Assembly: GCA_030750975.1 (NCBI GenBank)
Contig: JASMHC010000010.1
Location: forward strand, 1-64,000
Source: Paracoccaceae bacterium
GTDB lineage: Bacteria; Pseudomonadota; Alphaproteobacteria; Rhodobacterales; Rhodobacteraceae
Length of the DNA: 64,000 bases
Direction: 5' to 3'
The position numbers and the translations under genes are program-made. The notes beneath the pieces are model-generated. The model saw only the letters and a list, made by a program, of their open reading frames with translations. It was not told the DNA's origin and made no database searches. Positions 1-64,000 of the stretch are shown here, one piece after another (the stretch's first letter is position 1; the number at the start of each line of letters is the position of its first letter).

Positions 1-941
1 AATACTTCTTCCAGGCCATCATGATACCGGTGCTGATCTACTCGCTGGCCGCCATCGGCCTCAACATCCTGACCGGCTACGCCGGCCAGGTCAGCCTGGG
101 CACCGGCGCCTTCATGGCGGTCGGGGCGTACGCCACCTATAAGATGTCGACGGCGTTTCCGGAAATGAACATTTTTTTAATTTTCCTGCTGTCGGGCGGC
201 ATCGCGGCCCTGGTCGGGCTGGTTTTCGGCGTCCCCAGCCTGCGCATCAAGGGCTTCTATCTGGCGGTCGCCACCCTGGCCGCTCAATTTTTTATTTTGT
301 GGCTGTTCAACAAGGTCGGCTGGTTCATCAACTACAGCCCGTCCGGCACCATCACCGCCCCGCCGCGCGAAGTGTTCGGGGTCCTGGTGACCGGACCACG
401 GGCATCGCCGGAAGCGCGCTATTTCGTTTCGCTGACGTTTCTGGCAGTGTTCGCGCTGGCCGCCAAGAACATGGTCCGCGGCCACTTAGGCCGGTCATGG
501 ATGGCCATCCGCGACATGGACATTGCCGCCGAAATCGTCGGCGTGAACCCCCTGACCGCGAAACTGTCGGCCTTTGCCGTCAGCTCGTTCTTCGTGGGTA
601 TCGCGGGCGCGTTGTTCTTCTCGGTCTATCTGGGCGCGGTTGAGGTGGGCGAGGCTTTCGGCATCAACAAATCATTCCTGGTCCTGTTCATGATCATCAT
701 CGGCGGGTTGGGGTCTATCTTCGGCAGCTTTGCCGGCGCGGCCTTCCTGGTCTTGCTGCCGGTTTTGCTGAAAAACGTTCTTGTGGGCGGCCTTGGCTGG
801 CCAACCGATCTGGCGGCACAGCTTGATTTCATCATCGTCGGCGCCCTGATCATTATCTTCCTTGTCCTCGAACCGCACGGGCTGGCCCAGCTCTGGCGCG
901 TGGTCAAAGAAAAACTGCGATTGTGGCCCTTCCCGCACTAA
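1..941 (+). CDS. livM: Branched-chain-type ABC transporter permease LivM (5' truncated by window edge)
   Basis: Inner-membrane permease of a high-affinity branched-chain amino acid type (HAAT) ABC importer. The frame is open to the first base of the window (codons from base 3), so the true start lies upstream; the first in-window ATG is at 21. The visible ~312 residues begin near the first membrane segments and carry the LivM hallmark GLNILTGYAGQVSLG, then several long hydrophobic helices and the late GGLGSIFGSFAGA loop typical of LivH/LivM permeases. It is followed by the binding-protein gene and the ATPase, so it belongs to one transport operon; a LivH and a LivG would be expected upstream. 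The family imports amino acids but also aromatic or other carboxylates, so the substrate is not fixed by sequence. Confidence 0.93.
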   Translation, partial: YFFQAIMIPVLIYSLAAIGLNILTGYAGQVSLGTGAFMAVGAYATYKMSTAFPEMNIFLIFLLSGGIAALVGLVFGVPSLRIKGFYLAVATLAAQFFILWLFNKVGWFINYSPSGTITAPPREVFGVLVTGPRASPEARYFVSLTFLAVFALAAKNMVRGHLGRSWMAIRDMDIAAEIVGVNPLTAKLSAFAVSSFFVGIAGALFFSVYLGAVEVGEAFGINKSFLVLFMIIIGGLGSIFGSFAGAAFLVLLPVLLKNVLVGGLGWPTDLAAQLDFIIVGALIIIFLVLEPHGLAQLWRVVKEKLRLWPFPH

Positions 942-1010
942 GGCGGGGCCACATTCAAACGCGCAACGCGCATCACCATCGGTCCAACAAAAAACGGGAG
1001 GAATTATCCG

Positions 1011-2297
1011 ATGAAATTGAAACTAGCAACCATGGCAGTGACCGCCGTATTGGCTGCTGTACCAGCAATGGCGACCGAGCTTGTGTTCCCATCGCTGAGC
1101 TACCGCACCGGTCCATATGCGGCAGGCGGCATTCCCTTCGCGGACGGCTATGCCGACTATTTTGCCCTTCTGAACGAACGTGACGGTGGTATCGGCGGCG
1201 TTCCGACACGTCTGCTCGAATGTGAAACCGGCTATAACACCGAAAAAGGGGTTGAGTGCTACGAGGCCACCAAAGGCGAAGGCGCACTTGTGTATCAGCC
1301 GCTTTCCACCGGCATCACCTACCAGCTGATCCCAAAAACCATGGCGGATGGCATTCCGATGCACACCATGGGCTATGGCCGGACCTCGGCTGCGAATGGC
1401 GACGTGTTCAGCAACACCTTCAACTACCCGGCCAACTATTGGAACGGCGCGTCTGGTGTTATCAACCACCTGCTTGATATCAATGACGGCGACATCAACG
1501 GCAAAACCGTTGCGCTGCTCTATCACAACTCGGCCTACGGCAAAGAGCCGATCCGCACGCTCGAAGCACTGGCCGAAAAGCACGGCTTCAACCTGAGCTT
1601 GCTGCCTGTTGACCACCCCGGTCAGGAACAGAAATCGCAGTGGCTGCAAATCCGCCGCGAAAAGCCTGACTATGTTGTAATGTGGGGTTGGGGCGTGATG
1701 AACCAGGTCGCCATTCAGGAAGCCGCGAATATCCGCTTCCCGATGGAAAACTTCATCGGTGTCTGGTGGTCCGGTGCGCAGCATGACGTTCTGCCCGCAG
1801 GCGACAAGGCTGACGGCTATAAGGCGATCACCTTCCATGCGGTTGGCAACGACTTCCCTGTCTTCGACGACATCCAGAAATACGTTGTCGATGCGGGCCT
1901 TGCCGCCGGAGCCGGTGATCAGGTCGGAACCGTTCTTTACAACCGTGGTGTCTATGCGGCGATGCTTGCAGCGGAAGCTGTGAAGACCGCACAGGAAATC
2001 CACGGCGTTGCGGAAATCACCCCTGCGATGATGCGTGACGGTATGGAAAACCTGTCGATCACCGAAGAGAAAATGACAGCTCTTGGTATGCCGAACTTTG
2101 GTCCGAGCTTTGACGTATCGTGTGAAAACCACGGAGGTGAAGGCTATGTCGGCGTCGCCCAGTGGGACGCGAGCGCACAGGAATGGAACCTCATTTCTGA
2201 CTTCGCACCGACGGATGGCGATGTGATCGGTCCGCTGATCGCCGAAGACTCGGCCGCCTATGCTGCCGAGAACGGCATCGAAGGCAACTGCAACTAA
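1011..2297 (+). CDS. ABC transporter periplasmic substrate-binding protein, LivK/HAAT family
   Basis: Secreted substrate-binding protein of the adjacent LivM/LivF-type importer. The start is preceded by GGGAGGAATTATCCG, a strong ribosome site. Residues 1-21 are a signal peptide ending in AMA, followed by the mature LVFPSLSYRTGPYA start typical of periplasmic-binding-protein type I receptors. Later segments KTVALLYHNSAYGKEPI and KPDYVVMWGWG match the two-lobed Leu/Ile/Val-binding fold. The 428-aa length is long for LivK (~370) but usual for receptors of this family that sit beside acyl-CoA ligases. The ligase gene downstream at 4494 hints that the ligand may be an aromatic or other carboxylic acid rather than an amino acid; that is inference. 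Confidence 0.9.
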   Translation: MKLKLATMAVTAVLAAVPAMATELVFPSLSYRTGPYAAGGIPFADGYADYFALLNERDGGIGGVPTRLLECETGYNTEKGVECYEATKGEGALVYQPLSTGITYQLIPKTMADGIPMHTMGYGRTSAANGDVFSNTFNYPANYWNGASGVINHLLDINDGDINGKTVALLYHNSAYGKEPIRTLEALAEKHGFNLSLLPVDHPGQEQKSQWLQIRREKPDYVVMWGWGVMNQVAIQEAANIRFPMENFIGVWWSGAQHDVLPAGDKADGYKAITFHAVGNDFPVFDDIQKYVVDAGLAAGAGDQVGTVLYNRGVYAAMLAAEAVKTAQEIHGVAEITPAMMRDGMENLSITEEKMTALGMPNFGPSFDVSCENHGGEGYVGVAQWDASAQEWNLISDFAPTDGDVIGPLIAEDSAAYAAENGIEGNCN

Positions 2298-2306
2298 GCC
2301 AAATTT

Positions 2307-2334
2307 CCCCGGCCCGCCCAAGTCAGGGCCGGGG
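2307..2334 (+). terminator. Intercistronic GC hairpin between binding-protein gene and livF
   Basis: Perfect 9-bp stem (CCCCGGCCC with GGGCCGGGG) and a 10-nt loop, starting ten bases after the binding-protein stop codon. There is no U tract directly after it. In transport operons such hairpins commonly stabilise the abundant binding-protein message or partly terminate before the ATPase gene; which applies here is not visible. Confidence 0.6.
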
Positions 2335-2369
2335 ATCCCCAAACGAATTTTTTAGGAAAGACCTGAGCC

Positions 2370-3194
2370 ATGCTGGACGCGGCCCCGACCAAAGAGACCG
2401 TTTTGGAGGTCAACAATATCGAGGTGATCTACAACCACGTGATCCTCGTACTGAAAGGTGTCAGCCTGTCTGTCCCCAAAGGCGGTATCACCGCATTGTT
2501 GGGGGGCAACGGCGCGGGCAAGACGACCACGCTCAAGGCCATTTCCAACCTTCTGCATTCCGAACGCGGCGAAGTGACAAAAGGGTCCATCGAATATCGC
2601 GGTGAAAGCGTGCAGAACAGCGATCCGGCCCATCTGGTGCAAAAGGGTGTGATCCAGGTGATGGAAGGCCGTCACTGTTTCGAACACCTGACCGTGGAAG
2701 AAAACCTTATGACCGGGGCCTATACCCGCAAAGACGGCAAAGGGGCGATCGAGGCCGATCTTGAAATGGTCTACAATTATTTCCCGCGCTTAAAAGAGCG
2801 CCGAAAAAGCCAGGCGGGCTATACCTCGGGCGGCGAACAGCAGATGACGGCAATTGGCCGCGCATTGATGTCCAAACCCGAAACCATCCTGCTGGACGAA
2901 CCATCCATGGGGCTGGCCCCGCAGCTGGTCGAACAGATTTTCGAGATCGTCAGATCGCTGAACGAAGAGCAGGGTTATACCTTCCTGCTGGCCGAACAGA
3001 ACACCAATGTGGCGCTGCGCTATGCCCATTACGGATACATTCTGGAAAGCGGACGCATCGTGATGGATGGCCCCGCAGCCGAGCTGCGCGAGAACCCGGA
3101 TGTCAAGGAATTCTATCTGGGCATGTCGGATGAAGGGCGCAAATCCTTCCGCGACGTGCGCAGCTATCGCCGCCGCAAACGCTGGCTGGCGTAA
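2370..3194 (+). CDS. livF: Branched-chain-type ABC transporter ATP-binding protein LivF
   Basis: Cytoplasmic ATPase that powers the importer. Seen in the protein: Walker A GGNGAGKTTT (~residues 45-54), signature SGGEQQMTAIGRALM (preceded by T rather than the usual L), Walker B ILLDEPSMGLAP, and an H-loop-equivalent region with LLAEQNTNVALRYA. The length (274 aa) is slightly above typical LivF because of a basic C-terminal tail (YRRRKRWLA). The start follows AGGAAAGACC. It is the third gene of the transporter operon and its stop overlaps the next start as TAATG. Assignment to LivF rather than LivG rests on size and on the GLAP...VEQIFEIV region. Confidence 0.92.
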   Translation: MLDAAPTKETVLEVNNIEVIYNHVILVLKGVSLSVPKGGITALLGGNGAGKTTTLKAISNLLHSERGEVTKGSIEYRGESVQNSDPAHLVQKGVIQVMEGRHCFEHLTVEENLMTGAYTRKDGKGAIEADLEMVYNYFPRLKERRKSQAGYTSGGEQQMTAIGRALMSKPETILLDEPSMGLAPQLVEQIFEIVRSLNEEQGYTFLLAEQNTNVALRYAHYGYILESGRIVMDGPAAELRENPDVKEFYLGMSDEGRKSFRDVRSYRRRKRWLA

Positions 3195-3508
3195 TGAGGT
3201 CGGGCGAACCCAAAGTCGCCTGCCGAACCCCGACGCCTGGTCGAAAGGGTGTCACGAACATACCGCAATGGCGGTTCGACATGATCCGTGGGGCAATCAT
3301 CGATGTGATGGCCACGGGAGAGGTGAAATTTGCCGAGTTGCCCGATCTGGTGCGGGACCGGCTTGGCGACGAGGATACAAGGCGGCTCGGCTCGATCAGC
3401 TGGAACGTCACAACGGTGAAACTGGAAATGGAAACACGCGGCGAGATTATACGGCAGACGGGCAAAGGCCCCCAGCGCCTGGTGCTGGCGGGAAAGGTTC
3501 AGTCTTGA
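3194..3508 (+). CDS. Small hypothetical protein, putative winged-helix, coupled to livF
   Basis: A 104-aa protein whose ATG overlaps the livF stop (TAATG), indicating translational coupling. From about residue 30 it reads like a compact helix-turn-helix/wing module: IRGAIIDVMATGEVKFAEL, a second helix PDLVRDRLG, then TVKLEMETRGEIIR and a basic end. This resembles small winged-helix proteins of the DUF6958 type, but I cannot confirm the family. An internal start at 3281 (Met30) would give just that module. It converges with the next gene, overlapping it by 10 bp. Possible roles are local regulation or an accessory of the transporter; neither is shown. Confidence 0.6.
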   Translation: MRSGEPKVACRTPTPGRKGVTNIPQWRFDMIRGAIIDVMATGEVKFAELPDLVRDRLGDEDTRRLGSISWNVTTVKLEMETRGEIIRQTGKGPQRLVLAGKVQS

Positions 3509-4353
3509 CCTTTCATCGCGGCAATAAGCTCGGCTCGCAGTTCGGCAATCCGCTCGAGCGCCTCTTCGCGGGTGTTGCGGATGTTCGGGCGGAAATCCTG
3601 ACTTTCCGAACGCATGCGGATTTCCTCTTCGGTTTCCGATCCCGGCGCATAACGCACCGACCCGAGCGAGGCCGCGATGTTCAGTTTCTTGCCCCGATGG
3701 GCGTATTGAACCCAGGCCTCGGGCATGATCTGACAATTCTCGAGATTGACCAGAAAGAACCACTTTCTGTCAGTGGCCCTGATCCGCGTTTCAACATGGT
3801 CGTAGACATCGTTGACATCCCGGCTGTGGTGAAAAGTGAAATCGCTGAAATCGACATCCATGATCACAAGGTCATGGTCAAAACTGATCCTGCGGGCAAT
3901 TTCCTCTTCCGAATGGCTGGAAACCTTGGTGCTTTTGCGCACCCGTTTGCTGGGAAGGGATTTCAGCCGCTCAAGCGCATCGTCGCGGTTGGAAAACAGG
4001 TTGGGATCAAAGGCTTCGGTATTGGCCGCGCGTTCGATCTGACGGCGGGTTTCCTCAGAAGCGTCAAACCGCACCGAGCCTTGGGAGAACGCCATGTTCA
4101 GATCACGCCCGCGGCGGGCATAGGCGATCCAGGCGCTGCTGTCGATGCGAGTGCCGCACAGGTTGACCAGAAAGAACCATTTGTTTTCGCCCGTAGCGGT
4201 GATGCGTTCCTCAAGCCGGTCATAAAAGGCATTCACAATTGCCGAATTGGCAAAATTGAAGTCCGAAAAATCGGCCTCCATGATCTCAAGCGCGTCATGG
4301 AAAGAGATACGAGCATCAAGGACGCTTTGCGTAATCTGATCGGTTTCGGTCAT
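3499..4353 (-). CDS. Uncharacterised protein made of two tandem ~117-residue repeats
   Basis: A 284-aa soluble protein of unknown function. The ATG at 4353 is chosen over upstream starts because it follows AGAGG at a proper distance and the preceding residues are cysteine-rich nonsense. Residues ~16-132 and ~156-272 are clear copies of each other, with shared blocks IM..DFSDF.F, KWFFLVNL, AW..YA.RG..LN.A.S.GSVR, and R..ALER at the end; I estimate 45-50% identity by eye. The linker (133-155) is basic and serine-rich. No signal peptide, membrane helix or known catalytic motif is visible. It is transcribed against its neighbours. Confidence 0.7.
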   Translation of the reverse strand: MTETDQITQSVLDARISFHDALEIMEADFSDFNFANSAIVNAFYDRLEERITATGENKWFFLVNLCGTRIDSSAWIAYARRGRDLNMAFSQGSVRFDASEETRRQIERAANTEAFDPNLFSNRDDALERLKSLPSKRVRKSTKVSSHSEEEIARRISFDHDLVIMDVDFSDFTFHHSRDVNDVYDHVETRIRATDRKWFFLVNLENCQIMPEAWVQYAHRGKKLNIAASLGSVRYAPGSETEEEIRMRSESQDFRPNIRNTREEALERIAELRAELIAAMKGQD

Positions 4354-4493
4354 GGGCGGACAAACCTCTACAAGGCAATTACAAAAACAGTACACAAATG
4401 CATACATTCGCATACTGATAATGCGGCAAGCCGTTCGGCCAATCAATTGGTCAAGCTGTCGCGGCGTCAATTGCGCGTTCAGGGAGTACCGGT

Positions 4494-5714
4494 ATGAGCA
4501 TTTTTTTCGACAATCTGGAAACCCGAAGCGCCGATGCGCGCAGTGCGGATATCGCCAAAGCCCTGCCGTCCCAGATTGCCCGTGCGCAAGGGATCGCTGG
4601 CTATGCGGATAGTCTGAAAGATGTGGATCCGGCGGATATTTCGACAGCCGCCGATCTGGCCGCCCTGCCGGTGCTGCGCAAATCCGAGATCGGCAAATCG
4701 CAAGCCGAAAACGCGCCGCTTGGCGGGTTCGTTACGCGGGCCGTGTCGGGCTTTGCCCACATATTCCAATCCCCCGGTCCGATCTACGAACCGGGGGGCG
4801 CGGATCACGACTGGTGGCGGATGGGGCGGTTTCTGCATGCATGTGGCATCGGGCAGGGGGACATTGTGCAAAACTGCTTTGGCTATCACCTGACCCCGGC
4901 CGGCATGATCTTTGAAAACGGGGCCCGCGCCGTGGGGGCGTCGGTTCTGCCTGCCGGTGTCGGCCAGACCGAGCTTCAGGCCCGCGCGGCCTATGATGTG
5001 GGCAGCACCGCCTATGCCGGCACGCCGGATTATTTGAAGGTGATCCTTGATAAGGCCGACGAAATGGGGCTGGAACTTGCCATCACCAAGGCCGCCGTTG
5101 GCGGTGGCGCGCTGTTCCCGTCGCTCCGTCAGGACTATGCCGACAGGGGCATCACCTGCCTGCAAAGCTATGCCACCGCCGATCTGGGCAGCATCGCCTA
5201 TGAAAGCCCCGCGATGGAGGGCATGATCGTCGACGAAGGCGTTCTGGTCGAGATTGTCCGCCCCGGCACCGGTGATCCGGTGGCCCCGGGCGAGGTCGGT
5301 GAAGTGGTTGTCACGACCTTCAACCCCGACTACCCGCTGATCCGCTTTGCCACCGGCGATCTGAGCGCCGTGATGGCGGGGCAAAGCCCCTGTGGCCGCA
5401 CCAATATGCGGATCAAGGGCTGGATGGGCCGCGCAGACCAGACCACCAAGATCAAGGGCATGTTTGTCCGCCCCGAACAGGTGGCGGCCCTGGTTGCCCG
5501 GCATGACGAGATTTCCAAGGCGCGGGTGATTGCCGGTCGCGATGGCGAAATGGACACGATGACCGTTCAGATCGAAGCCGAGGGCGGACGGCCCGACGCC
5601 TATGCGGGCAGCATCGCGGATGTGCTGAAGCTGAAAGGCAAGATCGAGGTCGTCGCCATCGGCAGCCTGCCCAATGACGGCAAGGTTATAGATGACCAGC
5701 GGGTGTATGATTGA
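4494..5714 (+). CDS. PaaK-like acyl-CoA ligase family protein with non-canonical P-loop
   Basis: A 406-aa relative of phenylacetate-CoA ligase (adenylate-forming family). Conserved parts seen: DLAALPVLRKSEI near the N-terminus, QNCFGYHLTPAG and the GQTE motif in the centre, YPLIRFATGDLS, the WMGRADQTTKIKGMFVRPEQV C-terminal domain entry, and a C-terminal lysine in NDGKVIDDQR. In place of the usual SSGTTGKPT phosphate-binding loop it has QSPGPIYEPGG (residues 92-102). It lies in the same direction as, and probably functions with, the Liv-type transporter, suggesting CoA activation of an imported carboxylate. Whether it is catalytically active with the altered loop is unclear. The start follows AGGGAGTACCGGT. 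Confidence 0.82.
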   Translation: MSIFFDNLETRSADARSADIAKALPSQIARAQGIAGYADSLKDVDPADISTAADLAALPVLRKSEIGKSQAENAPLGGFVTRAVSGFAHIFQSPGPIYEPGGADHDWWRMGRFLHACGIGQGDIVQNCFGYHLTPAGMIFENGARAVGASVLPAGVGQTELQARAAYDVGSTAYAGTPDYLKVILDKADEMGLELAITKAAVGGGALFPSLRQDYADRGITCLQSYATADLGSIAYESPAMEGMIVDEGVLVEIVRPGTGDPVAPGEVGEVVVTTFNPDYPLIRFATGDLSAVMAGQSPCGRTNMRIKGWMGRADQTTKIKGMFVRPEQVAALVARHDEISKARVIAGRDGEMDTMTVQIEAEGGRPDAYAGSIADVLKLKGKIEVVAIGSLPNDGKVIDDQRVYD

Positions 5715-5752
5715 GGGATATGTCTGCGGGGCGAGTGCGCCGTGCGTATGGA

Positions 5753-6340
5753 CTATAACGAATGGTTTTTCATGATGAAAATGTCGTGCTCAATGCGCCA
5801 TTGAAAATTGTGTGCCCTTGCCCAATCCACAAGAAAATCGATTGAAGGATACGAGCCGTCGTTTTCTTCGGCCGGATAAAAACAACGAACGTCATCAATC
5901 AATACGACGACCTTTTCGAAATTTGCTAAGTTCGTTTCAATCGCCATGAGTTCATCTTCGACAGGGCATTCTTTTTGCCCCTTAAACGTGACCCCTGCCG
6001 AGTAGTGACCGTCCAGCCAGAAGTTTACGTCTCCGTTTAGTCGCGGGAGGAGATCTTTTAAGGCGTTTTCACTGACATCATTAATTAGTTCAACATTTGC
6101 GTTGGCGAATTTTCTTTGAGCTTTGGCAAAAAGTGAGGGTTCAGGTTCGATGCTGTAAACAAACTTGTAGTTGGCTGCCAAAAATTCTGTTGTGGTGCCC
6201 CGAAATGTTCCGGTCTCAACCCACTGTGCGCCTTCGATTCCGTACCGTTTAAATACATTTTCCTTAACTATTTGTGGGCTGTTGTCCAAATAATTACGCC
6301 GTTTCCACGCTCTTAGTTGGCTGATTTCTTTAATAAGCAT
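5753..6340 (-). CDS. Putative SAM-dependent methyltransferase-like protein, AT-rich
   Basis: A 195-aa protein beginning at the ATG at 6340, after GGAAACGCGA; a TTG four codons upstream is less likely. Residues WVETGTFRGTT followed by VYSIEPEPSLFAKAQRKF resemble motif I and the post-I acidic loop of class I Rossmann methyltransferases (an ExGT..G nucleotide-binding turn, then an acidic residue after a beta-strand). DVNFWLDGHYSAG and VVLIDDVRCF are further motifs seen in the FkbM/TylF-like groups that act on sugars or lipids. Base composition is markedly AT-richer than both neighbours, which suggests horizontal acquisition. The substrate is unknown. It stands alone, convergent with the ligase gene and just downstream of the SRP RNA gene on the same strand. 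Confidence 0.65.
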   Translation of the reverse strand: MLIKEISQLRAWKRRNYLDNSPQIVKENVFKRYGIEGAQWVETGTFRGTTTEFLAANYKFVYSIEPEPSLFAKAQRKFANANVELINDVSENALKDLLPRLNGDVNFWLDGHYSAGVTFKGQKECPVEDELMAIETNLANFEKVVVLIDDVRCFYPAEENDGSYPSIDFLVDWARAHNFQWRIEHDIFIMKNHSL

Positions 6341-6396
6341 TCGCGTTTCCAAATGGTAAAGAGAAATTGAAAATCTAATACTTCTTTAAGTATAGG

Positions 6397-6492
6397 TGAG
6401 AGGCTGGACATCGACCCAAACGGGACTCGTTGCGGCTGCTTCCTTCCGGACCTGACCGGGTTGGCGAGGCGTTTGCCCGCGCCAACCTCTCG
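6397..6492 (-). ncRNA. ffs: Signal recognition particle RNA (4.5S, bacterial small type)
   Basis: The minus strand carries the universally conserved SRP domain IV core GGTCAGGTCCGGAAGGAAGC (around 6436-6456), which binds Ffh. The ends pair perfectly: GAGAGGTTGG (6482-6491) with CCAGCCTCTC (6398-6407), allowing one G-U, giving a ~96-nt hairpin RNA of the usual bacterial size. It guides co-translational targeting of membrane proteins. It is a stand-alone gene; the exact ends are inferred from the pairing. Confidence 0.95.
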
Positions 6493-6631
6493 GTCTTTCA
6501 TTTAGGAAATCCGGCGCGGGAACGCAAGGGGTGTCGCGGGGGGCGGCGCAATGGGGTTTGTCACGGATCAAAAGAAAAACGGCCCGATCGTGCTATGCTT
6601 GCTGCCGGTGCAACAAGGCGGAGAGCGGGTG

Positions 6632-7432
6632 ATGAAACTTGACGGCACAACCATCGTGATCAGCGGCGCGGGCAGCGGGATAGGGCGCGAGCTGGTATTG
6701 AACCTTGCGGCAAGGGGCGCGCGTGTGGCGGCTGTGGACCTTAACGCGGACACGCTGGCAGACACTTGCGATATGTCGGGTGCGGATAAGCGGATCAGCC
6801 GCCATGTGATCAATGTCACGGGCCGCGAGGCGGTTCTGGCGCTGCCCGAACAGGTAATCGCTGCGCATGGACAGGTGGATGTGGTGATCAACAATGCCGG
6901 TGTCATCCAGCCTTTCAAACGATTCGAGGCGCTGTCGCTGGACGAAATAGATCGCATGGTATCGGTCAATCTGACCGGCTGCATCAACATGACCTATGCT
7001 TTCCTGCCGCATCTGAAGCGGCGGCTGAGGGCGCATCTGTGCAATGTCGCCAGCATGGGCGGCTTCCTGCCCTTTCCGGGGCAGACCATGTATAGCGCCA
7101 GCAAGGCGGCGGTGAAGCTGATGACCGAAGGCATCTATGCGGAATGTCTTGATACCCCGGTTGAGGTAAGTGTCGTCATGCCCGGCGCAGTGGCGACCAA
7201 TATCACCGAAAACTCTGGCGTCACACCGCCCGAAATGGGGTCTGACGGACCAGCGATGGCGGCCTTGGCCGCCGACGAGGCGGCAGCTCAGATCATTGCC
7301 GGGATCGAGGCTGGGAAATTGCATATTCTTGTTGGCAAGGACGCCAGGTCACTTTGGAAAATGTCGCGCATCGCGCCAGCCTGGGCGATCCGGACAATTC
7401 AGAAACAGATGAAAAAAGTGATGCAAATTTAA
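6632..7432 (+). CDS. Short-chain dehydrogenase/reductase (SDR) family protein
   Basis: NAD(P)-dependent oxidoreductase of 266 aa. The start at 6632 follows GGAGAGCGGGTG and places the cofactor motif SGAGSGIG at the proper distance from the N-terminus; an upstream ATG at 6551 would add 27 non-homologous residues. Seen: Rossmann motif TGxxxGxG variant near residues 11-18, D at the end of beta-2 (AAVDLNAD), suggesting NAD preference, NNAG, the catalytic Ser region NVASMGG, and YSASK (Tyr and Lys present). The C-terminus is extended and basic (IQKQMKKVM), typical of SDRs acting on lipid-like substrates. The substrate is unknown. Confidence 0.88.
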   Translation: MKLDGTTIVISGAGSGIGRELVLNLAARGARVAAVDLNADTLADTCDMSGADKRISRHVINVTGREAVLALPEQVIAAHGQVDVVINNAGVIQPFKRFEALSLDEIDRMVSVNLTGCINMTYAFLPHLKRRLRAHLCNVASMGGFLPFPGQTMYSASKAAVKLMTEGIYAECLDTPVEVSVVMPGAVATNITENSGVTPPEMGSDGPAMAALAADEAAAQIIAGIEAGKLHILVGKDARSLWKMSRIAPAWAIRTIQKQMKKVMQI

Positions 7433-7507
7433 GGATGTGCAGACTTTCTGCTTTTGACCGCTTTTCCTGCCCGCAACTCCGTGGCAAAGCGGGGCAGGGA
7501 GGACATC

Positions 7508-8461
7508 ATGCGGAATGCGGAAGATGTGACATTCGGAGGTTCCGGCATGGACCGCGCCCCCGATTTGCGGGCCGGCTGGAAGGATCTGATCAAAGCGGGC
7601 GAGGGGCAATGTATCGTCCTGTGGCGCGGCAAACCGCTGATGGCCGAGGCCGGTCTGGTGCGTGTCGCGCTTGGCAACCCGATGCTGGCGGAAACCAAGG
7701 TGCCTTTGGTGTTTGTCGGCAAAGAGGATGACGGCACGTTGATTTTCGCCGCCGATATCTCGGCCTGGGAACCCGCTATGCAAGACATCGGAACCGTTGG
7801 CCAGTTTGTCGATGCCAGTCTGCAATCCCACCCGGCGGCCCCCGAAGGGGCGGTATTTGCCGAACTGCGGAGCGTGATGACAAAGCTGACCGCGCGGGAT
7901 GCCGAGATTGTCGCCTCGGCCAAGGCCAATTTCGAATGGCACCGGACCCATCGCTATTGTTCAAAATGCGGCAGTCCCAGCGACATGACCATGGGCGGCT
8001 GGGAACGGCAATGCCCGTCTTGCGGGGCTAAACACTTTCCGCGCACCGATCCGGTGGTGATCATGCTGATCACACACGGCAACAGGGTGCTGTTGGGGCG
8101 CAGCCATTTCTGGCCCGAGGGCATGTATTCCCTTCTGGCCGGATTTGTTGAACCGGGGGAACCGATCGAGGCAGCCGTGCGCCGCGAAGTTTACGAGGAA
8201 TCGGGCATTCGTGTCGGGCAGGTGGACTATCTTTCCAGCCAGCCCTGGCCTTTTCCCAATTCGTTGATGTTCGGCTGCCATGGCCATGCGCTGACCGACG
8301 AAATTACAATCGACCCCGAGGAAATCGAAGATGCGCTCTGGGTCAGCCGCGAGGATATGACGCTTGCATTGGCGGGCGATCATCCGAAAATCAAACCGGC
8401 ACGACGCGGCTCGATCGCGCATTTTCTGCTGCAACGATGGCTTGCGGACAGGCTTGATTAG
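7508..8461 (+). CDS. nudC: NAD(H) diphosphatase / RNA deNADding Nudix hydrolase NudC
   Basis: Hydrolyses NAD(H) to NMN(H) and AMP and can remove NAD caps from RNA. The start at 7508 is supported by AGGGAGG five bases upstream; the open frame to 7454 lacks a ribosome site. Domains in order: an N-terminal NudC-specific domain, a zinc ribbon (CSKCG ... CPSCG), a complete Nudix box beginning GFVEPGE and ending REVYEESG, and the SQPWPFPNSLM motif that distinguishes NADH pyrophosphatases from other Nudix enzymes. At 317 aa it has the length usual in Alphaproteobacteria. It ends 38 bases before the next gene and may be co-transcribed with it. Confidence 0.95.
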   Translation: MRNAEDVTFGGSGMDRAPDLRAGWKDLIKAGEGQCIVLWRGKPLMAEAGLVRVALGNPMLAETKVPLVFVGKEDDGTLIFAADISAWEPAMQDIGTVGQFVDASLQSHPAAPEGAVFAELRSVMTKLTARDAEIVASAKANFEWHRTHRYCSKCGSPSDMTMGGWERQCPSCGAKHFPRTDPVVIMLITHGNRVLLGRSHFWPEGMYSLLAGFVEPGEPIEAAVRREVYEESGIRVGQVDYLSSQPWPFPNSLMFGCHGHALTDEITIDPEEIEDALWVSREDMTLALAGDHPKIKPARRGSIAHFLLQRWLADRLD

Positions 8462-8499
8462 GGCAAGAATGCCCAAGGGGTGAGCAAAGGGTACTGAGT

Positions 8500-8970
8500 A
8501 TGATTTTCGAAACCAGAGAAGACATTAACGCTCGGATCGAGCAGGTGTTCCCAATCATTTCGGATTTTGCCACCTTTGAACGCTCCGCCCTGCGGCGGGG
8601 GGCCGAGGTGAAGCGCCTTGATACCCTGCGCCAGCCCGGCGCGGGTATGATTTGGGACATCAAGGCGGGCCTGCGCGGCAAGCGGCGCGAATTCCAGCTG
8701 GAACTGGTCAGCTTTACTCCGCCCCAAAGCATGCGGTTTCATACCAAAACGACCGGCGTTGACGGCGTGATGGATATCGAGCTGATTGCCTTGTCACGCG
8801 CTTCAACCCGTTTGAACATCAAGCTTGAAATGACCGCCGGAAACCTGACCGGTCGGCTTTTGCTGCAATCGCTGAAACTGGCACGCGGTGGCATTGCCAA
8901 CCGCGTGAACAAGCGTTTGCATGAATATGCCCGCGGGATCGAGGAACGGATCGGCGGATCTATGGCCTGA
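8500..8970 (+). CDS. SRPBCC-fold small protein (polyketide cyclase/START-like)
   Basis: A 156-aa cytoplasmic protein whose pattern (INARIEQVFPIISDFATFER at the start, alternating strands WDIKAGLRGKRREFQLELVSF, a long C-terminal helix LHEYARGIEERIG) is that of the SRPBCC ligand-binding helix-grip fold. A ribosome site (AAAGGGTACTGAGT) precedes the ATG. It follows nudC in the same direction. Family members bind hydrophobic ligands or act in membrane stress, but no catalytic residues can be assigned and the function is unknown. Confidence 0.75.
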   Translation: MIFETREDINARIEQVFPIISDFATFERSALRRGAEVKRLDTLRQPGAGMIWDIKAGLRGKRREFQLELVSFTPPQSMRFHTKTTGVDGVMDIELIALSRASTRLNIKLEMTAGNLTGRLLLQSLKLARGGIANRVNKRLHEYARGIEERIGGSMA

Positions 8971-9017
8971 AGCGTTTCGGGCTGATCTTGAGACGCAAAG
9001 TTGATTTCGAAACGCGC
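8971..9017 (-). repeat. Dispersed ~50-bp palindromic repeat, copy 1
   Basis: Reading on the minus strand, this stretch aligns almost without gaps with the copies at 43758-43808 and 35727-35777: it starts GCGTTTCGAAATCAACTT, and ends with CGAAACGCTT before a CAGG-like trailer. It lies directly after the SRPBCC gene and is followed by a second, inverted copy at 9036-9083. Confidence 0.7.
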
Positions 9018-9035
9018 ACCCCATCAACAGGTATC

Positions 9036-9083
9036 GCGCGTTTCGAAAAAGCGTCAGTGCCTCAACTTTAATGCGAAACGATC
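9036..9083 (+). repeat. Dispersed ~50-bp palindromic repeat, copy 2 (divergent)
   Basis: Starts GCGCGTTTCGAAAA and ends AATGCGAAACGATCTA, which matches the two conserved ends of the repeat family; the centre is more diverged. It is inverted relative to copy 1, 18 bp away, so the pair sits between two convergent genes and could form a large cruciform or act as a bidirectional terminator. Confidence 0.5.
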
Positions 9084-9487
9084 TAGAAGTCGCAGTTGAA
9101 AACCACCGGTCCCATCGTCTTGTAGCCTTTCGAGCGCATGTAAACGACTGCTTGCCCGTCTTCGGGTTTCAGGGTGACATCATAACGGACCGACATTTTC
9201 CGTTTGCGGCCCTTGCTGTCGCGCATCTCTGTATTCATATGGGCCGAGGCTTGCGCATCGCTCCGGCTGCTAAGCGGGATCGGATTCCATCCCTCATAGC
9301 TCAGCTCGTCTTGTGTCAGAACAAAGGATGACGGAATCCAGCTGTCAACGATTCTGGCGCGGTCGCGGCTGCTGCCGCCTGCTGCGTTTTTACCCACAAG
9401 TTTGGAATGGGCGGTGCAGGTTATTGTTTGCGCCGAAGCCGCGGTTCCCAACAGGATCAATGCGCAGGCGAAAAGGTTCTTTAGCAT
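9083..9487 (-). CDS. Small secreted hypothetical protein
   Basis: A 134-aa protein. The ATG at 9487 is chosen because it begins a clean signal peptide (MLKNLFACALILLGTAASAQ, cleavage after SAQ); the frame opens 33 bases earlier without support. The mature part has two cysteines (TITCTAH and the C-terminal FNCDF), which could form a disulfide, and beta-rich repeats such as MSVRYDVTLKPEDG. It is predicted periplasmic. I do not recognise the family. It converges on the SRPBCC gene across the repeat pair. Confidence 0.7.
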   Translation of the reverse strand: MLKNLFACALILLGTAASAQTITCTAHSKLVGKNAAGGSSRDRARIVDSWIPSSFVLTQDELSYEGWNPIPLSSRSDAQASAHMNTEMRDSKGRKRKMSVRYDVTLKPEDGQAVVYMRSKGYKTMGPVVFNCDF

Positions 9488-9597
9488 ATCATTAGGTCCA
9501 AGATTTGATTCTAAACACACAACCCATGCATGAATTTTCGCACAGGTTAAAGTCGAATTTTATCTTGTACCGTCAATTTATCCGAGAAACCCGCCCA

Positions 9598-10437
9598 TCA
9601 CTCCAAATGGTGCTTAGTCGCCGCCGGATAGGTGCCGAGCACCTTTATGTGATCGGTGAAGAAATCCAGTTCCTCCATCGCCAGCCGGACATTTTCGTCG
9701 TCCGGATGACCTTCGATATCCGCGTAGAACTGGGTTGCGGCAAAGCTGCCGCCAACCATATAACTTTCCAGCTTGGTCATGTTCACCCCATTGGTCGCGA
9801 AACCGCCCATCGCCTTGTAAAGCGACGCCGGAATGTTGCGGACGCGGAAAACAAAGCTGGTGATCATTCCGTGTTCCCCGCGCCGGCTCATATCGGCGTC
9901 GCGTGACATCAACAGGAAACGGGTGGTGTTGTGACCGTGATCTTCGATACCGCGCGCCAGAACGTCCAGACCGTAAATCTCGGCTGCCAGATCGCTGGCC
10001 AATACACCGGTCGTGCGGTCCTGTGATCCGGCCAGCTCTTTCGCGGCGCCCGCGCTGTCGGCGGCGGATTCCGCTTGTATGCCGTGACGCGCCAGAAATC
10101 CCCGCGCCTGAGGCAACAGCACCAGATGCGCCCGAACTTTGCCAACCTCGTCCAGTTTGACACCGGGCAGGGCCATCAGGCTGATCTTCACGCGGGTAAA
10201 CGCCTCGTCCACGATATGCAGCCCCGAATCCGGCAACAGCCGGTGAATGTCGGCAACACGCCCATAGGTCGAATTCTCAACCGGCAGCATGGCCATTTCG
10301 GCATTGCCCGAATTCACCGTGTCGATCACATCCTCAAATGTCCGGCAGGGCACGGCTTCGTAATCCGGGCGCGACGAGCGGCAGGCTTCGTGTGAATAGG
10401 CTCCGGGTTCCCCCTGAAAAGCGATGCGACGGGTCAT
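9598..10437 (-). CDS. pheA: Prephenate dehydratase PheA
   Basis: Converts prephenate to phenylpyruvate in phenylalanine biosynthesis. The ATG at 10437 follows AGAGGGGGG; the much longer open frame (to 10839) is read-through antisense to cycM and is rejected. Seen: N-terminal FQGEPGAYSHEA, LPVENSTYGRV, the TTRF motif (HNTTRFLLM) of the active site, and a C-terminal ACT domain with ITSFVFRVRNIPASLYKAMGGF and the ESYM regulatory motif (TKLESYMVGG) for phenylalanine feedback. The 279-aa length fits the monofunctional dehydratase, with no chorismate mutase domain. Divergent from cycM with 135 bp between starts. Confidence 0.96.
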   Translation of the reverse strand: MTRRIAFQGEPGAYSHEACRSSRPDYEAVPCRTFEDVIDTVNSGNAEMAMLPVENSTYGRVADIHRLLPDSGLHIVDEAFTRVKISLMALPGVKLDEVGKVRAHLVLLPQARGFLARHGIQAESAADSAGAAKELAGSQDRTTGVLASDLAAEIYGLDVLARGIEDHGHNTTRFLLMSRDADMSRRGEHGMITSFVFRVRNIPASLYKAMGGFATNGVNMTKLESYMVGGSFAATQFYADIEGHPDDENVRLAMEELDFFTDHIKVLGTYPAATKHHLE

Positions 10438-10572
10438 CAAAACCCCCCTCTGATTAAAAAAATGCCCCCTTGGGCGTTTGGTCGCGGTAACTACACCTTG
10501 CGTCACCATAGGGGAAGCGGATACACACCCGCAAAAGCTAAAATCGTAAGCCAAAAAAGTGGAACGAAAAAC

Positions 10573-11091
10573 ATGCTCGATACGATGACCATGACGAAAG
10601 TAGTCGGCGGTGTCTGCGGTACTTTCCTGATCTTCCTGCTTGGTAAATGGGCCGCTGAAGAGATTTACTATGTCGGCGGGTCGGATTACGGCGAGAAAGC
10701 CGTGCAAGGCTATGTCATCGACACCGGCGAGGATACGGAAACCGCCGAAGTCGAAGAAGGCCCGACCTTCGCAGAACTTTATGCCGTTGCCGATGCCAGC
10801 AAGGGCGAAAAAGTGTTCAACAAGTGTAAAGCCTGCCACAAGGTGGACGGCTCAAACGCTGCCGGTCCTTACCTGAACGGCGTTGTTGGCCGGTTGGTCA
10901 ATTCCGCCGAAGGCTTTGGCTATTCGGGCGCGCTTAGCGCCATTGGCGATAGCTGGTCCCCCGAAGCCCTGGACGCTTTCCTGACCAACCCGAAATCTGC
11001 GGCGCCGGGCACCTCGATGGGTTTCAGCGGATTGGGCAAAGAAGCCGACCGTGTGAATGTGATTGCCTATCTGGAATCTCTGGGCAACTGA
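10573..11091 (+). CDS. cycM: Membrane-anchored cytochrome c552 (CycM/CycY type)
   Basis: Electron shuttle between the bc1 complex and terminal oxidases, tethered to the periplasmic face of the inner membrane. The ATG at 10573 starts MLDTMTMTKVVGGVCG, an uncleaved N-terminal membrane anchor (residues ~8-25), followed by an acidic flexible linker (~45-65) and one class I cytochrome c domain with CKACH (residues 85-89) and a distal methionine in the SMGFSG loop. Architecture and length (172 aa) match Paracoccus cytochrome c552. It is the natural electron donor for the cbb3/aa3 oxidases, the former encoded 3.5 kb away. It is followed by a strong terminator. Confidence 0.92.
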   Translation: MLDTMTMTKVVGGVCGTFLIFLLGKWAAEEIYYVGGSDYGEKAVQGYVIDTGEDTETAEVEEGPTFAELYAVADASKGEKVFNKCKACHKVDGSNAAGPYLNGVVGRLVNSAEGFGYSGALSAIGDSWSPEALDAFLTNPKSAAPGTSMGFSGLGKEADRVNVIAYLESLGN

Positions 11092-11113
11092 TCCCCGTTC
11101 CAAACCGATATGG

Positions 11114-11143
11114 AAAGGCCGTCCCATTGCGGGGCGGCCTTTT
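11114..11143 (+). terminator. Rho-independent terminator of cycM
   Basis: A 12-bp stem with one G-U pair (AAAGGCCGTCCC with GGGGCGGCCTTT), a tight loop, and TTTT directly in the descending arm. It lies 22 bases after the cycM stop codon. The following 230 bp up to the hemN stop hold no convincing gene, only a 15-bp palindrome at 11261-11275. Confidence 0.85.
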
Positions 11144-11373
11144 GATTTGACCCCAAAGATTGCGGCCGAAACGAAAGACGCTCCGGCCGCTCCTGTTGGA
11201 CTTGCCAAGTTGGGCCTTCACCAGGGAGGAGGAGTGGCGCGGCCCTTTATGCAGCCAGATTGCTGCATTGCAGCATGGGTGGAAAGAGGAAATCCGACAG
11301 CTCAATCCGAAAATCTGCAACTGCCGAAAATTGCAGCAGAATTTCCGACCGGTTGCTGCCTGTAAGGGCGTTG

Positions 11374-12729
11374 TCAGATTGCCGAACTGTGCTTTGCCGT
11401 GGACATGTCATAGGCATCGAAATGCCGGGCGATCATGCGGGTCAGGGGGCGGGCCTGTTCAGGGATGAATAGATAGTCGCTATCCACCACCAGCAAGCCG
11501 TCAAAGGCCGCGTTCACCTCGTCAAAGCATTTGCGCAGCTCCGGGCGGCTTATGCTGAAATTGCCGGTAATCTCATCCGTCGACACCTGAAAATCACACA
11601 TCAGCGCTTCGATGATCCGCCCGCGCAGCAGGTCGTCTGCGGTGAAGACATGCCCTTTGGCGATTGAAAACCGGTCATCGCGGATTGCCCCCGTATGGGC
11701 CGAGGTTGAGGGCGCATTCTGCGCATAGCCCTGCGGAAAGCGCGAGATGCTCGAGGCACCGACCCCGATCAGCACATCCGCCTGATCATCGGTATATCCC
11801 TGAAAATTCCGCCGCAACTTGCCCGCTGTCTGGGCCGTTTCCAGCCCGTCGCCATGCAGGGCAAAGTGGTCAATCCCGATATCGGCATAACCGTCCCAGC
11901 GAAACAGCTTTGCAGCGGTTTCAAACAATTCCAGCCGCTCTTGCGGTGTGGGCAGCTGATCCGAGGGAATCATTTGCTGGCGTTTTGCCATCCACGGTAC
12001 ATGGGCATAGCCGTAAAGCGCCACACGGTCGGGGGACAGTGACAGCAGTTTTTGAACGCTCTCGGTGATCCGCGCATTCGACTGGTTTGGCAAACCGAAC
12101 AGAATATCCGCGTTCAGGCTGTTGATGCCCCGTGCACGGATCATATCGACGGCTTTCTTGGTCACGTCATAGCTTTGCACCCGCCCGATGGTTTCCTGGA
12201 TCTCTGGGTCGAAATCCTGCACACCAATCGAGGCGCGGTTCATCCCAGCCGCGGCCAGCGCATCCAGACGGGCGGCGTCAATCTCGTTCGGGTCGATCTC
12301 GACCGAAAATTCGGCGTCCTCGGCCAGGGGGGCCACGTCGAAGATCGCGTTTGCCAATTCGGTCATCATCGGCGCGGTCAACAGGGTCGGGGTGCCGCCG
12401 CCCCAGTGCAGGCGCGACAGGGTAACGCCTTTGGGCAGAACCGTTTTCAGAAGCGCCAGTTCCTGTTTCAGCGTCTCAAGATAGGCCTGAACGGGGGAAT
12501 CGCTTTGCGTGCCTTGTGTCCGGCAGGCGCAGAACCAGCACAACCTGCGGCAAAAGGGGACATGTACATAAAGGGAAATTCGGTTCCCTTCGGGTATCGC
12601 CTTGATCCAATTAGAGAAAACCGTTGCATCAACCGCATTCGAGAAATGCGGAGCCGTGGGATAGCTGGTATATCGCGGGACCTTCGCGTCGAAAAGACCC
12701 AAGGATGTAAGTTGTGCAAGACTTGTCAT
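11374..12729 (-). CDS. hemN: Oxygen-independent coproporphyrinogen III dehydrogenase HemN
   Basis: Radical-SAM enzyme converting coproporphyrinogen III to protoporphyrinogen IX without oxygen, for heme synthesis at low O2. From the ATG at 12729 the protein (451 aa) starts MTSLAQLTSLGLFDAKVPRYTSYPTAPHF, as in Rhodobacterales HemN. The cluster motif CRRLCWFC plus the extra HemN cysteine (C60, C64, C67, C69) and the GGGTPT motif are present, as is the HemN C-terminal domain, so this is not HemW. An FNR box lies upstream, shared with divergent fnrL. No Shine-Dalgarno precedes this ATG; two upstream in-frame ATGs (12756, 12765) run into the FNR box and are less likely. Confidence 0.94.
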   Translation of the reverse strand: MTSLAQLTSLGLFDAKVPRYTSYPTAPHFSNAVDATVFSNWIKAIPEGNRISLYVHVPFCRRLCWFCACRTQGTQSDSPVQAYLETLKQELALLKTVLPKGVTLSRLHWGGGTPTLLTAPMMTELANAIFDVAPLAEDAEFSVEIDPNEIDAARLDALAAAGMNRASIGVQDFDPEIQETIGRVQSYDVTKKAVDMIRARGINSLNADILFGLPNQSNARITESVQKLLSLSPDRVALYGYAHVPWMAKRQQMIPSDQLPTPQERLELFETAAKLFRWDGYADIGIDHFALHGDGLETAQTAGKLRRNFQGYTDDQADVLIGVGASSISRFPQGYAQNAPSTSAHTGAIRDDRFSIAKGHVFTADDLLRGRIIEALMCDFQVSTDEITGNFSISRPELRKCFDEVNAAFDGLLVVDSDYLFIPEQARPLTRMIARHFDAYDMSTAKHSSAI

Positions 12730-12764
12730 GTTGGTACTACTGGGGCCAACGGTCATTGCTAGCA

Positions 12765-12778
12765 TTGACCTAGATCAA
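12765..12778. promoter_or_regulatory. FNR-type box between hemN and fnrL
   Basis: TTGACCTAGATCAA matches the FNR/FnrL consensus TTGAT-N4-ATCAA with one change. Its centre is 42.5 bases from the hemN ATG (12729), so an activating site at -41.5 would put the hemN transcript start at the ATG itself. On the other side it lies only a few bases from the possible fnrL starts, where bound FnrL would be expected to repress, implying negative autoregulation. The regulatory direction is inference. Confidence 0.85.
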
Positions 12779-12794
12779 TGGTATGAAGGTTTCG

Positions 12795-13541
12795 ATGCAG
12801 GCATCCCCAACTCTTTCCACCTCCGTTGAATGCGGTGATTGCCCGATTCGACACAATGCCGTCTGCGCCCGTTGCGACAATGACGAGCTGGAGGCGCTTG
12901 AGAAGATCAAGTATTACCGCAGCTTCGAAGCGGGCCAGACGATTGTCTGGTCGGGCGATGAAATGGATTTCGTGGCTTCGGTCGTGACAGGCATCGCAAC
13001 CCTGAGCCAAACGATGGAGGACGGGCGCACCCAGATGGTTGGTCTTCTGTTGCCATCGGATTTCGTCGGGCGCCCCGGGCGCAGCATTGCGCCTTATGAC
13101 GTTGTGGCGGTCAGCGATATGCTGATGTGTTGTTTCCGCCGCAATCCGTTCGAACAGATGATGACCCAGACACCCCATGTGGCGCAGCGCCTGCTTGAGA
13201 TGACGCTGGATGAACTGGACGCCGCACGCGAATGGATGCTGGTGCTGGGCCGCAAAACCGCGCGTGAAAAAATCGCCAGCCTGCTGATGATCATCGCCCG
13301 TCGGGACGCCTCGCTTCACCTGAAAGAGGCCTCGGGCGCCATGGTCTTTGACCTGCCGCTGACCCGTGAAGCGATGGCCGATTATCTGGGCCTGACGCTG
13401 GAAACGGTCAGCCGCCAGATTTCGGCCTTGCGCAAAGACGGCGTGATCGAGCTTGAGGGCAAGCGCCATGTCACCGTGCCCAACTTTGGCCGGCTGGTCG
13501 AGGAAGCGGGCGACGACAGCGACGGCGGTGTCTTTGCTTGA
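12795..13541 (+). CDS. fnrL: Oxygen-sensing transcription regulator FnrL (Crp/Fnr family)
   Basis: 4Fe-4S oxygen sensor that activates micro-aerobic and anaerobic genes. From the ATG at 12795 (GAAGG five bases upstream; the alternative 12783 lacks a ribosome site) the protein is 248 aa. Cluster ligands: C13, C16, C24 and/or C27 in CGDCPIRHNAVCARC, plus C112/C113 in MLMCCFRR. A cyclic-nucleotide-binding-type beta-roll follows, then the dimer helix and an HTH with ETVSRQIS, the E..SR recognition pattern that reads TTGAT half-sites. Genomic position between hemN and usp/cco matches Rhodobacter. Targets in this window are the boxes at 12765, 14522 and 18314. Confidence 0.96.
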   Translation: MQASPTLSTSVECGDCPIRHNAVCARCDNDELEALEKIKYYRSFEAGQTIVWSGDEMDFVASVVTGIATLSQTMEDGRTQMVGLLLPSDFVGRPGRSIAPYDVVAVSDMLMCCFRRNPFEQMMTQTPHVAQRLLEMTLDELDAAREWMLVLGRKTAREKIASLLMIIARRDASLHLKEASGAMVFDLPLTREAMADYLGLTLETVSRQISALRKDGVIELEGKRHVTVPNFGRLVEEAGDDSDGGVFA

Positions 13542-13549
13542 GCTGACAA

Positions 13550-13571
13550 GGCCGGACGGTCGCGTCCGGCC
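13550..13571. terminator. Hairpin between convergent fnrL and usp genes
   Basis: Perfect 9-bp stem GGCCGGACG / CGTCCGGCC with a 4-nt loop, located between the fnrL and usp stop codons. Symmetric, so it could stop transcription from both sides; there is no long U tract. Confidence 0.6.
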
Positions 13572-13594
13572 CGGCAGGTTCCACCGATGCCGGA

Positions 13595-14434
13595 TCAGTG
13601 CGCCAGAAACAGCGGCACCTTGGCCTCTTCCATCATGTCGCGGGTGGCGCCGCCGAAAATGGCCTCGCGCAGCCGCGAATGGCCATAGGCGCCCATCACC
13701 ACCATATCCGCCTCGATATCCGAAATATGGCGCTGCAACACATCGGCCACGCGGGGCAAGGTTTTGCTGAGCACGGAAATTTCCGCAGTCACCCCGTGGC
13801 GGGCAAGGAATTGCGACAGCAAGCCGCCGGGATCCGACCGGTTGGGGCTGTGCATGGGCGGGTCGATCACGGTGATATTCACCTTGTCCGCCTGTTTAAG
13901 CAGCGGCAGCGCCATGCGGATCGCCGACATGGCTTCCGAGCTTTCGTTCCAGCCGATCACGATCTTTTTGGGGGCAACCAGTGGGCCGCTATCGACCGGC
14001 ACCACCATCACCGGCGCTTTGCCTTCAAACAGCGAGGATTCGATGATTGCCTCGTGTTCGGGTCCTGCATCGCCGCCATACGGGTGGGCCAGGATGACCA
14101 GATCGGAAAAACGCGCCCGCGCAGCGATGTGGCGGCCCAGATCGGCAAGGGCTGCCACGGCGGCAGAGGTGCTCCAGGTAATGGTCTCGCCTTCAAGCCG
14201 CTCCGACACGGCCTCGGTCAGGTTTTCCGCATCCGCAAGCGCCCGACCTATGGTTTCCTGAAGAATGGCCGCATTGGCACCGGCATAATAGGACGTGACC
14301 TGTGTCAGATCGACACCAACACAAAGGACTTCCAGATGGGCGCCTTCGGTCTGCGCTGTCACAACCGCTTGTTCAAGCGCCACGCGGCAGTGATCCAGGT
14401 CCGACACGACGCATAAGAGTGATTTATAAGCCAT
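13595..14434 (-). CDS. Tandem-domain universal stress protein (UspA family)
   Basis: A 279-aa protein with two Usp domains. The ATG at 14434 follows CGGAG and gives the canonical start MAYKSLLCVVSDLDH. The first domain covers ~1-145 (VVIL-type strand LVILAHPYGG); the second from ~155 (KKIVIGWNESSEAMSAIRMALPLL) ends with VVMGAYGHSRLREAIFGGATRDMM, the GxxGxxxxxxxG(S/T) ATP-binding pattern, in which the usual final S/T is reached at GGAT. Homologous genes lie between fnrL and ccoN in Rhodobacter. The FNR box at 14522 is placed to serve it as well as ccoN. Role: stress survival at low oxygen, inferred from family and context. Confidence 0.9.
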   Translation of the reverse strand: MAYKSLLCVVSDLDHCRVALEQAVVTAQTEGAHLEVLCVGVDLTQVTSYYAGANAAILQETIGRALADAENLTEAVSERLEGETITWSTSAAVAALADLGRHIAARARFSDLVILAHPYGGDAGPEHEAIIESSLFEGKAPVMVVPVDSGPLVAPKKIVIGWNESSEAMSAIRMALPLLKQADKVNITVIDPPMHSPNRSDPGGLLSQFLARHGVTAEISVLSKTLPRVADVLQRHISDIEADMVVMGAYGHSRLREAIFGGATRDMMEEAKVPLFLAH

Positions 14435-14521
14435 TTTCTTACTCCGGGAGAATTTGACGCCCGCCCGGCAGGACATGCAGGGCTTGTGCGACATTTCTAT
14501 CAGCCCCTTGCGCGCGCGATC

Positions 14522-14535
14522 TTGATGCAGATCAA
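14522..14535 (+). promoter_or_regulatory. Perfect FNR box upstream of ccoNOQP (and divergent usp)
   Basis: TTGATGCAGATCAA is an exact TTGAT-N4-ATCAA match. A class II activator site at -41.5 would place the cco transcript start near 14570, and a weak -10-like TTCATAC (14556-14562) lies where expected. The same box sits 88 bases from the usp start on the other strand. Confidence 0.93.
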
Positions 14536-14625
14536 GGAAGCACAACCGGCAGCCCTTCATACCCGAAGTGTCAGAGTAAAGGCTGCAGGGTAAGAATCAT
14601 GCGGCCAAATACGAAGGGACGCGGA

Positions 14626-16224
14626 ATGACAAATACTCTAAAACTGGTGGCATTGGCCGCCGTCACGCTTTTTGCGATGATGGCGATCAACTTTGCCCGG
14701 GATTTGTCCTATCAGGTTCACGCCATCATTGTGATGCTCGTGGCCGGTGGGCTTTTTATTATTCATGTGCGCAGAATCGGTGAACCAGCCGGCCCTGCAC
14801 CAACCGGATATATGGACGATGTTGTCCGCTACGGGGTTATCGCAACCGCCTTTTGGGGCGTTGTGGGCTTCCTCGCAGGGACATTCATCGCCTTCCAGCT
14901 GGCTTTCCCGGTACTCAATTTCGAGTGGGCGGAAGGCTACGCAAACTTTGGGCGGCTTCGCCCGCTGCACACCTCGGCGGTGATTTTCGCCTTTGGTGGC
15001 AACGCGCTTCTGGCGACGTCTTTCTATATCGTGCAGCGCACATGCGCGGTGCGTCTTTGGGGCGGCAACCTGGCGTGGTTCGTTTTCTGGGGCTATCAGC
15101 TGTTTATCGTGCTGGCGGCAACCGGCTATTTGCTGGGTGGAACGCAGTCGAAAGAATACGCCGAACCGGAATGGTATGTTGACCTGTGGCTGACCATCGT
15201 CTGGGTGTCCTATCTGCTGGTCTTCATGGGCACCGTGATCATGCGCAAAGAACGCCACATCTACGTGGCGAACTGGTTCTTCATGGCGTTCATCATCACC
15301 GTGGCGATGCTGCATGTGGTGAACAACCTGTCCGTCCCTGTATCCATCTGGGGATCGAAATCGGTGATCGTCTGGGCCGGTGTCGCGGACGCGATGGTGC
15401 AGTGGTGGTACGGCCACAACGCCGTGGGCTTCTTCCTGACAGCGGGCTTTTTGGGCATGATGTATTACTTCGTGCCGAAACAGGCCGAACGACCGGTGTT
15501 TTCCTACAAACTGTCGATCGTTCACTTCTGGGCGCTGATCTTCCTGTATATCTGGGCCGGTCCGCACCACCTGCACTACACGGCGCTGCCGGACTGGGCC
15601 TCGACCCTTGGTATGGTGTTCTCGGTCGTGCTTTGGATGCCGTCCTGGGGTGGTATGATCAACGGTCTGATGACGCTTTCGGGCGCATGGGACAAACTGC
15701 GCACCGATCCGATCATCCGGATGATGGTTATCTCGATCGGCTTTTACGGCATGTCGACCTTTGAAGGTCCGATGATGTCGATCAAGGCCGTGAACTCGCT
15801 GTCGCACTACACCGACTGGACCATTGGCCACGTGCACTCGGGCGCGCTGGGCTGGAACGGCATGATCACCTTTGGTGCTCTGTACTTCCTGACCCCGAAA
15901 CTGTGGAACAAGGCCGGTCTTTACAGCCTGAAACTGGTGAACTGGCACTTCTGGCTGGCGACGATCGGTATCGTTCTTTACGCCGCCTCGATGTGGGTCA
16001 CTGGTATCATGGAAGGCCTGATGTGGCGTGAAGTGGATGCCAACGGCTTCCTGGTGAATTCCTTCGCCGATACGGTTGCTGCGAAGTTCCCGATGTATGT
16101 GGTTCGTGGTCTGGGCGGGGTCATGTACCTGCTTGGTTCGCTGATCATGGTTTACAACCTTTGGATGACCGTCAAGGCGGCTCCGGCGAAAGCCGAAGCT
16201 TCCGCAGCGGTTCCAGCCGAGTAA
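14626..16224 (+). CDS. ccoN: cbb3-type cytochrome c oxidase catalytic subunit I, CcoN
   Basis: Heme-copper subunit of the high-affinity proton-pumping oxidase, integral to the inner membrane. 532 aa from the ATG at 14626 (AGGGACGCGGA upstream); an in-frame ATG at 14599 with its own AGGG would add nine residues. Twelve or so membrane helices. Seen: [15 protein letters not shown] (low-spin heme His), YGHNAVGFF (CuB His), the HH pair in [14 protein letters not shown], and [12 protein letters not shown] near the end (heme ligands). It heads the ccoNOQP operon and is preceded by the FNR box. Confidence 0.97.
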
Positions 16225-16238
16225 GGAGGGCACAGCAA

Positions 16239-16964
16239 ATGGCACTTCTCGACAAACATAAAGTCATCGAGACCAACGCGACGCTGCTGCTCGTTCTCAG
16301 CCTTCTGGTCGTGTCTATCGGTGGTATCGTGCAGATTGCACCCTTGTTCTATCTCGAAAACACCATCGAGGAAGTCGAAGGCATGCGTCCGTATTCACCG
16401 TTGGAACTGGAAGGCCGCGAGGTTTACCTGCGCGAAGGTTGCTATGTCTGCCACAGCCAGATGATCCGCCCCTTGCGGGACGAGGTCGAACGCTACGGTC
16501 CTTACTCACTGGCAGCCGAGTCCATGTATGACCGTCCGTTCCAGTGGGGCTCAAAGCGGACAGGTCCTGACCTGGCGCGCGTGGGCGGCCGTTACTCGGA
16601 CGAATGGCATGTGGACCACATGGTTGATCCGCAGTCGGTCGTTCCGGAATCGGTGATGCCGAAATATGGCTATCTGATGGATCGCGTGGTCACGGGCGAA
16701 TATATCGACGAGCTGATGTCGACGCATAAATTGCTTGGTGTGCCATACACCGACGAGATGATCGCCACCGCCAAGGCTGACTTCAAAGCGCAGAACGATC
16801 CGTGGGCAGACACGGACGGTCTTCTGGAACGCTATCCCGGTGCTCAGGTCCGTAATTTCGACGGACAAGAGGGTATCACCGAGATGGACGCTCTGATTGC
16901 CTATCTGCAAATGCTGGGCACTTTGGTCGACTTCTCGACCTTTACCCCAGACGCATCACGGTAA
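16239..16964 (+). CDS. ccoO: cbb3 oxidase monoheme subunit II, CcoO
   Basis: Membrane-anchored cytochrome c that passes electrons to CcoN. The ATG at 16239 follows TAAGGAGGG, overlapping the ccoN stop region; the longer frame from 16161 lies inside ccoN. An N-terminal helix (~15-35) anchors it; the single heme site is CYVCH (residues 68-72, in [13 protein letters not shown], a CcoO signature), with a distal methionine in the MPKYGYL or nearby region. 241 aa, the normal length. Second gene of the operon. Confidence 0.97.
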
Positions 16965-16976
16965 GGAGGAACTGAA

Positions 16977-17165
16977 ATGGAACTCTATACCATGTTGCGA
17001 GAGTTTGCGGATAGCTGGATGCTTCTGTTCCTGTTCTCGTTCTTTGTGTTGGTTGTTCTCTGGGTCATGCGCCCGGGGGCAACCCGCAATTACCGCGACA
17101 CAGCAGACATCCCGTTCCGTTATGAAGATGCGCCCGCGGGCGACGCCAACCAGAAGGAGGCGTAA
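16977..17165 (+). CDS. ccoQ: cbb3 oxidase small subunit CcoQ
   Basis: A 62-aa single-span protein (helix ~15-33: LLFLFSFFVLVVLWVM) with a short polar tail, in the fixed position between ccoO and ccoP. Ribosome site AAGGAGGAACTGAA. CcoQ stabilises the complex and in Rhodobacter is tied to signal transfer from the oxidase; that role is known from the family, not visible here. Confidence 0.93.
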   Translation: MELYTMLREFADSWMLLFLFSFFVLVVLWVMRPGATRNYRDTADIPFRYEDAPAGDANQKEA

Positions 17166-17168
17166 ATT

Positions 17169-18029
17169 ATGAGCGACCAAAACAAAGATCAGGTCGGCAC
17201 AACAGGCCACAAGTGGGACGAAGACCTTGAGGAATATAACAATCCTCTGCCGAAATGGTGGGTCTGGGTGTTCTACATCACGATCATCTGGGGGATCGGA
17301 TATACGATCGCCTATCCGGCATGGCCGATGATCGAACGCGCAACCCCCGGTTTGCTGGGGTATTCGAGCCGCGCAGAGGTTGCCGCCGATATCGCAGCGG
17401 TTGACGCGGCCAACGCGCCGATCAACGCCAGGCTGGAAGCCACCGAGTTGACCGAGATTGAAGCAGACGCCGATCTCAACACCTATGCCAACAACGCTGG
17501 CCGGGCCGTGTTCCAGACGTTCTGTGCCCAGTGTCACGGCTCTGGTGCGCAAGGTGCCAAAGGCTATCCCAACCTGCTTGATGATGACTGGCTTTGGGGC
17601 GGTGATATCGCCGCGATCCACGAAACCGTGTCTTACGGTATCCGCAACGATCAGTCGGACATGGCCCGGTATTCGGAAATGCCGGCCTTCGGGGAAATCC
17701 TTGAAGAGGACGAGATCGATCAGGTGGTCAACTATGTGCTGGCCCTGTCGGGTCAGGCGCCGAACGACGCCACATTGGTCGATGCCGGGGAAGAGGTCTA
17801 TCTGAGCAGCTGTGCCGCCTGTCATGCCGATGACGGCAGCGGTGACACCGATCAGGGGGCACCGAACCTGGCAGATGCGATCTGGCTTTACGGCGGAGAT
17901 TACGACACCGTTAAGGCGACCGTGACCAACAGCCGCTACGGGGTGATGCCCGCTTGGGACACCCGCCTGAGCGAAGCGGAAATCCGCGCCGTTGCGGCCT
18001 ATGTCCACCAATTGGGTGGCGGCCAGTAA
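17169..18029 (+). CDS. ccoP: cbb3 oxidase diheme subunit III, CcoP
   Basis: Diheme cytochrome c that accepts electrons from soluble or membrane-anchored cytochromes such as CycM. 286 aa; cytoplasmic N-terminus with GHKWDEDLEEYNNPLPKWW, the CcoP hallmark, one membrane helix (~30-50), and two heme domains with CAQCH (119-123) and CAACH (215-219). The distal methionines are probably those in SEMPAFG and GVMPAW. Begins three bases after ccoQ with an AAGGAGGCG ribosome site. Last gene of the operon; a strong terminator follows. Confidence 0.97.
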   Translation: MSDQNKDQVGTTGHKWDEDLEEYNNPLPKWWVWVFYITIIWGIGYTIAYPAWPMIERATPGLLGYSSRAEVAADIAAVDAANAPINARLEATELTEIEADADLNTYANNAGRAVFQTFCAQCHGSGAQGAKGYPNLLDDDWLWGGDIAAIHETVSYGIRNDQSDMARYSEMPAFGEILEEDEIDQVVNYVLALSGQAPNDATLVDAGEEVYLSSCAACHADDGSGDTDQGAPNLADAIWLYGGDYDTVKATVTNSRYGVMPAWDTRLSEAEIRAVAAYVHQLGGGQ

Positions 18030-18074
18030 TGGCCTGAAAAGAACACCCCGGCCGAGAAATCAGCCGGGGCTCTG

Positions 18075-18132
18075 GCGTCGGTATCCTGTCCTGTTCGCGC
18101 GTTTCCTGGGATACCGACGCTTTTTTTCTTTT
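18075..18132 (+). terminator. Rho-independent terminator of ccoNOQP
   Basis: Perfect 12-bp stem GCGTCGGTATCC / GGATACCGACGC with a 22-nt loop, followed immediately by TTTTTTTCTTTT. A smaller GC hairpin (CCCCGGC / GCCGGGG, 18046-18069) precedes it. Together they separate ccoNOQP from ccoGHIS. Confidence 0.93.
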
Positions 18133-18243
18133 CCACAAAAACAGAAATTCGTGGATGACGAAGGGTCGTTGATATTAATCCGTTTCGATATGGTGTTAAG
18201 ACACGGGCGCTGCGGCGAAACAGGCGAAACCTGCTGAGGTTTT

Positions 18244-18294
18244 GCGCGTTTCAATTACAATTCGTGCCTTAAATTCACCTTCAAACGCTTTAGG
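18244..18294 (+). repeat. Dispersed ~50-bp palindromic repeat, copy 3
   Basis: Aligns without gaps to the copies at 35727 and 43758: GCGCGTTTCAAT at the left end, a CGTGCC in the middle, and CAAACGCTTTAGG at the right end. It lies in the ccoP-ccoG gap (18030-18389), between the terminator and the second FNR-type box. Confidence 0.65.
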
Positions 18295-18313
18295 TGTAAG
18301 TAGAATGTTGTTT

Positions 18314-18327
18314 TTGACCCAAGTCAA
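18314..18327 (+). promoter_or_regulatory. FNR-type box upstream of ccoGHIS
   Basis: TTGACCCAAGTCAA is a fully symmetric TTGAC-N4-GTCAA variant of the FNR consensus, centred 69 bases before the ccoG GTG. At -41.5 it would set the transcript start near 18362. It supports separate FnrL control of the oxidase assembly operon. Confidence 0.75.
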
Positions 18328-18389
18328 TGCGGCCCTCAGCCTGGCCTGAAAAAACCCAACCATCCAATGCCACTCACCGGAGAGAATCA

Positions 18390-19823
18390 GTGAGCAACCC
18401 AGACGCCCCCGAAAGCCTTTACGCCGCACGCGAGCCGATTTTTCCGCGCCGCGTCACCGGTTGGTTTCGCAATTTCAAATGGGTGCTGATGATCCTGATG
18501 TTGGGGATCTATTATCTGGTGCCCTGGATTCGCTGGGATCGCGGCCCGCAATTGCCCGATCAGGCCGTGCTGGTTGATCTGGCCAATCGCCGGTTCTTCT
18601 TCTTCTGGATCGAGATTTGGCCGCATGAATTCTATTTCATCGCCGGTCTTCTGATCATGGCCGGGCTTGGCCTGTTTCTGTTTACCTCGGCGCTGGGGCG
18701 CGTGTGGTGCGGCTATGCCTGCCCGCAGACCGTGTGGACCGACCTGTATATTCTGGTGGAACGCTGGGTCGAAGGCGACCGCAACGCGCGCCTGCGCCTG
18801 CACCGCCAGAAAAAGCTGGATTTCCGCAAGGCGCGGCTGCGTGTCACCAAATGGGCCTTGTGGCTGCTGATCGGTCTTGCGACCGGCGGGGCTTGGGTCT
18901 TTTACTTCGCGGACGCGCCGACGCTGCTGGTGGATCTTGTGACCGGTAATGCCCATCCGGTGGCCTATACCACCGTGCTGGTGATGACCGGCACCACCTT
19001 CTTCTTTGGCGGCTTTGCACGGGAACAGATCTGCATCTACGCCTGCCCCTGGCCGCGCATTCAGGCCGCCATGATGGACGAAGACACGCTGACCATCGGC
19101 TACCGCGAATGGCGTGGTGAACCGCGCGGAAAGCACCGCAAGGGGGCGAATGCCGCGGAACTCGGCGATTGCATCGACTGTATGGCCTGCGTCAATGTCT
19201 GCCCGATGGGCATCGACATTCGCGACGGGCAGCAGATGGAATGCATCACCTGCGGTCTTTGTATCGACGCTTGCGACGACATGATGGAGAAAATCGGCAA
19301 ACCGCGTGGTCTGATCGACTATATGGCGCTGTCCGATGAGGCGAATGAACGGTCGGGGAATTCGGTCAAGCCGGTGATGCAGCATATCATGCGCCCGCGC
19401 ACCATCCTTTACACCGGCCTCTGGGCCTTGGTGGGCGTCGGCCTGCTTTTCGCGCTGTTCATCCGGTCCAGCATCGACGTCACCGTCGCGCCTGTGCGCA
19501 ATCCGACCTATGTCACCTTGTCCGATGGCTCGATCCGCAACACCTATGACGTGCGTATCCGCAATATGAACGGCGAAGACCGTCCGTTCCAGATCGGCCT
19601 GACCGGCGATCCGGCCTTCCGCATCATGCTCGAAGGCGAAGATGCCGATCTCGTGACCGTCGGCGCCGACGAGCTGAAGCTTCAGCGCGTCTATATCGTG
19701 GCCCCCCGAGCGTCAGAGCCAGCCGGGGCCGAACGGACCGGTGTGCGCATCTGGATCGAGGATACTCAGACCGGCGACCGCGCCTTCAAGGACACCATTT
19801 TCAATGGGAGAGCGAACCAATGA
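18390..19823 (+). CDS. ccoG: cbb3 oxidase assembly Cu(II) reductase CcoG (RdxB/FixG)
   Basis: Membrane polyferredoxin that reduces copper for oxidase assembly. A GTG start at 18390 preceded by GGAGAGAATCA gives MSNPDAPESLYAAREPIFPRRVTG; upstream ATG 18327 is inside the regulatory region. Membrane helices at ~30-50, ~80-100, ~160-180 and ~200; a CGYACPQTVW motif; cytoplasmic Cys clusters CIDCMACVNVCP and CITCGLCIDACD (two 4Fe-4S sites); C-terminal periplasmic Ig-like domain (from ~360). First gene of ccoGHIS; its stop overlaps ccoH as ATGA. Confidence 0.95.
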   Translation: MSNPDAPESLYAAREPIFPRRVTGWFRNFKWVLMILMLGIYYLVPWIRWDRGPQLPDQAVLVDLANRRFFFFWIEIWPHEFYFIAGLLIMAGLGLFLFTSALGRVWCGYACPQTVWTDLYILVERWVEGDRNARLRLHRQKKLDFRKARLRVTKWALWLLIGLATGGAWVFYFADAPTLLVDLVTGNAHPVAYTTVLVMTGTTFFFGGFAREQICIYACPWPRIQAAMMDEDTLTIGYREWRGEPRGKHRKGANAAELGDCIDCMACVNVCPMGIDIRDGQQMECITCGLCIDACDDMMEKIGKPRGLIDYMALSDEANERSGNSVKPVMQHIMRPRTILYTGLWALVGVGLLFALFIRSSIDVTVAPVRNPTYVTLSDGSIRNTYDVRIRNMNGEDRPFQIGLTGDPAFRIMLEGEDADLVTVGADELKLQRVYIVAPRASEPAGAERTGVRIWIEDTQTGDRAFKDTIFNGRANQ

Positions 19824-20278
19824 CAAAAGAATTCAAAATCACCGGATGGCACGTGCTGTTGGGCTTTGGCGGGGCCTTCGGGGTCATTATCGCGGTGAAT
19901 TTATATCTGGCCTATAACGCGGTTGCCACCTTTCCGGGGCTTGAAGTGCGCAACACTTATGTTGCCTCGCAGCAGTTCGATGCAAAGAAAAAGGCGCAGC
20001 TGGCGCTTGGCTGGACGGTCGAGGCGGATCACAAGGATGGCGTGCTAAGCCTGTCGATCACCGACGAAAACGGCCCGGTCAAGGTTCAGTCCCTGACCGC
20101 GACATTGGGGCGTGCCACGACCGTTGCCGAAGATATGACCCCTGATTTCACCTTCAACGGCACGACCTATGATGCGCCGGTTGATCTGCGCGACGGTAAT
20201 TGGAACATCCGCATGGTCGCGGTCGCACCGGACGGTACCCCGTTCGAGCAGCGCGTTGTGCTTTACGTATTCAAGTAG
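19820..20278 (+). CDS. ccoH: cbb3 oxidase assembly protein CcoH (RdxH/FixH)
   Basis: A 152-aa assembly factor with an N-terminal helix (GWHVLLGFGGAFGVIIAVNLYLAY, ~8-32) and a periplasmic beta-domain; YVASQQFD and LGWTVEAD are typical of FixH. Starts inside the ccoG stop (ATGA), so the two are coupled. Needed for maturation of the cbb3 complex, according to the family. Confidence 0.93.
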   Translation: MTKEFKITGWHVLLGFGGAFGVIIAVNLYLAYNAVATFPGLEVRNTYVASQQFDAKKKAQLALGWTVEADHKDGVLSLSITDENGPVKVQSLTATLGRATTVAEDMTPDFTFNGTTYDAPVDLRDGNWNIRMVAVAPDGTPFEQRVVLYVFK

Positions 20279-20284
20279 GGCCGG

Positions 20285-22471
20285 ATGACCGCGACATTCA
20301 CCCCTTCGGTTTCGGCCTGCCCGGCCTGTTCCGCCGCCCCCGCCGCGGAAGAACTGGCCGAACGCGCCCTGCCGGCCCAGGCGCGGATCGCGCTGTCGTT
20401 GCCGTCGGCCCATTGTGCCGCCTGTATCACGGCGGTCGAGGACGCGCTGATTGCGCATCCGGGCGTGAAAGAGGCGCGGGTGAACCTGACGCTGAAACGC
20501 GCGATGGTGGATGCCGACCCGGCTGTCACCGCGGCTGATCTGGTCGATGTGCTGGACGGCATCGGCTACGAGGCGCACGAGCTTGACGCCAGCGCGATCG
20601 CCGCCACCGCGACCGACAAGGCGGGCCGCGATCTGCTGATGCGCATGGCGGTTGCCGGTTTCGCCGCGATGAATGTCATGCTGTTGTCGATCTCGGTCTG
20701 GTCCGGGGCCGAAGCCGCCACCCGCGATATGTTCCACTGGATTTCGGCGGCCATCACCCTGCCGACCATCGCGTTTTCCGCCCAGCCGTTTTTCAAGAAC
20801 GCCTGGACCGCCCTGTCGAAGGGGCGGCTGAACATGGATGTGCCGATTTCGTTGGCCATTGGTCTGGCGCTGGTGACGTCGCTTTGGGAAACCTCCCTGT
20901 CGGGCGAATACGCCTATTTCGATGCGGCCATCGCGCTGACCTTCTTTTTGCTGACCGGCCGCTATCTGGATTACCGCACCCGCTCGATCGCCCGGTCCGC
21001 GGCGGAGGAACTGGCCGCGCTCGAGGTGCCGCGCGCGTTGAAGCTGGTCAATGGCGAACCGGTCGAAACCCCGATTGCCGAGCTTCAGGCGGGCGACCAC
21101 ATTCTGGTCAGACCCGGCGGCCGGATGCCGGTGGACGGGGAAATCATTGAGGGCCAGTCCGAGATTGACCGCTCGCTGCTGACCGGAGAAACCCTGCCGG
21201 TCTTTGCCGATCAGGGCCTTCAGGTCAGCACGGGCGAGATCAACCTGACCGGTCCGCTGACCATCCGCGCCACGGCGGTGGGTGAACAAAGCAGTCTTTA
21301 CCGGATGGCCGAACTGGTGGCCGTCGCGGAAAGCGGGCGCAATCTTTACACCTCGCTCGCGGATAGTGCGGCCAAGCTTTACGCGCCCGGTGTTCACATC
21401 CTTGCGGCGCTCAGCTTTGTCGGCTGGTATATCTATTCCGGCGACGTGCGCACCGCGCTGAATATCGCGGCGGCGGTTCTGATCATCACCTGCCCTTGCG
21501 CCCTGGGTCTGGCCGTTCCGGCCGTCACCACCGCCGCCTCGGGCCGGTTGTTCAAAAAGGGCATGCTGATCAAGCATGCCACCGCTCTCGAACGTCTGGC
21601 CGAGGTGGATACGGTTGTATTCGACAAAACCGGAACGCTGACCGCCGGTGCGCCTGTTTTGCTTGATGTCTCTGACCATGACAGTCAGGTCCTGTCGGTG
21701 GCCATGGCTCTGGCTTTGGCCTCGGGGCATCCGCTGGCGCAATCTCTGGTCAAAGCCGCCACGCAAAGCGGGGCAAAGCCCGCACAGGTGGAAGCGTTGA
21801 AAGAGGTGCCGGGCTTTGGCACCGAAGGCCAGTGGAACGGCACCCGCGTCCGTTTGGGACGGGCCGCCTGGGTCGGGGCCAAACCCCTGTCGACAACCGC
21901 CACATATCTGCAAATCGGCGACGCAGCCCCCGTGGCCTTCCGCTTTGTGGATGCGTTGCGCCCCGGTGCGGCGCAAACCGTCGCCGCGCTCAAGGCAGCG
22001 GGCAAAGAGGTTCTTCTTGTGTCGGGCGACACCGCCCCCGCGGTTGAAACGCTGGCCGATCAACTGGGCATTGACCGCTGGACCGCCGAGGCGCTGCCCG
22101 AAGACAAGGTCAACCGCATTCAAGAGCTTGCGGGCCAAGGCAAGCATGTGCTGATGGTCGGCGACGGGTTGAACGATACGGCGGCACTGGCGGCAGCTCA
22201 TGTGTCGATCTCGCCTGCAAGCGCATTGGACGCGGCCCGAGTGGCGGCGGATATCGTCCTTTTGGGCAATGATCTGGATCCCATCGCCGACGCGGTTTCA
22301 ACCGCCAAATCGGCCACCAGACGGATCCGCGAGAATTTCCGGATCGCGACGGTCTATAATGTGATCGCCGTGCCGATCGCGGTCATTGGTCTGGCAACAC
22401 CGCTGGTTGCCGCATTGGCGATGTCGGCCAGTTCGATTACAGTGTCCCTGAACGCATTGCGCCTGAGGTAA
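20285..22471 (+). CDS. ccoI: Copper-exporting P1B-type ATPase CcoI (RdxI/FixI) for oxidase copper delivery
   Basis: Moves Cu across the inner membrane for insertion into cbb3 oxidase. 728 aa. N-terminal metal-binding domain with HCAAC (~residues 40), preceded by a short cysteine-bearing stretch (CPACSAAP, typical of FixI), then the membrane domain, actuator motif TGE (LLTGETLPV), CPCAL transport site (ITCPCALGLAVP), phosphorylation site DKTGTLT, ATP-binding SGHPLA, and GDGLNDTAAL. All catalytic motifs are intact. Third gene of ccoGHIS, six bases after ccoH. Confidence 0.96.
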   Translation: MTATFTPSVSACPACSAAPAAEELAERALPAQARIALSLPSAHCAACITAVEDALIAHPGVKEARVNLTLKRAMVDADPAVTAADLVDVLDGIGYEAHELDASAIAATATDKAGRDLLMRMAVAGFAAMNVMLLSISVWSGAEAATRDMFHWISAAITLPTIAFSAQPFFKNAWTALSKGRLNMDVPISLAIGLALVTSLWETSLSGEYAYFDAAIALTFFLLTGRYLDYRTRSIARSAAEELAALEVPRALKLVNGEPVETPIAELQAGDHILVRPGGRMPVDGEIIEGQSEIDRSLLTGETLPVFADQGLQVSTGEINLTGPLTIRATAVGEQSSLYRMAELVAVAESGRNLYTSLADSAAKLYAPGVHILAALSFVGWYIYSGDVRTALNIAAAVLIITCPCALGLAVPAVTTAASGRLFKKGMLIKHATALERLAEVDTVVFDKTGTLTAGAPVLLDVSDHDSQVLSVAMALALASGHPLAQSLVKAATQSGAKPAQVEALKEVPGFGTEGQWNGTRVRLGRAAWVGAKPLSTTATYLQIGDAAPVAFRFVDALRPGAAQTVAALKAAGKEVLLVSGDTAPAVETLADQLGIDRWTAEALPEDKVNRIQELAGQGKHVLMVGDGLNDTAALAAAHVSISPASALDAARVAADIVLLGNDLDPIADAVSTAKSATRRIRENFRIATVYNVIAVPIAVIGLATPLVAALAMSASSITVSLNALRLR

Positions 22472-22474
22472 TCC

Positions 22475-22633
22475 ATGGAAGCCCTGATCATCCTGATCCC
22501 GATTTCCCTTTTGTTGGGCGGCCTGGGCCTGTTGGGCTTTTTCTACACGATCCGTTCGAACCAGTATGACGATCCCGATGGCAACAGCCAGCGCATCCTC
22601 AGCGGGCAGTATGACGACAACCCGAAAGAGTGA
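22475..22633 (+). CDS. ccoS: cbb3 oxidase maturation protein CcoS (RdxS/FixS)
   Basis: A 52-aa single-span protein: MEALIILIPISLLLGGLGLLG as the membrane helix, then FFYTIRSNQYDDPDGNSQRIL, an almost invariant CcoS sequence. It starts three bases after the ccoI stop. Required for cofactor insertion into CcoN. It closes ccoGHIS and is convergent with the next gene only nine bases away. Confidence 0.93.
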   Translation: MEALIILIPISLLLGGLGLLGFFYTIRSNQYDDPDGNSQRILSGQYDDNPKE

Positions 22634-22642
22634 TCCGGCGCT

Positions 22643-24064
22643 CTAAGTCGGAGGCCCGATCACGTCGCAGCCGACCTGACGGGCCGCCAGCCGTCGGCAG
22701 GCAAGCCCGGCCAGTTCCTGGTTCATGCCAAGGAAATTCGCCTCATACCCCCGCGCCGATGACTGGACCTTTCGCAAGGTGCCATCCAGCGTGCTCATCT
22801 CGGCCAGGGCTGTTTTCAGCAGGGCTTTCTCGGCGTGATAGCGCGTGGGATAATTGCCCAGCGATATCCCCCAAAGCCGGTCGCCTGCTGTAGAGACACG
22901 GGTGACAACCTCGGGTCCTCTGTCCTCTTCGGGCAGGGGGATGGCGGGCAGGGCGGCCAGATAGATCGGCGGCTCTTCTTTGACCGGTTCGGTTTGCGGA
23001 CGCAGGCTGGGGACCGGAACGCTTGTAAGGGCGGCGGTTTGCACGCGCGTCTGTTCCGGTGCCGCCTGCGCGGCCGCAACCGCCGCAGCGATCGAGATCG
23101 TATCGGCCCCGCCGGTGGCAGGGCGCAATTGCGGATAGGGGCTTTTGCGCACGGCTGTAACCGCGCGGATCGTGCGTCCTGCGGTTTGCGTCGGGTTGTA
23201 ATTCGGCTTGCGCGGGGCGCGGAAGGTCACATTGGTCGGCGCCCGCTGGAACCCCATATCCAGCAACTCCGCCACGCGGGCGTTTCGGGTGGCGCTCGAG
23301 CGGCCGCCAAATACCGTGGCGATGATCCGTTCGTTGCCGCGTTTTGCCGACGCCACAAGGTTGAAACCCGCCGCCCTTGTATATCCCGTCTTGATCCCGT
23401 CCGCGCCGCGATAATCGGCCAGCAGGCGGCGGTTGGTGTTGTTGACGGTCTTGATCCCCGCATTCGTCGATGTGCGCGAGAACAGGTTGTAGTAATCGGG
23501 ATAGTTATAAAGCAGGCTGCGGCCCAGCACGGTCATGTCCCGTGCGGTGCTGACATGGCCAACCTCGGTCAGACCATGGGCGTTCTTGAAGTTTGAATTT
23601 GTCATCCCCAGCGCTTTTGCCGTGCGGTTCATCCGACGGGCAAAGGCCGCTTCCGAGCCGGATATCGCTTCGGCCATGGCAGTGGCCGCGTCATTGGCCG
23701 ACCGGACAGCCGCGGCCCGGATCAGATAGCGCAGGCGGATTTTCTGGCCCGCGCGCAATCCCAGTTTGGACGGCGGTTCGGCCGCTGCCTTGCGCGAGAC
23801 GGTGACATAATCATCCAGCTTGATTTCGCCGTTTTCAATCGCTTCGAAGACCACGTAAAGCGTCATCATCTTGGTCAGCGAAGCCGGGTGCAGCGGCGTA
23901 TTGGCATTGCGCGAATGCAAAACCTCGCCCGTGCGGGCATCCATCACCATGGCGGCATAGGGGGCGGCAAAGGCCATTGCGGGCAGCAAAAAAACCACCG
24001 CCAAAAGCGCCACGAGTCCGCGAAGGACCGCAATAAGATTGCGAGAACTGCTAATCACATTCAT
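22643..24064 (-). CDS. D-alanyl-D-alanine carboxypeptidase (DacC/PBP5-6 type) with SPOR domain
   Basis: Periplasmic peptidoglycan-trimming enzyme (class A low-molecular-weight PBP). The ATG at 24064 follows GAGGCAG; in-frame ATG 24073 is an alternative. Signal peptide to ~33 (PAMAFAA). Catalytic triad motifs: SLTK (62-65), SAN (122-124), and KTG in DGIKTGYT. After ~290 a proline/alanine-rich linker leads to a C-terminal SPOR-like domain (TAGDRLWGISLGNYPTRYHAEKALLKTALAEM...) that would target septal peptidoglycan. 473 aa. Such carboxypeptidase-SPOR fusions are frequent in Alphaproteobacteria. Confidence 0.93.
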   Translation of the reverse strand: MNVISSSRNLIAVLRGLVALLAVVFLLPAMAFAAPYAAMVMDARTGEVLHSRNANTPLHPASLTKMMTLYVVFEAIENGEIKLDDYVTVSRKAAAEPPSKLGLRAGQKIRLRYLIRAAAVRSANDAATAMAEAISGSEAAFARRMNRTAKALGMTNSNFKNAHGLTEVGHVSTARDMTVLGRSLLYNYPDYYNLFSRTSTNAGIKTVNNTNRRLLADYRGADGIKTGYTRAAGFNLVASAKRGNERIIATVFGGRSSATRNARVAELLDMGFQRAPTNVTFRAPRKPNYNPTQTAGRTIRAVTAVRKSPYPQLRPATGGADTISIAAAVAAAQAAPEQTRVQTAALTSVPVPSLRPQTEPVKEEPPIYLAALPAIPLPEEDRGPEVVTRVSTAGDRLWGISLGNYPTRYHAEKALLKTALAEMSTLDGTLRKVQSSARGYEANFLGMNQELAGLACRRLAARQVGCDVIGPPT

Positions 24065-24192
24065 CTGCCTCATCGACGCCGGATTGTTTCCGATCTGTCT
24101 GCTTGGCCCGAAGCTAGCACAGGGTGATTCGCCGATAAAGTCACAATTTCCGTAAGTTGCGGGAAAATGCCGGTTTGATTTCACCGCCCGGA

Positions 24193-24897
24193 TTAGAATT
24201 CCAATTGCCTGACCAATTCCGGCAGGGCCTGCAATGAGGGCAGCGCCCGAAACCTTTGGTGGGTCTGCGGCGCTTCGGCATGCTCTAAAGCCCAGGTCAG
24301 ATCATGGGGCACATGGACGCCCCAGCCGCCGATTTCCAGCACCGGCAGCACGTCGGATTTCAGGGAATTGCCGACCATCATGCTGGTCTCGGGCGATTGG
24401 CGGAAGCTTTGGAAAATACGGGCATAGACGGCAGGGGTTTTCTCGCTGACGATCTCGACCCTGTCGAACATCTCGCCCAGACCCGATTGCGCCAGCTTGC
24501 GTTCCTGATCCAGCAAATCGCCCTTGGTGATCAGCACGATCGTGAAGGTTTCGGACAATTCGCCGATCACATCCCGTGCCCCGGGCAGCAATTCGATCGG
24601 GTGGGCCAGCATGTCCTGACCAACCGCCAGCAATTCCGATATCACCTCGGCCGGCACTTTTTGTGCCGTCACCTCAATCGCCGTTTCGATCATCGACAGC
24701 ATAAAGCCTTTCACGCCATAGCCGTAATGCCCCAGATTGCGCCGCTCGGCGGCCAGCAGACGGTCGCTTAGATGGTCGGGATCGGAATAGGGGGCCAGCA
24801 GATCGCGGAACCGGCTTTGGCTGATCTGGAAATACCGCTCGTTATGCCAAAGCGTGTCATCGGCGTCGAAGGCTATTGTGGCTTTGTTGCGCGACAT
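24193..24897 (-). CDS. HAD-superfamily hydrolase
   Basis: A 234-aa cytoplasmic phosphatase-like protein. The ATG at 24897 follows AGGAAGG. HAD motifs: DADDTLW (motif I, nucleophile and acid Asp), TKGD (motif II Thr, in ITKGDLLDQ), a lysine in EIVSEKTPAVY (motif III), and GNSLKSDVLP (motif IV acidic). The cap insertion between motifs I and II is all-helical (subfamily I, YjjG-like). Substrate unknown; perhaps a nucleotide or small phosphate ester. It is transcribed divergently from clpS with 108 bp between them. Confidence 0.87.
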   Translation of the reverse strand: MSRNKATIAFDADDTLWHNERYFQISQSRFRDLLAPYSDPDHLSDRLLAAERRNLGHYGYGVKGFMLSMIETAIEVTAQKVPAEVISELLAVGQDMLAHPIELLPGARDVIGELSETFTIVLITKGDLLDQERKLAQSGLGEMFDRVEIVSEKTPAVYARIFQSFRQSPETSMMVGNSLKSDVLPVLEIGGWGVHVPHDLTWALEHAEAPQTHQRFRALPSLQALPELVRQLEF

Positions 24898-25005
24898 TGA
24901 AATCCTTCCTGCATTGGCTCTTTTCTGTTGCCCCTGCATGGCTATATATCCATGAGGACGCATTTGCCGTAAATTGGAATCTCTTCAGGCGCGTAACGGA
25001 ATAGA

Positions 25006-25323
25006 ATGTCAGACAAGTTCGAAGACGACACGGACGGCTCGGTCGCGGTTCAGACCAAGCCAAAAACCAAGCGGCCTCCGCTTTACAAGGTGATGTTGTT
25101 GAACGACGACTACACCCCGATGGAATTTGTCGTGCATGTGTTAGAGCGGTTTTTCGGCATGAACCATTCGCAAGCGTTTGAAATCATGCTGACCGTGCAC
25201 AAAAAGGGCCTGGCCGTTGTCGGCGTGTTCAGCCACGAGATTGCCGAGACCAAAGTGTCTCAGGTGATGGAGTTTGCCCAGCGTCACCAACACCCGCTGC
25301 AATGCACGATGGAAAAGGAATAG
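25006..25323 (+). CDS. clpS: ATP-dependent Clp protease adaptor ClpS
   Basis: Delivers N-degron substrates to ClpAP. 105 aa with a disordered start and the ClpS fold from ~27: [25 protein letters not shown] (the N-degron-binding NDDYT loop and Met), and the [11 protein letters not shown] and EIAETKV motifs. All signature residues are present. Here clpS is followed not by clpA but by an RsmC-like methyltransferase gene 24 bases downstream. A short hairpin (AGACCG / CGGTCT) lies between them. Confidence 0.96.
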
Positions 25324-25347
25324 ACCGCCCGCCGGTCTGCGTTTCGG

Positions 25348-26322
25348 ATGTTAAGCCCGCGTCTTACCCTTGCTGTTGAAAGCAACGCGCTTGCCATACC
25401 GGAAGGGCGGATCGCGGTGTTTGGCGCCCGCGCAGGGCAGGACCTGTCTGTGTTTCCGAAAGACCGGACGCAACTGATACAGGGGCTTTTCCCCGATCAT
25501 CAGGCGCTGAAGCGGCAGGGCTGGACGGTTGTTCTGGCGGCGCAGGGGCCGGTGGACATGGCGGTGGTCTTTCTGCCACGCGCAAAGGTGCAGGCGCGCG
25601 ATATGCTGGCGCAAGCCGCAGCACTCTGTCCGCAAGGCACGATTGTCGTGGACGGACATAAGACCGACGGCATCGATTCGGTTCTCAAAGAGGTGAAAAA
25701 GCGCGTCACCCTTGCGGGCAGTTTCTCGAAGGCGCATGGCAGGCTGTTCTGGTTTGCGTCATGTGATTTTTCCGACTGGCGCAAAGGACTGGCCGAAAAC
25801 GCCGACGGTTTTGTCACCGCGCCCGGCGTGTTTTCAGCCGACGGGATCGATCCGGCATCGCGGTTGCTGGCGGAAACCCTGCCGGACAAGATCAAAGGCC
25901 GCGTGGCGGATTTCGGGGCGGGCTGGGGATACCTGTCCGCCAGGCTTCAGGACCGCGCGGCAATTTCCGAATTGCACCTGATCGAGGCCGATCACACAGC
26001 GCTTGAATGTGCCCGCCGCAATGTCACATCCGATAAGGCCCGCTTCCACTGGGCGGACGCGACCGAATTTCGTCTGCCGGACCGCGCGGATGTCATCGTG
26101 ATGAATCCACCATTTCACAGCGACCGGAAAGCCGACCCAGAGTTGGGCCGGCGGTTTATTGCCTCGGCCAGACAAAATCTCAAACTGTCCGGGCAGCTTT
26201 TTCTGGTCGCCAACCGGCATTTGCCGTATGAACGCATCCTGTCTGACCTCTTCGCCGTGGTGAAAGAGGGGCCGGGAACCGGGCCGTTCAAGACATTCAC
26301 GGCGATCAAGCCGCGCCGCTGA
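25348..26322 (+). CDS. RsmC-like class I SAM methyltransferase (rRNA guanine-N2 type)
   Basis: A 324-aa protein with a degenerate N-terminal domain (~1-165) and a C-terminal Rossmann methyltransferase domain. SAM site VADFGAGWGYLSARL (~180-194), acidic loop LIEAD, and the catalytic NPPFH motif typical of m2G methylases acting on 16S/23S rRNA (RsmC, RlmG). Two-domain layout and length match RsmC (16S G1207). The exact target base cannot be fixed. It lies between clpS and an SDR gene and may be co-transcribed with both. Confidence 0.85.
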   Translation: MLSPRLTLAVESNALAIPEGRIAVFGARAGQDLSVFPKDRTQLIQGLFPDHQALKRQGWTVVLAAQGPVDMAVVFLPRAKVQARDMLAQAAALCPQGTIVVDGHKTDGIDSVLKEVKKRVTLAGSFSKAHGRLFWFASCDFSDWRKGLAENADGFVTAPGVFSADGIDPASRLLAETLPDKIKGRVADFGAGWGYLSARLQDRAAISELHLIEADHTALECARRNVTSDKARFHWADATEFRLPDRADVIVMNPPFHSDRKADPELGRRFIASARQNLKLSGQLFLVANRHLPYERILSDLFAVVKEGPGTGPFKTFTAIKPRR

Positions 26323-26340
26323 CAGAGAGAGGGAGATCTC

Positions 26341-27144
26341 ATGTCGTTTTCTGTTTCGGGGAAATCAGTCATCGTTACCGGCGGCGCCAATGGCGTCGGC
26401 CTGGCCATTGGCCGCCATCTGGTTGAAAAAGGGGCAAATGTCATGTTTGCCGATATCGACGACCAAAACCTGTGCAACGAGCTTGAGGATATGGCCGAGG
26501 GATCGGAAAACGTGCGGTATTTCGCCGGTGATCTGCGGGAAAAACTGACCATCGCCAATCTTCTGTCGGCCACGCTGGATGCGTTTGACGGGGTGGATGT
26601 GCTGGTCAATGCCTCGCGCCAGCTGGCATCGTCTGATCCTTTGGAGCCCGAGGGCGACATGGTTTCGGAATTGCTGGAACAAAACCTGATGACCGCGTTG
26701 CGCCTGACCCAGCAGATTGCCAAACGGATGATCAAGGACGGCAAGGACAACGAAGAAAGCTGCTGTGGGACGATCATCAACCTGTCATCCATCGCCGCCC
26801 GCCGCAGTCATCCCGATCTGCTGGGCTATTCGATCAGCTGTGCCGCACTGGATCAGATGACCCGGTCCATGGCGGTTGCTCTGGCACCGCATCGCATTCG
26901 GGTGAACTCGGTCGCTTTTGGCAGCGTGATGAGCGCCAGCCTGAAAAACGCCCTGAAAGAAAACCGCAGTTTCCGCACCGATATCGAGGAAAGCACGCCG
27001 ATGTCGCGTATCGCCTCGCCGGGTGAACTGGCCGAGGCGGTGCAGTTTCTGGCCTCGGACGCGGCGGGGTTCATGACCGGCCAGATCCTGACCGTCGATG
27101 GCGGGCGGACGCTGCTTGATCCGGTCTCGGCGCCCGCGCATTAA
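26341..27144 (+). CDS. SDR-family protein lacking the catalytic lysine
   Basis: A 267-aa Rossmann protein with an intact cofactor motif TGGANGVG (13-20), acidic residue in FADID, and a serine in IINLSSIAA (149/150). Tyr163 is present but the lysine of YxxxK is replaced by cysteine (YSISC, C167), and the NNAG motif reads VNASR (90-94). The downstream PG-type motif VNSVAFGSV and TGQILTVDGGR are normal. It could be a non-catalytic cofactor-binding protein or use a different mechanism. Good ribosome site (GAGAGGGAGATCTC). It follows the methyltransferase by 18 bases. Confidence 0.85.
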   Translation: MSFSVSGKSVIVTGGANGVGLAIGRHLVEKGANVMFADIDDQNLCNELEDMAEGSENVRYFAGDLREKLTIANLLSATLDAFDGVDVLVNASRQLASSDPLEPEGDMVSELLEQNLMTALRLTQQIAKRMIKDGKDNEESCCGTIINLSSIAARRSHPDLLGYSISCAALDQMTRSMAVALAPHRIRVNSVAFGSVMSASLKNALKENRSFRTDIEESTPMSRIASPGELAEAVQFLASDAAGFMTGQILTVDGGRTLLDPVSAPAH

Positions 27145-27194
27145 AGCGGTTCAGGATCAAATCCTGTCTCGTCAATCCGCCGAAACGCTTCAGG
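27145..27194 (+). repeat. Dispersed ~50-bp palindromic repeat, copy 4 (divergent)
   Basis: AGCGGTTCAGGATCAA at the left and CCGAAACGCTTCAGG at the right match the ends of the family; spacing is the same (~50 bp). It lies between two convergent genes, starting next to the SDR stop codon and overlapping the last codons of the lipoprotein gene. Confidence 0.5.
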
Positions 27195-27576
27195 TTTCAG
27201 GCGGATAGGCCGCGCGGCAGGCTTTTTCCGCGTCACTATAGCGGCTTTCCAGAACCTTGCGCTGTTCCAGAAGCTGGGCCAGCTTGCGGCGTTCGGCATC
27301 CAGATCAACCGCGACCGGCGACTGATAGGTTGAGCCGACCTCGACCAGACAGGTGGCTTGCTCTTGTTCGGCGGTCAGGCAGACGACCTCTTTGAATTCG
27401 GTTGAGATCAGGGTTTCAAAATCATACCCGCGGGCAACGGTTGCCTGCGATTGCCGGATCAGATCATCGACGATCCGCAGGTCTTTCGAATTGTTGCGCA
27501 GGCATTGTTCGTATTGATTGGCACAGCCCGCCACGACGAGGGCGGCTGACAGCGGCAGAAACTTCCATAGGCTCAT
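27190..27576 (-). CDS. Putative lipoprotein of unknown function
   Basis: A 128-aa protein starting at 27576 (AAAGGACATGTG upstream). Lipobox VVAGC after a short signal sequence (MSLWKFLPLSAALVVAGC), predicted to be lipidated at Cys20. The mature region starts NQYEQCLRNNSKDL, is helical and Glu/Arg-rich (a coiled-coil is likely at LDAERRKLAQLLEQRKVLESRY) and has further cysteines (VVCLTA, ATCLVEV, KACRAA). I do not recognise the family. The last codons are within the repeat copy. Confidence 0.75.
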   Translation of the reverse strand: MSLWKFLPLSAALVVAGCANQYEQCLRNNSKDLRIVDDLIRQSQATVARGYDFETLISTEFKEVVCLTAEQEQATCLVEVGSTYQSPVAVDLDAERRKLAQLLEQRKVLESRYSDAEKACRAAYPPET

Positions 27577-27698
27577 CACATGTCCTTTAGTTGCGTTACG
27601 CGGGCCGGTCCTGCGGCAAAGTGGTTTTCTGATCGCCGCAGGATGGCCCCGCCAGTGTGGCACTGGTAATAAAGGACAAAATTTGCGGAGGTTATGCA

Positions 27699-28589
27699 AT
27701 GACAGAGGCCATGGAGAAGCAAAAAGCGCGGGCAAGCGCGTGGTTCCGGCAATTGCGCGACGATATTGTTGCGGCATTCGAAGGGCTTGAGGACAGCCAT
27801 TCCCAAGGTCCCCTGTCTGACGCCGCCCCGGGCCGGTTCGACGTGACCGAGACCAAACGCGCCGCGGCTGATGGCGGCGATGCCGGTGGCGGATTGATGA
27901 GCGTCATGCGCGGAGGCCGCGTGTTTGAAAAGATCGGCGTCAACGTCTCGACCGTGTATGGCGAGCTGGGCGAGGCGGCGCAGAAATCCATGGCGGCGCG
28001 GGGTATTCCGGGCATGGACAGCGATCCGCGCTTTTGGGCGTCGGGTATTTCGCTGGTCGCGCATATGCAAAACCCCCATTGTCCGGCGGTTCACATGAAC
28101 ACCCGCATGTTCTGGACCCCCCACGCATGGTGGTTCGGCGGCGGTTCAGACCTGAACCCTTGTATCGAGTATGCCGAGGACACCGCCGCATTCCATGCAA
28201 TGCAGAAAGAGAAATGCGATCTGCATGACGAAGGCTATTACCCGCGTTTCAAGGAATGGGCGGACGAGTATTTCTATGTCCCGCATCGCGGACGCGCGCG
28301 CGGGGTGGGAGGGATTTTTCTGGATGATCACAACACCGGCGACTGGGAAAAGGACTTTGCCTTTATTCAGGATGTGGGGCGGGCGTTCCTTCCCGCTTTC
28401 GTGCCGCTGATTGAAAAGCGCCGGGTTCAGGACTGGTCGGATGCCGACAAGGACGCGCAGCTGGTGCATCGCGGGCTTTATGCGGAATATAACCTCGTCT
28501 ATGACCGCGGCACCAAGTTCGGGCTACAGACCGGCCATGATGCAAACGCGGTTCTGATGAGCCTGCCGCCGATGGCGAAATGGGTGTGA
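27699..28589 (+). CDS. hemF: Oxygen-dependent coproporphyrinogen III oxidase HemF
   Basis: Aerobic counterpart of hemN in heme synthesis. The ATG at 27699 follows GCGGAGGTTATGCA; the frame before it has no support. Diagnostic segments: GRVFEKIGVNVS, HMQNPHCPAVHMNTRMF, WWFGGGSDLNP, and FDLHDEGYYPRFKEWADEYFY-like region, GVGGIFLDD, and YNLVYDRGTKFGLQTG. 296 aa. With hemN at 11374 the genome encodes both oxygen-dependent and oxygen-independent routes for this step. Confidence 0.96.
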   Translation: MTEAMEKQKARASAWFRQLRDDIVAAFEGLEDSHSQGPLSDAAPGRFDVTETKRAAADGGDAGGGLMSVMRGGRVFEKIGVNVSTVYGELGEAAQKSMAARGIPGMDSDPRFWASGISLVAHMQNPHCPAVHMNTRMFWTPHAWWFGGGSDLNPCIEYAEDTAAFHAMQKEKCDLHDEGYYPRFKEWADEYFYVPHRGRARGVGGIFLDDHNTGDWEKDFAFIQDVGRAFLPAFVPLIEKRRVQDWSDADKDAQLVHRGLYAEYNLVYDRGTKFGLQTGHDANAVLMSLPPMAKWV

Positions 28590-29008
28590 TCTGCCTTACC
28601 GCAAACTATCCAATCGCGCCCCGGACCTGCTCCGGGGCCTCTTGCCGCTGTTGATCCCACCGCGCGGTCCGGTCATCCCGCCTTAACCCCTGGATGAGAA
28701 AACCTTTCTTGCGCGCAAAACGGTGAAACGGTTCCACGACTAGCGAGAGCGAGGATGTACGGGAACCGGCCAGAGACCGAAGATCGACGGATCGGGGGCA
28801 GAAAAATCCCCGACTGGCAGCCACCGCTTGGCGGGCCCGCCTTTTCCTACCGATGACAGATACATGATTTATCGAATAACCCTGCCGAGGTGAGACTTCG
28901 AGCGGGGCAAAGGCGCATGTCATCCCAGCGAAAGCTGGGATCTCCCGTAAAGTGGCGCTTGGTTAAAACAGATCCCGGATCAAGTCCGGGATGACACCTT
29001 CGGTGTCA
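28590..29008. repeat. Gene-free stretch with REP-like and short hairpins (hemF-yidD)
   Basis: About 415 bp without a credible gene. Hairpins seen: CCCCGGA/TCCGGGG (28619-28637, a likely hemF terminator), TCCCAGC-GAAA-GCTGGGA (28923-28940), ATCCCGGA-TCAAG-TCCGGGAT (28972-28992), and TGACACC-TTC-GGTGTCA (28992-29008), the last covering the yidD stop codon. GTCATCCC/GGGATGAC ends are shared among them, like the REP-type palindromes found across Alphaproteobacteria. The middle (28650-28900) shows nothing recognisable. Confidence 0.65.
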
Positions 29009-29239
29009 CCTATCCTTCTTATCGGGCACCGGATCATACCCCGACCCGCCCAAAGGATGGCACGACCCGATCCGTCTGGCCGCCAGCCAGCCACCCTTGA
29101 TCGCCCCGTGTTTTTCCAGCGCTTCAAGCGTGTATTCACTGCATGTCGGCTGATAGCGGCAGCTTTTTCCCACCATTGGCGAAAACACCAGCCGGTAAAA
29201 CCGGACGGGCAGGGCAAGGATATGGGCAAGCGGGGTCAT
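29006..29239 (-). CDS. yidD: Membrane protein insertion efficiency factor YidD
   Basis: A 77-aa protein with the family signature FYRLVFSPMVGKSCRYQPTCSEYTLEALEKHG and GWLAARRIGSCHPLGGSGYDPVP; the three conserved cysteines are present. Its ATG overlaps the rnpA stop (ATGA), so the genes are coupled. It assists YidC-dependent membrane insertion. Part of the conserved rpmH-rnpA-yidD order. Confidence 0.95.
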   Translation of the reverse strand: MTPLAHILALPVRFYRLVFSPMVGKSCRYQPTCSEYTLEALEKHGAIKGGWLAARRIGSCHPLGGSGYDPVPDKKDR

Positions 29240-29643
29240 CTGGTATCCTGATGCACATGTTTCAGCGCATAGATAAGATCGCCCTGCAAATCTGAAAAGC
29301 CCCGCGAAGCCGTGACATCTTTGCGCCCGATCAGAACGTAATCCCAGCCCGGGCGACCAAGGCCGGGCAATACCAGACGCGCCACTTCGCGCAAGCGGCG
29401 TTTTGCGCGGTTGCGGGCCACCGCATTTCCGACTTTCTTTGAACAGGTGAACCCGACGCGGATCACCTCGGGGGCTTCATCCCCTTGGCGCTTTCGGGCT
29501 TGCAGGGTCAGGCCCTTGGTCCCTTTCCACCGTGCCTTGGACGCGGCAATGAAATCGGCACGCCTCGTCAATACCTCCAGACAAACGGAAACCGCCGGGG
29601 GCGTATTCCCCGCATCCATATCGGGGGCCTCCGGCGGTGTCAT
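29236..29643 (-). CDS. rnpA: Ribonuclease P protein component RnpA
   Basis: Protein subunit of RNase P, which matures tRNA 5' ends. 135 aa, slightly long because of an N-terminal extension (MTPPEAPDMDAGNTPPAV). Core: TRRADFIAASKARWKG, RVGFTCSKKVGNAVARNRAKRRLREVAR (the RNR motif that binds P RNA), and DYVLIGRKDV. Located between rpmH and yidD as usual. Confidence 0.95.
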   Translation of the reverse strand: MTPPEAPDMDAGNTPPAVSVCLEVLTRRADFIAASKARWKGTKGLTLQARKRQGDEAPEVIRVGFTCSKKVGNAVARNRAKRRLREVARLVLPGLGRPGWDYVLIGRKDVTASRGFSDLQGDLIYALKHVHQDTR

Positions 29644-29665
29644 TTCCGATTGTCCCTGAGGCGCT

Positions 29666-29800
29666 TTACGCGCTCAGCGATTTGCGGCCGCGCGCACGAC
29701 GTGCGTTCAGGATCTTGCGGCCAGCTTTGGTGGCCATGCGAGCGCGGAAACCGTGGCGGCGCTTGCGTACCAGGTTCGAGGGTTGATAGGTGCGTTTCAT
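29666..29800 (-). CDS. rpmH: 50S ribosomal protein L34
   Basis: A 44-aa protein with the near-invariant sequence [20 protein letters not shown]...[18 protein letters not shown]. The ATG at 29800 follows GGAG; the frame upstream is leader. First gene of the rpmH-rnpA-yidD operon, with a strong promoter at 29871-29899 and a ~64-nt leader. Confidence 0.97.
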
Positions 29801-29870
29801 CGCTCCGTCTCCGTCTTGGCGGTCAGCCGCGCGGGGAATCGCGCGAAAACCGTGAATGTTCGAAGCCCGC

Positions 29871-29899
29871 TCTATAGGCAGGGTTCGGATATATGTCAA
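29871..29899 (-). promoter_or_regulatory. Sigma-70-type promoter of rpmH-rnpA-yidD
   Basis: On the minus strand TTGACA (29899-29894), a 17-bp spacer and TATAGA (29876-29871): a near-consensus promoter, with a start of transcription expected near 29864, 64 bases before the rpmH ATG. High strength fits a ribosomal-protein gene. Confidence 0.85.
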
Positions 29900-30044
29900 A
29901 CTGCTGTTACAGGAATTCCGTGAATTTCTGCGGCTTTGGCGGGGAATATTTCAATCCGCCCGATTGCGAAAGCAAAAACGCAGTAAAATGTCACCTCGGA
30001 TCACTGCCGCGTGATCAGACTGTTCTTTTGCGCAGCCGCGTATC

Positions 30045-30800
30045 ATGTTGTCGTTGAAAGATTTTCCCGCTGTGAAGGGCCGAGCATTGGAACTGGTGCG
30101 ACAAAAAATGATCAAGGCCGTGCCGATCTGTGTCATCGGGGTTGTCGCGGTTTTGGGGTTTGTGTTTCTGCGCGACTATCTCAGCTTTGAAGCCCTGGCG
30201 CAGAACCGCCATGCGCTCGAGGCGTTTCGGGATGCCAATTACGCCGCTGCGGTCCTGGTGTTCATGCTGATCTATGTCTTGATCGTCGCCTTTTCGCTGC
30301 CCGGCGCAACCATCGCCACCCTGACCGGAGGGTTTTTGTTCGGCGCTCTTTACGGCACGCTGTTCAACGTGGTCGCGGCCACCATCGGCGCGACGGCGAT
30401 TTTCATGGCGGCGAAAACCGGGATGGGCGACCGGCTGGCGGCAAAAATGGATGCGTCTCAGGGGCGCTGGCACGCGATCAAGGCGGAAATCGACGATGAC
30501 CAGTGGTCGATCCTTTTCATCATGCGGCTGGTGCCGGTGATCCCGTTCTTTGTGGCCAATGTTCTGCCGGCGCTGGTCGGGGTGCCGCTGTCGCGCTATG
30601 TGATTTCCACCTTTGTCGGGATCATTCCGGGCGGGGCGGTCTATACCTCGGTCGGGGCGGGTCTGGGGTCGGTCTTCGACCGTGGGGAAAAACCCGATCT
30701 GGGCATTATCTTCGAGCCGCAGATATTGCTGCCGCTGCTGGGGCTGGCCACTTTATCGCTGCTGCCGGTCATTATCCGAAAATTCCGCAAGGGGATCTGA
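30045..30800 (+). CDS. TVP38/TMEM64 family (DedA-superfamily) membrane protein
   Basis: A 251-aa inner-membrane protein with about five helices. The SNARE-associated/VTT domain core is seen as LPGATIATLTGGFLFGALYGTLFNVVAATIGATAIF and RLVPVIPFFVANVLPALVGVPL...FVGIIPGGAVYTSVGAGLG, including the conserved glycine-rich loop and the RLVPVIPF motif. These proteins are linked to lipid scrambling/undecaprenyl phosphate transport or metal transport. It precedes the flavoprotein gene with no gap (stop at 30798-30800, ATG at 30801), a pairing that is frequent in bacteria. Confidence 0.88.
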   Translation: MLSLKDFPAVKGRALELVRQKMIKAVPICVIGVVAVLGFVFLRDYLSFEALAQNRHALEAFRDANYAAAVLVFMLIYVLIVAFSLPGATIATLTGGFLFGALYGTLFNVVAATIGATAIFMAAKTGMGDRLAAKMDASQGRWHAIKAEIDDDQWSILFIMRLVPVIPFFVANVLPALVGVPLSRYVISTFVGIIPGGAVYTSVGAGLGSVFDRGEKPDLGIIFEPQILLPLLGLATLSLLPVIIRKFRKGI

Positions 30801-32171
30801 ATGGAACGCATCAAATGTGATCTTCTGGTGATCGGAGCCGGGTCGGGCGGGCTGTCCGTCGCCGCCGGAGCCGCCCAGATGGGCGCCAGAGTGGTTTTGC
30901 TGGAAGGCGGCAAGATGGGGGGGGATTGTCTGAACTACGGCTGTGTGCCCTCGAAATCTTTGCTGGCGATGGGCAAGAAGGCACTGACCGGGGATGTGAG
31001 CTATGCGCAGGCCATGGGCCATGTGCAGCGGGTGATCGACACAATCGCGCCGGTGGACAGCCAGGACCGGTTTGAGGGTCTGGGCGTGCGGGTGATCCGC
31101 GACTTTGGCCGCTTTGTCGGGCGAAACACGGTTGAGGCGGGCAACCACCTGATCAAGGCCCGCCGGATCGTGATCGCCACCGGATCGTCCCCGATGGTGC
31201 CGCCGATCCCGGGCTTGGAAAGCGTGCCGTATCTGACCAATGAAACCCTGTGGCAGGTGACGCAGAAGCCCGCGCATCTGATCATCATCGGCGCAGGCCA
31301 TATCGGCGCCGAGCTGGCTCAGGCGCATATCCGGCTGGGCAGCAAGGTCACGGTGATCGAGGCTGACAGGGCGCTGGGCCATGCTGATCCGGAATGCGCA
31401 AAGCTGGTTCTGGACAGGTTACGGGCCGAAGGCGTCACCTTGCTGGAAGGGGTCAGTGCCACCGGGGTCGAGGCCGGACCCGTCGTCGCCCTGTCGGACG
31501 GGCGCAAAATCAGCGGCAGTCACCTGCTGATCGCCACGGGGCGGGTGCCGAATACCGACGCTCTGAACCTGCCAGCGGCGGGGATCACGACCGAGGGCCG
31601 CACCATCCGCGTGGATGCGCAGCTGAAGACATCCAACCGCAAGGTCTATGCCATCGGCGATGTGACCGGCCTGCTGCCTTTCACCCACACCGCCGGTTAT
31701 CACGCGGGCGTTGTCATTCGTTCGGCCCTGTTCGGCCTGCCGGCCAAGGCCAGCCACGCCCATATCCCCACGGCGACCTATACCCAGCCCGAACTGGCCC
31801 AGATCGGCCCGACCGAGGCCGAGGCCCGCCAGCAATATGGCGACAGGCTCGAGGTTGCGCGCTTTGATATCCATCACAATGACCGGGCGATTGCCGAGGA
31901 CAGGGCCGAAGGGTTGATCAAGCTCATGGTGGTCAGGGGCCGCCCCGTCGGGGTTTCCATCGTCGGCGATCAGGCGGGCGAGCTGATCGCGCTTTGGTCG
32001 CTGGCGATTGCCAACCGGATGAAGATGTCCGGGATATCGGCGATGGTTGCGCCATACCCGACCTATGCGGAAATCAACAAACGCGCGGCGGGGGCCTATT
32101 TCACACCGCGTTTGTTTGATAACCCTACGGTGAAACGGGCGGTCGGGCTGGTCCAGCGGCTTCTGCCCTGA
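30801..32171 (+). CDS. FAD-dependent pyridine nucleotide-disulfide oxidoreductase (MerA/Lpd-like)
   Basis: A 456-aa flavoprotein. Motifs: FAD-binding GAGSGGLSVAAGAAQMG, redox-active disulfide GGDCLNYGCVPSKSLL, NAD(P)H-binding GAGHIGAELAQAHIRLG, second FAD motif VYAIGDVTG, and the dimerisation domain from ~335. The C-terminal catalytic region reads APYPTYAEI where Lpd has HPHPTxxE, so the general-base histidine is missing (Tyr), as in mercuric-reductase-like members. It lacks an N-terminal HMA domain and a C-terminal vicinal Cys pair, so true Hg(II) reduction is doubtful. Coupled to the TVP38 gene. Confidence 0.85.
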   Translation: MERIKCDLLVIGAGSGGLSVAAGAAQMGARVVLLEGGKMGGDCLNYGCVPSKSLLAMGKKALTGDVSYAQAMGHVQRVIDTIAPVDSQDRFEGLGVRVIRDFGRFVGRNTVEAGNHLIKARRIVIATGSSPMVPPIPGLESVPYLTNETLWQVTQKPAHLIIIGAGHIGAELAQAHIRLGSKVTVIEADRALGHADPECAKLVLDRLRAEGVTLLEGVSATGVEAGPVVALSDGRKISGSHLLIATGRVPNTDALNLPAAGITTEGRTIRVDAQLKTSNRKVYAIGDVTGLLPFTHTAGYHAGVVIRSALFGLPAKASHAHIPTATYTQPELAQIGPTEAEARQQYGDRLEVARFDIHHNDRAIAEDRAEGLIKLMVVRGRPVGVSIVGDQAGELIALWSLAIANRMKMSGISAMVAPYPTYAEINKRAAGAYFTPRLFDNPTVKRAVGLVQRLLP

Positions 32172-32185
32172 GTTTCGGAGGCACA

Positions 32186-33574
32186 ATGCTGAACACCTTG
32201 TCAGGACGGTTTCTGATTTTGACCATCATCTTCGTGATGCTGGCGGAAGTCCTGATTTTCGTCCCCTCGGTGGCCCGGTTCCGCGAAGAGTTCTACCTGT
32301 CGCATCTCGAACGGGCGCAGATCGCATCCCTGACCCTGCTGGCCAATGACATGCTGGACCCCGCGCTCGAGGCGGAATTGCTGACCAATGCGGGGGTCTA
32401 TAACGTGGTTCTTTACCGCGACGAGATCCGCCAGCTGGCGCTGTCATCGCCGATCCCCGAAATGGTGTCCAAGGCCTATGACCTGCGCGATGCCAGCGCC
32501 TATGTGCTGATCCGCGACGCGCTGGGCCGCATCCTTGAACCCGACAATGAAATCGTCCGTGTCATGGGAACCCCGGTGCAGCAAGGCGGGCTGGTGATCG
32601 AAGTGACGATGGGAACCGACGGTTTGCGCAAGGCGATGATCGCCTATGGGCTGAACATCCTCGGCCTGTCCTTTGTCATATCCATCGTCACGGCGGGGCT
32701 GTTGTTCTTCGCTGTCCGGCGGCTTTTGGTGCGGCCAATCGAGAAGCTGGTTGAAAACATGCAAGCCTATGCCGCCGAACCACAGGACAGGCGGCGGATC
32801 ATCCGGCCCGCAACCTCGGCGGTTGAGCTGCGGCAGGCCGAAGAGGCGCTGCACGGGCTGCAATCGGACCTGACGCAATCGCTCAAGCAGCGCGAACGGC
32901 TGGCACAGCTGGGCGAGGCGGTGGCCAAGATCAGCCATGACCTGCGCAATATCCTGACCTCGGCCCAGCTGTTCACCGACCGCATCGAAAGCAGCGAAGA
33001 CCCGCTGGTCCGCCGTCTGGCGCCCAAGCTTGAAGGGTCGATCCGCCGCGCGGTGTCGCTGTGCGAAAACACCCTGTCCTTCGGCCGCGCCGAAGAACCG
33101 GCGCCGATGATCAGCCGTTTCGCACTGGCCAATCTGGTCGGCGACGTGATCGAGGCCGAACGTCTGGCGGATCAGGACCATCCGCTCAGCTATGCCGAAG
33201 ATATTCCCGCCGGTCTGATGATCAGCGCCGATGCCGAACAGATGTTCCGGGTGATTTCAAACCTCGTGCGCAATGCGCGGCAGGCGATTGTCGCCTCGGG
33301 GCAGCCGGGCGAGATTGCCGTATCGGCCAGCGAAACCGATACCCATTGGCTGATCCGCGTCAGCGACACCGGCCCCGGGCTGCCCGAGAAAGCCAGAACA
33401 CATCTGTTCCAGCCGTTTCAGGGCAATGTCCGAAAAGGCGGGGCCGGGCTGGGGCTGGCCATCGCGCAGGAACTGGTGAAGGGCCATGGCGGCAAGCTGG
33501 ATCTGGACTATTCGACAGATCAGGGCAGCGCTTTCGTCATCCGCCTGCCCGTCGGGGGCGCAACTTTTTCCTGA
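32186..33574 (+). CDS. Orphan sensor histidine kinase
   Basis: A 462-aa membrane sensor kinase. First helix ~8-28, periplasmic sensor region ~30-155 with no recognised fold, second helix ~157-176, HAMP-like linker (RRLLVRPIEKLVENMQAYA), a coiled-coil, then HisKA with ISHDLRN (His251) and the ATPase core: N box LVRNARQAI, G1 DTGPGLP, F box LFQPF, G2 GGAGLGLAIA. No response regulator is adjacent; a tRNA gene follows. It starts 14 bases after the flavoprotein gene and may be in the same operon, hinting at membrane or redox stress sensing; that is inference. Confidence 0.92.
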   Translation: MLNTLSGRFLILTIIFVMLAEVLIFVPSVARFREEFYLSHLERAQIASLTLLANDMLDPALEAELLTNAGVYNVVLYRDEIRQLALSSPIPEMVSKAYDLRDASAYVLIRDALGRILEPDNEIVRVMGTPVQQGGLVIEVTMGTDGLRKAMIAYGLNILGLSFVISIVTAGLLFFAVRRLLVRPIEKLVENMQAYAAEPQDRRRIIRPATSAVELRQAEEALHGLQSDLTQSLKQRERLAQLGEAVAKISHDLRNILTSAQLFTDRIESSEDPLVRRLAPKLEGSIRRAVSLCENTLSFGRAEEPAPMISRFALANLVGDVIEAERLADQDHPLSYAEDIPAGLMISADAEQMFRVISNLVRNARQAIVASGQPGEIAVSASETDTHWLIRVSDTGPGLPEKARTHLFQPFQGNVRKGGAGLGLAIAQELVKGHGGKLDLDYSTDQGSAFVIRLPVGGATFS

Positions 33575-33630
33575 ATATGTCAAAGTCCCCCTTGCACAGG
33601 TTTTCGCAAAGGTCTAAACGCCACCCTCAC

Positions 33631-33707
33631 GGACCGATAGCTCAGCTGGATAGAGTACTTGACTACGAATCAAGGGGTCGGGGGTTCGAATCCTCCTCGG
33701 TCCGCCA
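33631..33707 (+). tRNA. tRNA-Arg(ACG)
   Basis: A 77-nt cloverleaf with encoded CCA. Acceptor GGACCGA/TCGGTCC, D arm GCTC...GAGT, anticodon stem CTTGA/TCAAG with loop CTACGAA (anticodon ACG, read as ICG), and T arm with GGTTCGAATC. All stems pair. Confidence 0.97.
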
Positions 33708-33927
33708 TCCTCCCCGACGGGATGTGATGGCCCCCAACTTTCCCTCATCTGTTGAGATTGTTCGGCAGTTCGTTTCCGGCAAGCGGTGTGGTTTGGTCCG
33801 GTCGCGCCTCTGACTTTCTCGCGCCATCCGGTCACACCCCTTCACCACTGCGCGATCTTTGTGACAGCCCGTAGGCAAGCCTGCGCTGGCGGCCTATTCT
33901 TGGCTTGAACATGCACCGGAGGGACAG

Positions 33928-34380
33928 ATGTATTTGACACGCCGCACGATGATCACCGGCCTCGCGGCCACAGGCGCATTTGCACCAACCGCGCTTTGGG
34001 CCAGGGAACCCGACGTGTTCCAGACCAACGGCGTGGCGATCAATGGCACTGATCCGGTGGTTTATTTTACCGACGGCAAACCGGATTCGATTTTCAATGC
34101 CCATCGCGCCCAGTGGAACGGGGCGGAATGGCATTTCGACAGCGCTGAAAACGCCCAAACCTTCATCGCTGATCCCGAAGCCTATGCACCGGTATTCGGC
34201 GGCTATTGCGCCTATGCGGCCTCGCTCGGGTATCTGGCCAAAACGGTGCCCGAGGCCTGGACGATCTATGAGGGCAAGCTTTATCTCAACGCCAGCCTGC
34301 GGGCGCGGGAATTGTGGCGGCGTGATATCCCCGGCAATATTGCCAAGGGTCAGGCCAACTGGCCGGCGATCCTGGGATAG
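33928..34380 (+). CDS. YHS domain-containing exported protein
   Basis: A 150-aa protein with a Tat-like N-terminus (LTRRTMITGLAATGAFAPTALWA) and a YHS-type domain: INGTDPVVYFTDGKPD, QWNGAEWHFDSAENAQTFIADPEAYAPVFGGYCAYAASLG, with the conserved Tyr-Cys. Such proteins are thought to bind metal in the periplasm; the biochemical role is not known. The start follows CGGAGGGACAG. It stands alone between tRNA-Arg(ACG) and the amidotransferase gene; the 220 bp before it show nothing recognisable. Confidence 0.88.
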   Translation: MYLTRRTMITGLAATGAFAPTALWAREPDVFQTNGVAINGTDPVVYFTDGKPDSIFNAHRAQWNGAEWHFDSAENAQTFIADPEAYAPVFGGYCAYAASLGYLAKTVPEAWTIYEGKLYLNASLRARELWRRDIPGNIAKGQANWPAILG

Positions 34381-34438
34381 GGCTGCTGCTTCGGGCAGGT
34401 CTCTTGACCCCTTCGCGGCAGCACGGTAGCCGGATGGG

Positions 34439-35200
34439 ATGAAACCGTTTCTGATCCTGCAACTGCGCCCCGAAGACGAAGCCGCCGACAATGAGTTCGC
34501 GGCGTTCCTTGAAAAGGGCGGTTTTTCCCCTGACGAAGTTCAGCGCATCCGGCTGGACCAGCACCCGCTTCCCGACAACCTGAACCTTGATGATTATTCC
34601 GGCATAATCGTCGGCGGCGGTCCGGGCTGTGTCTCGGACCCGCTGGACGGCAAGGACCCGGTTGAGAAGCGGATCGAGGACGAGATCATGGGCCTGATGC
34701 CCGAGATATGCGCCCGCGATGTTCCGTTTCTGGGATGCTGCTATGGGATGGGCATTCTTGGCCATCACCTGTCGCCCGGTGTCGTGTCGAAAGCGCGTTT
34801 CGGCGAACCGGTCGGAGGCGTGGATTGCGCCTTGACCGACGCCGGCCGGTCGGACCCGCTGATGGTGGGCGTGCCAGACAGGTTCCGCGCTTTGGTCGGC
34901 CACAAAGAGGCGGTGCAATCCTTGCCCGAAGGGGCGGTGCATCTGGTCAGCTCAGGCCCGGCACCATATCAGATGCTGCGCTGCGGGCAGAATGTCTATG
35001 CCACGCAATTCCACCCCGAGGCGGACGCGAAAGGATTTGAAACGCGCATCCATATCTACAAACACAAGGGCTATTTCCCGCCCGAGACAGCGGATGACCT
35101 GATCCGGCAAATCCACAAGGAAGACATCCGCTTCCCCGAGATGATCCTGAGAAATTTCCGCACGAGATACGCGGCGGGGCGTGACAATGGCGATCCCTGA
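34439..35200 (+). CDS. Class I glutamine amidotransferase-like protein
   Basis: A 253-aa stand-alone GATase1 domain. The nucleophile elbow GCCYG (Cys101), GGGPG oxyanion-region loop and the HPEAD motif (His near 194) are present; the acid of the triad is the E/D following. Related to the GuaA amidotransferase half but fused to no synthetase. Function unknown (possibly gamma-glutamyl hydrolysis). The last 13 bases of the gene (codons G-D-P-stop) overlap the 3' end of the convergent tRNA-Arg(TCT) gene. Confidence 0.87.
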   Translation: MKPFLILQLRPEDEAADNEFAAFLEKGGFSPDEVQRIRLDQHPLPDNLNLDDYSGIIVGGGPGCVSDPLDGKDPVEKRIEDEIMGLMPEICARDVPFLGCCYGMGILGHHLSPGVVSKARFGEPVGGVDCALTDAGRSDPLMVGVPDRFRALVGHKEAVQSLPEGAVHLVSSGPAPYQMLRCGQNVYATQFHPEADAKGFETRIHIYKHKGYFPPETADDLIRQIHKEDIRFPEMILRNFRTRYAAGRDNGDP

Positions 35201-35264
35201 AGGACTCGAACCCTCAACCTGCTGATTAGAAGTCAGCTGCTCTATCCAGTTGAGCTAAGGGACC
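35188..35264 (-). tRNA. tRNA-Arg(TCT)
   Basis: 77 nt on the minus strand with encoded CCA (TGG at 35188-35190 on the plus strand). Acceptor GGTCCCT/AGGGATC (one G-U), anticodon stem GCTGA/TCAGC with loop CTTCTAA (anticodon TCT), T arm GGTTCGAGTC. Its 3' end overlaps the amidotransferase coding sequence by 13 bp. Confidence 0.96.
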
Positions 35265-35331
35265 GCTGGGCTGCCTTCTCGGACAAGTTGGCGGGCAATT
35301 CAAGCACCTGATGCAAAAAAGTCAGGTGTGA

Positions 35332-35643
35332 TCAGTGGGTCCAGGGGCCGCGCCGGTTGGTGGCGAAGTTTTCGCCATAGCCGCCCTTGCGGATATTCGG
35401 CTTACGGGTGTGGGGGTCGAACACCTGGGCGCTGATACCGTGATCGGCCGCGTATTCCAGTGCGGCCTCTTTGCTGTCGAATTTCAGCTTGACCTGCGCT
35501 TGCGTATCCGAAGACGAGGTCCAGCCCATCAGCGGATCGATGTCACGGGCCGAGCTTTGGGCGAATTCGAGGATCCAGACTTTGGTTTTGCCCATGCCCG
35601 ATTGCATGGCGTTGCGGGCGGGCTGGTAAATTCGTGCTTGCAT
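35332..35643 (-). CDS. NDUFS4-like complex I accessory subunit (ETC complex I subunit)
   Basis: A 103-aa protein homologous to the mitochondrial 18-kDa AQDQ subunit NDUFS4, found in Alphaproteobacteria as a supernumerary complex I subunit. The ATG at 35643 follows CGGAG and gives MQARIYQPARNAMQSGMGKTKVWILEF, then DPLMGWTSSSDTQAQVKLKFDSKEAALEYAADHG and the C-terminal KPNIRKGGYGENFATNRRGPWTH, the family core. It lies 22 kb from the nuo operon of this same window. No signal peptide; it acts on the cytoplasmic arm. Confidence 0.93.
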   Translation of the reverse strand: MQARIYQPARNAMQSGMGKTKVWILEFAQSSARDIDPLMGWTSSSDTQAQVKLKFDSKEAALEYAADHGISAQVFDPHTRKPNIRKGGYGENFATNRRGPWTH

Positions 35644-35726
35644 GGCTGACTCCGGGTTTGTACCGCTTATCCCGAAAATCCGGGCCGGGATCAAGGTGGC
35701 AATCGTGCGAAACCTGTTGATCCGGT

Positions 35727-35777
35727 GGGCGTTTCAATATCAACTTGTGCCGCAGGTTCGTTTCGAGACGCTTTGGA
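35727..35777 (+). repeat. Dispersed ~50-bp palindromic repeat, copy 5
   Basis: GGGCGTTTCAATATCAACTT at the left and CGAGACGCTTTGGA at the right; aligns without gaps to copy 6 (43758) with roughly two-thirds identity. It lies in the gap between the NDUFS4-like gene and the RTX gene. Confidence 0.75.
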
Positions 35778-35928
35778 CGGGGGCAAATGACGCGGGCCTA
35801 TTGGGCCGAAGCGCGCAACAGTCTGTTTCCATTTTGTAAAAGCCCGATAACTTGAATGTGTTAACCTTACCGCTTAACATTCAGCCCTGCCTTTGCGAGC
35901 TGTGAGCAGAGGCTGTGGGGGTAATGAT

Positions 35929-36939
35929 ATGGGACTTTTGACCGCTCTGCTCGGGCTGTGGGGGCTGTCCTTTCTGATTTCAAAAATCGATTTTGGAAGC
36001 GACACCACCAGCGACACCAGTGATGACGATGGACGCATCAATGTTGGCGCGGAAAATCAGGTAACATCCGGATCGACCGTGGAAGACATGATCTTCGGGA
36101 CCGAGGGCAACGACACGATCGAGGCCCTTGGCGGGGCCGATACGGTCTATGCCCGTGGCGGCGATGATGTTGTGTCGGGCGGTGCGGGCGACGACCGCGT
36201 GTTTCTGGGGGCGGGCAACGACGGCTGGAATGAAAGCGGCATTTCCCAATCCGGCGACAGCGGTAATGATTTTGTCCGCGGGGGTGCGGGCAGCGATCTG
36301 ATCCGTGGCGCCTCGGGCGATGACACGCTGTTCGGCGATACCGGTGATGACGTCATTTACGGCCATAACGGCGCGGATTCGATAAGTGGCGGGTTCGGCA
36401 ATGATTATATCGGGGCCGGTGACGGTAACGATACGGTGCTTGGCGGCGAGGGTAATGATGATCTGCGCGGTGCGGGTGGCGATGACCTGATCCGCGGCGG
36501 GACCGGTGACGACAATCTGAATGGCGGTGCCGGGGCCGACACGCTTTTGGGCGAGGACGGCAATGACCGTTTCGTCATGGATGACGGCGACCGGGCCGAA
36601 GGCGGCCGCGGCGATGACCGCTTTATCGTCTCTGGCGGGTCGGAAATCACCGGCGGCGGTGGAAATGACCGTATCTGGGCGCAATACGAGGCCGACTGGG
36701 CCGGGCCTGTTATCATCAAGGATTTCGATCCGACCGAGGACTTTTTGACCATCGACCCGATGGGCACGATACCGGGCGCGTCTTACAATGGCAGTGGCGA
36801 GCTTCTGGAAACGTCCTATCGCTTTGCCACGTCCGGTGGCCATACCGGGATTTATGTCGGTAGCGAACTGGTGGCGGTGATCGAAAACACCGCTCCGGGC
36901 GATTTTGATGCGGGCAATCTGCTGCTGGTCCACGCCTGA
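35929..36939 (+). CDS. RTX-type (hemolysin calcium-binding repeat) protein with N-terminal membrane segment
   Basis: A 336-aa acidic protein. The ATG at 35929 follows GGGGGTAATGAT. Residues 2-20 form a hydrophobic segment (LLTALLGLWGLSFLIS). From ~45 to ~245 there are about fifteen glycine/aspartate nonapeptide repeats of the GGxGxDxUx type (e.g. GGAGDDRVF, GGEGNDDLR, GGAGADTLL) that form a calcium-bound beta-roll. The C-terminal ~80 residues (IIKDFDPTEDFLTID...DFDAGNLLLVHA) resemble the end of type I-secreted proteins. No enzymatic domain and no secretion genes nearby. The N-terminal hydrophobic segment is unusual for a type I substrate. Confidence 0.87.
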   Translation: MGLLTALLGLWGLSFLISKIDFGSDTTSDTSDDDGRINVGAENQVTSGSTVEDMIFGTEGNDTIEALGGADTVYARGGDDVVSGGAGDDRVFLGAGNDGWNESGISQSGDSGNDFVRGGAGSDLIRGASGDDTLFGDTGDDVIYGHNGADSISGGFGNDYIGAGDGNDTVLGGEGNDDLRGAGGDDLIRGGTGDDNLNGGAGADTLLGEDGNDRFVMDDGDRAEGGRGDDRFIVSGGSEITGGGGNDRIWAQYEADWAGPVIIKDFDPTEDFLTIDPMGTIPGASYNGSGELLETSYRFATSGGHTGIYVGSELVAVIENTAPGDFDAGNLLLVHA

Positions 36940-36965
36940 CCCTTGGGGCTGCCCGGCCCAAAGGG
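36940..36965 (+). terminator. Possible terminator hairpin after the RTX gene
   Basis: CCCTTGGG and CCCAAAGGG pair with one bulge across a GC-rich loop, beginning directly after the stop codon. Only short T runs follow, so the call is weak. Confidence 0.4.
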
Positions 36966-37090
36966 TTGCATCTTTGGCAGATAAGAACAAATATGGAACT
37001 TGCGCCGATTGCGTTTCGTCCTAGTGCCAGGATACTGGTCCTTTGGCGGAACGCGCGAAACCTGTTGAAACGCTTTAATGCGAGTTTCCC

Positions 37091-39285
<2,195 letters not shown>

Positions 39286-39289
<4 letters not shown>

Positions 39290-39999
39290 AAACTACGCTT
39301 GAAAGGATCCTAGTAGAATATTTTGAAGGTAAAGGCCCGTTTTGCGGGCTTGGCTTTGATCGTAGTAAATTTCTATGGAAAATACCGGCCAGACGTGAGT
39401 TTGAAGTTGATCTGTGTGGTGATGCTGCAAAGGACAACGTGACCCTAAGATACGCTTTTGAAACGTATTGGAAGGATAACCCTCATCGACACTACGAGCT
39501 TGCCCGTTGGGTGGTGAAGGAGTGGGGCAAAATACCTCGTCTCAGTGAAACAAATATTCACTCATTTACCAAACGCGCTGAAACTCCACGAAATTTTACG
39601 CCAATAGATAATATTGCCAGTTATTCAAAAGTGCTTTCTTTCGTTTTCCCGGACCGTTATGCGATTTTTGATGCTCGAGTTTCTGCGAGTCTGAACGCTA
39701 TTCAGCTTTTGTCGCAAACCGAAGGGGATCGAATGTGGTTTCCCAGGCTTCCAAGCCGGAACGCCGGAATAAAAGATTTCAATAGTTCCCTGCCTGATTT
39801 CAAGGGCAAATTTCAAAATCGCTCTCAGAATTCGGGAAGTGAAATCCTACCTGATTTCGCATATGAAGAGTATGTTCACCATCTACGTTATGTAAAAATG
39901 CACGTACAAGAATCTCGTGAATTGACTTGGTACGAGATGGCTTTGTTTTCGGACGCACCCAAGCTGGTTGAGTTGGCATCGATACGCTTTCGCTCATAG
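39286..39999 (+). CDS. Hypothetical AT-rich protein coupled to uvrB
   Basis: A 237-aa protein whose ATG overlaps the uvrB stop (ATGA) and whose ribosome site (GGGGGAGG) lies inside uvrB. Base and codon use are clearly AT-richer than uvrB, suggesting later acquisition. The stretch [25 protein letters not shown] recalls the helical xxxFxxPxxYxIxDxRV segment in some DNA glycosylase-like/HhH proteins of unknown role; no catalytic residues can be assigned. No signal peptide or membrane helix. Its context suggests a DNA-related or defence-related role, which is inference. Confidence 0.65.
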
Positions 40000-40490
40000 T
40001 TTGAGGTGTAAGGGGAAATAAAAAACGTCCGTCCCCCGCGCGAATAGCAGCCGCAGGCTGCCGCGCGAGCGTCATGCTGGAAGCATGCCTCCGGCATGAC
40101 CCGCCCCGTCGCACCTTTGGTGCGCCTTTATGATTGCCCACCGAAGGTGGGGTGGGCGGCGCTTTTGCACCCTCGCGCCATACGCAATCGTAGGAAGATT
40201 TGGATAAATAAACTGCCCCACGACAGCGCACCGATGCCACCCCGCGGGTCGGCGCTCGCGCGGTCTGTGATACTCACCATCATCTCTCACATCCCTTTGG
40301 CGACGGGTGGGACCCGTGCGGATGGCAAGCGTAGCCTCTGCACCCTGTCAGACCAAGTCACCTGCAAACTCGGCCAACGGGGCAATTGATGAATTCTTGC
40401 AGCCGTGACAAGGTTCGTAGGTGTCACCCCAAAACCAAGATTGATCCAATTCTTTCCTGCCCCGTATTATCCATAAAACAGGAGAATGCC
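40000..40490. repeat. Gene-free stretch with a cluster of short tight hairpins
   Basis: Four small perfect hairpins lie in a row: GCAGCC-GCA-GGCTGC (40047-40061), the CATGCT/AGCATG plus GCATGCC-TCC-GGCATG compound (40072-40100), GCACC-TTT-GGTGC (40111-40123) and CCCACC-GAA-GGTGGG (40137-40151). Short open frames across them on the minus strand are by-products. The remainder (40160-40490) shows no gene; the ribosome site and start of the next gene come at its end. Confidence 0.65.
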
Positions 40491-41468
40491 ATGCCGGGAC
40501 TATGGCGCACTTTTTGGGTTAGTGTGATGGCTGCGGGGGCCTTGTCTCTGGCCATATTGTTGTTGGCACCCCGTCTGTCAGCGATCGAGTTGCTGCCGGA
40601 TACAGGTTTTGCGTGGTATTACTGGAAGCTTCCCGAACAAACGCTGGGCGGCCAGATCAGCGCATGGGGGTTTTACCTGCTGCATCAGCTTTTTTTCTGG
40701 GGTCTGATCTGGTGGGCGCAAAAAAACCGGCACCTGTTACGAGACCGGGCCAAGTTGCATCCGGTCAATCTGGTCGGACTTTTGGGGATGGGGGCGTTCG
40801 GGCTGCTGCATTACCTGCAAACCTTTATTTGGTATGACGGGTTGGCGCAGGATACTTCGGTGTTTTCATCGCAGGCGTCGGTGATCCTTCTGTTGGTGCT
40901 TGTGCTGATGATCGAAGCGCCGCGACGCGGGCTGATATTCGGGCAGGGTGGTACGTGGCTTTCGGCTGTGCGGCCGATACTGATCCGCTATCACGGATAT
41001 TATTTCGCCTGGGCCGTCACCTATACGTTCTGGTTCCACCCGATGGAAACCACGTGGGGCCACATATTGGGCTTCTTTTACACATTTCTGCTGATGATAC
41101 AGGGGGCGCTGGCCTTCACCCGTGTGCATACCAATAAATGGTGGACGCTGACGCTTGAGATTTCGGTGCTGGTTCACGGGGTGGTTGTGGCACTGGTGGC
41201 GGGGCAGGAATTCTGGACGATGTTTTTCTTCGGTTTCCTGACGATTTTTGTGGTCACGCAGATGCACGGTCTGGGCCTGTCGCGGGTGGTGCGCTGGGGC
41301 ATTGTCGTGCTGTGGCTGGCGGCGATCGTCTTTGTTTATCAGGGTAAGGGTTGGGGCAATCTGAACGAGATCGTGCGCATTCCGGCCATCGACTATTTGC
41401 TGGTGCTGGGGCTGGGAGGTATTTTGATCCTGGGGCGCCGCGTCATACTTTCCCGCAGACAGCCCTAG
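40491..41468 (+). CDS. Multi-pass integral membrane protein of unknown function
   Basis: A 325-aa protein with about nine hydrophobic helices. The ATG at 40491 follows AACAGGAGAATGCC; the frame from 40386 is non-coding. Features: tryptophan-rich helix ends, WYYWKLPEQT in the first outer loop, HQLFFWGLIWWA, and histidines in HGYYFAWAVTYTFWFHPMETTWGHILGFFYTFLLMIQGALAF, a pattern reminiscent of heme- or quinone-binding membrane proteins. I do not recognise the family with certainty. Convergent with and overlapping by four bases the thioesterase gene. Confidence 0.8.
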   Translation: MPGLWRTFWVSVMAAGALSLAILLLAPRLSAIELLPDTGFAWYYWKLPEQTLGGQISAWGFYLLHQLFFWGLIWWAQKNRHLLRDRAKLHPVNLVGLLGMGAFGLLHYLQTFIWYDGLAQDTSVFSSQASVILLLVLVLMIEAPRRGLIFGQGGTWLSAVRPILIRYHGYYFAWAVTYTFWFHPMETTWGHILGFFYTFLLMIQGALAFTRVHTNKWWTLTLEISVLVHGVVVALVAGQEFWTMFFFGFLTIFVVTQMHGLGLSRVVRWGIVVLWLAAIVFVYQGKGWGNLNEIVRIPAIDYLLVLGLGGILILGRRVILSRRQP

Positions 41469-41872
41469 GGTAAAAAGAACGTCGCTTGCGCCCGGGCGAT
41501 TTGTTTGGCCGAGGGCAGGCTGATCAAATGCGCCTCGACCGTGGCCAGGGATTTGCCCGCGCGGGCGATTTCTGCCCGGCACTGGATCTGCTCCCCCGTG
41601 CCGGGGCGCAGGAACTGGCAGTTAAAATTGGTGGTGGCCACGGGGCGGAATTCGCCGAATGCGCCGGCGGTGGCCAGAACCATGGTGGTGTCCGCAAGGG
41701 TCATCAGTGCCTGGCCCGAAACGATCCCGCCGACGCGGGCCAGTTTTGGCGATAGCGGGATATGGGTGACGCAGGCGGTTTCGCTGATTTCGGCCACGGT
41801 GATGTCAAGATCACGGACCCAGTCCGAGAAATTCAGCTCGAGAATTTGCTGCGCGTCGCCCGTGGTCAGCAT
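41465..41872 (-). CDS. PaaI-type hotdog-fold acyl-CoA thioesterase
   Basis: A 135-aa hotdog protein. The segment RVGGIVSGQALMTLADTTMVLATAG carries the PaaI/YbgC-like G.....G..L...AD core, in which the aspartate activates water for CoA-ester hydrolysis; NCQFLRPGTGEQIQCRAEIARAGKSLATVEAHL is the following beta-sheet. Start preceded by AGGGGGACCGC. Substrate unknown. Transcribed in the same direction as moaA, 65 bases downstream of it. Confidence 0.87.
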   Translation of the reverse strand: MLTTGDAQQILELNFSDWVRDLDITVAEISETACVTHIPLSPKLARVGGIVSGQALMTLADTTMVLATAGAFGEFRPVATTNFNCQFLRPGTGEQIQCRAEIARAGKSLATVEAHLISLPSAKQIARAQATFFLP

Positions 41873-41937
41873 GCGGTCCCCCTTTGGGCTTGACCAAAGA
41901 CGGATACATTAGGCGGGTTCGATAGAGGGCGCAACAA

Positions 41938-42945
41938 TCAGCCGCCGGTATGGCTCATGTGGCGGGTCATCTGCCCGTCCACCTGATCGCGGGAGTAATC
42001 GAAATCATGGCCTTCGGGTTTCAGACCGATGGCTTTTCGGATCGCGTGTTCCAGCGGCGCGTCGGTGTCGGGATGGTCGCGTAAGGCGGGGCGCAGATCG
42101 GCCATGTCCTCTTGTCCGAGGCACATGAACAGCTCGCCGGTGCAGGTCATCCGCACACGGTTGCAGCTTTCGCAGAAATTGTGGCTGAGCGGGGTGATAA
42201 AGCCGATTTTCTGGCCGGTTTCCTCAAGCCGGACATAGCGGGCCGGGCCGCCGCTGCGTTCGGCCAGATCGGTCACGGCGTAGGTTTGCGCCAGCTGCGC
42301 GCGCACATCGTCGAGCGACCAGTATTGGCCCAGCCGGTCCTCGTTACCAAGATCGCCCATCGGCATTACCTCGATCCATGTCAGGTCCATGCCGCGCTCG
42401 GCGCACCATTCGGTCAGGCTGAACAACTCGTCTTCGTTGAACCCTTTCAACGCCACCGCGTTGATCTTGATCCGCAGGCCCGCCTTTTGCGCCGCGTCGA
42501 TGCCGCGCAACACCTGCGGCAGGCGGCCCCAGCGGGTTACATCGGCGAATTTCTTTTCGTCCAGCGTATCCAGAGACACATTCACCCGCCGCACGCCCGC
42601 GTCAAAAAGCGGCTGGGCAAAGCGTTCCAGCTGAGAGCCGTTGGTGGTTAGCGTCAGCTCGTCCAGCGCACCGCTGTCAAGATGGCGCGACATGCCCTGA
42701 AAGAAGGTCATGATATCGCGCCGCACCAGGGGTTCGCCACCGGTAATCCGCAGCTTTTTCACCCCCATGCGAATAAAGGTCGAACACATGCGGTCCAGCT
42801 CTTCCAGCGTCAGCAATTCCTTTTTTGGCAGGAAGGTCATGTTTTCCGCCATGCAATAGACGCAGCGGAAGTCACACCTGTCGGTGACAGAGACGCGCAG
42901 ATAGGTGATGGCGCGCTGGAACGGATCGATCAATGGGGCGGTCAT
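41938..42945 (-). CDS. moaA: GTP 3',8-cyclase MoaA (molybdenum cofactor biosynthesis)
   Basis: Radical-SAM enzyme for the first step of molybdopterin synthesis. 335 aa. N-terminal cluster CDFRCVYC (CxxxCxxC), [10 protein letters not shown] (SAM binding), and the C-terminal second cluster: [13 protein letters not shown]...C (CxxC and a further Cys). The protein ends in a short extension rather than the classical GG; it ends HMSHTGG, so the GG tail is present. Conserved in all respects. Confidence 0.96.
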
Positions 42946-43019
42946 TGGACTTAGGTAAGGCGCATGCGGATAAACGGCAAGTCAAATACCCCACAGAAAG
43001 GCTTTGAACAAATGGCGTA

Positions 43020-43703
43020 TCAGTCTTTCGGCAGGTATTTTGCGGCCTCCTTTCGGGCGAAGGCCTTCATCCGTGCGCCGTACAGGTCCAGAAAGGCCCG
43101 CACCCGCGCGGGATCGCGTTTCGACAGATCGCGCAGCCACCAGGCGACGGCTTTCTGGATGAACCATTGCTTGTCGTCCACATAGCTTGCGGCCCAGCCC
43201 AGCACCCGTTCGCGGATGGCCAGTTCCTCGGCCGAGGCATCCCGGCTGCGGTTGAAGCGCAACGTGATGACCAAGGCCGCGCGGCGGGTCCACATATGGT
43301 CCGACGTTGTCCAGCGCTCGATCTCGTCCAGGCGCGTGCTGTCCGCCACGACCCGCCGCTGCCCCGCCATCATCGCGTGATCCGCAATCGCCCAGCTGTC
43401 GAAATCGGGGACCCAGGATGCGATCAGCCGCCAAACGGCGTCGTCATCCCTGATCCGCGCCTGGGTCAGCAGCTTGGCCGCCAGAACGCGGGCCTCGTAG
43501 ATGTCGGTCTGCCAAAGGCTGTCGGCCAGCGCGACCCGTTCCCCGACACTCAGGCCGCGCCGCCAGTCCTTGGCCAGATCATCCAACGGTCCGTTGGCTA
43601 TCCCCAGATAGGTGCGGTCGATCTTGTGATAGCCGCGCATGCCCTCGGCCCGACCGGGTTCGACATGGGTTTTCATCAGGGTCAGCGCGTCATCAAGGGT
43701 CAT
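43020..43703 (-). CDS. DNA alkylation repair (AlkD-like) HEAT-repeat protein
   Basis: A 227-aa all-helical protein of the AlkC/AlkD HEAT-like family, which removes N3/N7-alkyl purines without base flipping. Seen: FDSWAIADHAM, the central ERWTTSDHMWTRRAALVITL (Trp and Arg lining the DNA groove), and DDKQWFIQKAVAWWLRDLSKRDP with the WxxKAxxWxLR pattern of this family. The start follows AAAGGAAAGAGCC. Transcribed alone, with a repeat copy upstream. Confidence 0.9.
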   Translation of the reverse strand: MTLDDALTLMKTHVEPGRAEGMRGYHKIDRTYLGIANGPLDDLAKDWRRGLSVGERVALADSLWQTDIYEARVLAAKLLTQARIRDDDAVWRLIASWVPDFDSWAIADHAMMAGQRRVVADSTRLDEIERWTTSDHMWTRRAALVITLRFNRSRDASAEELAIRERVLGWAASYVDDKQWFIQKAVAWWLRDLSKRDPARVRAFLDLYGARMKAFARKEAAKYLPKD

Positions 43704-43757
43704 GGCTCTTTCCTTTGTGCGGCGTTCGTTCTAATGCGCAACACCTATTGATATTGT

Positions 43758-43808
43758 GTGCGTTTCAAAATCAACTTGTGTTTCAGGTTAATCTCGAAAC
43801 GCTTCAGG
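43758..43808 (+). repeat. Dispersed ~50-bp palindromic repeat, copy 6
   Basis: TGTGCGTTTCAAAATCAACT at the left and ATCTCGAAACGCTTCAGG at the right. It is the best match to copy 1 (in reverse orientation) and copy 5. It sits between the divergent AlkD-like and gph genes, 18 bp upstream of the gph ATG. Confidence 0.75.
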
Positions 43809-43825
43809 CAGGCAAAGCAGGGCAG

Positions 43826-44491
43826 ATGCGCACGGTTATCTTCGATCTTGACGGCACATTGGCGGATACCAGCGGCGATCTGATCGACGCGGCGAATGGT
43901 TGTTTCCGCCAGATGGGCGCGGGCGATCTGCTTTGCCCGTCCGGTGATGCGGCCACCGCCATGCACGGGGCACGCGCCATGTTGCGCCTGGGTCTGTCCC
44001 GGATCGGCCGCGCCGGTGACGAGGCCGAGGTCGAGCGGCAATATCCGGTGTTTCTTGACCTGTACGAGGCACAGCTGACCCGGCACAGCCACCTTTATGA
44101 CGGGGCGGAACAGGTTGTCGAAGATTTGAAATCCGCAGGCTACAGGGTGGGCGTGTGCACCAACAAGCCCGCGCGGATGGCTCGGGTTCTTCTGATCCAT
44201 TTCGGGGTTTTTGAAGCCTTCGGCGCGCTGGTCGGGGCCGACACGTTGCCGGTGCGCAAGCCCGATCCCGAACCCTTGCGCGAAACCGTGCGCCGCGCGG
44301 GCGGAGACCCGGCGCAATCGCTGTTGGTGGGCGACACGATCACCGACCGCAAAACAGCATCGGCGGCAGGCGTGCCATCGGTTCTGGTCACGTTCAGCCC
44401 GGCGGGGCGCAGTGTTGCCGCGCTTGAACCCGACGCGCTGATCGATCATTTCGACGAATTGCCCGCGCGGGTTCAGGAATTGATCGGCTGA
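43826..44491 (+). CDS. gph: Phosphoglycolate phosphatase-like HAD hydrolase Gph
   Basis: A 221-aa HAD phosphatase. The ATG at 43826 (GCAGGGCAG upstream) begins MRTVIFDLDGTLADT, with motif I DLDGTLADT, motif II CTNK (VCTNKPARMAR), motif III lysine VRKPDPEPL, and motif IV GDTITDRKTA. The cap follows motif I at ~20-80. Most like Gph, which removes 2-phosphoglycolate formed by DNA repair or photorespiration; other small phosphate substrates are possible. Confidence 0.88.
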   Translation: MRTVIFDLDGTLADTSGDLIDAANGCFRQMGAGDLLCPSGDAATAMHGARAMLRLGLSRIGRAGDEAEVERQYPVFLDLYEAQLTRHSHLYDGAEQVVEDLKSAGYRVGVCTNKPARMARVLLIHFGVFEAFGALVGADTLPVRKPDPEPLRETVRRAGGDPAQSLLVGDTITDRKTASAAGVPSVLVTFSPAGRSVAALEPDALIDHFDELPARVQELIG

Positions 44492-45786
44492 TACAGGTGT
44501 TTGGTCAGCTCGGACAGGGGCGTGTGATCCAGCCGGTCAATGGCAGCTTCGATCGCCCCGGCCCGTGTCTGCCCAAGGATCGGCTCTGCATATTTGTGGA
44601 ATTTTTCGCGCAAGGAGTCTTCGCTTGGCGGGGCGGTCGGATCCCAGCGCGGCTCGAGCCAGTCGCCGGCAAGCTTTTGGCCGTTTTTCAGCACCAAAGT
44701 CACTTTGGCCAGTCGGGTATTGGGGAAAACGGCGTTCGCGTAGTCATCCTCGGCCATGGACATATTGGCAGACAGGCGCAGGATTTCAGGGTCGGTCAGG
44801 GCGTCATCCGCGATATCTCGCGGGGTGACATCGCCACGGACCATGGCCACCGCACAGGGGAACGAGGTGGAATATTGCGCCTCGTCCGAGGCTTGCGGTC
44901 GGCTGGTCGCCAGCCGGGTGCTTTCATGAAAGGTTGAAACCTCGATCCGTTCGACCATGTCCGACGTCAGATTGTGCCTTTGCCTGAGGCTCAGAACCCC
45001 CTCGATCGGTCCCTGCGCCCAGCGACAGACCGGATAGGGTTTGTAATATTGCTCCATCACATGCCAGCGCTCGCCCAGATCGGCCCAATAGTCAGGCGCC
45101 TGTTCGACAGTGATCGCAGGCGCGCCGGTAAAGCCGTTGGCCGCCAGCCTGACGGCCGAGACCGCGCACATGGCCCCCCAGCCCGATCCGTCTTTCAACA
45201 TGGTCGGGTGGTCGATGCAGCGCATCATCTGGCTGCGCGGACCATGGTATTCGGCAATGCCCAGGGCGTGGCGGGTCCTGTCGTGGTCAAGCCCCAGCAT
45301 CCGCGCCCCGGCGGCGGCCCCCGTGACCGCGCCCCAACTGCCCGAGGTATGGTAATCCGGCACCGTCCCATGTTGCGCCACCGATACGCGCGCTCCGAAT
45401 TCATAACCCATCACAAGTGCCGTCAGGAACTCTGCACCGGACATGCCGGGATGTGCCAAAGGTAACATCGCCGCCAGAAGCGGGCAGCCGATATGGCCTT
45501 TGGCGGGGTTAAACCCGTCATGCCCGTCAATTGAATCGATGGTCATGCCGGTGGCCAAGGCAACCCCGCTGGCCGAGGCTTTGCGCCCGTCAAACAGGAC
45601 CGGTTGCGTGCCTCCGAACTCTTCATGCGCATGGGTGCGGATGATGGTGCTTAAGCGGGTTTGGGTGCCCGCCACCGCGATGGCCAGCAGGTCCAACAGG
45701 TTCAGCTTGACCTGCAACCGATGGGTGTCGTCCAGATCCGACCATCGAAGAGTATGGACAAAGGCTATCGGATCGGGATGTGGCAT
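44473..45786 (-). CDS. MmgE/PrpD family protein
   Basis: A 437-aa protein of the 2-methylcitrate dehydratase/cis-aconitate decarboxylase fold. The ATG at 45786 follows AGGAGGAACCGCC; the far longer frame to 46857 is antisense to the next gene. Diagnostic parts: NLLDLLAIAVAGT, DSIDGHDGFNPAKGHIGCPLLAAMLPLA, GYEFGARVSVAQH, KPYPVCRWAQGPIEGVL and the C-terminal LEPRWDPTAPPSEDSLREKF. The substrate is not predicted: paralogues of this family are common in Rhodobacterales. Convergent with gph, overlapping it by 19 bp. Confidence 0.9.
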   Translation of the reverse strand: MPHPDPIAFVHTLRWSDLDDTHRLQVKLNLLDLLAIAVAGTQTRLSTIIRTHAHEEFGGTQPVLFDGRKASASGVALATGMTIDSIDGHDGFNPAKGHIGCPLLAAMLPLAHPGMSGAEFLTALVMGYEFGARVSVAQHGTVPDYHTSGSWGAVTGAAAGARMLGLDHDRTRHALGIAEYHGPRSQMMRCIDHPTMLKDGSGWGAMCAVSAVRLAANGFTGAPAITVEQAPDYWADLGERWHVMEQYYKPYPVCRWAQGPIEGVLSLRQRHNLTSDMVERIEVSTFHESTRLATSRPQASDEAQYSTSFPCAVAMVRGDVTPRDIADDALTDPEILRLSANMSMAEDDYANAVFPNTRLAKVTLVLKNGQKLAGDWLEPRWDPTAPPSEDSLREKFHKYAEPILGQTRAGAIEAAIDRLDHTPLSELTKHLYQPINS

Positions 45787-45906
45787 GGCGGTTCCTCCTG
45801 GGATCAGCTTGGCGGTCGGCGTTTGCCGGCTCTGCGACGTTTCCGACACCGCTTTCACCGCTTTACGACATTGACGGGCTGCCCGCGCTCGGCCAGTGTC
45901 GGGCCT

Positions 45907-47100
45907 ATGAAAGAGACATTCACCGGCAGTTTTACCCAGCAGGAACCGATCCCCGACACGGCGATTGCCGCCGCGGTCGAGGTTATGAAAACCGGCCGCT
46001 TGCACCGCTATAATCTGGTGGATGACCAAGAGGGCGAGGTCTCTGCTCTCGAGCGTGAATTCGCGGCCTATACGGGCGCGACATACTGCCTTGCCGTCGC
46101 GTCCGGCGGCTATGCGCTGGCAACCGCCCTGCGGGCGGTTGGCGTGAAACCCGGTGACAAGGTGCTGACAAATGCGTTCACCCTGGCCCCGGTGCCGGGG
46201 TCCATCGCCTCGGTCGGCGCGGTGCCGGTCTTTGTCGGAGTGACCGAACAGCTGACCATTGACCTTGAGGATCTGGCGGCAAAGGCGGATCAGGCCGATG
46301 TGCTGATGCTGTCGCATATGCGCGGCCATTTGTGCGACATGGACCGGCTGGCCGGGATTTGCCACGCCAAGGGCATCACCGTGATCGAGGATTGCGCCCA
46401 CACGATGGGGGCTGCCTGGCGCGGCATCCCCTCGGGCCGGTTCGGGGCGCTGGCGGCCTATTCGACCCAGACCTATAAACACATGAATTCGGGCGAAGGC
46501 GGGCTGCTGATCGGCGACGATCCGGTGGTGATGGCCCGCGCGACGATGCTGTCGGGCAGCTATATGCTGTATACCCGCCACGGTGCTGCACCCGAAGCCG
46601 AGGTTTTCGAGCAGGTCAAATACGCCACGCCAAATGTCTCGGGCCGGATGGATCATCTTAGGGCGGCTATATTGCGGCCACAGCTGGCCGACCTTGCCAC
46701 CCAATGCGCCCGCTGGAACGAGCGCTACCAAACCGTGGAAACCGGTCTGCGCGACACGCCCGGCCTGACCGTGGTCGAACGCCCGCCCGAGGAAACCTTT
46801 GTCGGATCGTCGATCCAGTTTCTGCTGCTTGACTGGCCGGAAGCAAAAATCGATCACGTGTTATCGCGCTGCCTTGCCCGCGGGGTCGAGCTTAAATGGT
46901 TCGGGGGTGCGGAACCCAGCGGTTTCACCTCACGCTATGACAGTTGGCGCTACGCCCCGTCCGACCCCATGCCCAAAAGCGACCGCGTGTTGCGCAGCAT
47001 CATCGACATGCGCCTGCCGCTGACCTTCAGCCTTGACGATTGCGCGCTGATCGCGCGGATCATCCGCGATGAGGTTTCGACCGTTTTCCAATCAGGGTGA
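45907..47100 (+). CDS. DegT/DnrJ/EryC1/StrS-family PLP aminotransferase
   Basis: A 397-aa PLP enzyme. The ATG at 45907 gives MKETFTGSFTQQEPIPDTAI; the frame before it overlaps the divergent gene. Seen: VASGGYALATALRAVG, NAFTLAPVPGSIASVGAVPVFV, HMRGHLCDMD, IEDCAHTMGAAWRG (Asp near PLP N1), and YSTQTYKHMNSGEGG with the Schiff-base lysine. Family members transfer amino groups to keto-sugars; no sugar-biosynthesis genes are nearby, so this may act on another keto compound. Divergent from the MmgE/PrpD gene (120 bp apart). Confidence 0.88.
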   Translation: MKETFTGSFTQQEPIPDTAIAAAVEVMKTGRLHRYNLVDDQEGEVSALEREFAAYTGATYCLAVASGGYALATALRAVGVKPGDKVLTNAFTLAPVPGSIASVGAVPVFVGVTEQLTIDLEDLAAKADQADVLMLSHMRGHLCDMDRLAGICHAKGITVIEDCAHTMGAAWRGIPSGRFGALAAYSTQTYKHMNSGEGGLLIGDDPVVMARATMLSGSYMLYTRHGAAPEAEVFEQVKYATPNVSGRMDHLRAAILRPQLADLATQCARWNERYQTVETGLRDTPGLTVVERPPEETFVGSSIQFLLLDWPEAKIDHVLSRCLARGVELKWFGGAEPSGFTSRYDSWRYAPSDPMPKSDRVLRSIIDMRLPLTFSLDDCALIARIIRDEVSTVFQSG

Positions 47101-47161
47101 ACCGCCATCAGCAGCGTGGTTTATCCAAAAGAACTCTGCCCTTGCAGCAAGCAACCCGCCC

Positions 47162-47264
47162 GCATCTTCATCTTTTCAAAAATACTTCGGGGGTGAACCC
47201 GGCCGCGCCAGCGGCCGGGGAGGGGGCTGCTGCCCCTTGCCGGTTCGCAAGGGGCAGCAGCCCC
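47162..47264 (+). repeat. Composite element: A/T-rich leader plus GC hairpins (incl. 18-bp stem)
   Basis: TTCATCTTTTCAAAAATACT then CGGGGG, followed by hairpin GGCCGC/GCGGCC and a perfect 18-bp stem GGGGCTGCTGCCCCTTGC at 47223-47240 pairing with 47247-47264 across loop CGGTTC. The same order of parts occurs inverted at 55826-55899. It lies in the 385-bp gap (47101-47485) between the aminotransferase and liuA. Confidence 0.7.
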
Positions 47265-47343
47265 TGCGAAACCTAAAGCGTCCTGCCAAAAACCTGAATC
47301 ACGGGTTTGTGACAGGGCGCCCACAACAGTTGATGGGTCTTGC

Positions 47344-47386
47344 AGCGTCCGGCCTTTCCCCTGTCTCAGGTTAAAGGTCGGACGCT
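47344..47386 (+). terminator. Long hairpin upstream of the liuA promoter
   Basis: AGCGTCCGGCCTTT (47344-47357) pairs with AAAGGTCGGACGCT (47373-47386), 14 bp with one G-U, loop 15 nt, followed by TTATTG. It would end transcripts arriving from the aminotransferase gene before the liuA promoter. AAAGCGTCC at 47275 is a further repeat of its arm. Confidence 0.6.
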
Positions 47387-47418
47387 TTATTGTGCCGCGA
47401 CGTTCCGAAACTGCAAGA

Positions 47419-47448
47419 TTGACCGCATCCGGCCATTCCCCCTATAAA
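47419..47448 (+). promoter_or_regulatory. Predicted sigma-70 promoter of the liu operon
   Basis: TTGACC (47419-47424), an 18-bp spacer and TATAAA (47443-47448), with an expected start near 47455 and the liuA ATG at 47486. Confidence 0.75.
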
Positions 47449-47449
47449 T

Positions 47450-47463
47450 TGAACAAGCGTTCA
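47450..47463 (+). promoter_or_regulatory. Palindromic operator at the liuA transcript start
   Basis: TGAACAAGCGTTCA, a perfect 5-bp inverted repeat with 4-bp spacer, lies just after the -10 and covers the predicted start of transcription. The shape and position suit a TetR-family repressor of leucine/isovalerate catabolism; no such regulator gene is in the window. Confidence 0.65.
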
Positions 47464-47485
47464 TTAAAGCGGAGGGGACAGCCCC

Positions 47486-48649
47486 ATGTTTACGGCCACA
47501 ATGCATTTCGATCTGGGTGACGACGTCAACGCGATGCGCGAAATGGTGCATCGCTTCGCGCAAGAGCGTATCAAGCCGATGGCCGCCGAGATCGACAAGT
47601 CGAACGAATTTCCCAACGCGCTTTGGAAAGAGTTCGGCGATCTGGGCCTTTTGGGCATCACCACCCCCGAAGAATACGGCGGTGCGGGCATGTCATATCT
47701 GGCGCATGTCATCGCGGTCGAGGAAATCGCGCGGGCCTCGGCCTCGGTCTCGCTCAGCTACGGGGCGCATTCCAACCTCTGCGTCAACCAGATCAAGCTG
47801 AACGGCAATGAAGCGCAAAAGCAAAAGTACCTGCCACAACTGATCTCGGGCGAACATGTGGGGGCGCTGGCCATGTCTGAACCCTCGGCTGGTTCGGACG
47901 TGGTGTCGATGAAGCTGCGGGCCGAGAAGCGCAATGATCATTACCGTCTGAACGGTAACAAATACTGGATCACCAACGGCCCTGATGCTGACACTCTGGT
48001 GGTCTATGCCAAGACCGACCCCGAGGCTGGCAGCAAGGGCATCACCGCCTTCATCATCGAGAAGACGATGACCGGGTTTTCGACCTCGAACCATTTTGAC
48101 AAGCTGGGCATGCGCGGCTCGAACACTGCCGAGCTGGTGTTTGAAGATGTGGAAGTCCCGTTTGAGAACGTCCTGGGCGAAGAGGGCAAAGGCGTGCGTG
48201 TCCTGATGTCGGGACTGGATTACGAGCGGGTGGTCCTGTCGGGCATTGGCACCGGTATCATGGCCGCCTGTCTGGACGAGATCATGCCCTATATGGCCGA
48301 GCGCAAGCAATTCGGCCAGCCGATTGGCAACTTCCAGCTGATGCAGGGCAAGATCGCCGATATGTACACCGCGATGAACACCGGCCGCGCCTATGTCTAC
48401 GAGGTCGCCAAGGCTTGTGACCGTGGTGAAGTCACCCGTCAGGACGCGGCGGCTTGTGTGCTTTACGCCTCGGAGCAAGCCATGGTCGTGGCGCATCAGG
48501 CGGTGCAGGCCATGGGCGGCGCGGGCTATCTGAACGACAATGCGGTTGGCCGGATTTTCCGCGATGCCAAGCTGATGGAGATCGGAGCCGGAACCAGCGA
48601 GATCAGGCGCATGCTGATCGGCCGTGAAATGATGGGGGCGATGCTGTGA
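47486..48649 (+). CDS. liuA: Isovaleryl-CoA dehydrogenase
   Basis: FAD enzyme oxidising isovaleryl-CoA to 3-methylcrotonyl-CoA, passing electrons to ETF. 387 aa. Acyl-CoA dehydrogenase signatures [14 protein letters not shown] and [23 protein letters not shown], and [11 protein letters not shown] with the glutamate at the position used as catalytic base in IVD (not at the usual C-terminal site). Also [20 protein letters not shown]. The start follows GCGGAGGGGACAGCCCC. First gene of the leucine-catabolic cluster. Confidence 0.95.
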
Positions 48650-49128
48650 GACCGGCGGCGTTGATCGCGGCGCTTGTCTGGGCCGGTCCGGGTCTGGCCG
48701 ACGGCGACGGGCTGGAGTTCTCGATTGCCGGCACCGAGACCTGTTTGTCGCAGATCGGCGGCGCCGAGTGCATAGGTATTTCGGCCGCGTTATGCATGAC
48801 CGCAACCGAGGGCGGGGCATCGACCTATGGCATGGGGGGCTGTCTGTCGAAAGAGGCGGATTATTGGGATGCGCGGCTGAATGCGGCCTATCAGAATCTG
48901 ATGCGGCGGGCCAGGGAAAATGACGGCGATTTCAACCCGCCGCAATCGCAGGCCGAGGCTTTGCGCGACATGCAGCGGGCGTGGATCGCCTATCGCGATG
49001 CGCGGTGCGGCTATGAATACAGCCTGTGGCAGGGCGGCACCGGAGGCGGGCCAGCCTCGGTCGCGTGTTACATGGAGGTAACGGGCGAACAGGCGCTTTA
49101 CCTCGAATCCGGCGGGGCAGGCTTTTGA
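48646..49128 (+). CDS. LprI-like (DUF1311) secreted protein
   Basis: A 160-aa protein starting at a GTG that overlaps the liuA stop. Signal peptide to ~19 ([14 protein letters not shown]). The mature part has six or so cysteines ([42 protein letters not shown]) and the core [20 protein letters not shown]...[19 protein letters not shown] of the DUF1311/lysozyme-inhibitor LprI family. It is periplasmic and its presence inside a leucine-degradation operon is unexplained. Confidence 0.85.
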
Positions 49129-49131
49129 CCC

Positions 49132-50688
49132 ATGCTGCCGGCTTCGGGATCATATGAGGACCTTTGTGCGGGTTTCCGCTGGGAGATCCCCGACCGTCTG
49201 AACATGGCGCGTCAGGTTTGTGACGGTTGGGCGGATGCCAACACCGATCGCGTGGCAATCATCGACATGACCGGTGACACCCGCCGTGATGTCACCTATG
49301 GCCAGTTGCGCGGGCTGGCGGATGGGTTGGCCCATGAACTGGCAAAAACCGTCAAGCCCGGCGACCGCGTGGGGGTGTTGCGCAGCCAGTCCGTCTGGAC
49401 GGCGGCGGCGCATATCGCGATCTGGAAAATCGGGGCGATTTCGATCCCGCTGTTCAAGCTTTTCGCCCGCGACGCACTTGAGACGCGGCTGAAGGATGCC
49501 GACGCGGTTTTGGTTGTTACCGATGACGACAGCCGGGCATTGGTGGGTGCGCTGGGGTTTTCCACCCTTGTGCCCGAAGACCTGAGCCATTCGGATCAAC
49601 CCTTTCCAGCCGCCGACACCGGCCCCGAGGATCCGGCGGTGCTGATCTATACCTCGGGCACCACCGGAAGCCCGAAGGGTGCCCTGCATGCCCATCGTGT
49701 TCTGACCGGCCACCTGCCGGGTGTCGAGATGAGCCATGACCGGCTTGGTCAAAGCGGCGATGTGATCTGGACACCGGCGGATTGGGCCTGGATCGGCGGG
49801 CTGTTCGACGTGCTGATGCCGGGTTTGGCGCTGGGCGTGCCTGTGGTCGCCGCGCGGGCGGATAAGTTCGATCCTGGCAGCTGCCAGCACTTGGTGGATG
49901 CGGCGGGCATTCGCAACGTCTTCTTTCCGCCCACCGCCTTGCGGATGCTGAAAGCGGCGGATGTTTCGATCACCGGCCTGCGCTCGGTCGGGTCGGGCGG
50001 CGAACCGCTGGGAGCGGAAATGCTGGATTGGGGGCGCAAGGCCTTCGGGCTGACAATCAACGAATTCTACGGCCAGACCGAATGCAACATGATCGCCTCA
50101 TCCGCCGGATCTATGTTCGCCCCGAAGCCGGGATGCATTGGCAAACCGGTTCCCGGGCATGGTTTGGCGGTTCTGGATGACGCGGGCCAGCCCACCGAAG
50201 ACGAGGGCGACATCGCCGTCAGGCGCGGGTCGGCCAGCATGATGCTGGAATACTGGAACCGTGCCGAAGCGACGGCAGAGAAGTTCAGAAGCGACTGGAT
50301 GCTGACCGGGGATCGTGGCGTCTGGGATGGCGACTATCTGCGCTTTGTCGGGCGCGAGGATGATGTGATCACCAGTGCGGGTTATCGCATCGGCCCGGCG
50401 GAGATCGAGGATTGTCTGCTAAAGCACAAAGCCGTGGCGACTGTTGGCGTGGTGGGCAAACCGGACGATCTGCGCACCGAAATCGTCAAGGCCTATGTGG
50501 TTTTGAAGCCGGACTTTGCACCCTCGGATCAGTTGGCCGCTGAGTTGCAGGATTTTGTCAAAGAACGGCTCGCAAAGTATTCATATCCAAGAGAAATCGG
50601 ATTTCTGGATGCCCTGCCCATGACGGTGACGGGCAAGGTGATCCGCAAAGAATTGAAACGCCGCGCGACGGCAGAGATCCGATATTGA
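49132..50688 (+). CDS. AMP-dependent acyl-CoA synthetase of the leucine cluster
   Basis: A 518-aa adenylate-forming ligase (acetyl/medium-chain acyl-CoA synthetase type). P-loop YTSGTTGSPKG, FYGQTECN, TGDRGVWDGDYLRFVGREDDVITSAGYRIGPAEIE (hinge and C-terminal domain) and the catalytic lysine in PMTVTGKVIRKELKRR. Likely activates a short-chain acid such as isovalerate, acetoacetate or methylcrotonate for the neighbouring enzymes (inference). It starts three bases after the LprI-like gene. Its stop overlaps the -35 of the toxin-antitoxin promoter. Confidence 0.88.
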   Translation: MLPASGSYEDLCAGFRWEIPDRLNMARQVCDGWADANTDRVAIIDMTGDTRRDVTYGQLRGLADGLAHELAKTVKPGDRVGVLRSQSVWTAAAHIAIWKIGAISIPLFKLFARDALETRLKDADAVLVVTDDDSRALVGALGFSTLVPEDLSHSDQPFPAADTGPEDPAVLIYTSGTTGSPKGALHAHRVLTGHLPGVEMSHDRLGQSGDVIWTPADWAWIGGLFDVLMPGLALGVPVVAARADKFDPGSCQHLVDAAGIRNVFFPPTALRMLKAADVSITGLRSVGSGGEPLGAEMLDWGRKAFGLTINEFYGQTECNMIASSAGSMFAPKPGCIGKPVPGHGLAVLDDAGQPTEDEGDIAVRRGSASMMLEYWNRAEATAEKFRSDWMLTGDRGVWDGDYLRFVGREDDVITSAGYRIGPAEIEDCLLKHKAVATVGVVGKPDDLRTEIVKAYVVLKPDFAPSDQLAAELQDFVKERLAKYSYPREIGFLDALPMTVTGKVIRKELKRRATAEIRY

Positions 50689-50713
50689 CTAAACAACAAA
50701 AACAAACTATGTT
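50685..50713 (+). promoter_or_regulatory. Promoter of the toxin-antitoxin pair
   Basis: TTGACT (50685-50690, sharing the stop codon of the synthetase gene), a 17-bp AT-rich spacer and TATGTT (50708-50713). It allows the module to be expressed separately from the liu operon. Confidence 0.7.
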
Positions 50714-50736
50714 GTATGTAGTAATAAAACAACATA
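50708..50736 (+). promoter_or_regulatory. Inverted-repeat operator of the toxin-antitoxin pair
   Basis: TATGTTGT and ACAACATA form a perfect 8-bp inverted repeat separated by 13 bp, covering the -10 and the start region; the usual place for an antitoxin autorepression site. Confidence 0.7.
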
Positions 50737-50745
50737 AGGAGCAAT

Positions 50746-51204
50746 GTGATGATAAGCACATCATTTGAAAAGGAGCTTTCTGGAATAAAGACCATTTCCG
50801 ACAAGATTCGATTTCTAGATCGAAAGGGAATGGAGCGGGCAGAAATCGCCCGAGTTCTAGGGAAAAGGTATCAGCACGTACGAAATGTTTTGGAGCGTGA
50901 CGCTTCATTGTCAAAGGCAGATGTGGCGGACTCGGACGATGTTTCTCTCACACGACTACCGGCAAGTCTAAGTGTAAGTTCGACTGGAACAATTGAGATG
51001 CCGAAATGGATATGCGAAGCAATTGGGCTTTACGCTGGGCAAAAAGCTGTAATTCGACTTGAAGGTGATTGCTTGGTCATAAAGTCAAGTTCAAACGCGC
51101 TTGACGAAGCTAGGCGTAAGTTGAAACAGCTGTTGCCAGCAGGCTCAAGTCTTGCAGAGGAACTTTTAAAGGAGCGCAGAGAAGAAGTTGAGGCGACTCA
51201 ATGA
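50746..51204 (+). CDS. AbrB/SpoVT-domain antitoxin with N-terminal HTH-like region
   Basis: A 152-aa protein. Residues ~15-50 (SDKIRFLDRKGMERAEIARVLGKRYQHVRNVLER) look like a helix-turn-helix. Residues ~76-120 are a swapped-hairpin AbrB domain (STGTIEMPKWICEAIGLYAGQKAVIRLEGDCLVIKSS). The helical C-terminus (~120-152) should neutralise the toxin. AT-rich compared with the flanking liu genes. Overlaps the toxin gene by four bases (ATGA). Start preceded by AAGGAGCAATGTG; the Met at the second codon is an alternative start. Confidence 0.85.
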   Translation: MMISTSFEKELSGIKTISDKIRFLDRKGMERAEIARVLGKRYQHVRNVLERDASLSKADVADSDDVSLTRLPASLSVSSTGTIEMPKWICEAIGLYAGQKAVIRLEGDCLVIKSSSNALDEARRKLKQLLPAGSSLAEELLKERREEVEATQ

Positions 51205-51581
51205 GTGTCGTTCTAGACGCTTCTGCAGTTCTTGCATTCCTCCAACAAGAGATTGGTTGGGAACGAGTCCATAAAAGCATATCTGGCGCGAAAATCTCGT
51301 CGGTTAATGCCTCGGAAGTGTTGTTGAAACTCTACGACGCGGGCATGTCAGAAAATGATGCACTTGGTGTGTTTGCGGCAATGGATTGCTCGGTTTCCGT
51401 TTTCTCAACGCATCAAGCTAACCTGTGTGCCAAGCTTAGGAAGCAAACGAGACATTTAGGTCTTTCGTTGGGTGACCGAGCGTGCATTGCGCTAGCGATT
51501 GATGCTGGATCCAAAGTTTTAACGGCCGATAAGGCATGGGGTCGATTGGAACTAGACGTTGAAATCGAGGTTATCAGATAA
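51201..51581 (+). CDS. PIN-domain ribonuclease toxin (VapC-like)
   Basis: A 126-aa PIN protein. Acidic metal-binding residues: D6 (VVLDASAVLAF), E39 (NASEVLLKL), D92 (LSLGDRACIALA) and D110 (VLTADKAWG); all four are present, so the nuclease should be active. Typical VapC targets are tRNA or rRNA. Co-translated with the AbrB-type antitoxin; the stop codon directly abuts the liuB ATG (no intervening base). Confidence 0.88.
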   Translation: MSVVLDASAVLAFLQQEIGWERVHKSISGAKISSVNASEVLLKLYDAGMSENDALGVFAAMDCSVSVFSTHQANLCAKLRKQTRHLGLSLGDRACIALAIDAGSKVLTADKAWGRLELDVEIEVIR

Positions 51582-53186
51582 ATGAAACTCCAATCCAAAA
51601 TCCTGACCAATTCCGAGGATTTCAAACGCAATCGTGCGGCGCATGAAGAGGCGCTCTCGGTTGTGGCAGAAGCCGCTGAGGCGGCCCGCTTGGGCGGGGG
51701 CGAGAAATCCCGTGCCCGGCATGAAAGCCGGGGCAAGATGCTGCCGCGCAGGCGGGTGGCGAACTTGCTGGACCCGGGCTCGGCCTTTCTTGAGATCGGC
51801 GCGACGGCGGCGCATGGGATGTATGACGGCGCAGCCCCTGCCGCTGGCGTTGTGGCGGGCATCGGTCGGGTGAACGGCATTGAGTGCATGGTGGTTTGCA
51901 ACGACGCCACCGTGAAAGGCGGCACCTATTATCCGCTATCGGTGAAAAAACACCTGCGGGCGCAGGAAATAGCCGAGGAAAACCATCTGCCCTGCATCTA
52001 TCTGGTCGACAGCGGCGGGGCGAACCTGCCCAATCAGGATGAGGTTTTCCCCGACCGCGATCACTTCGGGCGGATTTTCTATAATCAGGCGCGGATGAGC
52101 GCCAAGGGCATCCCCCAGATCGCGGTGGTGATGGGGTCGTGTACAGCGGGCGGGGCTTACGTGCCTGCGATGTCGGATGTGACGATCATCGTCAAAGAGC
52201 AGGGGACCATCTTCCTTGCCGGTCCGCCCTTGGTCAAGGCGGCGACCGGCGAGGTGGTGACGGCTGAGGATCTGGGCGGCGGTGACGTGCATACGCGGCT
52301 GTCCGGTGTGGCCGACTATCTGGCCGAGGATGACGCCCATGCGCTTGCCCTGGCGCGGCGGGCGGTCGGCCACCTGAACCGCCGCAAGCCGGAAACGGTT
52401 GAGTGGCAGGCACCAGAGGATCCGGCCTATGACCCCGAGGAAATCTTCGGTGTGGTTCCTGCTGACCTGCGCACCCCCTACGATATCCGCGAGGTGATTG
52501 CCCGCGTTGTGGACGGATCGCGCTTTGACGAGTTCAAGCCGCGTTTCGGAGAGACGTTGGTGACGGGATTTGCCCATGTGAAGGGCTGCCCAGTGGGGAT
52601 CATCGCCAATAATGGCGTGCTGTTCAGCGAAGCGGCACAGAAGGGCGCGCATTTTGTTGAGCTATGCTCGCAGCGGAAAATCCCCCTGGTGTTCTTGCAG
52701 AACATCACCGGTTTCATGGTGGGCCGCAAGTATGAGAACGAAGGGATCGCGCGGCACGGGGCCAAGATGGTGACGGCAGTGGCCACCACCAATGTGCCGA
52801 AAATCACCATGTTGGTGGGGGGGTCTTTCGGGGCTGGTAATTACGGGATGGCGGGGCGGGCCTATTCTCCGCGCTTTTTGTGGACATGGCCGAACAGCCG
52901 GATTTCCGTGATGGGCGGCGAACAGGCGGCGGGCGTTCTGGCGACTGTGAAGCGGGATGCGATTGAGCGCTCGGGTGGTGAATGGTCGGCGGAGGAAGAG
53001 GCCGAGTTCAAGCAGCCGACGATTGATATGTTCGAACGTCAGTCGCATCCGCTTTATGCCAGTGCGCGGCTGTGGGACGACGGGATCATTGACCCGCGCA
53101 AGACCCGCGATGTTTTGGCGCTGTCGCTGTCGGCGTCGCTGAATGCGCCGATTGAGGACACCAAATTCGGCGTCTTCCGGATGTGA
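51582..53186 (+). CDS. liuB: 3-methylcrotonyl-CoA carboxylase beta (carboxyltransferase) subunit
   Basis: Transfers CO2 from carboxybiotin to 3-methylcrotonyl-CoA. 534 aa with the crotonase-fold carboxyltransferase domains: [66 protein letters not shown], and the C-terminal [16 protein letters not shown] and [12 protein letters not shown]. The ATG follows the toxin stop immediately and lacks a well-placed ribosome site (a GAGG lies 12 bases upstream), so translation may depend on toxin translation. Confidence 0.95.
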
Positions 53187-53202
53187 GGTGGGATGATGAG
53201 TA

Positions 53203-53224
53203 TTTTTGCAAAGAAAAAGACTGG
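53203..53224 (+). repeat. A/T-rich leader motif shared with the composite element
   Basis: GTATTTTTGCAAAGAAAAA after a GATGA, matching the GTATTTTGGAAAAGATGAAA part of the element before liuE (55880-55899). Here it occupies the 49-bp gap before liuD without GC hairpins. It may be a fragment of that element or a shared translation leader. Confidence 0.4.
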
Positions 53225-53235
53225 GGGACGTGCCC

Positions 53236-55173
53236 ATGTTTGACAAGATCCTGATTGCCAACCGGGGCGAGATTGCCTGTCGGGTGATGGAAACGGCTCA
53301 GGCGATGGGTGTGCGTTGTGTGGCGGTCTATTCGGATGCGGATGCGGCGGCCAAGCATGTGGCGATGGCGGATGAGGCTGTGCATATAGGTGGGCCTGCG
53401 CCGGCGGAGAGTTATTTGAAGGGCGACGAGATTATTCGGGTCGCACAGGTAACGGGCGCTCAGGCAATCCATCCGGGCTATGGCTTCCTGTCGGAAAACC
53501 CTGACTTTGTTGAGGCTGTGGAGGCGGCGGGGCTGGTCTTTATCGGGCCTTCCGCCAAAGCGATCCGCGCGATGGGGTTGAAGGATGCGGCCAAGGCGCT
53601 GATGCAGGATGCGGGCGTGCCGGTGGTGCCGGGCTATCATGGCGAGAACCAGGACCCTGAGCATCTTTCGGGGGCGGCGGATGCGATTGGCTATCCGGTG
53701 CTGATCAAGGCGGTGGCCGGTGGCGGCGGCAAGGGAATGCGTCTGGTCGAAAAGCCTGAGGATTTCATGGACGCGCTGGGGTCTGCGCGGGCCGAGGCGC
53801 GGACGGCTTTTGGCAATGATGCGGTGCTGGTTGAAAAATTTGTCAGCAAACCGCGCCATATCGAGGTGCAGGTCTTTGGTGATGGCGAAACGGCGGTGCA
53901 TCTGTTTGAGCGGGATTGTTCGTTGCAGCGCCGTCATCAGAAGGTGATCGAGGAAGCTCCGGCCCCCGGAATGACGCAAACCATGCGCGAGGCGATGGGG
54001 GCAGCGGGCGTTCGGGCCGCCGAGGCGATTGGCTATAAAGGGGCGGGCACGGTCGAGTTTATCGTGGATGGCAGTCAAGGGCTGCGGCCAGACGGATTTT
54101 GGTTCATGGAGATGAACACCCGGTTGCAGGTGGAACATCCTGTGACAGAAGCGATCACGGGTGTTGATCTGGTCGAATGGCAATTGCGGGTGGCGAGCGG
54201 CGAAAGCCTGCCGAAATCTCAGGGTGAACTGGCGATCAACGGGCATTCCTTTGAAGCGCGGCTTTACGCCGAGGACGTGCCGGCGGGGTTCCTTCCTGCG
54301 ACCGGACGGCTGGATCATCTGGCGTTTCCCGCGATGGCGCGGGCCGATAGCGGTGTGCGGTCGGGCGATGTGATCAGCCCGCATTACGATCCGATGATCT
54401 CGAAGGTGATTGTCCATGGGCCGACCCGTGCGATTGCGTTGAAGCGGCTGGAAACGGCTTTGGCACAGACGCAAGTGGCAGGGACGGTGACTAACCTTGC
54501 CTTCCTTGCTGCGCTGACGCGGCATGAGGGGTTTGCCTCGGGTGATGTGGATACCGGGTTGATCGGGCGCGATATTGATGTGTTGACCCAGCCCCCGGTG
54601 GTGACGGTTCAGATGAAGGCGCAGGCGGGCATGGCGGCCATGGGTCTGCTGGATAGCCAGAACGGGGAGCGCGGATTTTCCCTGTGGCAGCCTTTGATGC
54701 AACAGGTCATGCTGGAACAAGGCGAGGGCGAGATTGCGCTGAGTGTCGAATGCCTCGGGCCGGAACGGGCGCGGGTGCATGTCGATGGGGTATGTGTCGA
54801 GGCGCTGCGCGTTGGCGGCGTCTGGTCGATGGATGGCGACGCGGCGGTGCCGCATATCCGCCATCGGGAACAGGTGACGCTTTTTGTCGAGGGCGGCGTC
54901 CGCTTTTCCGTCGTCGACCCGTTGTTGCGCGATGCCAGTGGCGGGGCGGTTGGCAATGTGATCGAAGCCCCGATGCCGGGGGCGGTGCGGGCGGTTCTGG
55001 TACAGGCGGGCGATCCGGTATCGGAAGGTCAGAAGTTGGCGGTTCTGGAAGCGATGAAAATGGAGCATGGATTGCTGGCGGCGCGAGACGGGATAGTGGC
55101 CACGGTGCTGGTGGCCGAGGGCGATCAGGTCGAAGCGGGAATGGCGTTGATCCAGCTGGAGGAAGACGAGTGA
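53236..55173 (+). CDS. liuD: 3-methylcrotonyl-CoA carboxylase alpha (biotin carboxylase/BCCP) subunit
   Basis: 645 aa. Biotin carboxylase domain (1-450): FDKILIANRGEIACRV, ATP-grasp GGGGKGMR, ERDCSLQRRHQKVIEEAPAP, EMNTRLQVEHPVTE. A middle domain (~460-570) is followed by the biotinyl domain with EAMKMEHG (biotinyl lysine) near 605. The ATG at 53236 is preceded by GGGGGACGTGCCC. Works with LiuB. The stop overlaps the next gene (GTG at 55170). Confidence 0.96.
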   Translation: MFDKILIANRGEIACRVMETAQAMGVRCVAVYSDADAAAKHVAMADEAVHIGGPAPAESYLKGDEIIRVAQVTGAQAIHPGYGFLSENPDFVEAVEAAGLVFIGPSAKAIRAMGLKDAAKALMQDAGVPVVPGYHGENQDPEHLSGAADAIGYPVLIKAVAGGGGKGMRLVEKPEDFMDALGSARAEARTAFGNDAVLVEKFVSKPRHIEVQVFGDGETAVHLFERDCSLQRRHQKVIEEAPAPGMTQTMREAMGAAGVRAAEAIGYKGAGTVEFIVDGSQGLRPDGFWFMEMNTRLQVEHPVTEAITGVDLVEWQLRVASGESLPKSQGELAINGHSFEARLYAEDVPAGFLPATGRLDHLAFPAMARADSGVRSGDVISPHYDPMISKVIVHGPTRAIALKRLETALAQTQVAGTVTNLAFLAALTRHEGFASGDVDTGLIGRDIDVLTQPPVVTVQMKAQAGMAAMGLLDSQNGERGFSLWQPLMQQVMLEQGEGEIALSVECLGPERARVHVDGVCVEALRVGGVWSMDGDAAVPHIRHREQVTLFVEGGVRFSVVDPLLRDASGGAVGNVIEAPMPGAVRAVLVQAGDPVSEGQKLAVLEAMKMEHGLLAARDGIVATVLVAEGDQVEAGMALIQLEEDE

Positions 55174-55829
55174 TCCGGCTTCATCATGTGGCCCAGTCGC
55201 GATCTTTCCGGACCATGTGGTTGCTGGAAGAGATGGGGTCGGATTACGAGATACGGGCATGGAGCTTTTTTGACGGCTCGATGCGGTCGCCGGAATTTCT
55301 GGCCATGTCGCCCGCCGGGCGGGTGCCCGCGTTAGAGATTGACGGGCGCAGGCTTTTTGAAAGCGGGGCGATTGCGCAATATTTGTGCGAAACCCGGCCC
55401 CAGGCCGGTTTGGCACCGATGCCGGGCGAGGCCGAACGGGCGCAGTTTCTTGAATGGCTGCATTTTGCGGAAACCATCGGAAATCTGCTGGCGAACCTGA
55501 CCCAGCACCATATCGTGCTGCGCGATCCGGCGATGCGGTCGGAAACGGTGATGCGGCTGGAAGCCAGGCGTCTTGAGAAATGTCTGGGCGCGATTGAGGC
55601 GGCGGTGGCGGGGCGCGAGTATTTGCTGTCGCGCGGATTTTCGGCGGCGGATATCGCGGTGGCCTACGGGATGATTATCGGTCAGCGATTTGTCCGCTTG
55701 GAGAAATTTCCGGCGGTGATGGCCTATTTCGGGCGGTTGCGCGCACGTGACGCCTATCGGGCGGCCGAGGCGAAAGACGGCGAGGCGCAGATCTACAAAC
55801 AGGATTTCTATCCGCCGCCTCAGACATAG
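55170..55829 (+). CDS. Glutathione S-transferase-like protein
   Basis: A 219-aa thioredoxin-fold/GST protein. The GTG start at 55170 overlaps the liuD stop and is preceded by GGAGG; the long frame to 54684 lies within liuD. N-terminal domain: IRLHHVAQSRSFRTMWLLEEMG with the catalytic Ser region, cis-Pro in GRVPALEIDG, and ESGAIAQYL (glutathione carboxylate binding). The helical C-terminal domain includes SAADIAVAYG (N-capping box). In this operon it may conjugate reactive enoyl-CoA by-products; inference. Confidence 0.88.
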   Translation: MIRLHHVAQSRSFRTMWLLEEMGSDYEIRAWSFFDGSMRSPEFLAMSPAGRVPALEIDGRRLFESGAIAQYLCETRPQAGLAPMPGEAERAQFLEWLHFAETIGNLLANLTQHHIVLRDPAMRSETVMRLEARRLEKCLGAIEAAVAGREYLLSRGFSAADIAVAYGMIIGQRFVRLEKFPAVMAYFGRLRARDAYRAAEAKDGEAQIYKQDFYPPPQT

Positions 55830-55899
55830 GGGGCGCTGCCCCCGACCAGCCACATGATATGCGGCTGGTCCCCCCCCGAAGTATTTTGGAAAAGATGAA
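55826..55899 (-). repeat. Composite GC-hairpin/A-T leader element, inverted copy
   Basis: Reading on the minus strand: TTTCATCTTTTCCAAAATAC, then CTTCGGGGGGGG, hairpin GACCAGCC/GGCTGGTC and GGGGGC-AGC-GCCCCC. The same order as at 47162-47264. It fills the whole gap between the GST gene and liuE; its A/T-rich end lies directly before the liuE ATG. Confidence 0.65.
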
Positions 55900-56760
55900 A
55901 TGGAACAGGTTGAGATATTCGAAGTCGGGCCGCGTGACGGGTTGCAGAACGAACAGCGGCTGATCCCGACGCCCGAGAAAATCGCGCTGGTCGATTTGCT
56001 GAGCCGTGTCGGGTTTCGGCGGATCGAGGTGGCAAGCTTTGTGTCGCCGAAATGGGTGCCGCAAATGGCCGACAGTGCCGAGGTTCTGGGGGGGATTACC
56101 CGGGGTGCGGGCATCAGCTATGCGGCGTTGACGCCGAATATGACGGGGTTTGACCGGGCGCTTGCGGCGAGGGCCGATGAGGTGGCGATTTTCGGCTCGG
56201 CCTCGGAAGGGTTTTCCAAGGCCAATATCAACGCGACGATTGACGAAAGCCTTGAACGCTTCGCACCTGTGGCCGCGGCGGCGAAGGCGGCGGGTCTTCC
56301 GGTGCGGGGCTATGTCTCGTGCGTGGTGGAATGCCCTTATGACGGGGCGGTTGATCCGGGCGATGTGGCGCGGGTGGTGGAACGATTGCGGGGTTTGGGG
56401 TGCTACGAGCTGTCCCTGGGCGACACGATCGGGCGGGCCGTGCCGGAAAAGATGGATGCGATGCTGGCGGCGGTGCTGGATGTGGCCCCGGCTTCGCAGC
56501 TGGCGGGGCATTTCCATGACACCTCGGGGCGGGCGCTTGAGAATGTAAGCGTGGCGCTTGAGCGGGGATTGCGGGTGTTTGATGCCGCCGTTGGCGGATT
56601 GGGCGGCTGTCCTTACGCGCCGGGGGCTGCGGGGAATGTGGCGACCGGGGCCGTGGCCCGGCATGTCGAGGCTTTGGGATATGCCACCGGTCTTGATTTG
56701 GAGCTGCTGGAACAGGCGGCGGTGATGGCGCGCGCCATGCGAAAGGAACGAGATGTCTGA
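55900..56760 (+). CDS. liuE: Hydroxymethylglutaryl-CoA lyase
   Basis: Cleaves HMG-CoA to acetyl-CoA and acetoacetate, the last step of leucine degradation. 286 aa TIM barrel: EVGPRDGLQNEQR (substrate/metal Arg-Asp), AFVSPKWVPQMAD, YVSCVVECPYDGAVDP, LGDTIGRAVPEKM, GHFHDTSGRALENV (metal His pair) and the catalytic cysteine loop GGLGGCPYAPGAAGNVATG. All conserved. It overlaps the next gene by eight bases. Confidence 0.96.
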   Translation: MEQVEIFEVGPRDGLQNEQRLIPTPEKIALVDLLSRVGFRRIEVASFVSPKWVPQMADSAEVLGGITRGAGISYAALTPNMTGFDRALAARADEVAIFGSASEGFSKANINATIDESLERFAPVAAAAKAAGLPVRGYVSCVVECPYDGAVDPGDVARVVERLRGLGCYELSLGDTIGRAVPEKMDAMLAAVLDVAPASQLAGHFHDTSGRALENVSVALERGLRVFDAAVGGLGGCPYAPGAAGNVATGAVARHVEALGYATGLDLELLEQAAVMARAMRKERDV

Positions 56761-57532
56761 GACAATCCGAATTGACGTTGATGATCGTGGTGTGGCGACC
56801 ATCTGGATGACCCGGGTCGAAAAGCACAATGCTTTGTCGGCGCGGATGATGGACGAGCTGACCGGGGCGGCAAATACGCTTGGGGCTGATGATAGCGTGC
56901 GTGTGGTGGTTCTGGCGGCTGAGGGCAAAAGCTTTTGCGCCGGTGGCGATCTGGGCTGGATGCAGGCGCAGATGGACATGGACACCGAAACCAAGGCGCG
57001 TGAGGCGCGGCGGCTGGCAGACATGCTTTGGGCGCTGAACTTCATGCCCAAGCCCTTGATCGGGCGCTTGCAGGGCAATGCCTTTGGCGGCGGTGTGGGC
57101 ATGGCCAGTGTTTGCGATGTGGCGATCGGGGCCGATTCGCTGAAAATGGGTCTGACCGAAACGCGCTTGGGGCTGATACCGGCCACCATCGGGCCATATG
57201 TTATCGCCCGCATGGGCGAGGCGATGGCGCGGCGGGTGTTCATGTCGGCGCGGCTTTTCGGGGCAGCGGAAGCGGTGGCGCTGGGATTGCTGGCAAAATC
57301 CGTGGCAGCCGATGATCTGGACGATGCGGTAGAAGCCGAAGTCACCCCCTATCTGGCCTGCGCGCCCGGGGCGGTGGTCGAAGCGAAAGCCTTGGCGCAG
57401 CGATTGGGCGGGACGGTCACGCAAGAGGCGGTGGACCATTCCATTGCGGCCCTGGCGGCGCGTTGGGAAAGCCCGGAATCGGCCGAAGGGATTGGCGCGT
57501 TCTTCGCCAAGCGCAAGGCGTCGTGGATGTAG
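56753..57532 (+). CDS. liuC: Methylglutaconyl-CoA hydratase (enoyl-CoA hydratase family)
   Basis: A 259-aa crotonase. Oxyanion-hole segments LAAEGKSFCAGGDLGWMQ and GNAFGGGVGMASVCDVAIG; TRLGLIPATIGPYVIARMGEAMARR with the position of the catalytic Glu in crotonases (ETRLGLIPA). In this operon it hydrates 3-methylglutaconyl-CoA to HMG-CoA. Starts inside the liuE stop. The last gene of the cluster. Confidence 0.92.
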   Translation: MSETIRIDVDDRGVATIWMTRVEKHNALSARMMDELTGAANTLGADDSVRVVVLAAEGKSFCAGGDLGWMQAQMDMDTETKAREARRLADMLWALNFMPKPLIGRLQGNAFGGGVGMASVCDVAIGADSLKMGLTETRLGLIPATIGPYVIARMGEAMARRVFMSARLFGAAEAVALGLLAKSVAADDLDDAVEAEVTPYLACAPGAVVEAKALAQRLGGTVTQEAVDHSIAALAARWESPESAEGIGAFFAKRKASWM

Positions 57533-57591
57533 GGTTTTCCGCCCGTCCGCATTTGGGTAAACAAATTCAAGTTTTGGCACGTTAGAAAAAT

Positions 57592-57634
57592 TGCCGCATG
57601 TGCGGCATGAAGCTTTGTATACAGTTGCATGCAA
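57592..57634. promoter_or_regulatory. Three palindromes upstream of nuoA
   Basis: TGCCGCA-TG-TGCGGCA (57592-57607), then TGTATACA (57616-57623) and TTGCATGCAA (57625-57634). The last two are centred exactly 10 bp apart, one helical turn, and have GntR-like TTG-N4-CAA shape. The first may terminate the liu operon. A weak promoter (TTGACC 57682, TAAACC 57705) follows. Regulatory meaning is not known. Confidence 0.4.
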
Positions 57635-57768
57635 GGCCGTTTCTCACATAAAATCACAAAAATGAATGTGACTCAGCTTGGTTGACCCTCTGACAGACGG
57701 GGGCTAAACCGAGCGCATTGAGTCATTAGCCAATTGAAGGCGATATTGCCGCCTGAAAGGAGCCGCCC

Positions 57769-58134
57769 GTGGAAGAAATGCTCAGAGAATACCTGCCTAT
57801 TCTTGTGTTTCTCGCGGTAGCTGTCGGTCTTGGTCTTGTCCTGATCCTTGCTGCCATTCTTGTCGCTGTTCGTAATCCGGACCCGGAAAAGGTTTCCGCT
57901 TACGAATGTGGCTTCAACGCATTTGATGATGCGCGGATGAAATTCGATGTGCGCTTCTATCTGGTGTCGATCCTGTTCATCATTTTCGACCTTGAGATTG
58001 CCATGCTGTTCCCCTGGGCGGTGGCGTTCAAGGACCTGTCGATGGTCGCCTTCTGGTCGATGATGGTTTTCCTTGGCGTGCTGACCATCGGGTTTGCCTA
58101 TGAGTGGAAGAAGGGGGCCTTGGAATGGGAGTGA
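57769..58134 (+). CDS. nuoA: NADH-quinone oxidoreductase subunit A
   Basis: A 121-aa membrane subunit of complex I with three helices. Diagnostic: [44 protein letters not shown], the ECG loop of ND3/NuoA. Ribosome site GAAAGGAGCCGCCC. First gene of the nuo operon; it overlaps nuoB. Confidence 0.96.
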
Positions 58135-58661
58135 TGACCGGAGCCAACACGACCTCGGGCAATGACCGCGAGGTTGCCACTCAGGCCCTTAACCGTGAAT
58201 TGCAGGACAAAGGCTTTCTGCTGACAACGACCGAAGACCTGATCAACTGGGCGCGGACCGGATCGTTACACTGGATGACCTTTGGTCTGGCCTGCTGCGC
58301 GGTCGAGATGATGCATGCTTCGATGCCGCGCTATGACCTTGACCGGTTCGGTGTCGCGCCCCGCGCTTCGCCGCGTCAGTCGGATGTGATGATCGTGGCG
58401 GGCACCTTGACCAACAAGATGGCACCGGCGCTGCGCAAGGTTTACGACCAGATGCCCGAGCCGCGCTATGTGATCTCGATGGGGTCCTGCGCCAATGGTG
58501 GCGGATATTATCATTACAGCTATTCGGTTGTGCGCGGCTGTGACCGCGTGGTGCCGGTGGACATTTACGTGCCGGGCTGCCCTCCGACGGCGGAAGCTCT
58601 GGTTTACGGTGTCATGCAGTTGCAACGCAAAATCCGCCGTACCGGCACATTGGTGAGGTAA
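58125..58661 (+). CDS. nuoB: NADH-quinone oxidoreductase subunit B
   Basis: Carries cluster N2, the electron donor to quinone. 178 aa from the ATG at 58125 (GGGGG upstream, within nuoA); ATG 58134 and GTG 58104 are alternatives. N2 ligands: the CC pair in [12 protein letters not shown] in MGSCANGGG and C in [22 protein letters not shown] and [13 protein letters not shown] are conserved. Confidence 0.96.
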
Positions 58662-58664
58662 GCG

Positions 58665-59273
58665 ATGACCGAAGCACTGAAAGAACTGGGGGAACTGGTC
58701 AGCCTGAAGCGCGGCGATTGCGTGCTTGGCTGGGATGTCAGCTTTGGCGAGCTGAATGTTGATGTGGCCCCGTCGAATATTGCCGGTTTTGTCGAGTTTC
58801 TGAAATCCGACATCAATTGCCGGTTCTCAACGCTGGTGGATATCACGGCGGTCGATTACCCCGAGCGGGCGCAGCGCTTTGACGTGGTCTATCACTTCCT
58901 GTCGATGCATCAGAACCAGCGCATTCGCTTGCGCGTTTCCGTGCGCGAAGATGATATGGTTCCGTCGATCGTCGATATTCACCCCTCGGCCAACTGGTTC
59001 GAGCGCGAGGTGTTTGACATGTTCGGGATCATATTCTCGGGCCACCCCGATCTGCGCCGCATCCTGACCGACTATGGTTTCCGGGGCCACCCGCTGCGCA
59101 AGGATTTCCCGACCACCGGGTATACCGAGGTGCGCTATGACGAGGTTGAGAAGCGGATCGTTTACGAGCCGGTGTCGCTGACACAGGAATACCGCCAATT
59201 CGATTTCATGAGCCCGTGGGAAGGAGCGAATTATATCCTTCCGGGCGACGAAAAAGGCGACACCAAAGCATGA
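58665..59273 (+). CDS. nuoC: NADH-quinone oxidoreductase subunit C
   Basis: Hydrophilic subunit of the connecting arm. 202 aa; [23 protein letters not shown] and the 30-kDa subunit signature [10 protein letters not shown] ([29 protein letters not shown]) then GHPLRKDFP. Starts three bases after nuoB. Its stop overlaps the ATG of the sulfotransferase-like gene. Confidence 0.96.
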
Positions 59274-60133
59274 GCGTAAACGGGGGCATAATGCTGTTCG
59301 GGCTTGGGGCGCCAAAAGCCGGAACAAGCTGGCTGCACGGGTATCTTGCCAGGCATCCAGAGGTATTTGTGCCTCCGCTTAAGGAAATGCATTTTTTCAA
59401 CGCGGTGGATGAAGGTCCGCAGGCGCGTTTGGCAAAAATCCTTGAAAAACGCCGCGCTGTCGTAAAACGCATCGCCAAACATGGCGCGGCCGAGGTGTCG
59501 TTGTCTGATCTTGACGATGTAAAGGCGCTGATCGAAGACGGGACGGATGCCGCCTATCTGGACTTCATGCGCAGCCGGTCTGGTGGGCGCAAAGTCATGG
59601 CCGATATTACCCCTGCTTACGGGCTTTTAAGTCTGGAACGTCTGAAGGCGATGCAGGCGATGGGCGAAAGCCGCTTTATCTATCTGATGCGCGATCCCGT
59701 TTCACGTTTGTGGAGCCATGTACGGATGAATGCCGTGCGCAAGCTGCGCAAAACCGGCAAGGGCGATATTCAGCACGAATGCCGCAGTATTCTTGACAAC
59801 GTGCTTTCGGGCAAACTGCCCCGATTGCAGGCGCGCAGCGATTATGCATCGGTGCTGAAAAAGCTTTTGACGCTTGAACCAGCCCGTGTGCTGATCGCCT
59901 TTTACGAAGACCTGTTCACCAACAAGACCGTTCAGCGGATTTGCGACTTCCTTGAGATCGCAATGAAACCGGCGGATTTTGCGACACGGGTCAACGAGGG
60001 GCGCGCCGCAATTCCGCTGGCGGCGGCCGACCGTGCGCGGGCAGCGCAGTATTTGAAACCCCAATACGCCGCCGTTCAGGCGCAGATGGGACGGCTTCCG
60101 GAAGCCTGGAAGCAGAATGCAGGAGAAGCTTGA
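59270..60133 (+). CDS. Sulfotransferase-domain protein inserted between nuoC and nuoD
   Basis: A 287-aa protein. The ATG at 59270 overlaps the nuoC stop. [31 protein letters not shown] contains the PAPS 5'-phosphosulfate loop (PKAGTSWL, 15-22), and [18 protein letters not shown] is the 3'-phosphate-binding strand with R and S; LIAFYEDL follows. It should transfer sulfate from PAPS to a hydroxyl of a carbohydrate, lipid or protein. Not a complex I subunit; likely an inserted gene carried by the operon. It ends one base before the nuoD ATG at 60135. Confidence 0.87.
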
Positions 60134-60134
60134 C

Positions 60135-61358
60135 ATGATGGATGGCTCAAAAGGATTTGAAGACGCCAAGACCGGCGAACAGCAAATCCGCAAGTTCAAC
60201 CTGAACTTCGGCCCGCAACACCCAGCGGCGCACGGGGTTTTGCGTCTGGTTCTTGAGCTTGACGGCGAAATCGTCGAGCGTTGCGACCCGCATATCGGTC
60301 TGCTGCATCGTGGCACCGAGAAATTGATGGAAAGCCGCACCTACCTGCAAAACCTGCCCTATTTCGATCGCCTTGATTACGTGGCGCCGATGAATCAGGA
60401 ACATGCATGGTGTCTGGCGATTGAAAAACTGACCGGTGTGGAAGTACCGCGCCGCGCGTCGCTGATCCGCGTTCTGTATTCCGAAATCGGTCGGGTACTG
60501 AACCACCTTCTGAACGTCACCACCCAAGCGATGGACGTTGGCGCATTGACCCCGCCGCTTTGGGGCTTTGCCGAGCGTGAAAAGCTGATGGATTTTTACG
60601 AACGGGCTTGCGGGGCGCGTTTGCACTCGAATTATTTCCGGCCCGGCGGTGTGCATCAGGACCTGCCCGAGGCGTTGATCAATGACATCGAGACATGGGC
60701 GCAGGAATTCCCTGAAAAGCTGGACGACATTGACGGTCTTTTGACCGAGAACCGGATTTTCAAACAGCGCAACGTGGATATTGGCGTCGTTGACGAACAA
60801 ACCGTTTATGATTTCGGATTTTCGGGCGTTATGGCGCGTTCGGTTGGTTTGGCATGGGATTTGCGCCGTGCGCAGCCTTACGAATGCTATGACGAGTTCG
60901 ATTTCCAGATACCGGTCGGCAAGAATGGCGATTGCTATGACCGATACCTGATGCGCATGGAAGAAATGCGCCAGTCGACCAGCATCATCCTGCAAGCCAT
61001 CGAAAAGCTGCGTGCCCCCGAAGGGCAGGGCGACGTTCTGGCCCGTGGCAAACTGACACCGCCGAAGCGGGGCGAGATGAAGACCTCGATGGAGGCGTTG
61101 ATCCACCACTTCAAGCTTTACACCGAGGGCTTCCATGTTCCCGCCGGCGAGGTTTATGCCGCCGTTGAGGCACCCAAGGGCGAATTTGGCGTCTACCTCG
61201 TGGCGGATGGCACCAACAAACCCTACCGTTCGAAAATCCGCGCACCCGGGTATCTGCACCTGCAAGCCTCGGACTTTTTGATGAAAGGCCACCAATTGGC
61301 CGACTGCGCCGCGATTATCGGCACAATGGACGTCGTATTTGGGGAGATTGACCGCTAA
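60135..61358 (+). CDS. nuoD: NADH-quinone oxidoreductase subunit D
   Basis: Quinone-site subunit. 407 aa from the ATG at 60135 (AGGAG upstream in the sulfotransferase gene). Landmarks: [59 protein letters not shown], and the C-terminal [37 protein letters not shown], all canonical of the 49-kDa subunit. Overlaps nuoE by one base (TAATG). Confidence 0.97.
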
Positions 61359-62413
61359 TGCTCCGCCGTCTTCACCACGAACAGCCTGAAAGCTTTGCAT
61401 TCACCCCCGCAAACCAGGCTTGGGCCGAAGCCCAGATGACGAAATACCCCGAGGGCCGACAGGCCTCGGCTGTGATCCCGCTTTTGTGGCGGGCGCAGGA
61501 ACAAGAGGGCTGGGTGTCAAAGCCCGCGATTGAATATGTCGCGGATATGCTGGGCATGGCCTATATCCGTGTTCTGGAAGTGACCTCGTTCTACTTCATG
61601 TTCCAGATGCAACCTGTTGGGTCTGTGGCCCATGTTCAGGTTTGCGGCACCCTGTCCTGCATGATTTGCGGCGCGGAAGACCTGATCAAAGTGTGTCAGG
61701 ACAAGATCAACCCCAAAGCACATGAGCTGTCGGCGGATGGCAAGTTTTCTTGGGAAGAGGTGGAATGCCTCGGGTCCTGTTCGAACGCGCCGATGGTGCA
61801 GATCGGCAAGGATTATTACGAAGACCTGACGGCGGAAAGCTTTGCCGCGATCCTTGATGATCTGGCGGCTGGCAAGGTGCCGACACCCGGCCCTCAGAAC
61901 GGGCGCTACGCGGCCGAACCGCTGGGCGGATTGACCAGCCTTCAGGAATATGAAGCGGGCAAGCCTGCACATAATGCCTCGGCTGAACTGGCCGTCGCCA
62001 TTGGTGACACGGTAAAGCGCATTGACGGCACCGAAGTGCCTTTGCTGACCCCGTGGCAGGGCACCGGCAAAAAAGCGGATGTTCCGGCTGAAAAGCCGCG
62101 CCCCAAGCCGGTTGCGAAACAGATTGAGGAAGAAAAAGCCGTGCCTGATGCGGCAGAGGTCGAGGAACAGCAACCCGAAACCTTGTCACAGGCCCGCGAA
62201 GGCAAGGCGGATGATCTGAAAAAGATTTCGGGCGTAGGACCGAAGCTTGAAAACCTGCTTAACGAGCTGGGTTTCTACCACTACGACCAGATCGCCGCAT
62301 GGACGCCCGAGCAAGTGGCCTGGGTTGATAACCGTCTGAAATTCAAAGGCCGCATCCAGAGGGATGATTGGATTTCACAAGCCAGAACGCTTGCCGAAGG
62401 GGGCGACCAGTAA
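61358..62413 (+). CDS. nuoE: NADH-quinone oxidoreductase subunit E with C-terminal HhH-like extension
   Basis: The N-terminal ~170 residues are the 24-kDa thioredoxin-like 2Fe-2S subunit ([31 protein letters not shown]; cluster N1a ligands in [11 protein letters not shown] and [10 protein letters not shown]). A charged, proline-rich linker (~200-270) and a C-terminal helix-hairpin-helix-like domain ([41 protein letters not shown]) follow. 351 aa versus ~170-240 for plain NuoE. The extended form is common in Rhodobacterales and related groups; the role of the tail is not known. Confidence 0.94.
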
Positions 62414-62638
62414 ATGAACAGTGAATTGGATCAGAAACTGATGCGGCAGTCGCGTGTTGCGGCTGTTGTGATCGCCATTGGCGGGTTTCTGGCCATCGCG
62501 GCACCGTGGCTGACCAATATTCTGGGTCTGCCCCTGCGCTTTGAAATGCTGTTCTACCTAATCGCAATCGCCGCGTTCATCTGGGCGCTGGTGGTGACAT
62601 TACAGATCCGGCGCAAGCGCCGGGAGAACCAAGGATGA
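62414..62638 (+). CDS. Small two-helix membrane protein in the nuo operon (DUF5337-like)
   Basis: A 74-aa protein starting directly after the nuoE stop. Two hydrophobic helices (~15-35 and ~45-64) and a basic tail ([11 protein letters not shown]). It matches the small DUF5337-type proteins found between nuoE and nuoF in Rhodobacterales. Possibly an accessory complex I subunit or assembly factor; unproven. Confidence 0.8.
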
Positions 62639-62645
62639 TCTCGCT

Positions 62646-63929
62646 ATGCTGAAGGATCAGGATCGGATCTTTACCAATATCTACGGGATGCACGAGCGCA
62701 CCCTGGCAGGCGCGCGGGCGCGCGGCCATTGGGACGGTACCGCCGGTATCATCCAGAAGGGGCGCGACTGGATCGTTGAGCAGATGAAGGCCAGCGGTCT
62801 GCGCGGGCGCGGAGGCGCGGGCTTTCCGACCGGTCTGAAATGGTCGTTCATGCCCAATGAAAGCGACGGGCGTCCGTCTTATCTGGTGGTGAATGCCGAC
62901 GAATCCGAGCCGGGCACCTGCAAAGACCGCGAGATCATGCGCCACGATCCGCATACGCTGATCGAAGGCTGTCTGATTGCCAGCTTCGCGATGAATGCCA
63001 ATGCCTGCTATATCTACATTCGCGGCGAATATATTCGCGAGCGTGAGGCGCTGCAAAACGCCATAGACGAAGCCTATGACGCGGGTCTTCTGGGAAAGAA
63101 CGCCGCTGGTTCTGGCTGGGATTTCGATCTGTATCTGCACCACGGCGCTGGTGCCTATATCTGCGGCGAGGAAACCGCGCTGCTGGAAAGCCTTGAGGGC
63201 AAAAAGGGCATGCCCCGGATGAAGCCGCCGTTTCCGGCGGGGGCGGGTCTCTACGGTTGCCCGACCACTGTGAACAATGTCGAATCCATCGCTGTTGTGC
63301 CGACCATCCTGCGGCGCGGCCCTGAATGGTTCGCGGGCTTTGGCCGTCCGAACAATGCGGGCACCAAGCTGTTTGCGATCTCGGGGCATGTGAACAACCC
63401 CTGTGTAGTCGAAGAAGAAATGTCGATCAGCTTTGAAGAACTGATCGAAAAGCACTGCGGCGGTATTCGCGGCGGCTGGGACAATTTGCTGGCGGTCATA
63501 CCGGGCGGTTCTTCCGTGCCTTGTGTACGTGGTGAAAACATGCGCGACGCGATCATGGATTTCGATTATCTGCGGGGCGAGCTTGGTTCGGGTCTTGGCA
63601 CGGCGGCGGTGATCGTCATGGACAAGTCGACCGACATCATCAAGGCGATCTGGCGGTTGTCGAAATTCTACAAGCACGAAAGCTGTGGTCAGTGTACGCC
63701 ATGCCGCGAAGGCACCGGCTGGATGATGCGCGTGATGGAGCGGTTGGTGAAAGGCGAAGCAAGCGTCGAAGAAATCGATATGCTTTGGGACGTCACCAAA
63801 CAGGTCGAAGGCCATACGATCTGCGCCCTTGGCGACGCGGCGGCCTGGCCGATCCAGGGCCTGATCAGGAATTTCCGCCCGGAAATCGAAGACCGCATTC
63901 GCGGCAAACAAGCGATTGCGGCCGAGTGA
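62646..63929 (+). CDS. nuoF: NADH-quinone oxidoreductase subunit F
   Basis: The NADH- and FMN-binding 51-kDa subunit. 427 aa. [16 protein letters not shown] and [15 protein letters not shown] (FMN/NADH glycine-rich loop), [29 protein letters not shown], and cluster N3 ligands [15 protein letters not shown] plus a later Cys ([12 protein letters not shown]). All conserved. Seven bases after the small membrane protein gene. Confidence 0.97.
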
Positions 63930-63933
63930 AACA

Positions 63934-64000
63934 ATGAATCAGCAAGCTTTTTCAGAACGGCAAGACGAAACGCGCAGAAAAACTGCGCGTAAGGTTGCCA
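63934..64000 (+). CDS. Start of an unidentified gene in the nuo operon (3' truncated by window edge)
   Basis: An ATG at 63934, two bases after the nuoF stop, opens a frame to the end of the window (22 codons: MNQQAFSERQDETRRKTARK and on). The polar, charged start does not look like NuoG, so it is likely another small intercalated gene. No family can be named from so little. Confidence 0.5.
   Translation, partial: MNQQAFSERQDETRRKTARKVA

Follow-up and report, generated by a model that had tools for sequence, protein, structure and literature searches.

ANL enzymes are textbook two-step catalysts in which the phosphate loop is taken as a defining feature, and those of the PaaK type make thioesters. 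In PaaK1, as set out in a passage of a review (PMC8388817), the phosphates of ATP are bound by Ser94, Thr96 and Thr97 together with the backbone amides of the loop. For firefly luciferase, sections of a study of engineered variants (PMC8631863) describe K529 as essential for adenylation, a mutation of K443 as suppressing the second half-reaction, and S440 as a hinge position that was altered to disfavour the adenylation conformation; the same sections report mutants between which the half-reactions are split, a Donor and an Acceptor, that work when paired.

The window, a 64,000 nucleotide stretch of the genome of a Paracoccaceae bacterium, contains at positions 4494-5714 of the forward strand an uninterrupted open reading frame, intact in frame and starting with ATG, that encodes a PaaK-like protein of 406 amino acids (calculated mass 42.8 kDa, pI 4.85). 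For comparison, a 'paaK' protein of Roseobacter litoralis is listed at 44.68 kDa in a portion of PMC4103551. The top relatives in the PDB are PaaK-type ligases (4r1l at 1.1e-33, 2y4o at 6.5e-27 and 2y27 at 7.8e-27), and the profile models that match the protein do so below their cut-offs: the PaaK model NF041878 at 2.6e-44 and 151.5 bits (curated cut-off 700), the PaaK model TIGR02155 at 110.8 bits (curated cut-off 646.3) and the Pfam AMP-binding family at 21.3 bits (cut-off 29.9). In the relevant passage of PMC13186573, PaaK homologues are chosen by Pfam domains, under whose gathering score the window protein falls.

An AlphaFold model (50 sequences; pLDDT 85.8) matches PaaK-type structures in both the N-terminal and the C-terminal ANL domains. 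The best-fitting part superposes on 4r1l_A with a VIA-align Z of 32.6 and an rmsd of 2.3 A over 310 residues, and full-length alignments reveal a large inter-domain shift with an rmsd of about 10 (for 4rvo_D, 9.9 over 382 aligned residues). The C-terminal domain is present, with the last modelled strand at residues 399-401 and the full-length alignments with PaaK-type chains extending to 403-405. The fold comparison also returned the ANL-fold structures 3hgu, 3hgv and 3l2k (346-352 residues, Z 19.7-20.0), which we take to be EhpF of phenazine biosynthesis. EhpF is not known to have a C-terminal domain and presumably retains adenylation; by contrast, the PaaK-like protein possesses this domain and has lost adenylation elements. 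The 2-hydroxyisobutyryl-CoA ligase HCL (6hdw, 6hdx, 6he0 and 6he2) likewise has a PaaK-type fold (Z 31.2-31.5, 22-23% identity), but its loop reads TSGTTGRP where the PaaK-like protein has SPGPIYEP. With PaaK1 and PaaK2 of Burkholderia cenocepacia (2y27, 2y4n, 2y4o) and with BT_0428 (4r1l) the protein has in common the fold, the domain order and the ribose residues of A7 and A8, whereas the phosphate loop, A5, the hinge-adjacent residue 316 and residue 319 of A8 differ, and the A10 lysine is not fixed across its branch.

The altered A3 phosphate loop spans F91-A103 (FQSPGPIYEPGGA; 4764-4802, forward strand). In a gap-free alignment, S93-P94-G95-P96-I97-Y98-E99-P100 stands for the SSGTTGKP of PaaK1 and PaaK2, such that a protein of PaaK fold is without the A3 loop by which PaaK is recognised. 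The phosphate-binding Ser94, Thr96 and Thr97 of PaaK1 are represented by Pro94, Pro96 and Ile97, and proline has no amide hydrogen. The loop was compared across 181 non-redundant orthologues, merged from 204 at 90% identity, from which a second subfamily (described below), sequences shorter than 340 amino acids, those with an identical core and those with no more than 42% identity to the window protein had been dropped. S93, P94 and G95 were each found in 181/181, P96 in 178, I97 in 177 and Glu or Asp at position 99 in 180; serine or threonine occurred at position 96 in a single orthologue and at positions 94 and 97 in none. By contrast, all 21 ordinary PaaK relatives (20 fetched from the matches of the same searches and a copy on contig C1 of the same genome) have SSGT, with S94 and T96 in all 21 and T97 in 20. 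Taken together, the invariant S-P-G of the orthologues and the SSGT of their ordinary relatives indicate that the change to an SPGPI loop is fixed and old. The loci from named genomes, of which the best 80 of 595 were used, were found with scan patterns drawn from A7 and A8. In these 80 the conservation of A7 and A8 is therefore partly a product of the selection, whereas that of the loop, which supplied no pattern, is not; the genome searches in the family, class and phylum samples relied on whole-protein scores.

The replacement of SSGTTGKP had been reported in a preliminary description, which allowed that the loop might vary among orthologues through simple degeneration, or that a normal P-loop might be recovered after frame correction. 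The replacement is upheld by the alignment, degeneration is not borne out by the conservation of the loop, and no normal P-loop emerges, the frame being open throughout. Pairwise omega was 0.03-0.17 in 22 orthologue pairs, indicating purifying selection, and no internal stops were found in the 52 orthologue loci examined. Single in-frame stops flagged in seven genomes were in every case outside the aligned gene, and all seven genomes have the SPGPI loop. A frame error or a degenerate gene is ruled out by the open frame, the conservation of the loop in 181/181 orthologues and the low omega.

The same description held that all other PaaK landmarks were present, which does not apply to A5, to residue 316 or, across the branch, to the A10 lysine. 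A5 (YATADLG, residues 226-232; 5169-5189, forward strand) follows the pattern Y[AG]TA[DE] in most orthologues, whereas the 21 ordinary relatives read YG[LS][SL]E; the Ser or Leu of the latter has become an invariant Ala229 (181/181), and the Glu has mostly become Asp (D230 in 167, E230 in 14). Elements of the nucleotide site are retained as in PaaK, these being the ribose residues Asp289 of A7 (TGD, 287-289; 5352-5360, forward strand) and Arg313 of the A8 hinge and loop (GRADQTTKIKG, 312-322; 5427-5459, forward strand), both found in 181/181 orthologues. Gly312, Asp315, Gln316 and Lys319 of A8 are also each present in 181/181, although residue 316 is Asp, and residue 319 Ile or Val, in all 21 ordinary relatives. 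When the A8 motif of luciferase is aligned with this short motif, Lys319 presumably corresponds to K443 and Gln316 to S440. A family-specific His132 (4887-4889, forward strand), found in 181/181 orthologues and replaced by Gly in 15 of the 21 ordinary relatives, belongs with Pro135, Ala229, Gln316 and Lys319 to a set of positions that are changed yet invariant in the branch (181/181); ordinary relatives have Gly, Ser, Ala or Pro at 132, Thr or Val at 135 and Ser or Leu at 229. Further invariant positions are Q162 and E237 (181/181), with N127 in 180/181.

The A10 region (LPNDGKVI, 392-399; 5667-5690, forward strand) behaves differently. Its catalytic lysine is present in 21/21 ordinary PaaK relatives, as it is (Lys397) in the window protein, but position 397 is basic in only 119/181 orthologues, with 43 basic only at position 394, 17 at neither and two unresolved. 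In a FastTree phylogeny computed with the A10 end omitted, in which 70 of 191 inner branches are weakly supported and for which the program warned of the long branches L228 and L049, the state of this lysine changes 27 times, at least 16 of these changes being forced by well-supported branches. Loss of the lysine need not entail loss of constraint, as the pair L111 and L113, both without it, has an omega of 0.069. Hence elements of adenylation are lost or relaxed in the branch while the A8 lysine and the ribose site stay, the window protein itself keeping Lys397.

Orthologues are present in 142 of the 198 genomes of a family sample (E of 1e-40 or better), and at 1e-115 or better in 83 of 289 class-sample and 43 of 299 phylum-sample genomes, two samples that overlap and both include the genome of the window; 12 of the 43 phylum-sample orthologues are outside the class. 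Ordinary PaaK proteins come next in the ranking, at only 1e-50 (the limit used) to 1e-63. Genome G277, with the gene in two contig-end pieces (2.9e-82), was excluded from these counts. Plasmid copies of 44-79% identity are found in Roseovarius, Azospirillum, Methylibium, Xanthobacter, Paracoccus, Aminobacter and others, and the five inspected all have SPGPI or SPGPV in the loop. The genome sampling covered the Pseudomonadota, with plasmid records as the material from beyond them, and within this phylum the P-loop-less PaaK branch is real, conserved and widespread. The public records of the plasmid genes, orthologues and second subfamily alike, are labelled 'AMP-binding protein', 'putative phenylacetate-CoA ligase' or 'phenylacetate--CoA ligase family protein', labels in which the missing loop goes unmentioned, and the portions of the open-licence literature that were searched describe no PaaK branch devoid of the P-loop.

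A second subfamily, about 35% identical, keeps an SPGPI-type loop in the five sequences read, none of which has the A10 motif or a complete A8. One member is encoded on a Sulfitobacter plasmid (L188, 7703-8899), with an SPGPI loop, no A10 and an altered A8, and in this one record the gene sits in a cluster of acyl-CoA dehydrogenase, thiolase and CaiB genes. Another, in locus L049, follows a livF and lies ahead of carboxylase genes.

In the window, the PaaK-like gene is preceded on the same strand by components of a HAAT (Liv-type) importer: a livM permease gene with its 5' end cut by the contig start (3-941; Pfam BPD_transp_2, 4.7e-33), a gene for a substrate-binding protein (1011-2297; Pfam Peripla_BP_6, 1.6e-36) and a gene for a livF ATPase (2370-3194; NCBIfam LivF model, 3.6e-60 and 203.4 bits, below the cut-off of 441). 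The preliminary description had placed the gene among these neighbours; they are indeed upstream and in the same orientation, but livF is 1.3 kb away, a gap that holds two further genes. The first encodes a small DUF6958 protein (3194-3508, forward strand; Pfam PF22278, 1.2e-18), overlaps the end of livF and occurs in the same interval between livF and the PaaK-like gene in loci L040, L041, L042 and L108. The second, antiparallel (3499-4470, reverse strand), encodes a 323 amino acid protein of two similar halves (ISFHDALEIMEADFSDFNF... and ISFDHDLVIMDVDFSDFTF...) for which no Pfam family scored above its cut-off; 12 of 76 named loci (drawn from the best 80 of 595) contain a relative of this protein. 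Beyond the PaaK-like gene, a gene on the reverse strand (5753-6352) encodes a 199 amino acid protein with a weak match to Methyltransf_24 (0.0068).

Linkage to the importer is frequent without being universal. Among 137 loci of at least 9,000 bases, comprising 76 of the 80 named loci, 15 of 16 hand-picked from the same family (mostly the most divergent), 40 picked from the class and phylum samples (mostly one per family) and six from plasmids (one of them of the second subfamily), with L046-L049 outside the count, 124 have livF upstream, on the same strand and within 2.5 kb. The breakdown is 75/76 for named loci (from the best 80 of 595), 12/15 for the same family, 33/40 for other families and 4/6 for plasmids, and the expectation that the gene would always adjoin HAAT genes thus describes the majority but fails in 13 loci. 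The gap to livF is below 100 bases in 43/75 named loci (again from the best 80 of 595) and 25/33 other-family loci, and at least 300 bases in 23/75 and 4/33 respectively, the 1.3 kb of the window being of the latter kind. Across the 198 genomes of the family sample, the PaaK-like gene is present in 118 of the 120 with the binding protein and in 24 of the 78 without it; the two that have the binding protein and not the PaaK-like gene, G033 and G142, are 74% and 84% complete.

The usual gene order is synthetase, livG, livH, livM, binding protein, livF and PaaK-like gene, with an alternative in other families that runs livG, synthetase, livH and onwards. The operon therefore normally holds its own full-length canonical acyl-CoA synthetase, whose SGTT loop was found in all 76 tblastn hits covering the site (73 with SGTT[GS]xPK and three with SGTTG[KR]SK), the other nine of 85 hits beginning behind it. 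In the genome of the window the corresponding loop is TSGTTGKPKG, and searches turned up one related synthetase, one related livH, one related binding protein and one PaaK-like orthologue, with two copies of livM. These copies, 72.5% identical, are located at the end of contig C13, after a synthetase, livG and livH, and at the start of the window contig. The arrangement would be accounted for if livM were duplicated in tandem and the assembly broken between the copies, but two copies were seen in none of the 110 loci that gave a livM match, and a join of the two contigs is accordingly not claimed. The preliminary description had envisaged a unit of uptake plus activation: the tie to a HAAT transporter is supported, but as the unit normally has its own canonical synthetase, the PaaK-like protein is probably not the only enzyme in it that activates acids.

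We tentatively propose, with a probability of roughly 0.4, that the PaaK-like branch has given up ATP-dependent adenylation and acts as a product-side partner of the operon synthetase and the HAAT importer. The proposal draws on the residues that the branch appears to have lost or relaxed, which serve the first half-reaction, on those of the nucleotide site and second half-reaction that it appears to have fixed, and on the canonical synthetase in the operon. The importer would bring a carboxylic acid into the cell, where the operon synthetase would use ATP to form the acyl-adenylate and acyl-CoA. Through the ribose site retained in A7/A8, the PaaK-like protein might then bind ligands that contain AMP. 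It might either catalyse the half-reaction that forms the thioester (acyl-AMP + CoA to acyl-CoA + AMP), perhaps in the opposite direction, or report the acyl-AMP/acyl-CoA state to the system; from these residues and neighbours we infer the nucleotide binding, the lack of adenylation and any contact with the synthetase. The earlier suggestion of a CoA-ester binding or sensing protein is compatible with the data, though a product-side half-reaction would fit them equally well.

Several observations weigh against this product-side role. The window protein and the majority of orthologues retain Lys397, which an active ligase would require; of the 62 other orthologues, 43 have a basic residue three positions earlier that might take its place. 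Lys319 proves nothing, as PaaK enzymes make thioesters although ordinary PaaK relatives are without a lysine at this position (21/21), and the match to luciferase is a short motif. A separate enzyme for the second half-reaction has no obvious need, given that the partner synthetase should perform both halves, and the second subfamily keeps the loop with A8 incomplete and no A10 motif. The FlimPIA system provides a parallel in which the Acceptor luciferase has its adenylation lysine replaced and its A8 lysine kept, beside an adenylating partner; however, these are man-made point mutants, a P-loop change being unmentioned in the sections that describe them, whereas the PaaK-like branch is natural and its loop rebuilt, and the resemblance is one of principle only. 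By that analogy, a natural split ANL system may be imagined in which the synthetase serves as donor of acyl-adenylate and the PaaK-like protein carries out, or gates, no more than the thioester half, coupled to HAAT import in many Pseudomonadota families, but we consider this specific form of the proposal unlikely.

The protein could alternatively still function as an ATP-dependent acyl-CoA ligase whose phosphate site has been remodelled and which activates the imported acid; an SPGPI loop of different geometry would then be combined with binding of the triphosphate by Mg2+, E99, H132, K319 and K397. The PaaK fold and the kept A7 and Arg of A8 would agree with this, as would the A10 lysine that most members retain and the ligase genes known to lie beside importers in aromatic acid catabolism. 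Nevertheless, almost no orthologue retains any of the three loop side chains that bind phosphate, A5 residue 229 is Ala in 181/181, the A10 lysine switches freely and a canonical synthetase is already in the operon, making such a ligase rather unlikely; the altered adenylation mechanism of the preliminary description is weakened by the same loss of phosphate-binding side chains and switching of the A10 lysine. The lost catalytic elements and the tight genetic linkage to livF and the synthetase might instead suggest a non-catalytic pseudoenzyme that is kept for protein contacts, serving the synthetase or the transporter ATPases as an allosteric subunit or a scaffold. This is more doubtful still, as residues of the pocket and nucleotide site (H132, Q162, E237, D289, R313, K319 and N127) are among the most invariant, which would be unexpected for a pure scaffold, and livF is not upstream in 13 of 137 loci.

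It is improbable that the branch has become a new enzyme of acyl-CoA esters, for instance a transferase, isomerase or hydrolase, employing the invariant His132, Glu99 and Lys319. The invariant set H132, P135, A229, Q316 and K319, absent from ordinary relatives, would suit such a change, as would the acyl-CoA dehydrogenase, carboxylase or B12 mutase genes that adjoin some loci. Isovaleryl-CoA dehydrogenase and carboxyltransferase genes are found in four long loci (L045, L049, L184 and L199), and a B12 acyl-CoA mutase in L187, L189 and, 28% identical, L092. On Xanthobacter pXAUT01 (L187, 5370-10218) and a Roseovarius plasmid (L189, 853-13221), the PaaK-like gene is near genes for a B12-dependent acyl-CoA mutase, its small subunit and a chaperone. 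The best solved match of these two mutases is 2-hydroxyisobutyryl-CoA mutase (2.3e-105 for Xanthobacter and 1.5e-112 for Roseovarius), with methylmalonyl-CoA mutase so close behind that no substrate is claimed; the sections of a paper on the 2-hydroxyisobutyrate pathway (PMC13188929) contain nothing on the PaaK-like gene. Such catabolic neighbours occur in few loci and differ among themselves, and the sequence indicates no single chemistry. Finally, a decaying PaaK copy, as the disappearance of the most familiar motif might suggest, is barely conceivable when the loop and many other positions are invariant across families and classes, omega is low, the examined loci are free of internal stops and the flagged stops are outside the aligned gene.

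The branch therefore represents a large group of ANL proteins that is strongly selected although none of the orthologues examined has kept the phosphate loop. As public records name these proteins as AMP-binding proteins or phenylacetate-CoA ligases, pathway predictions that rest on such names need care. Were the two half-reactions divided between two natural proteins, as the product-side reading would have it, this division would be directly testable with one purified pair.
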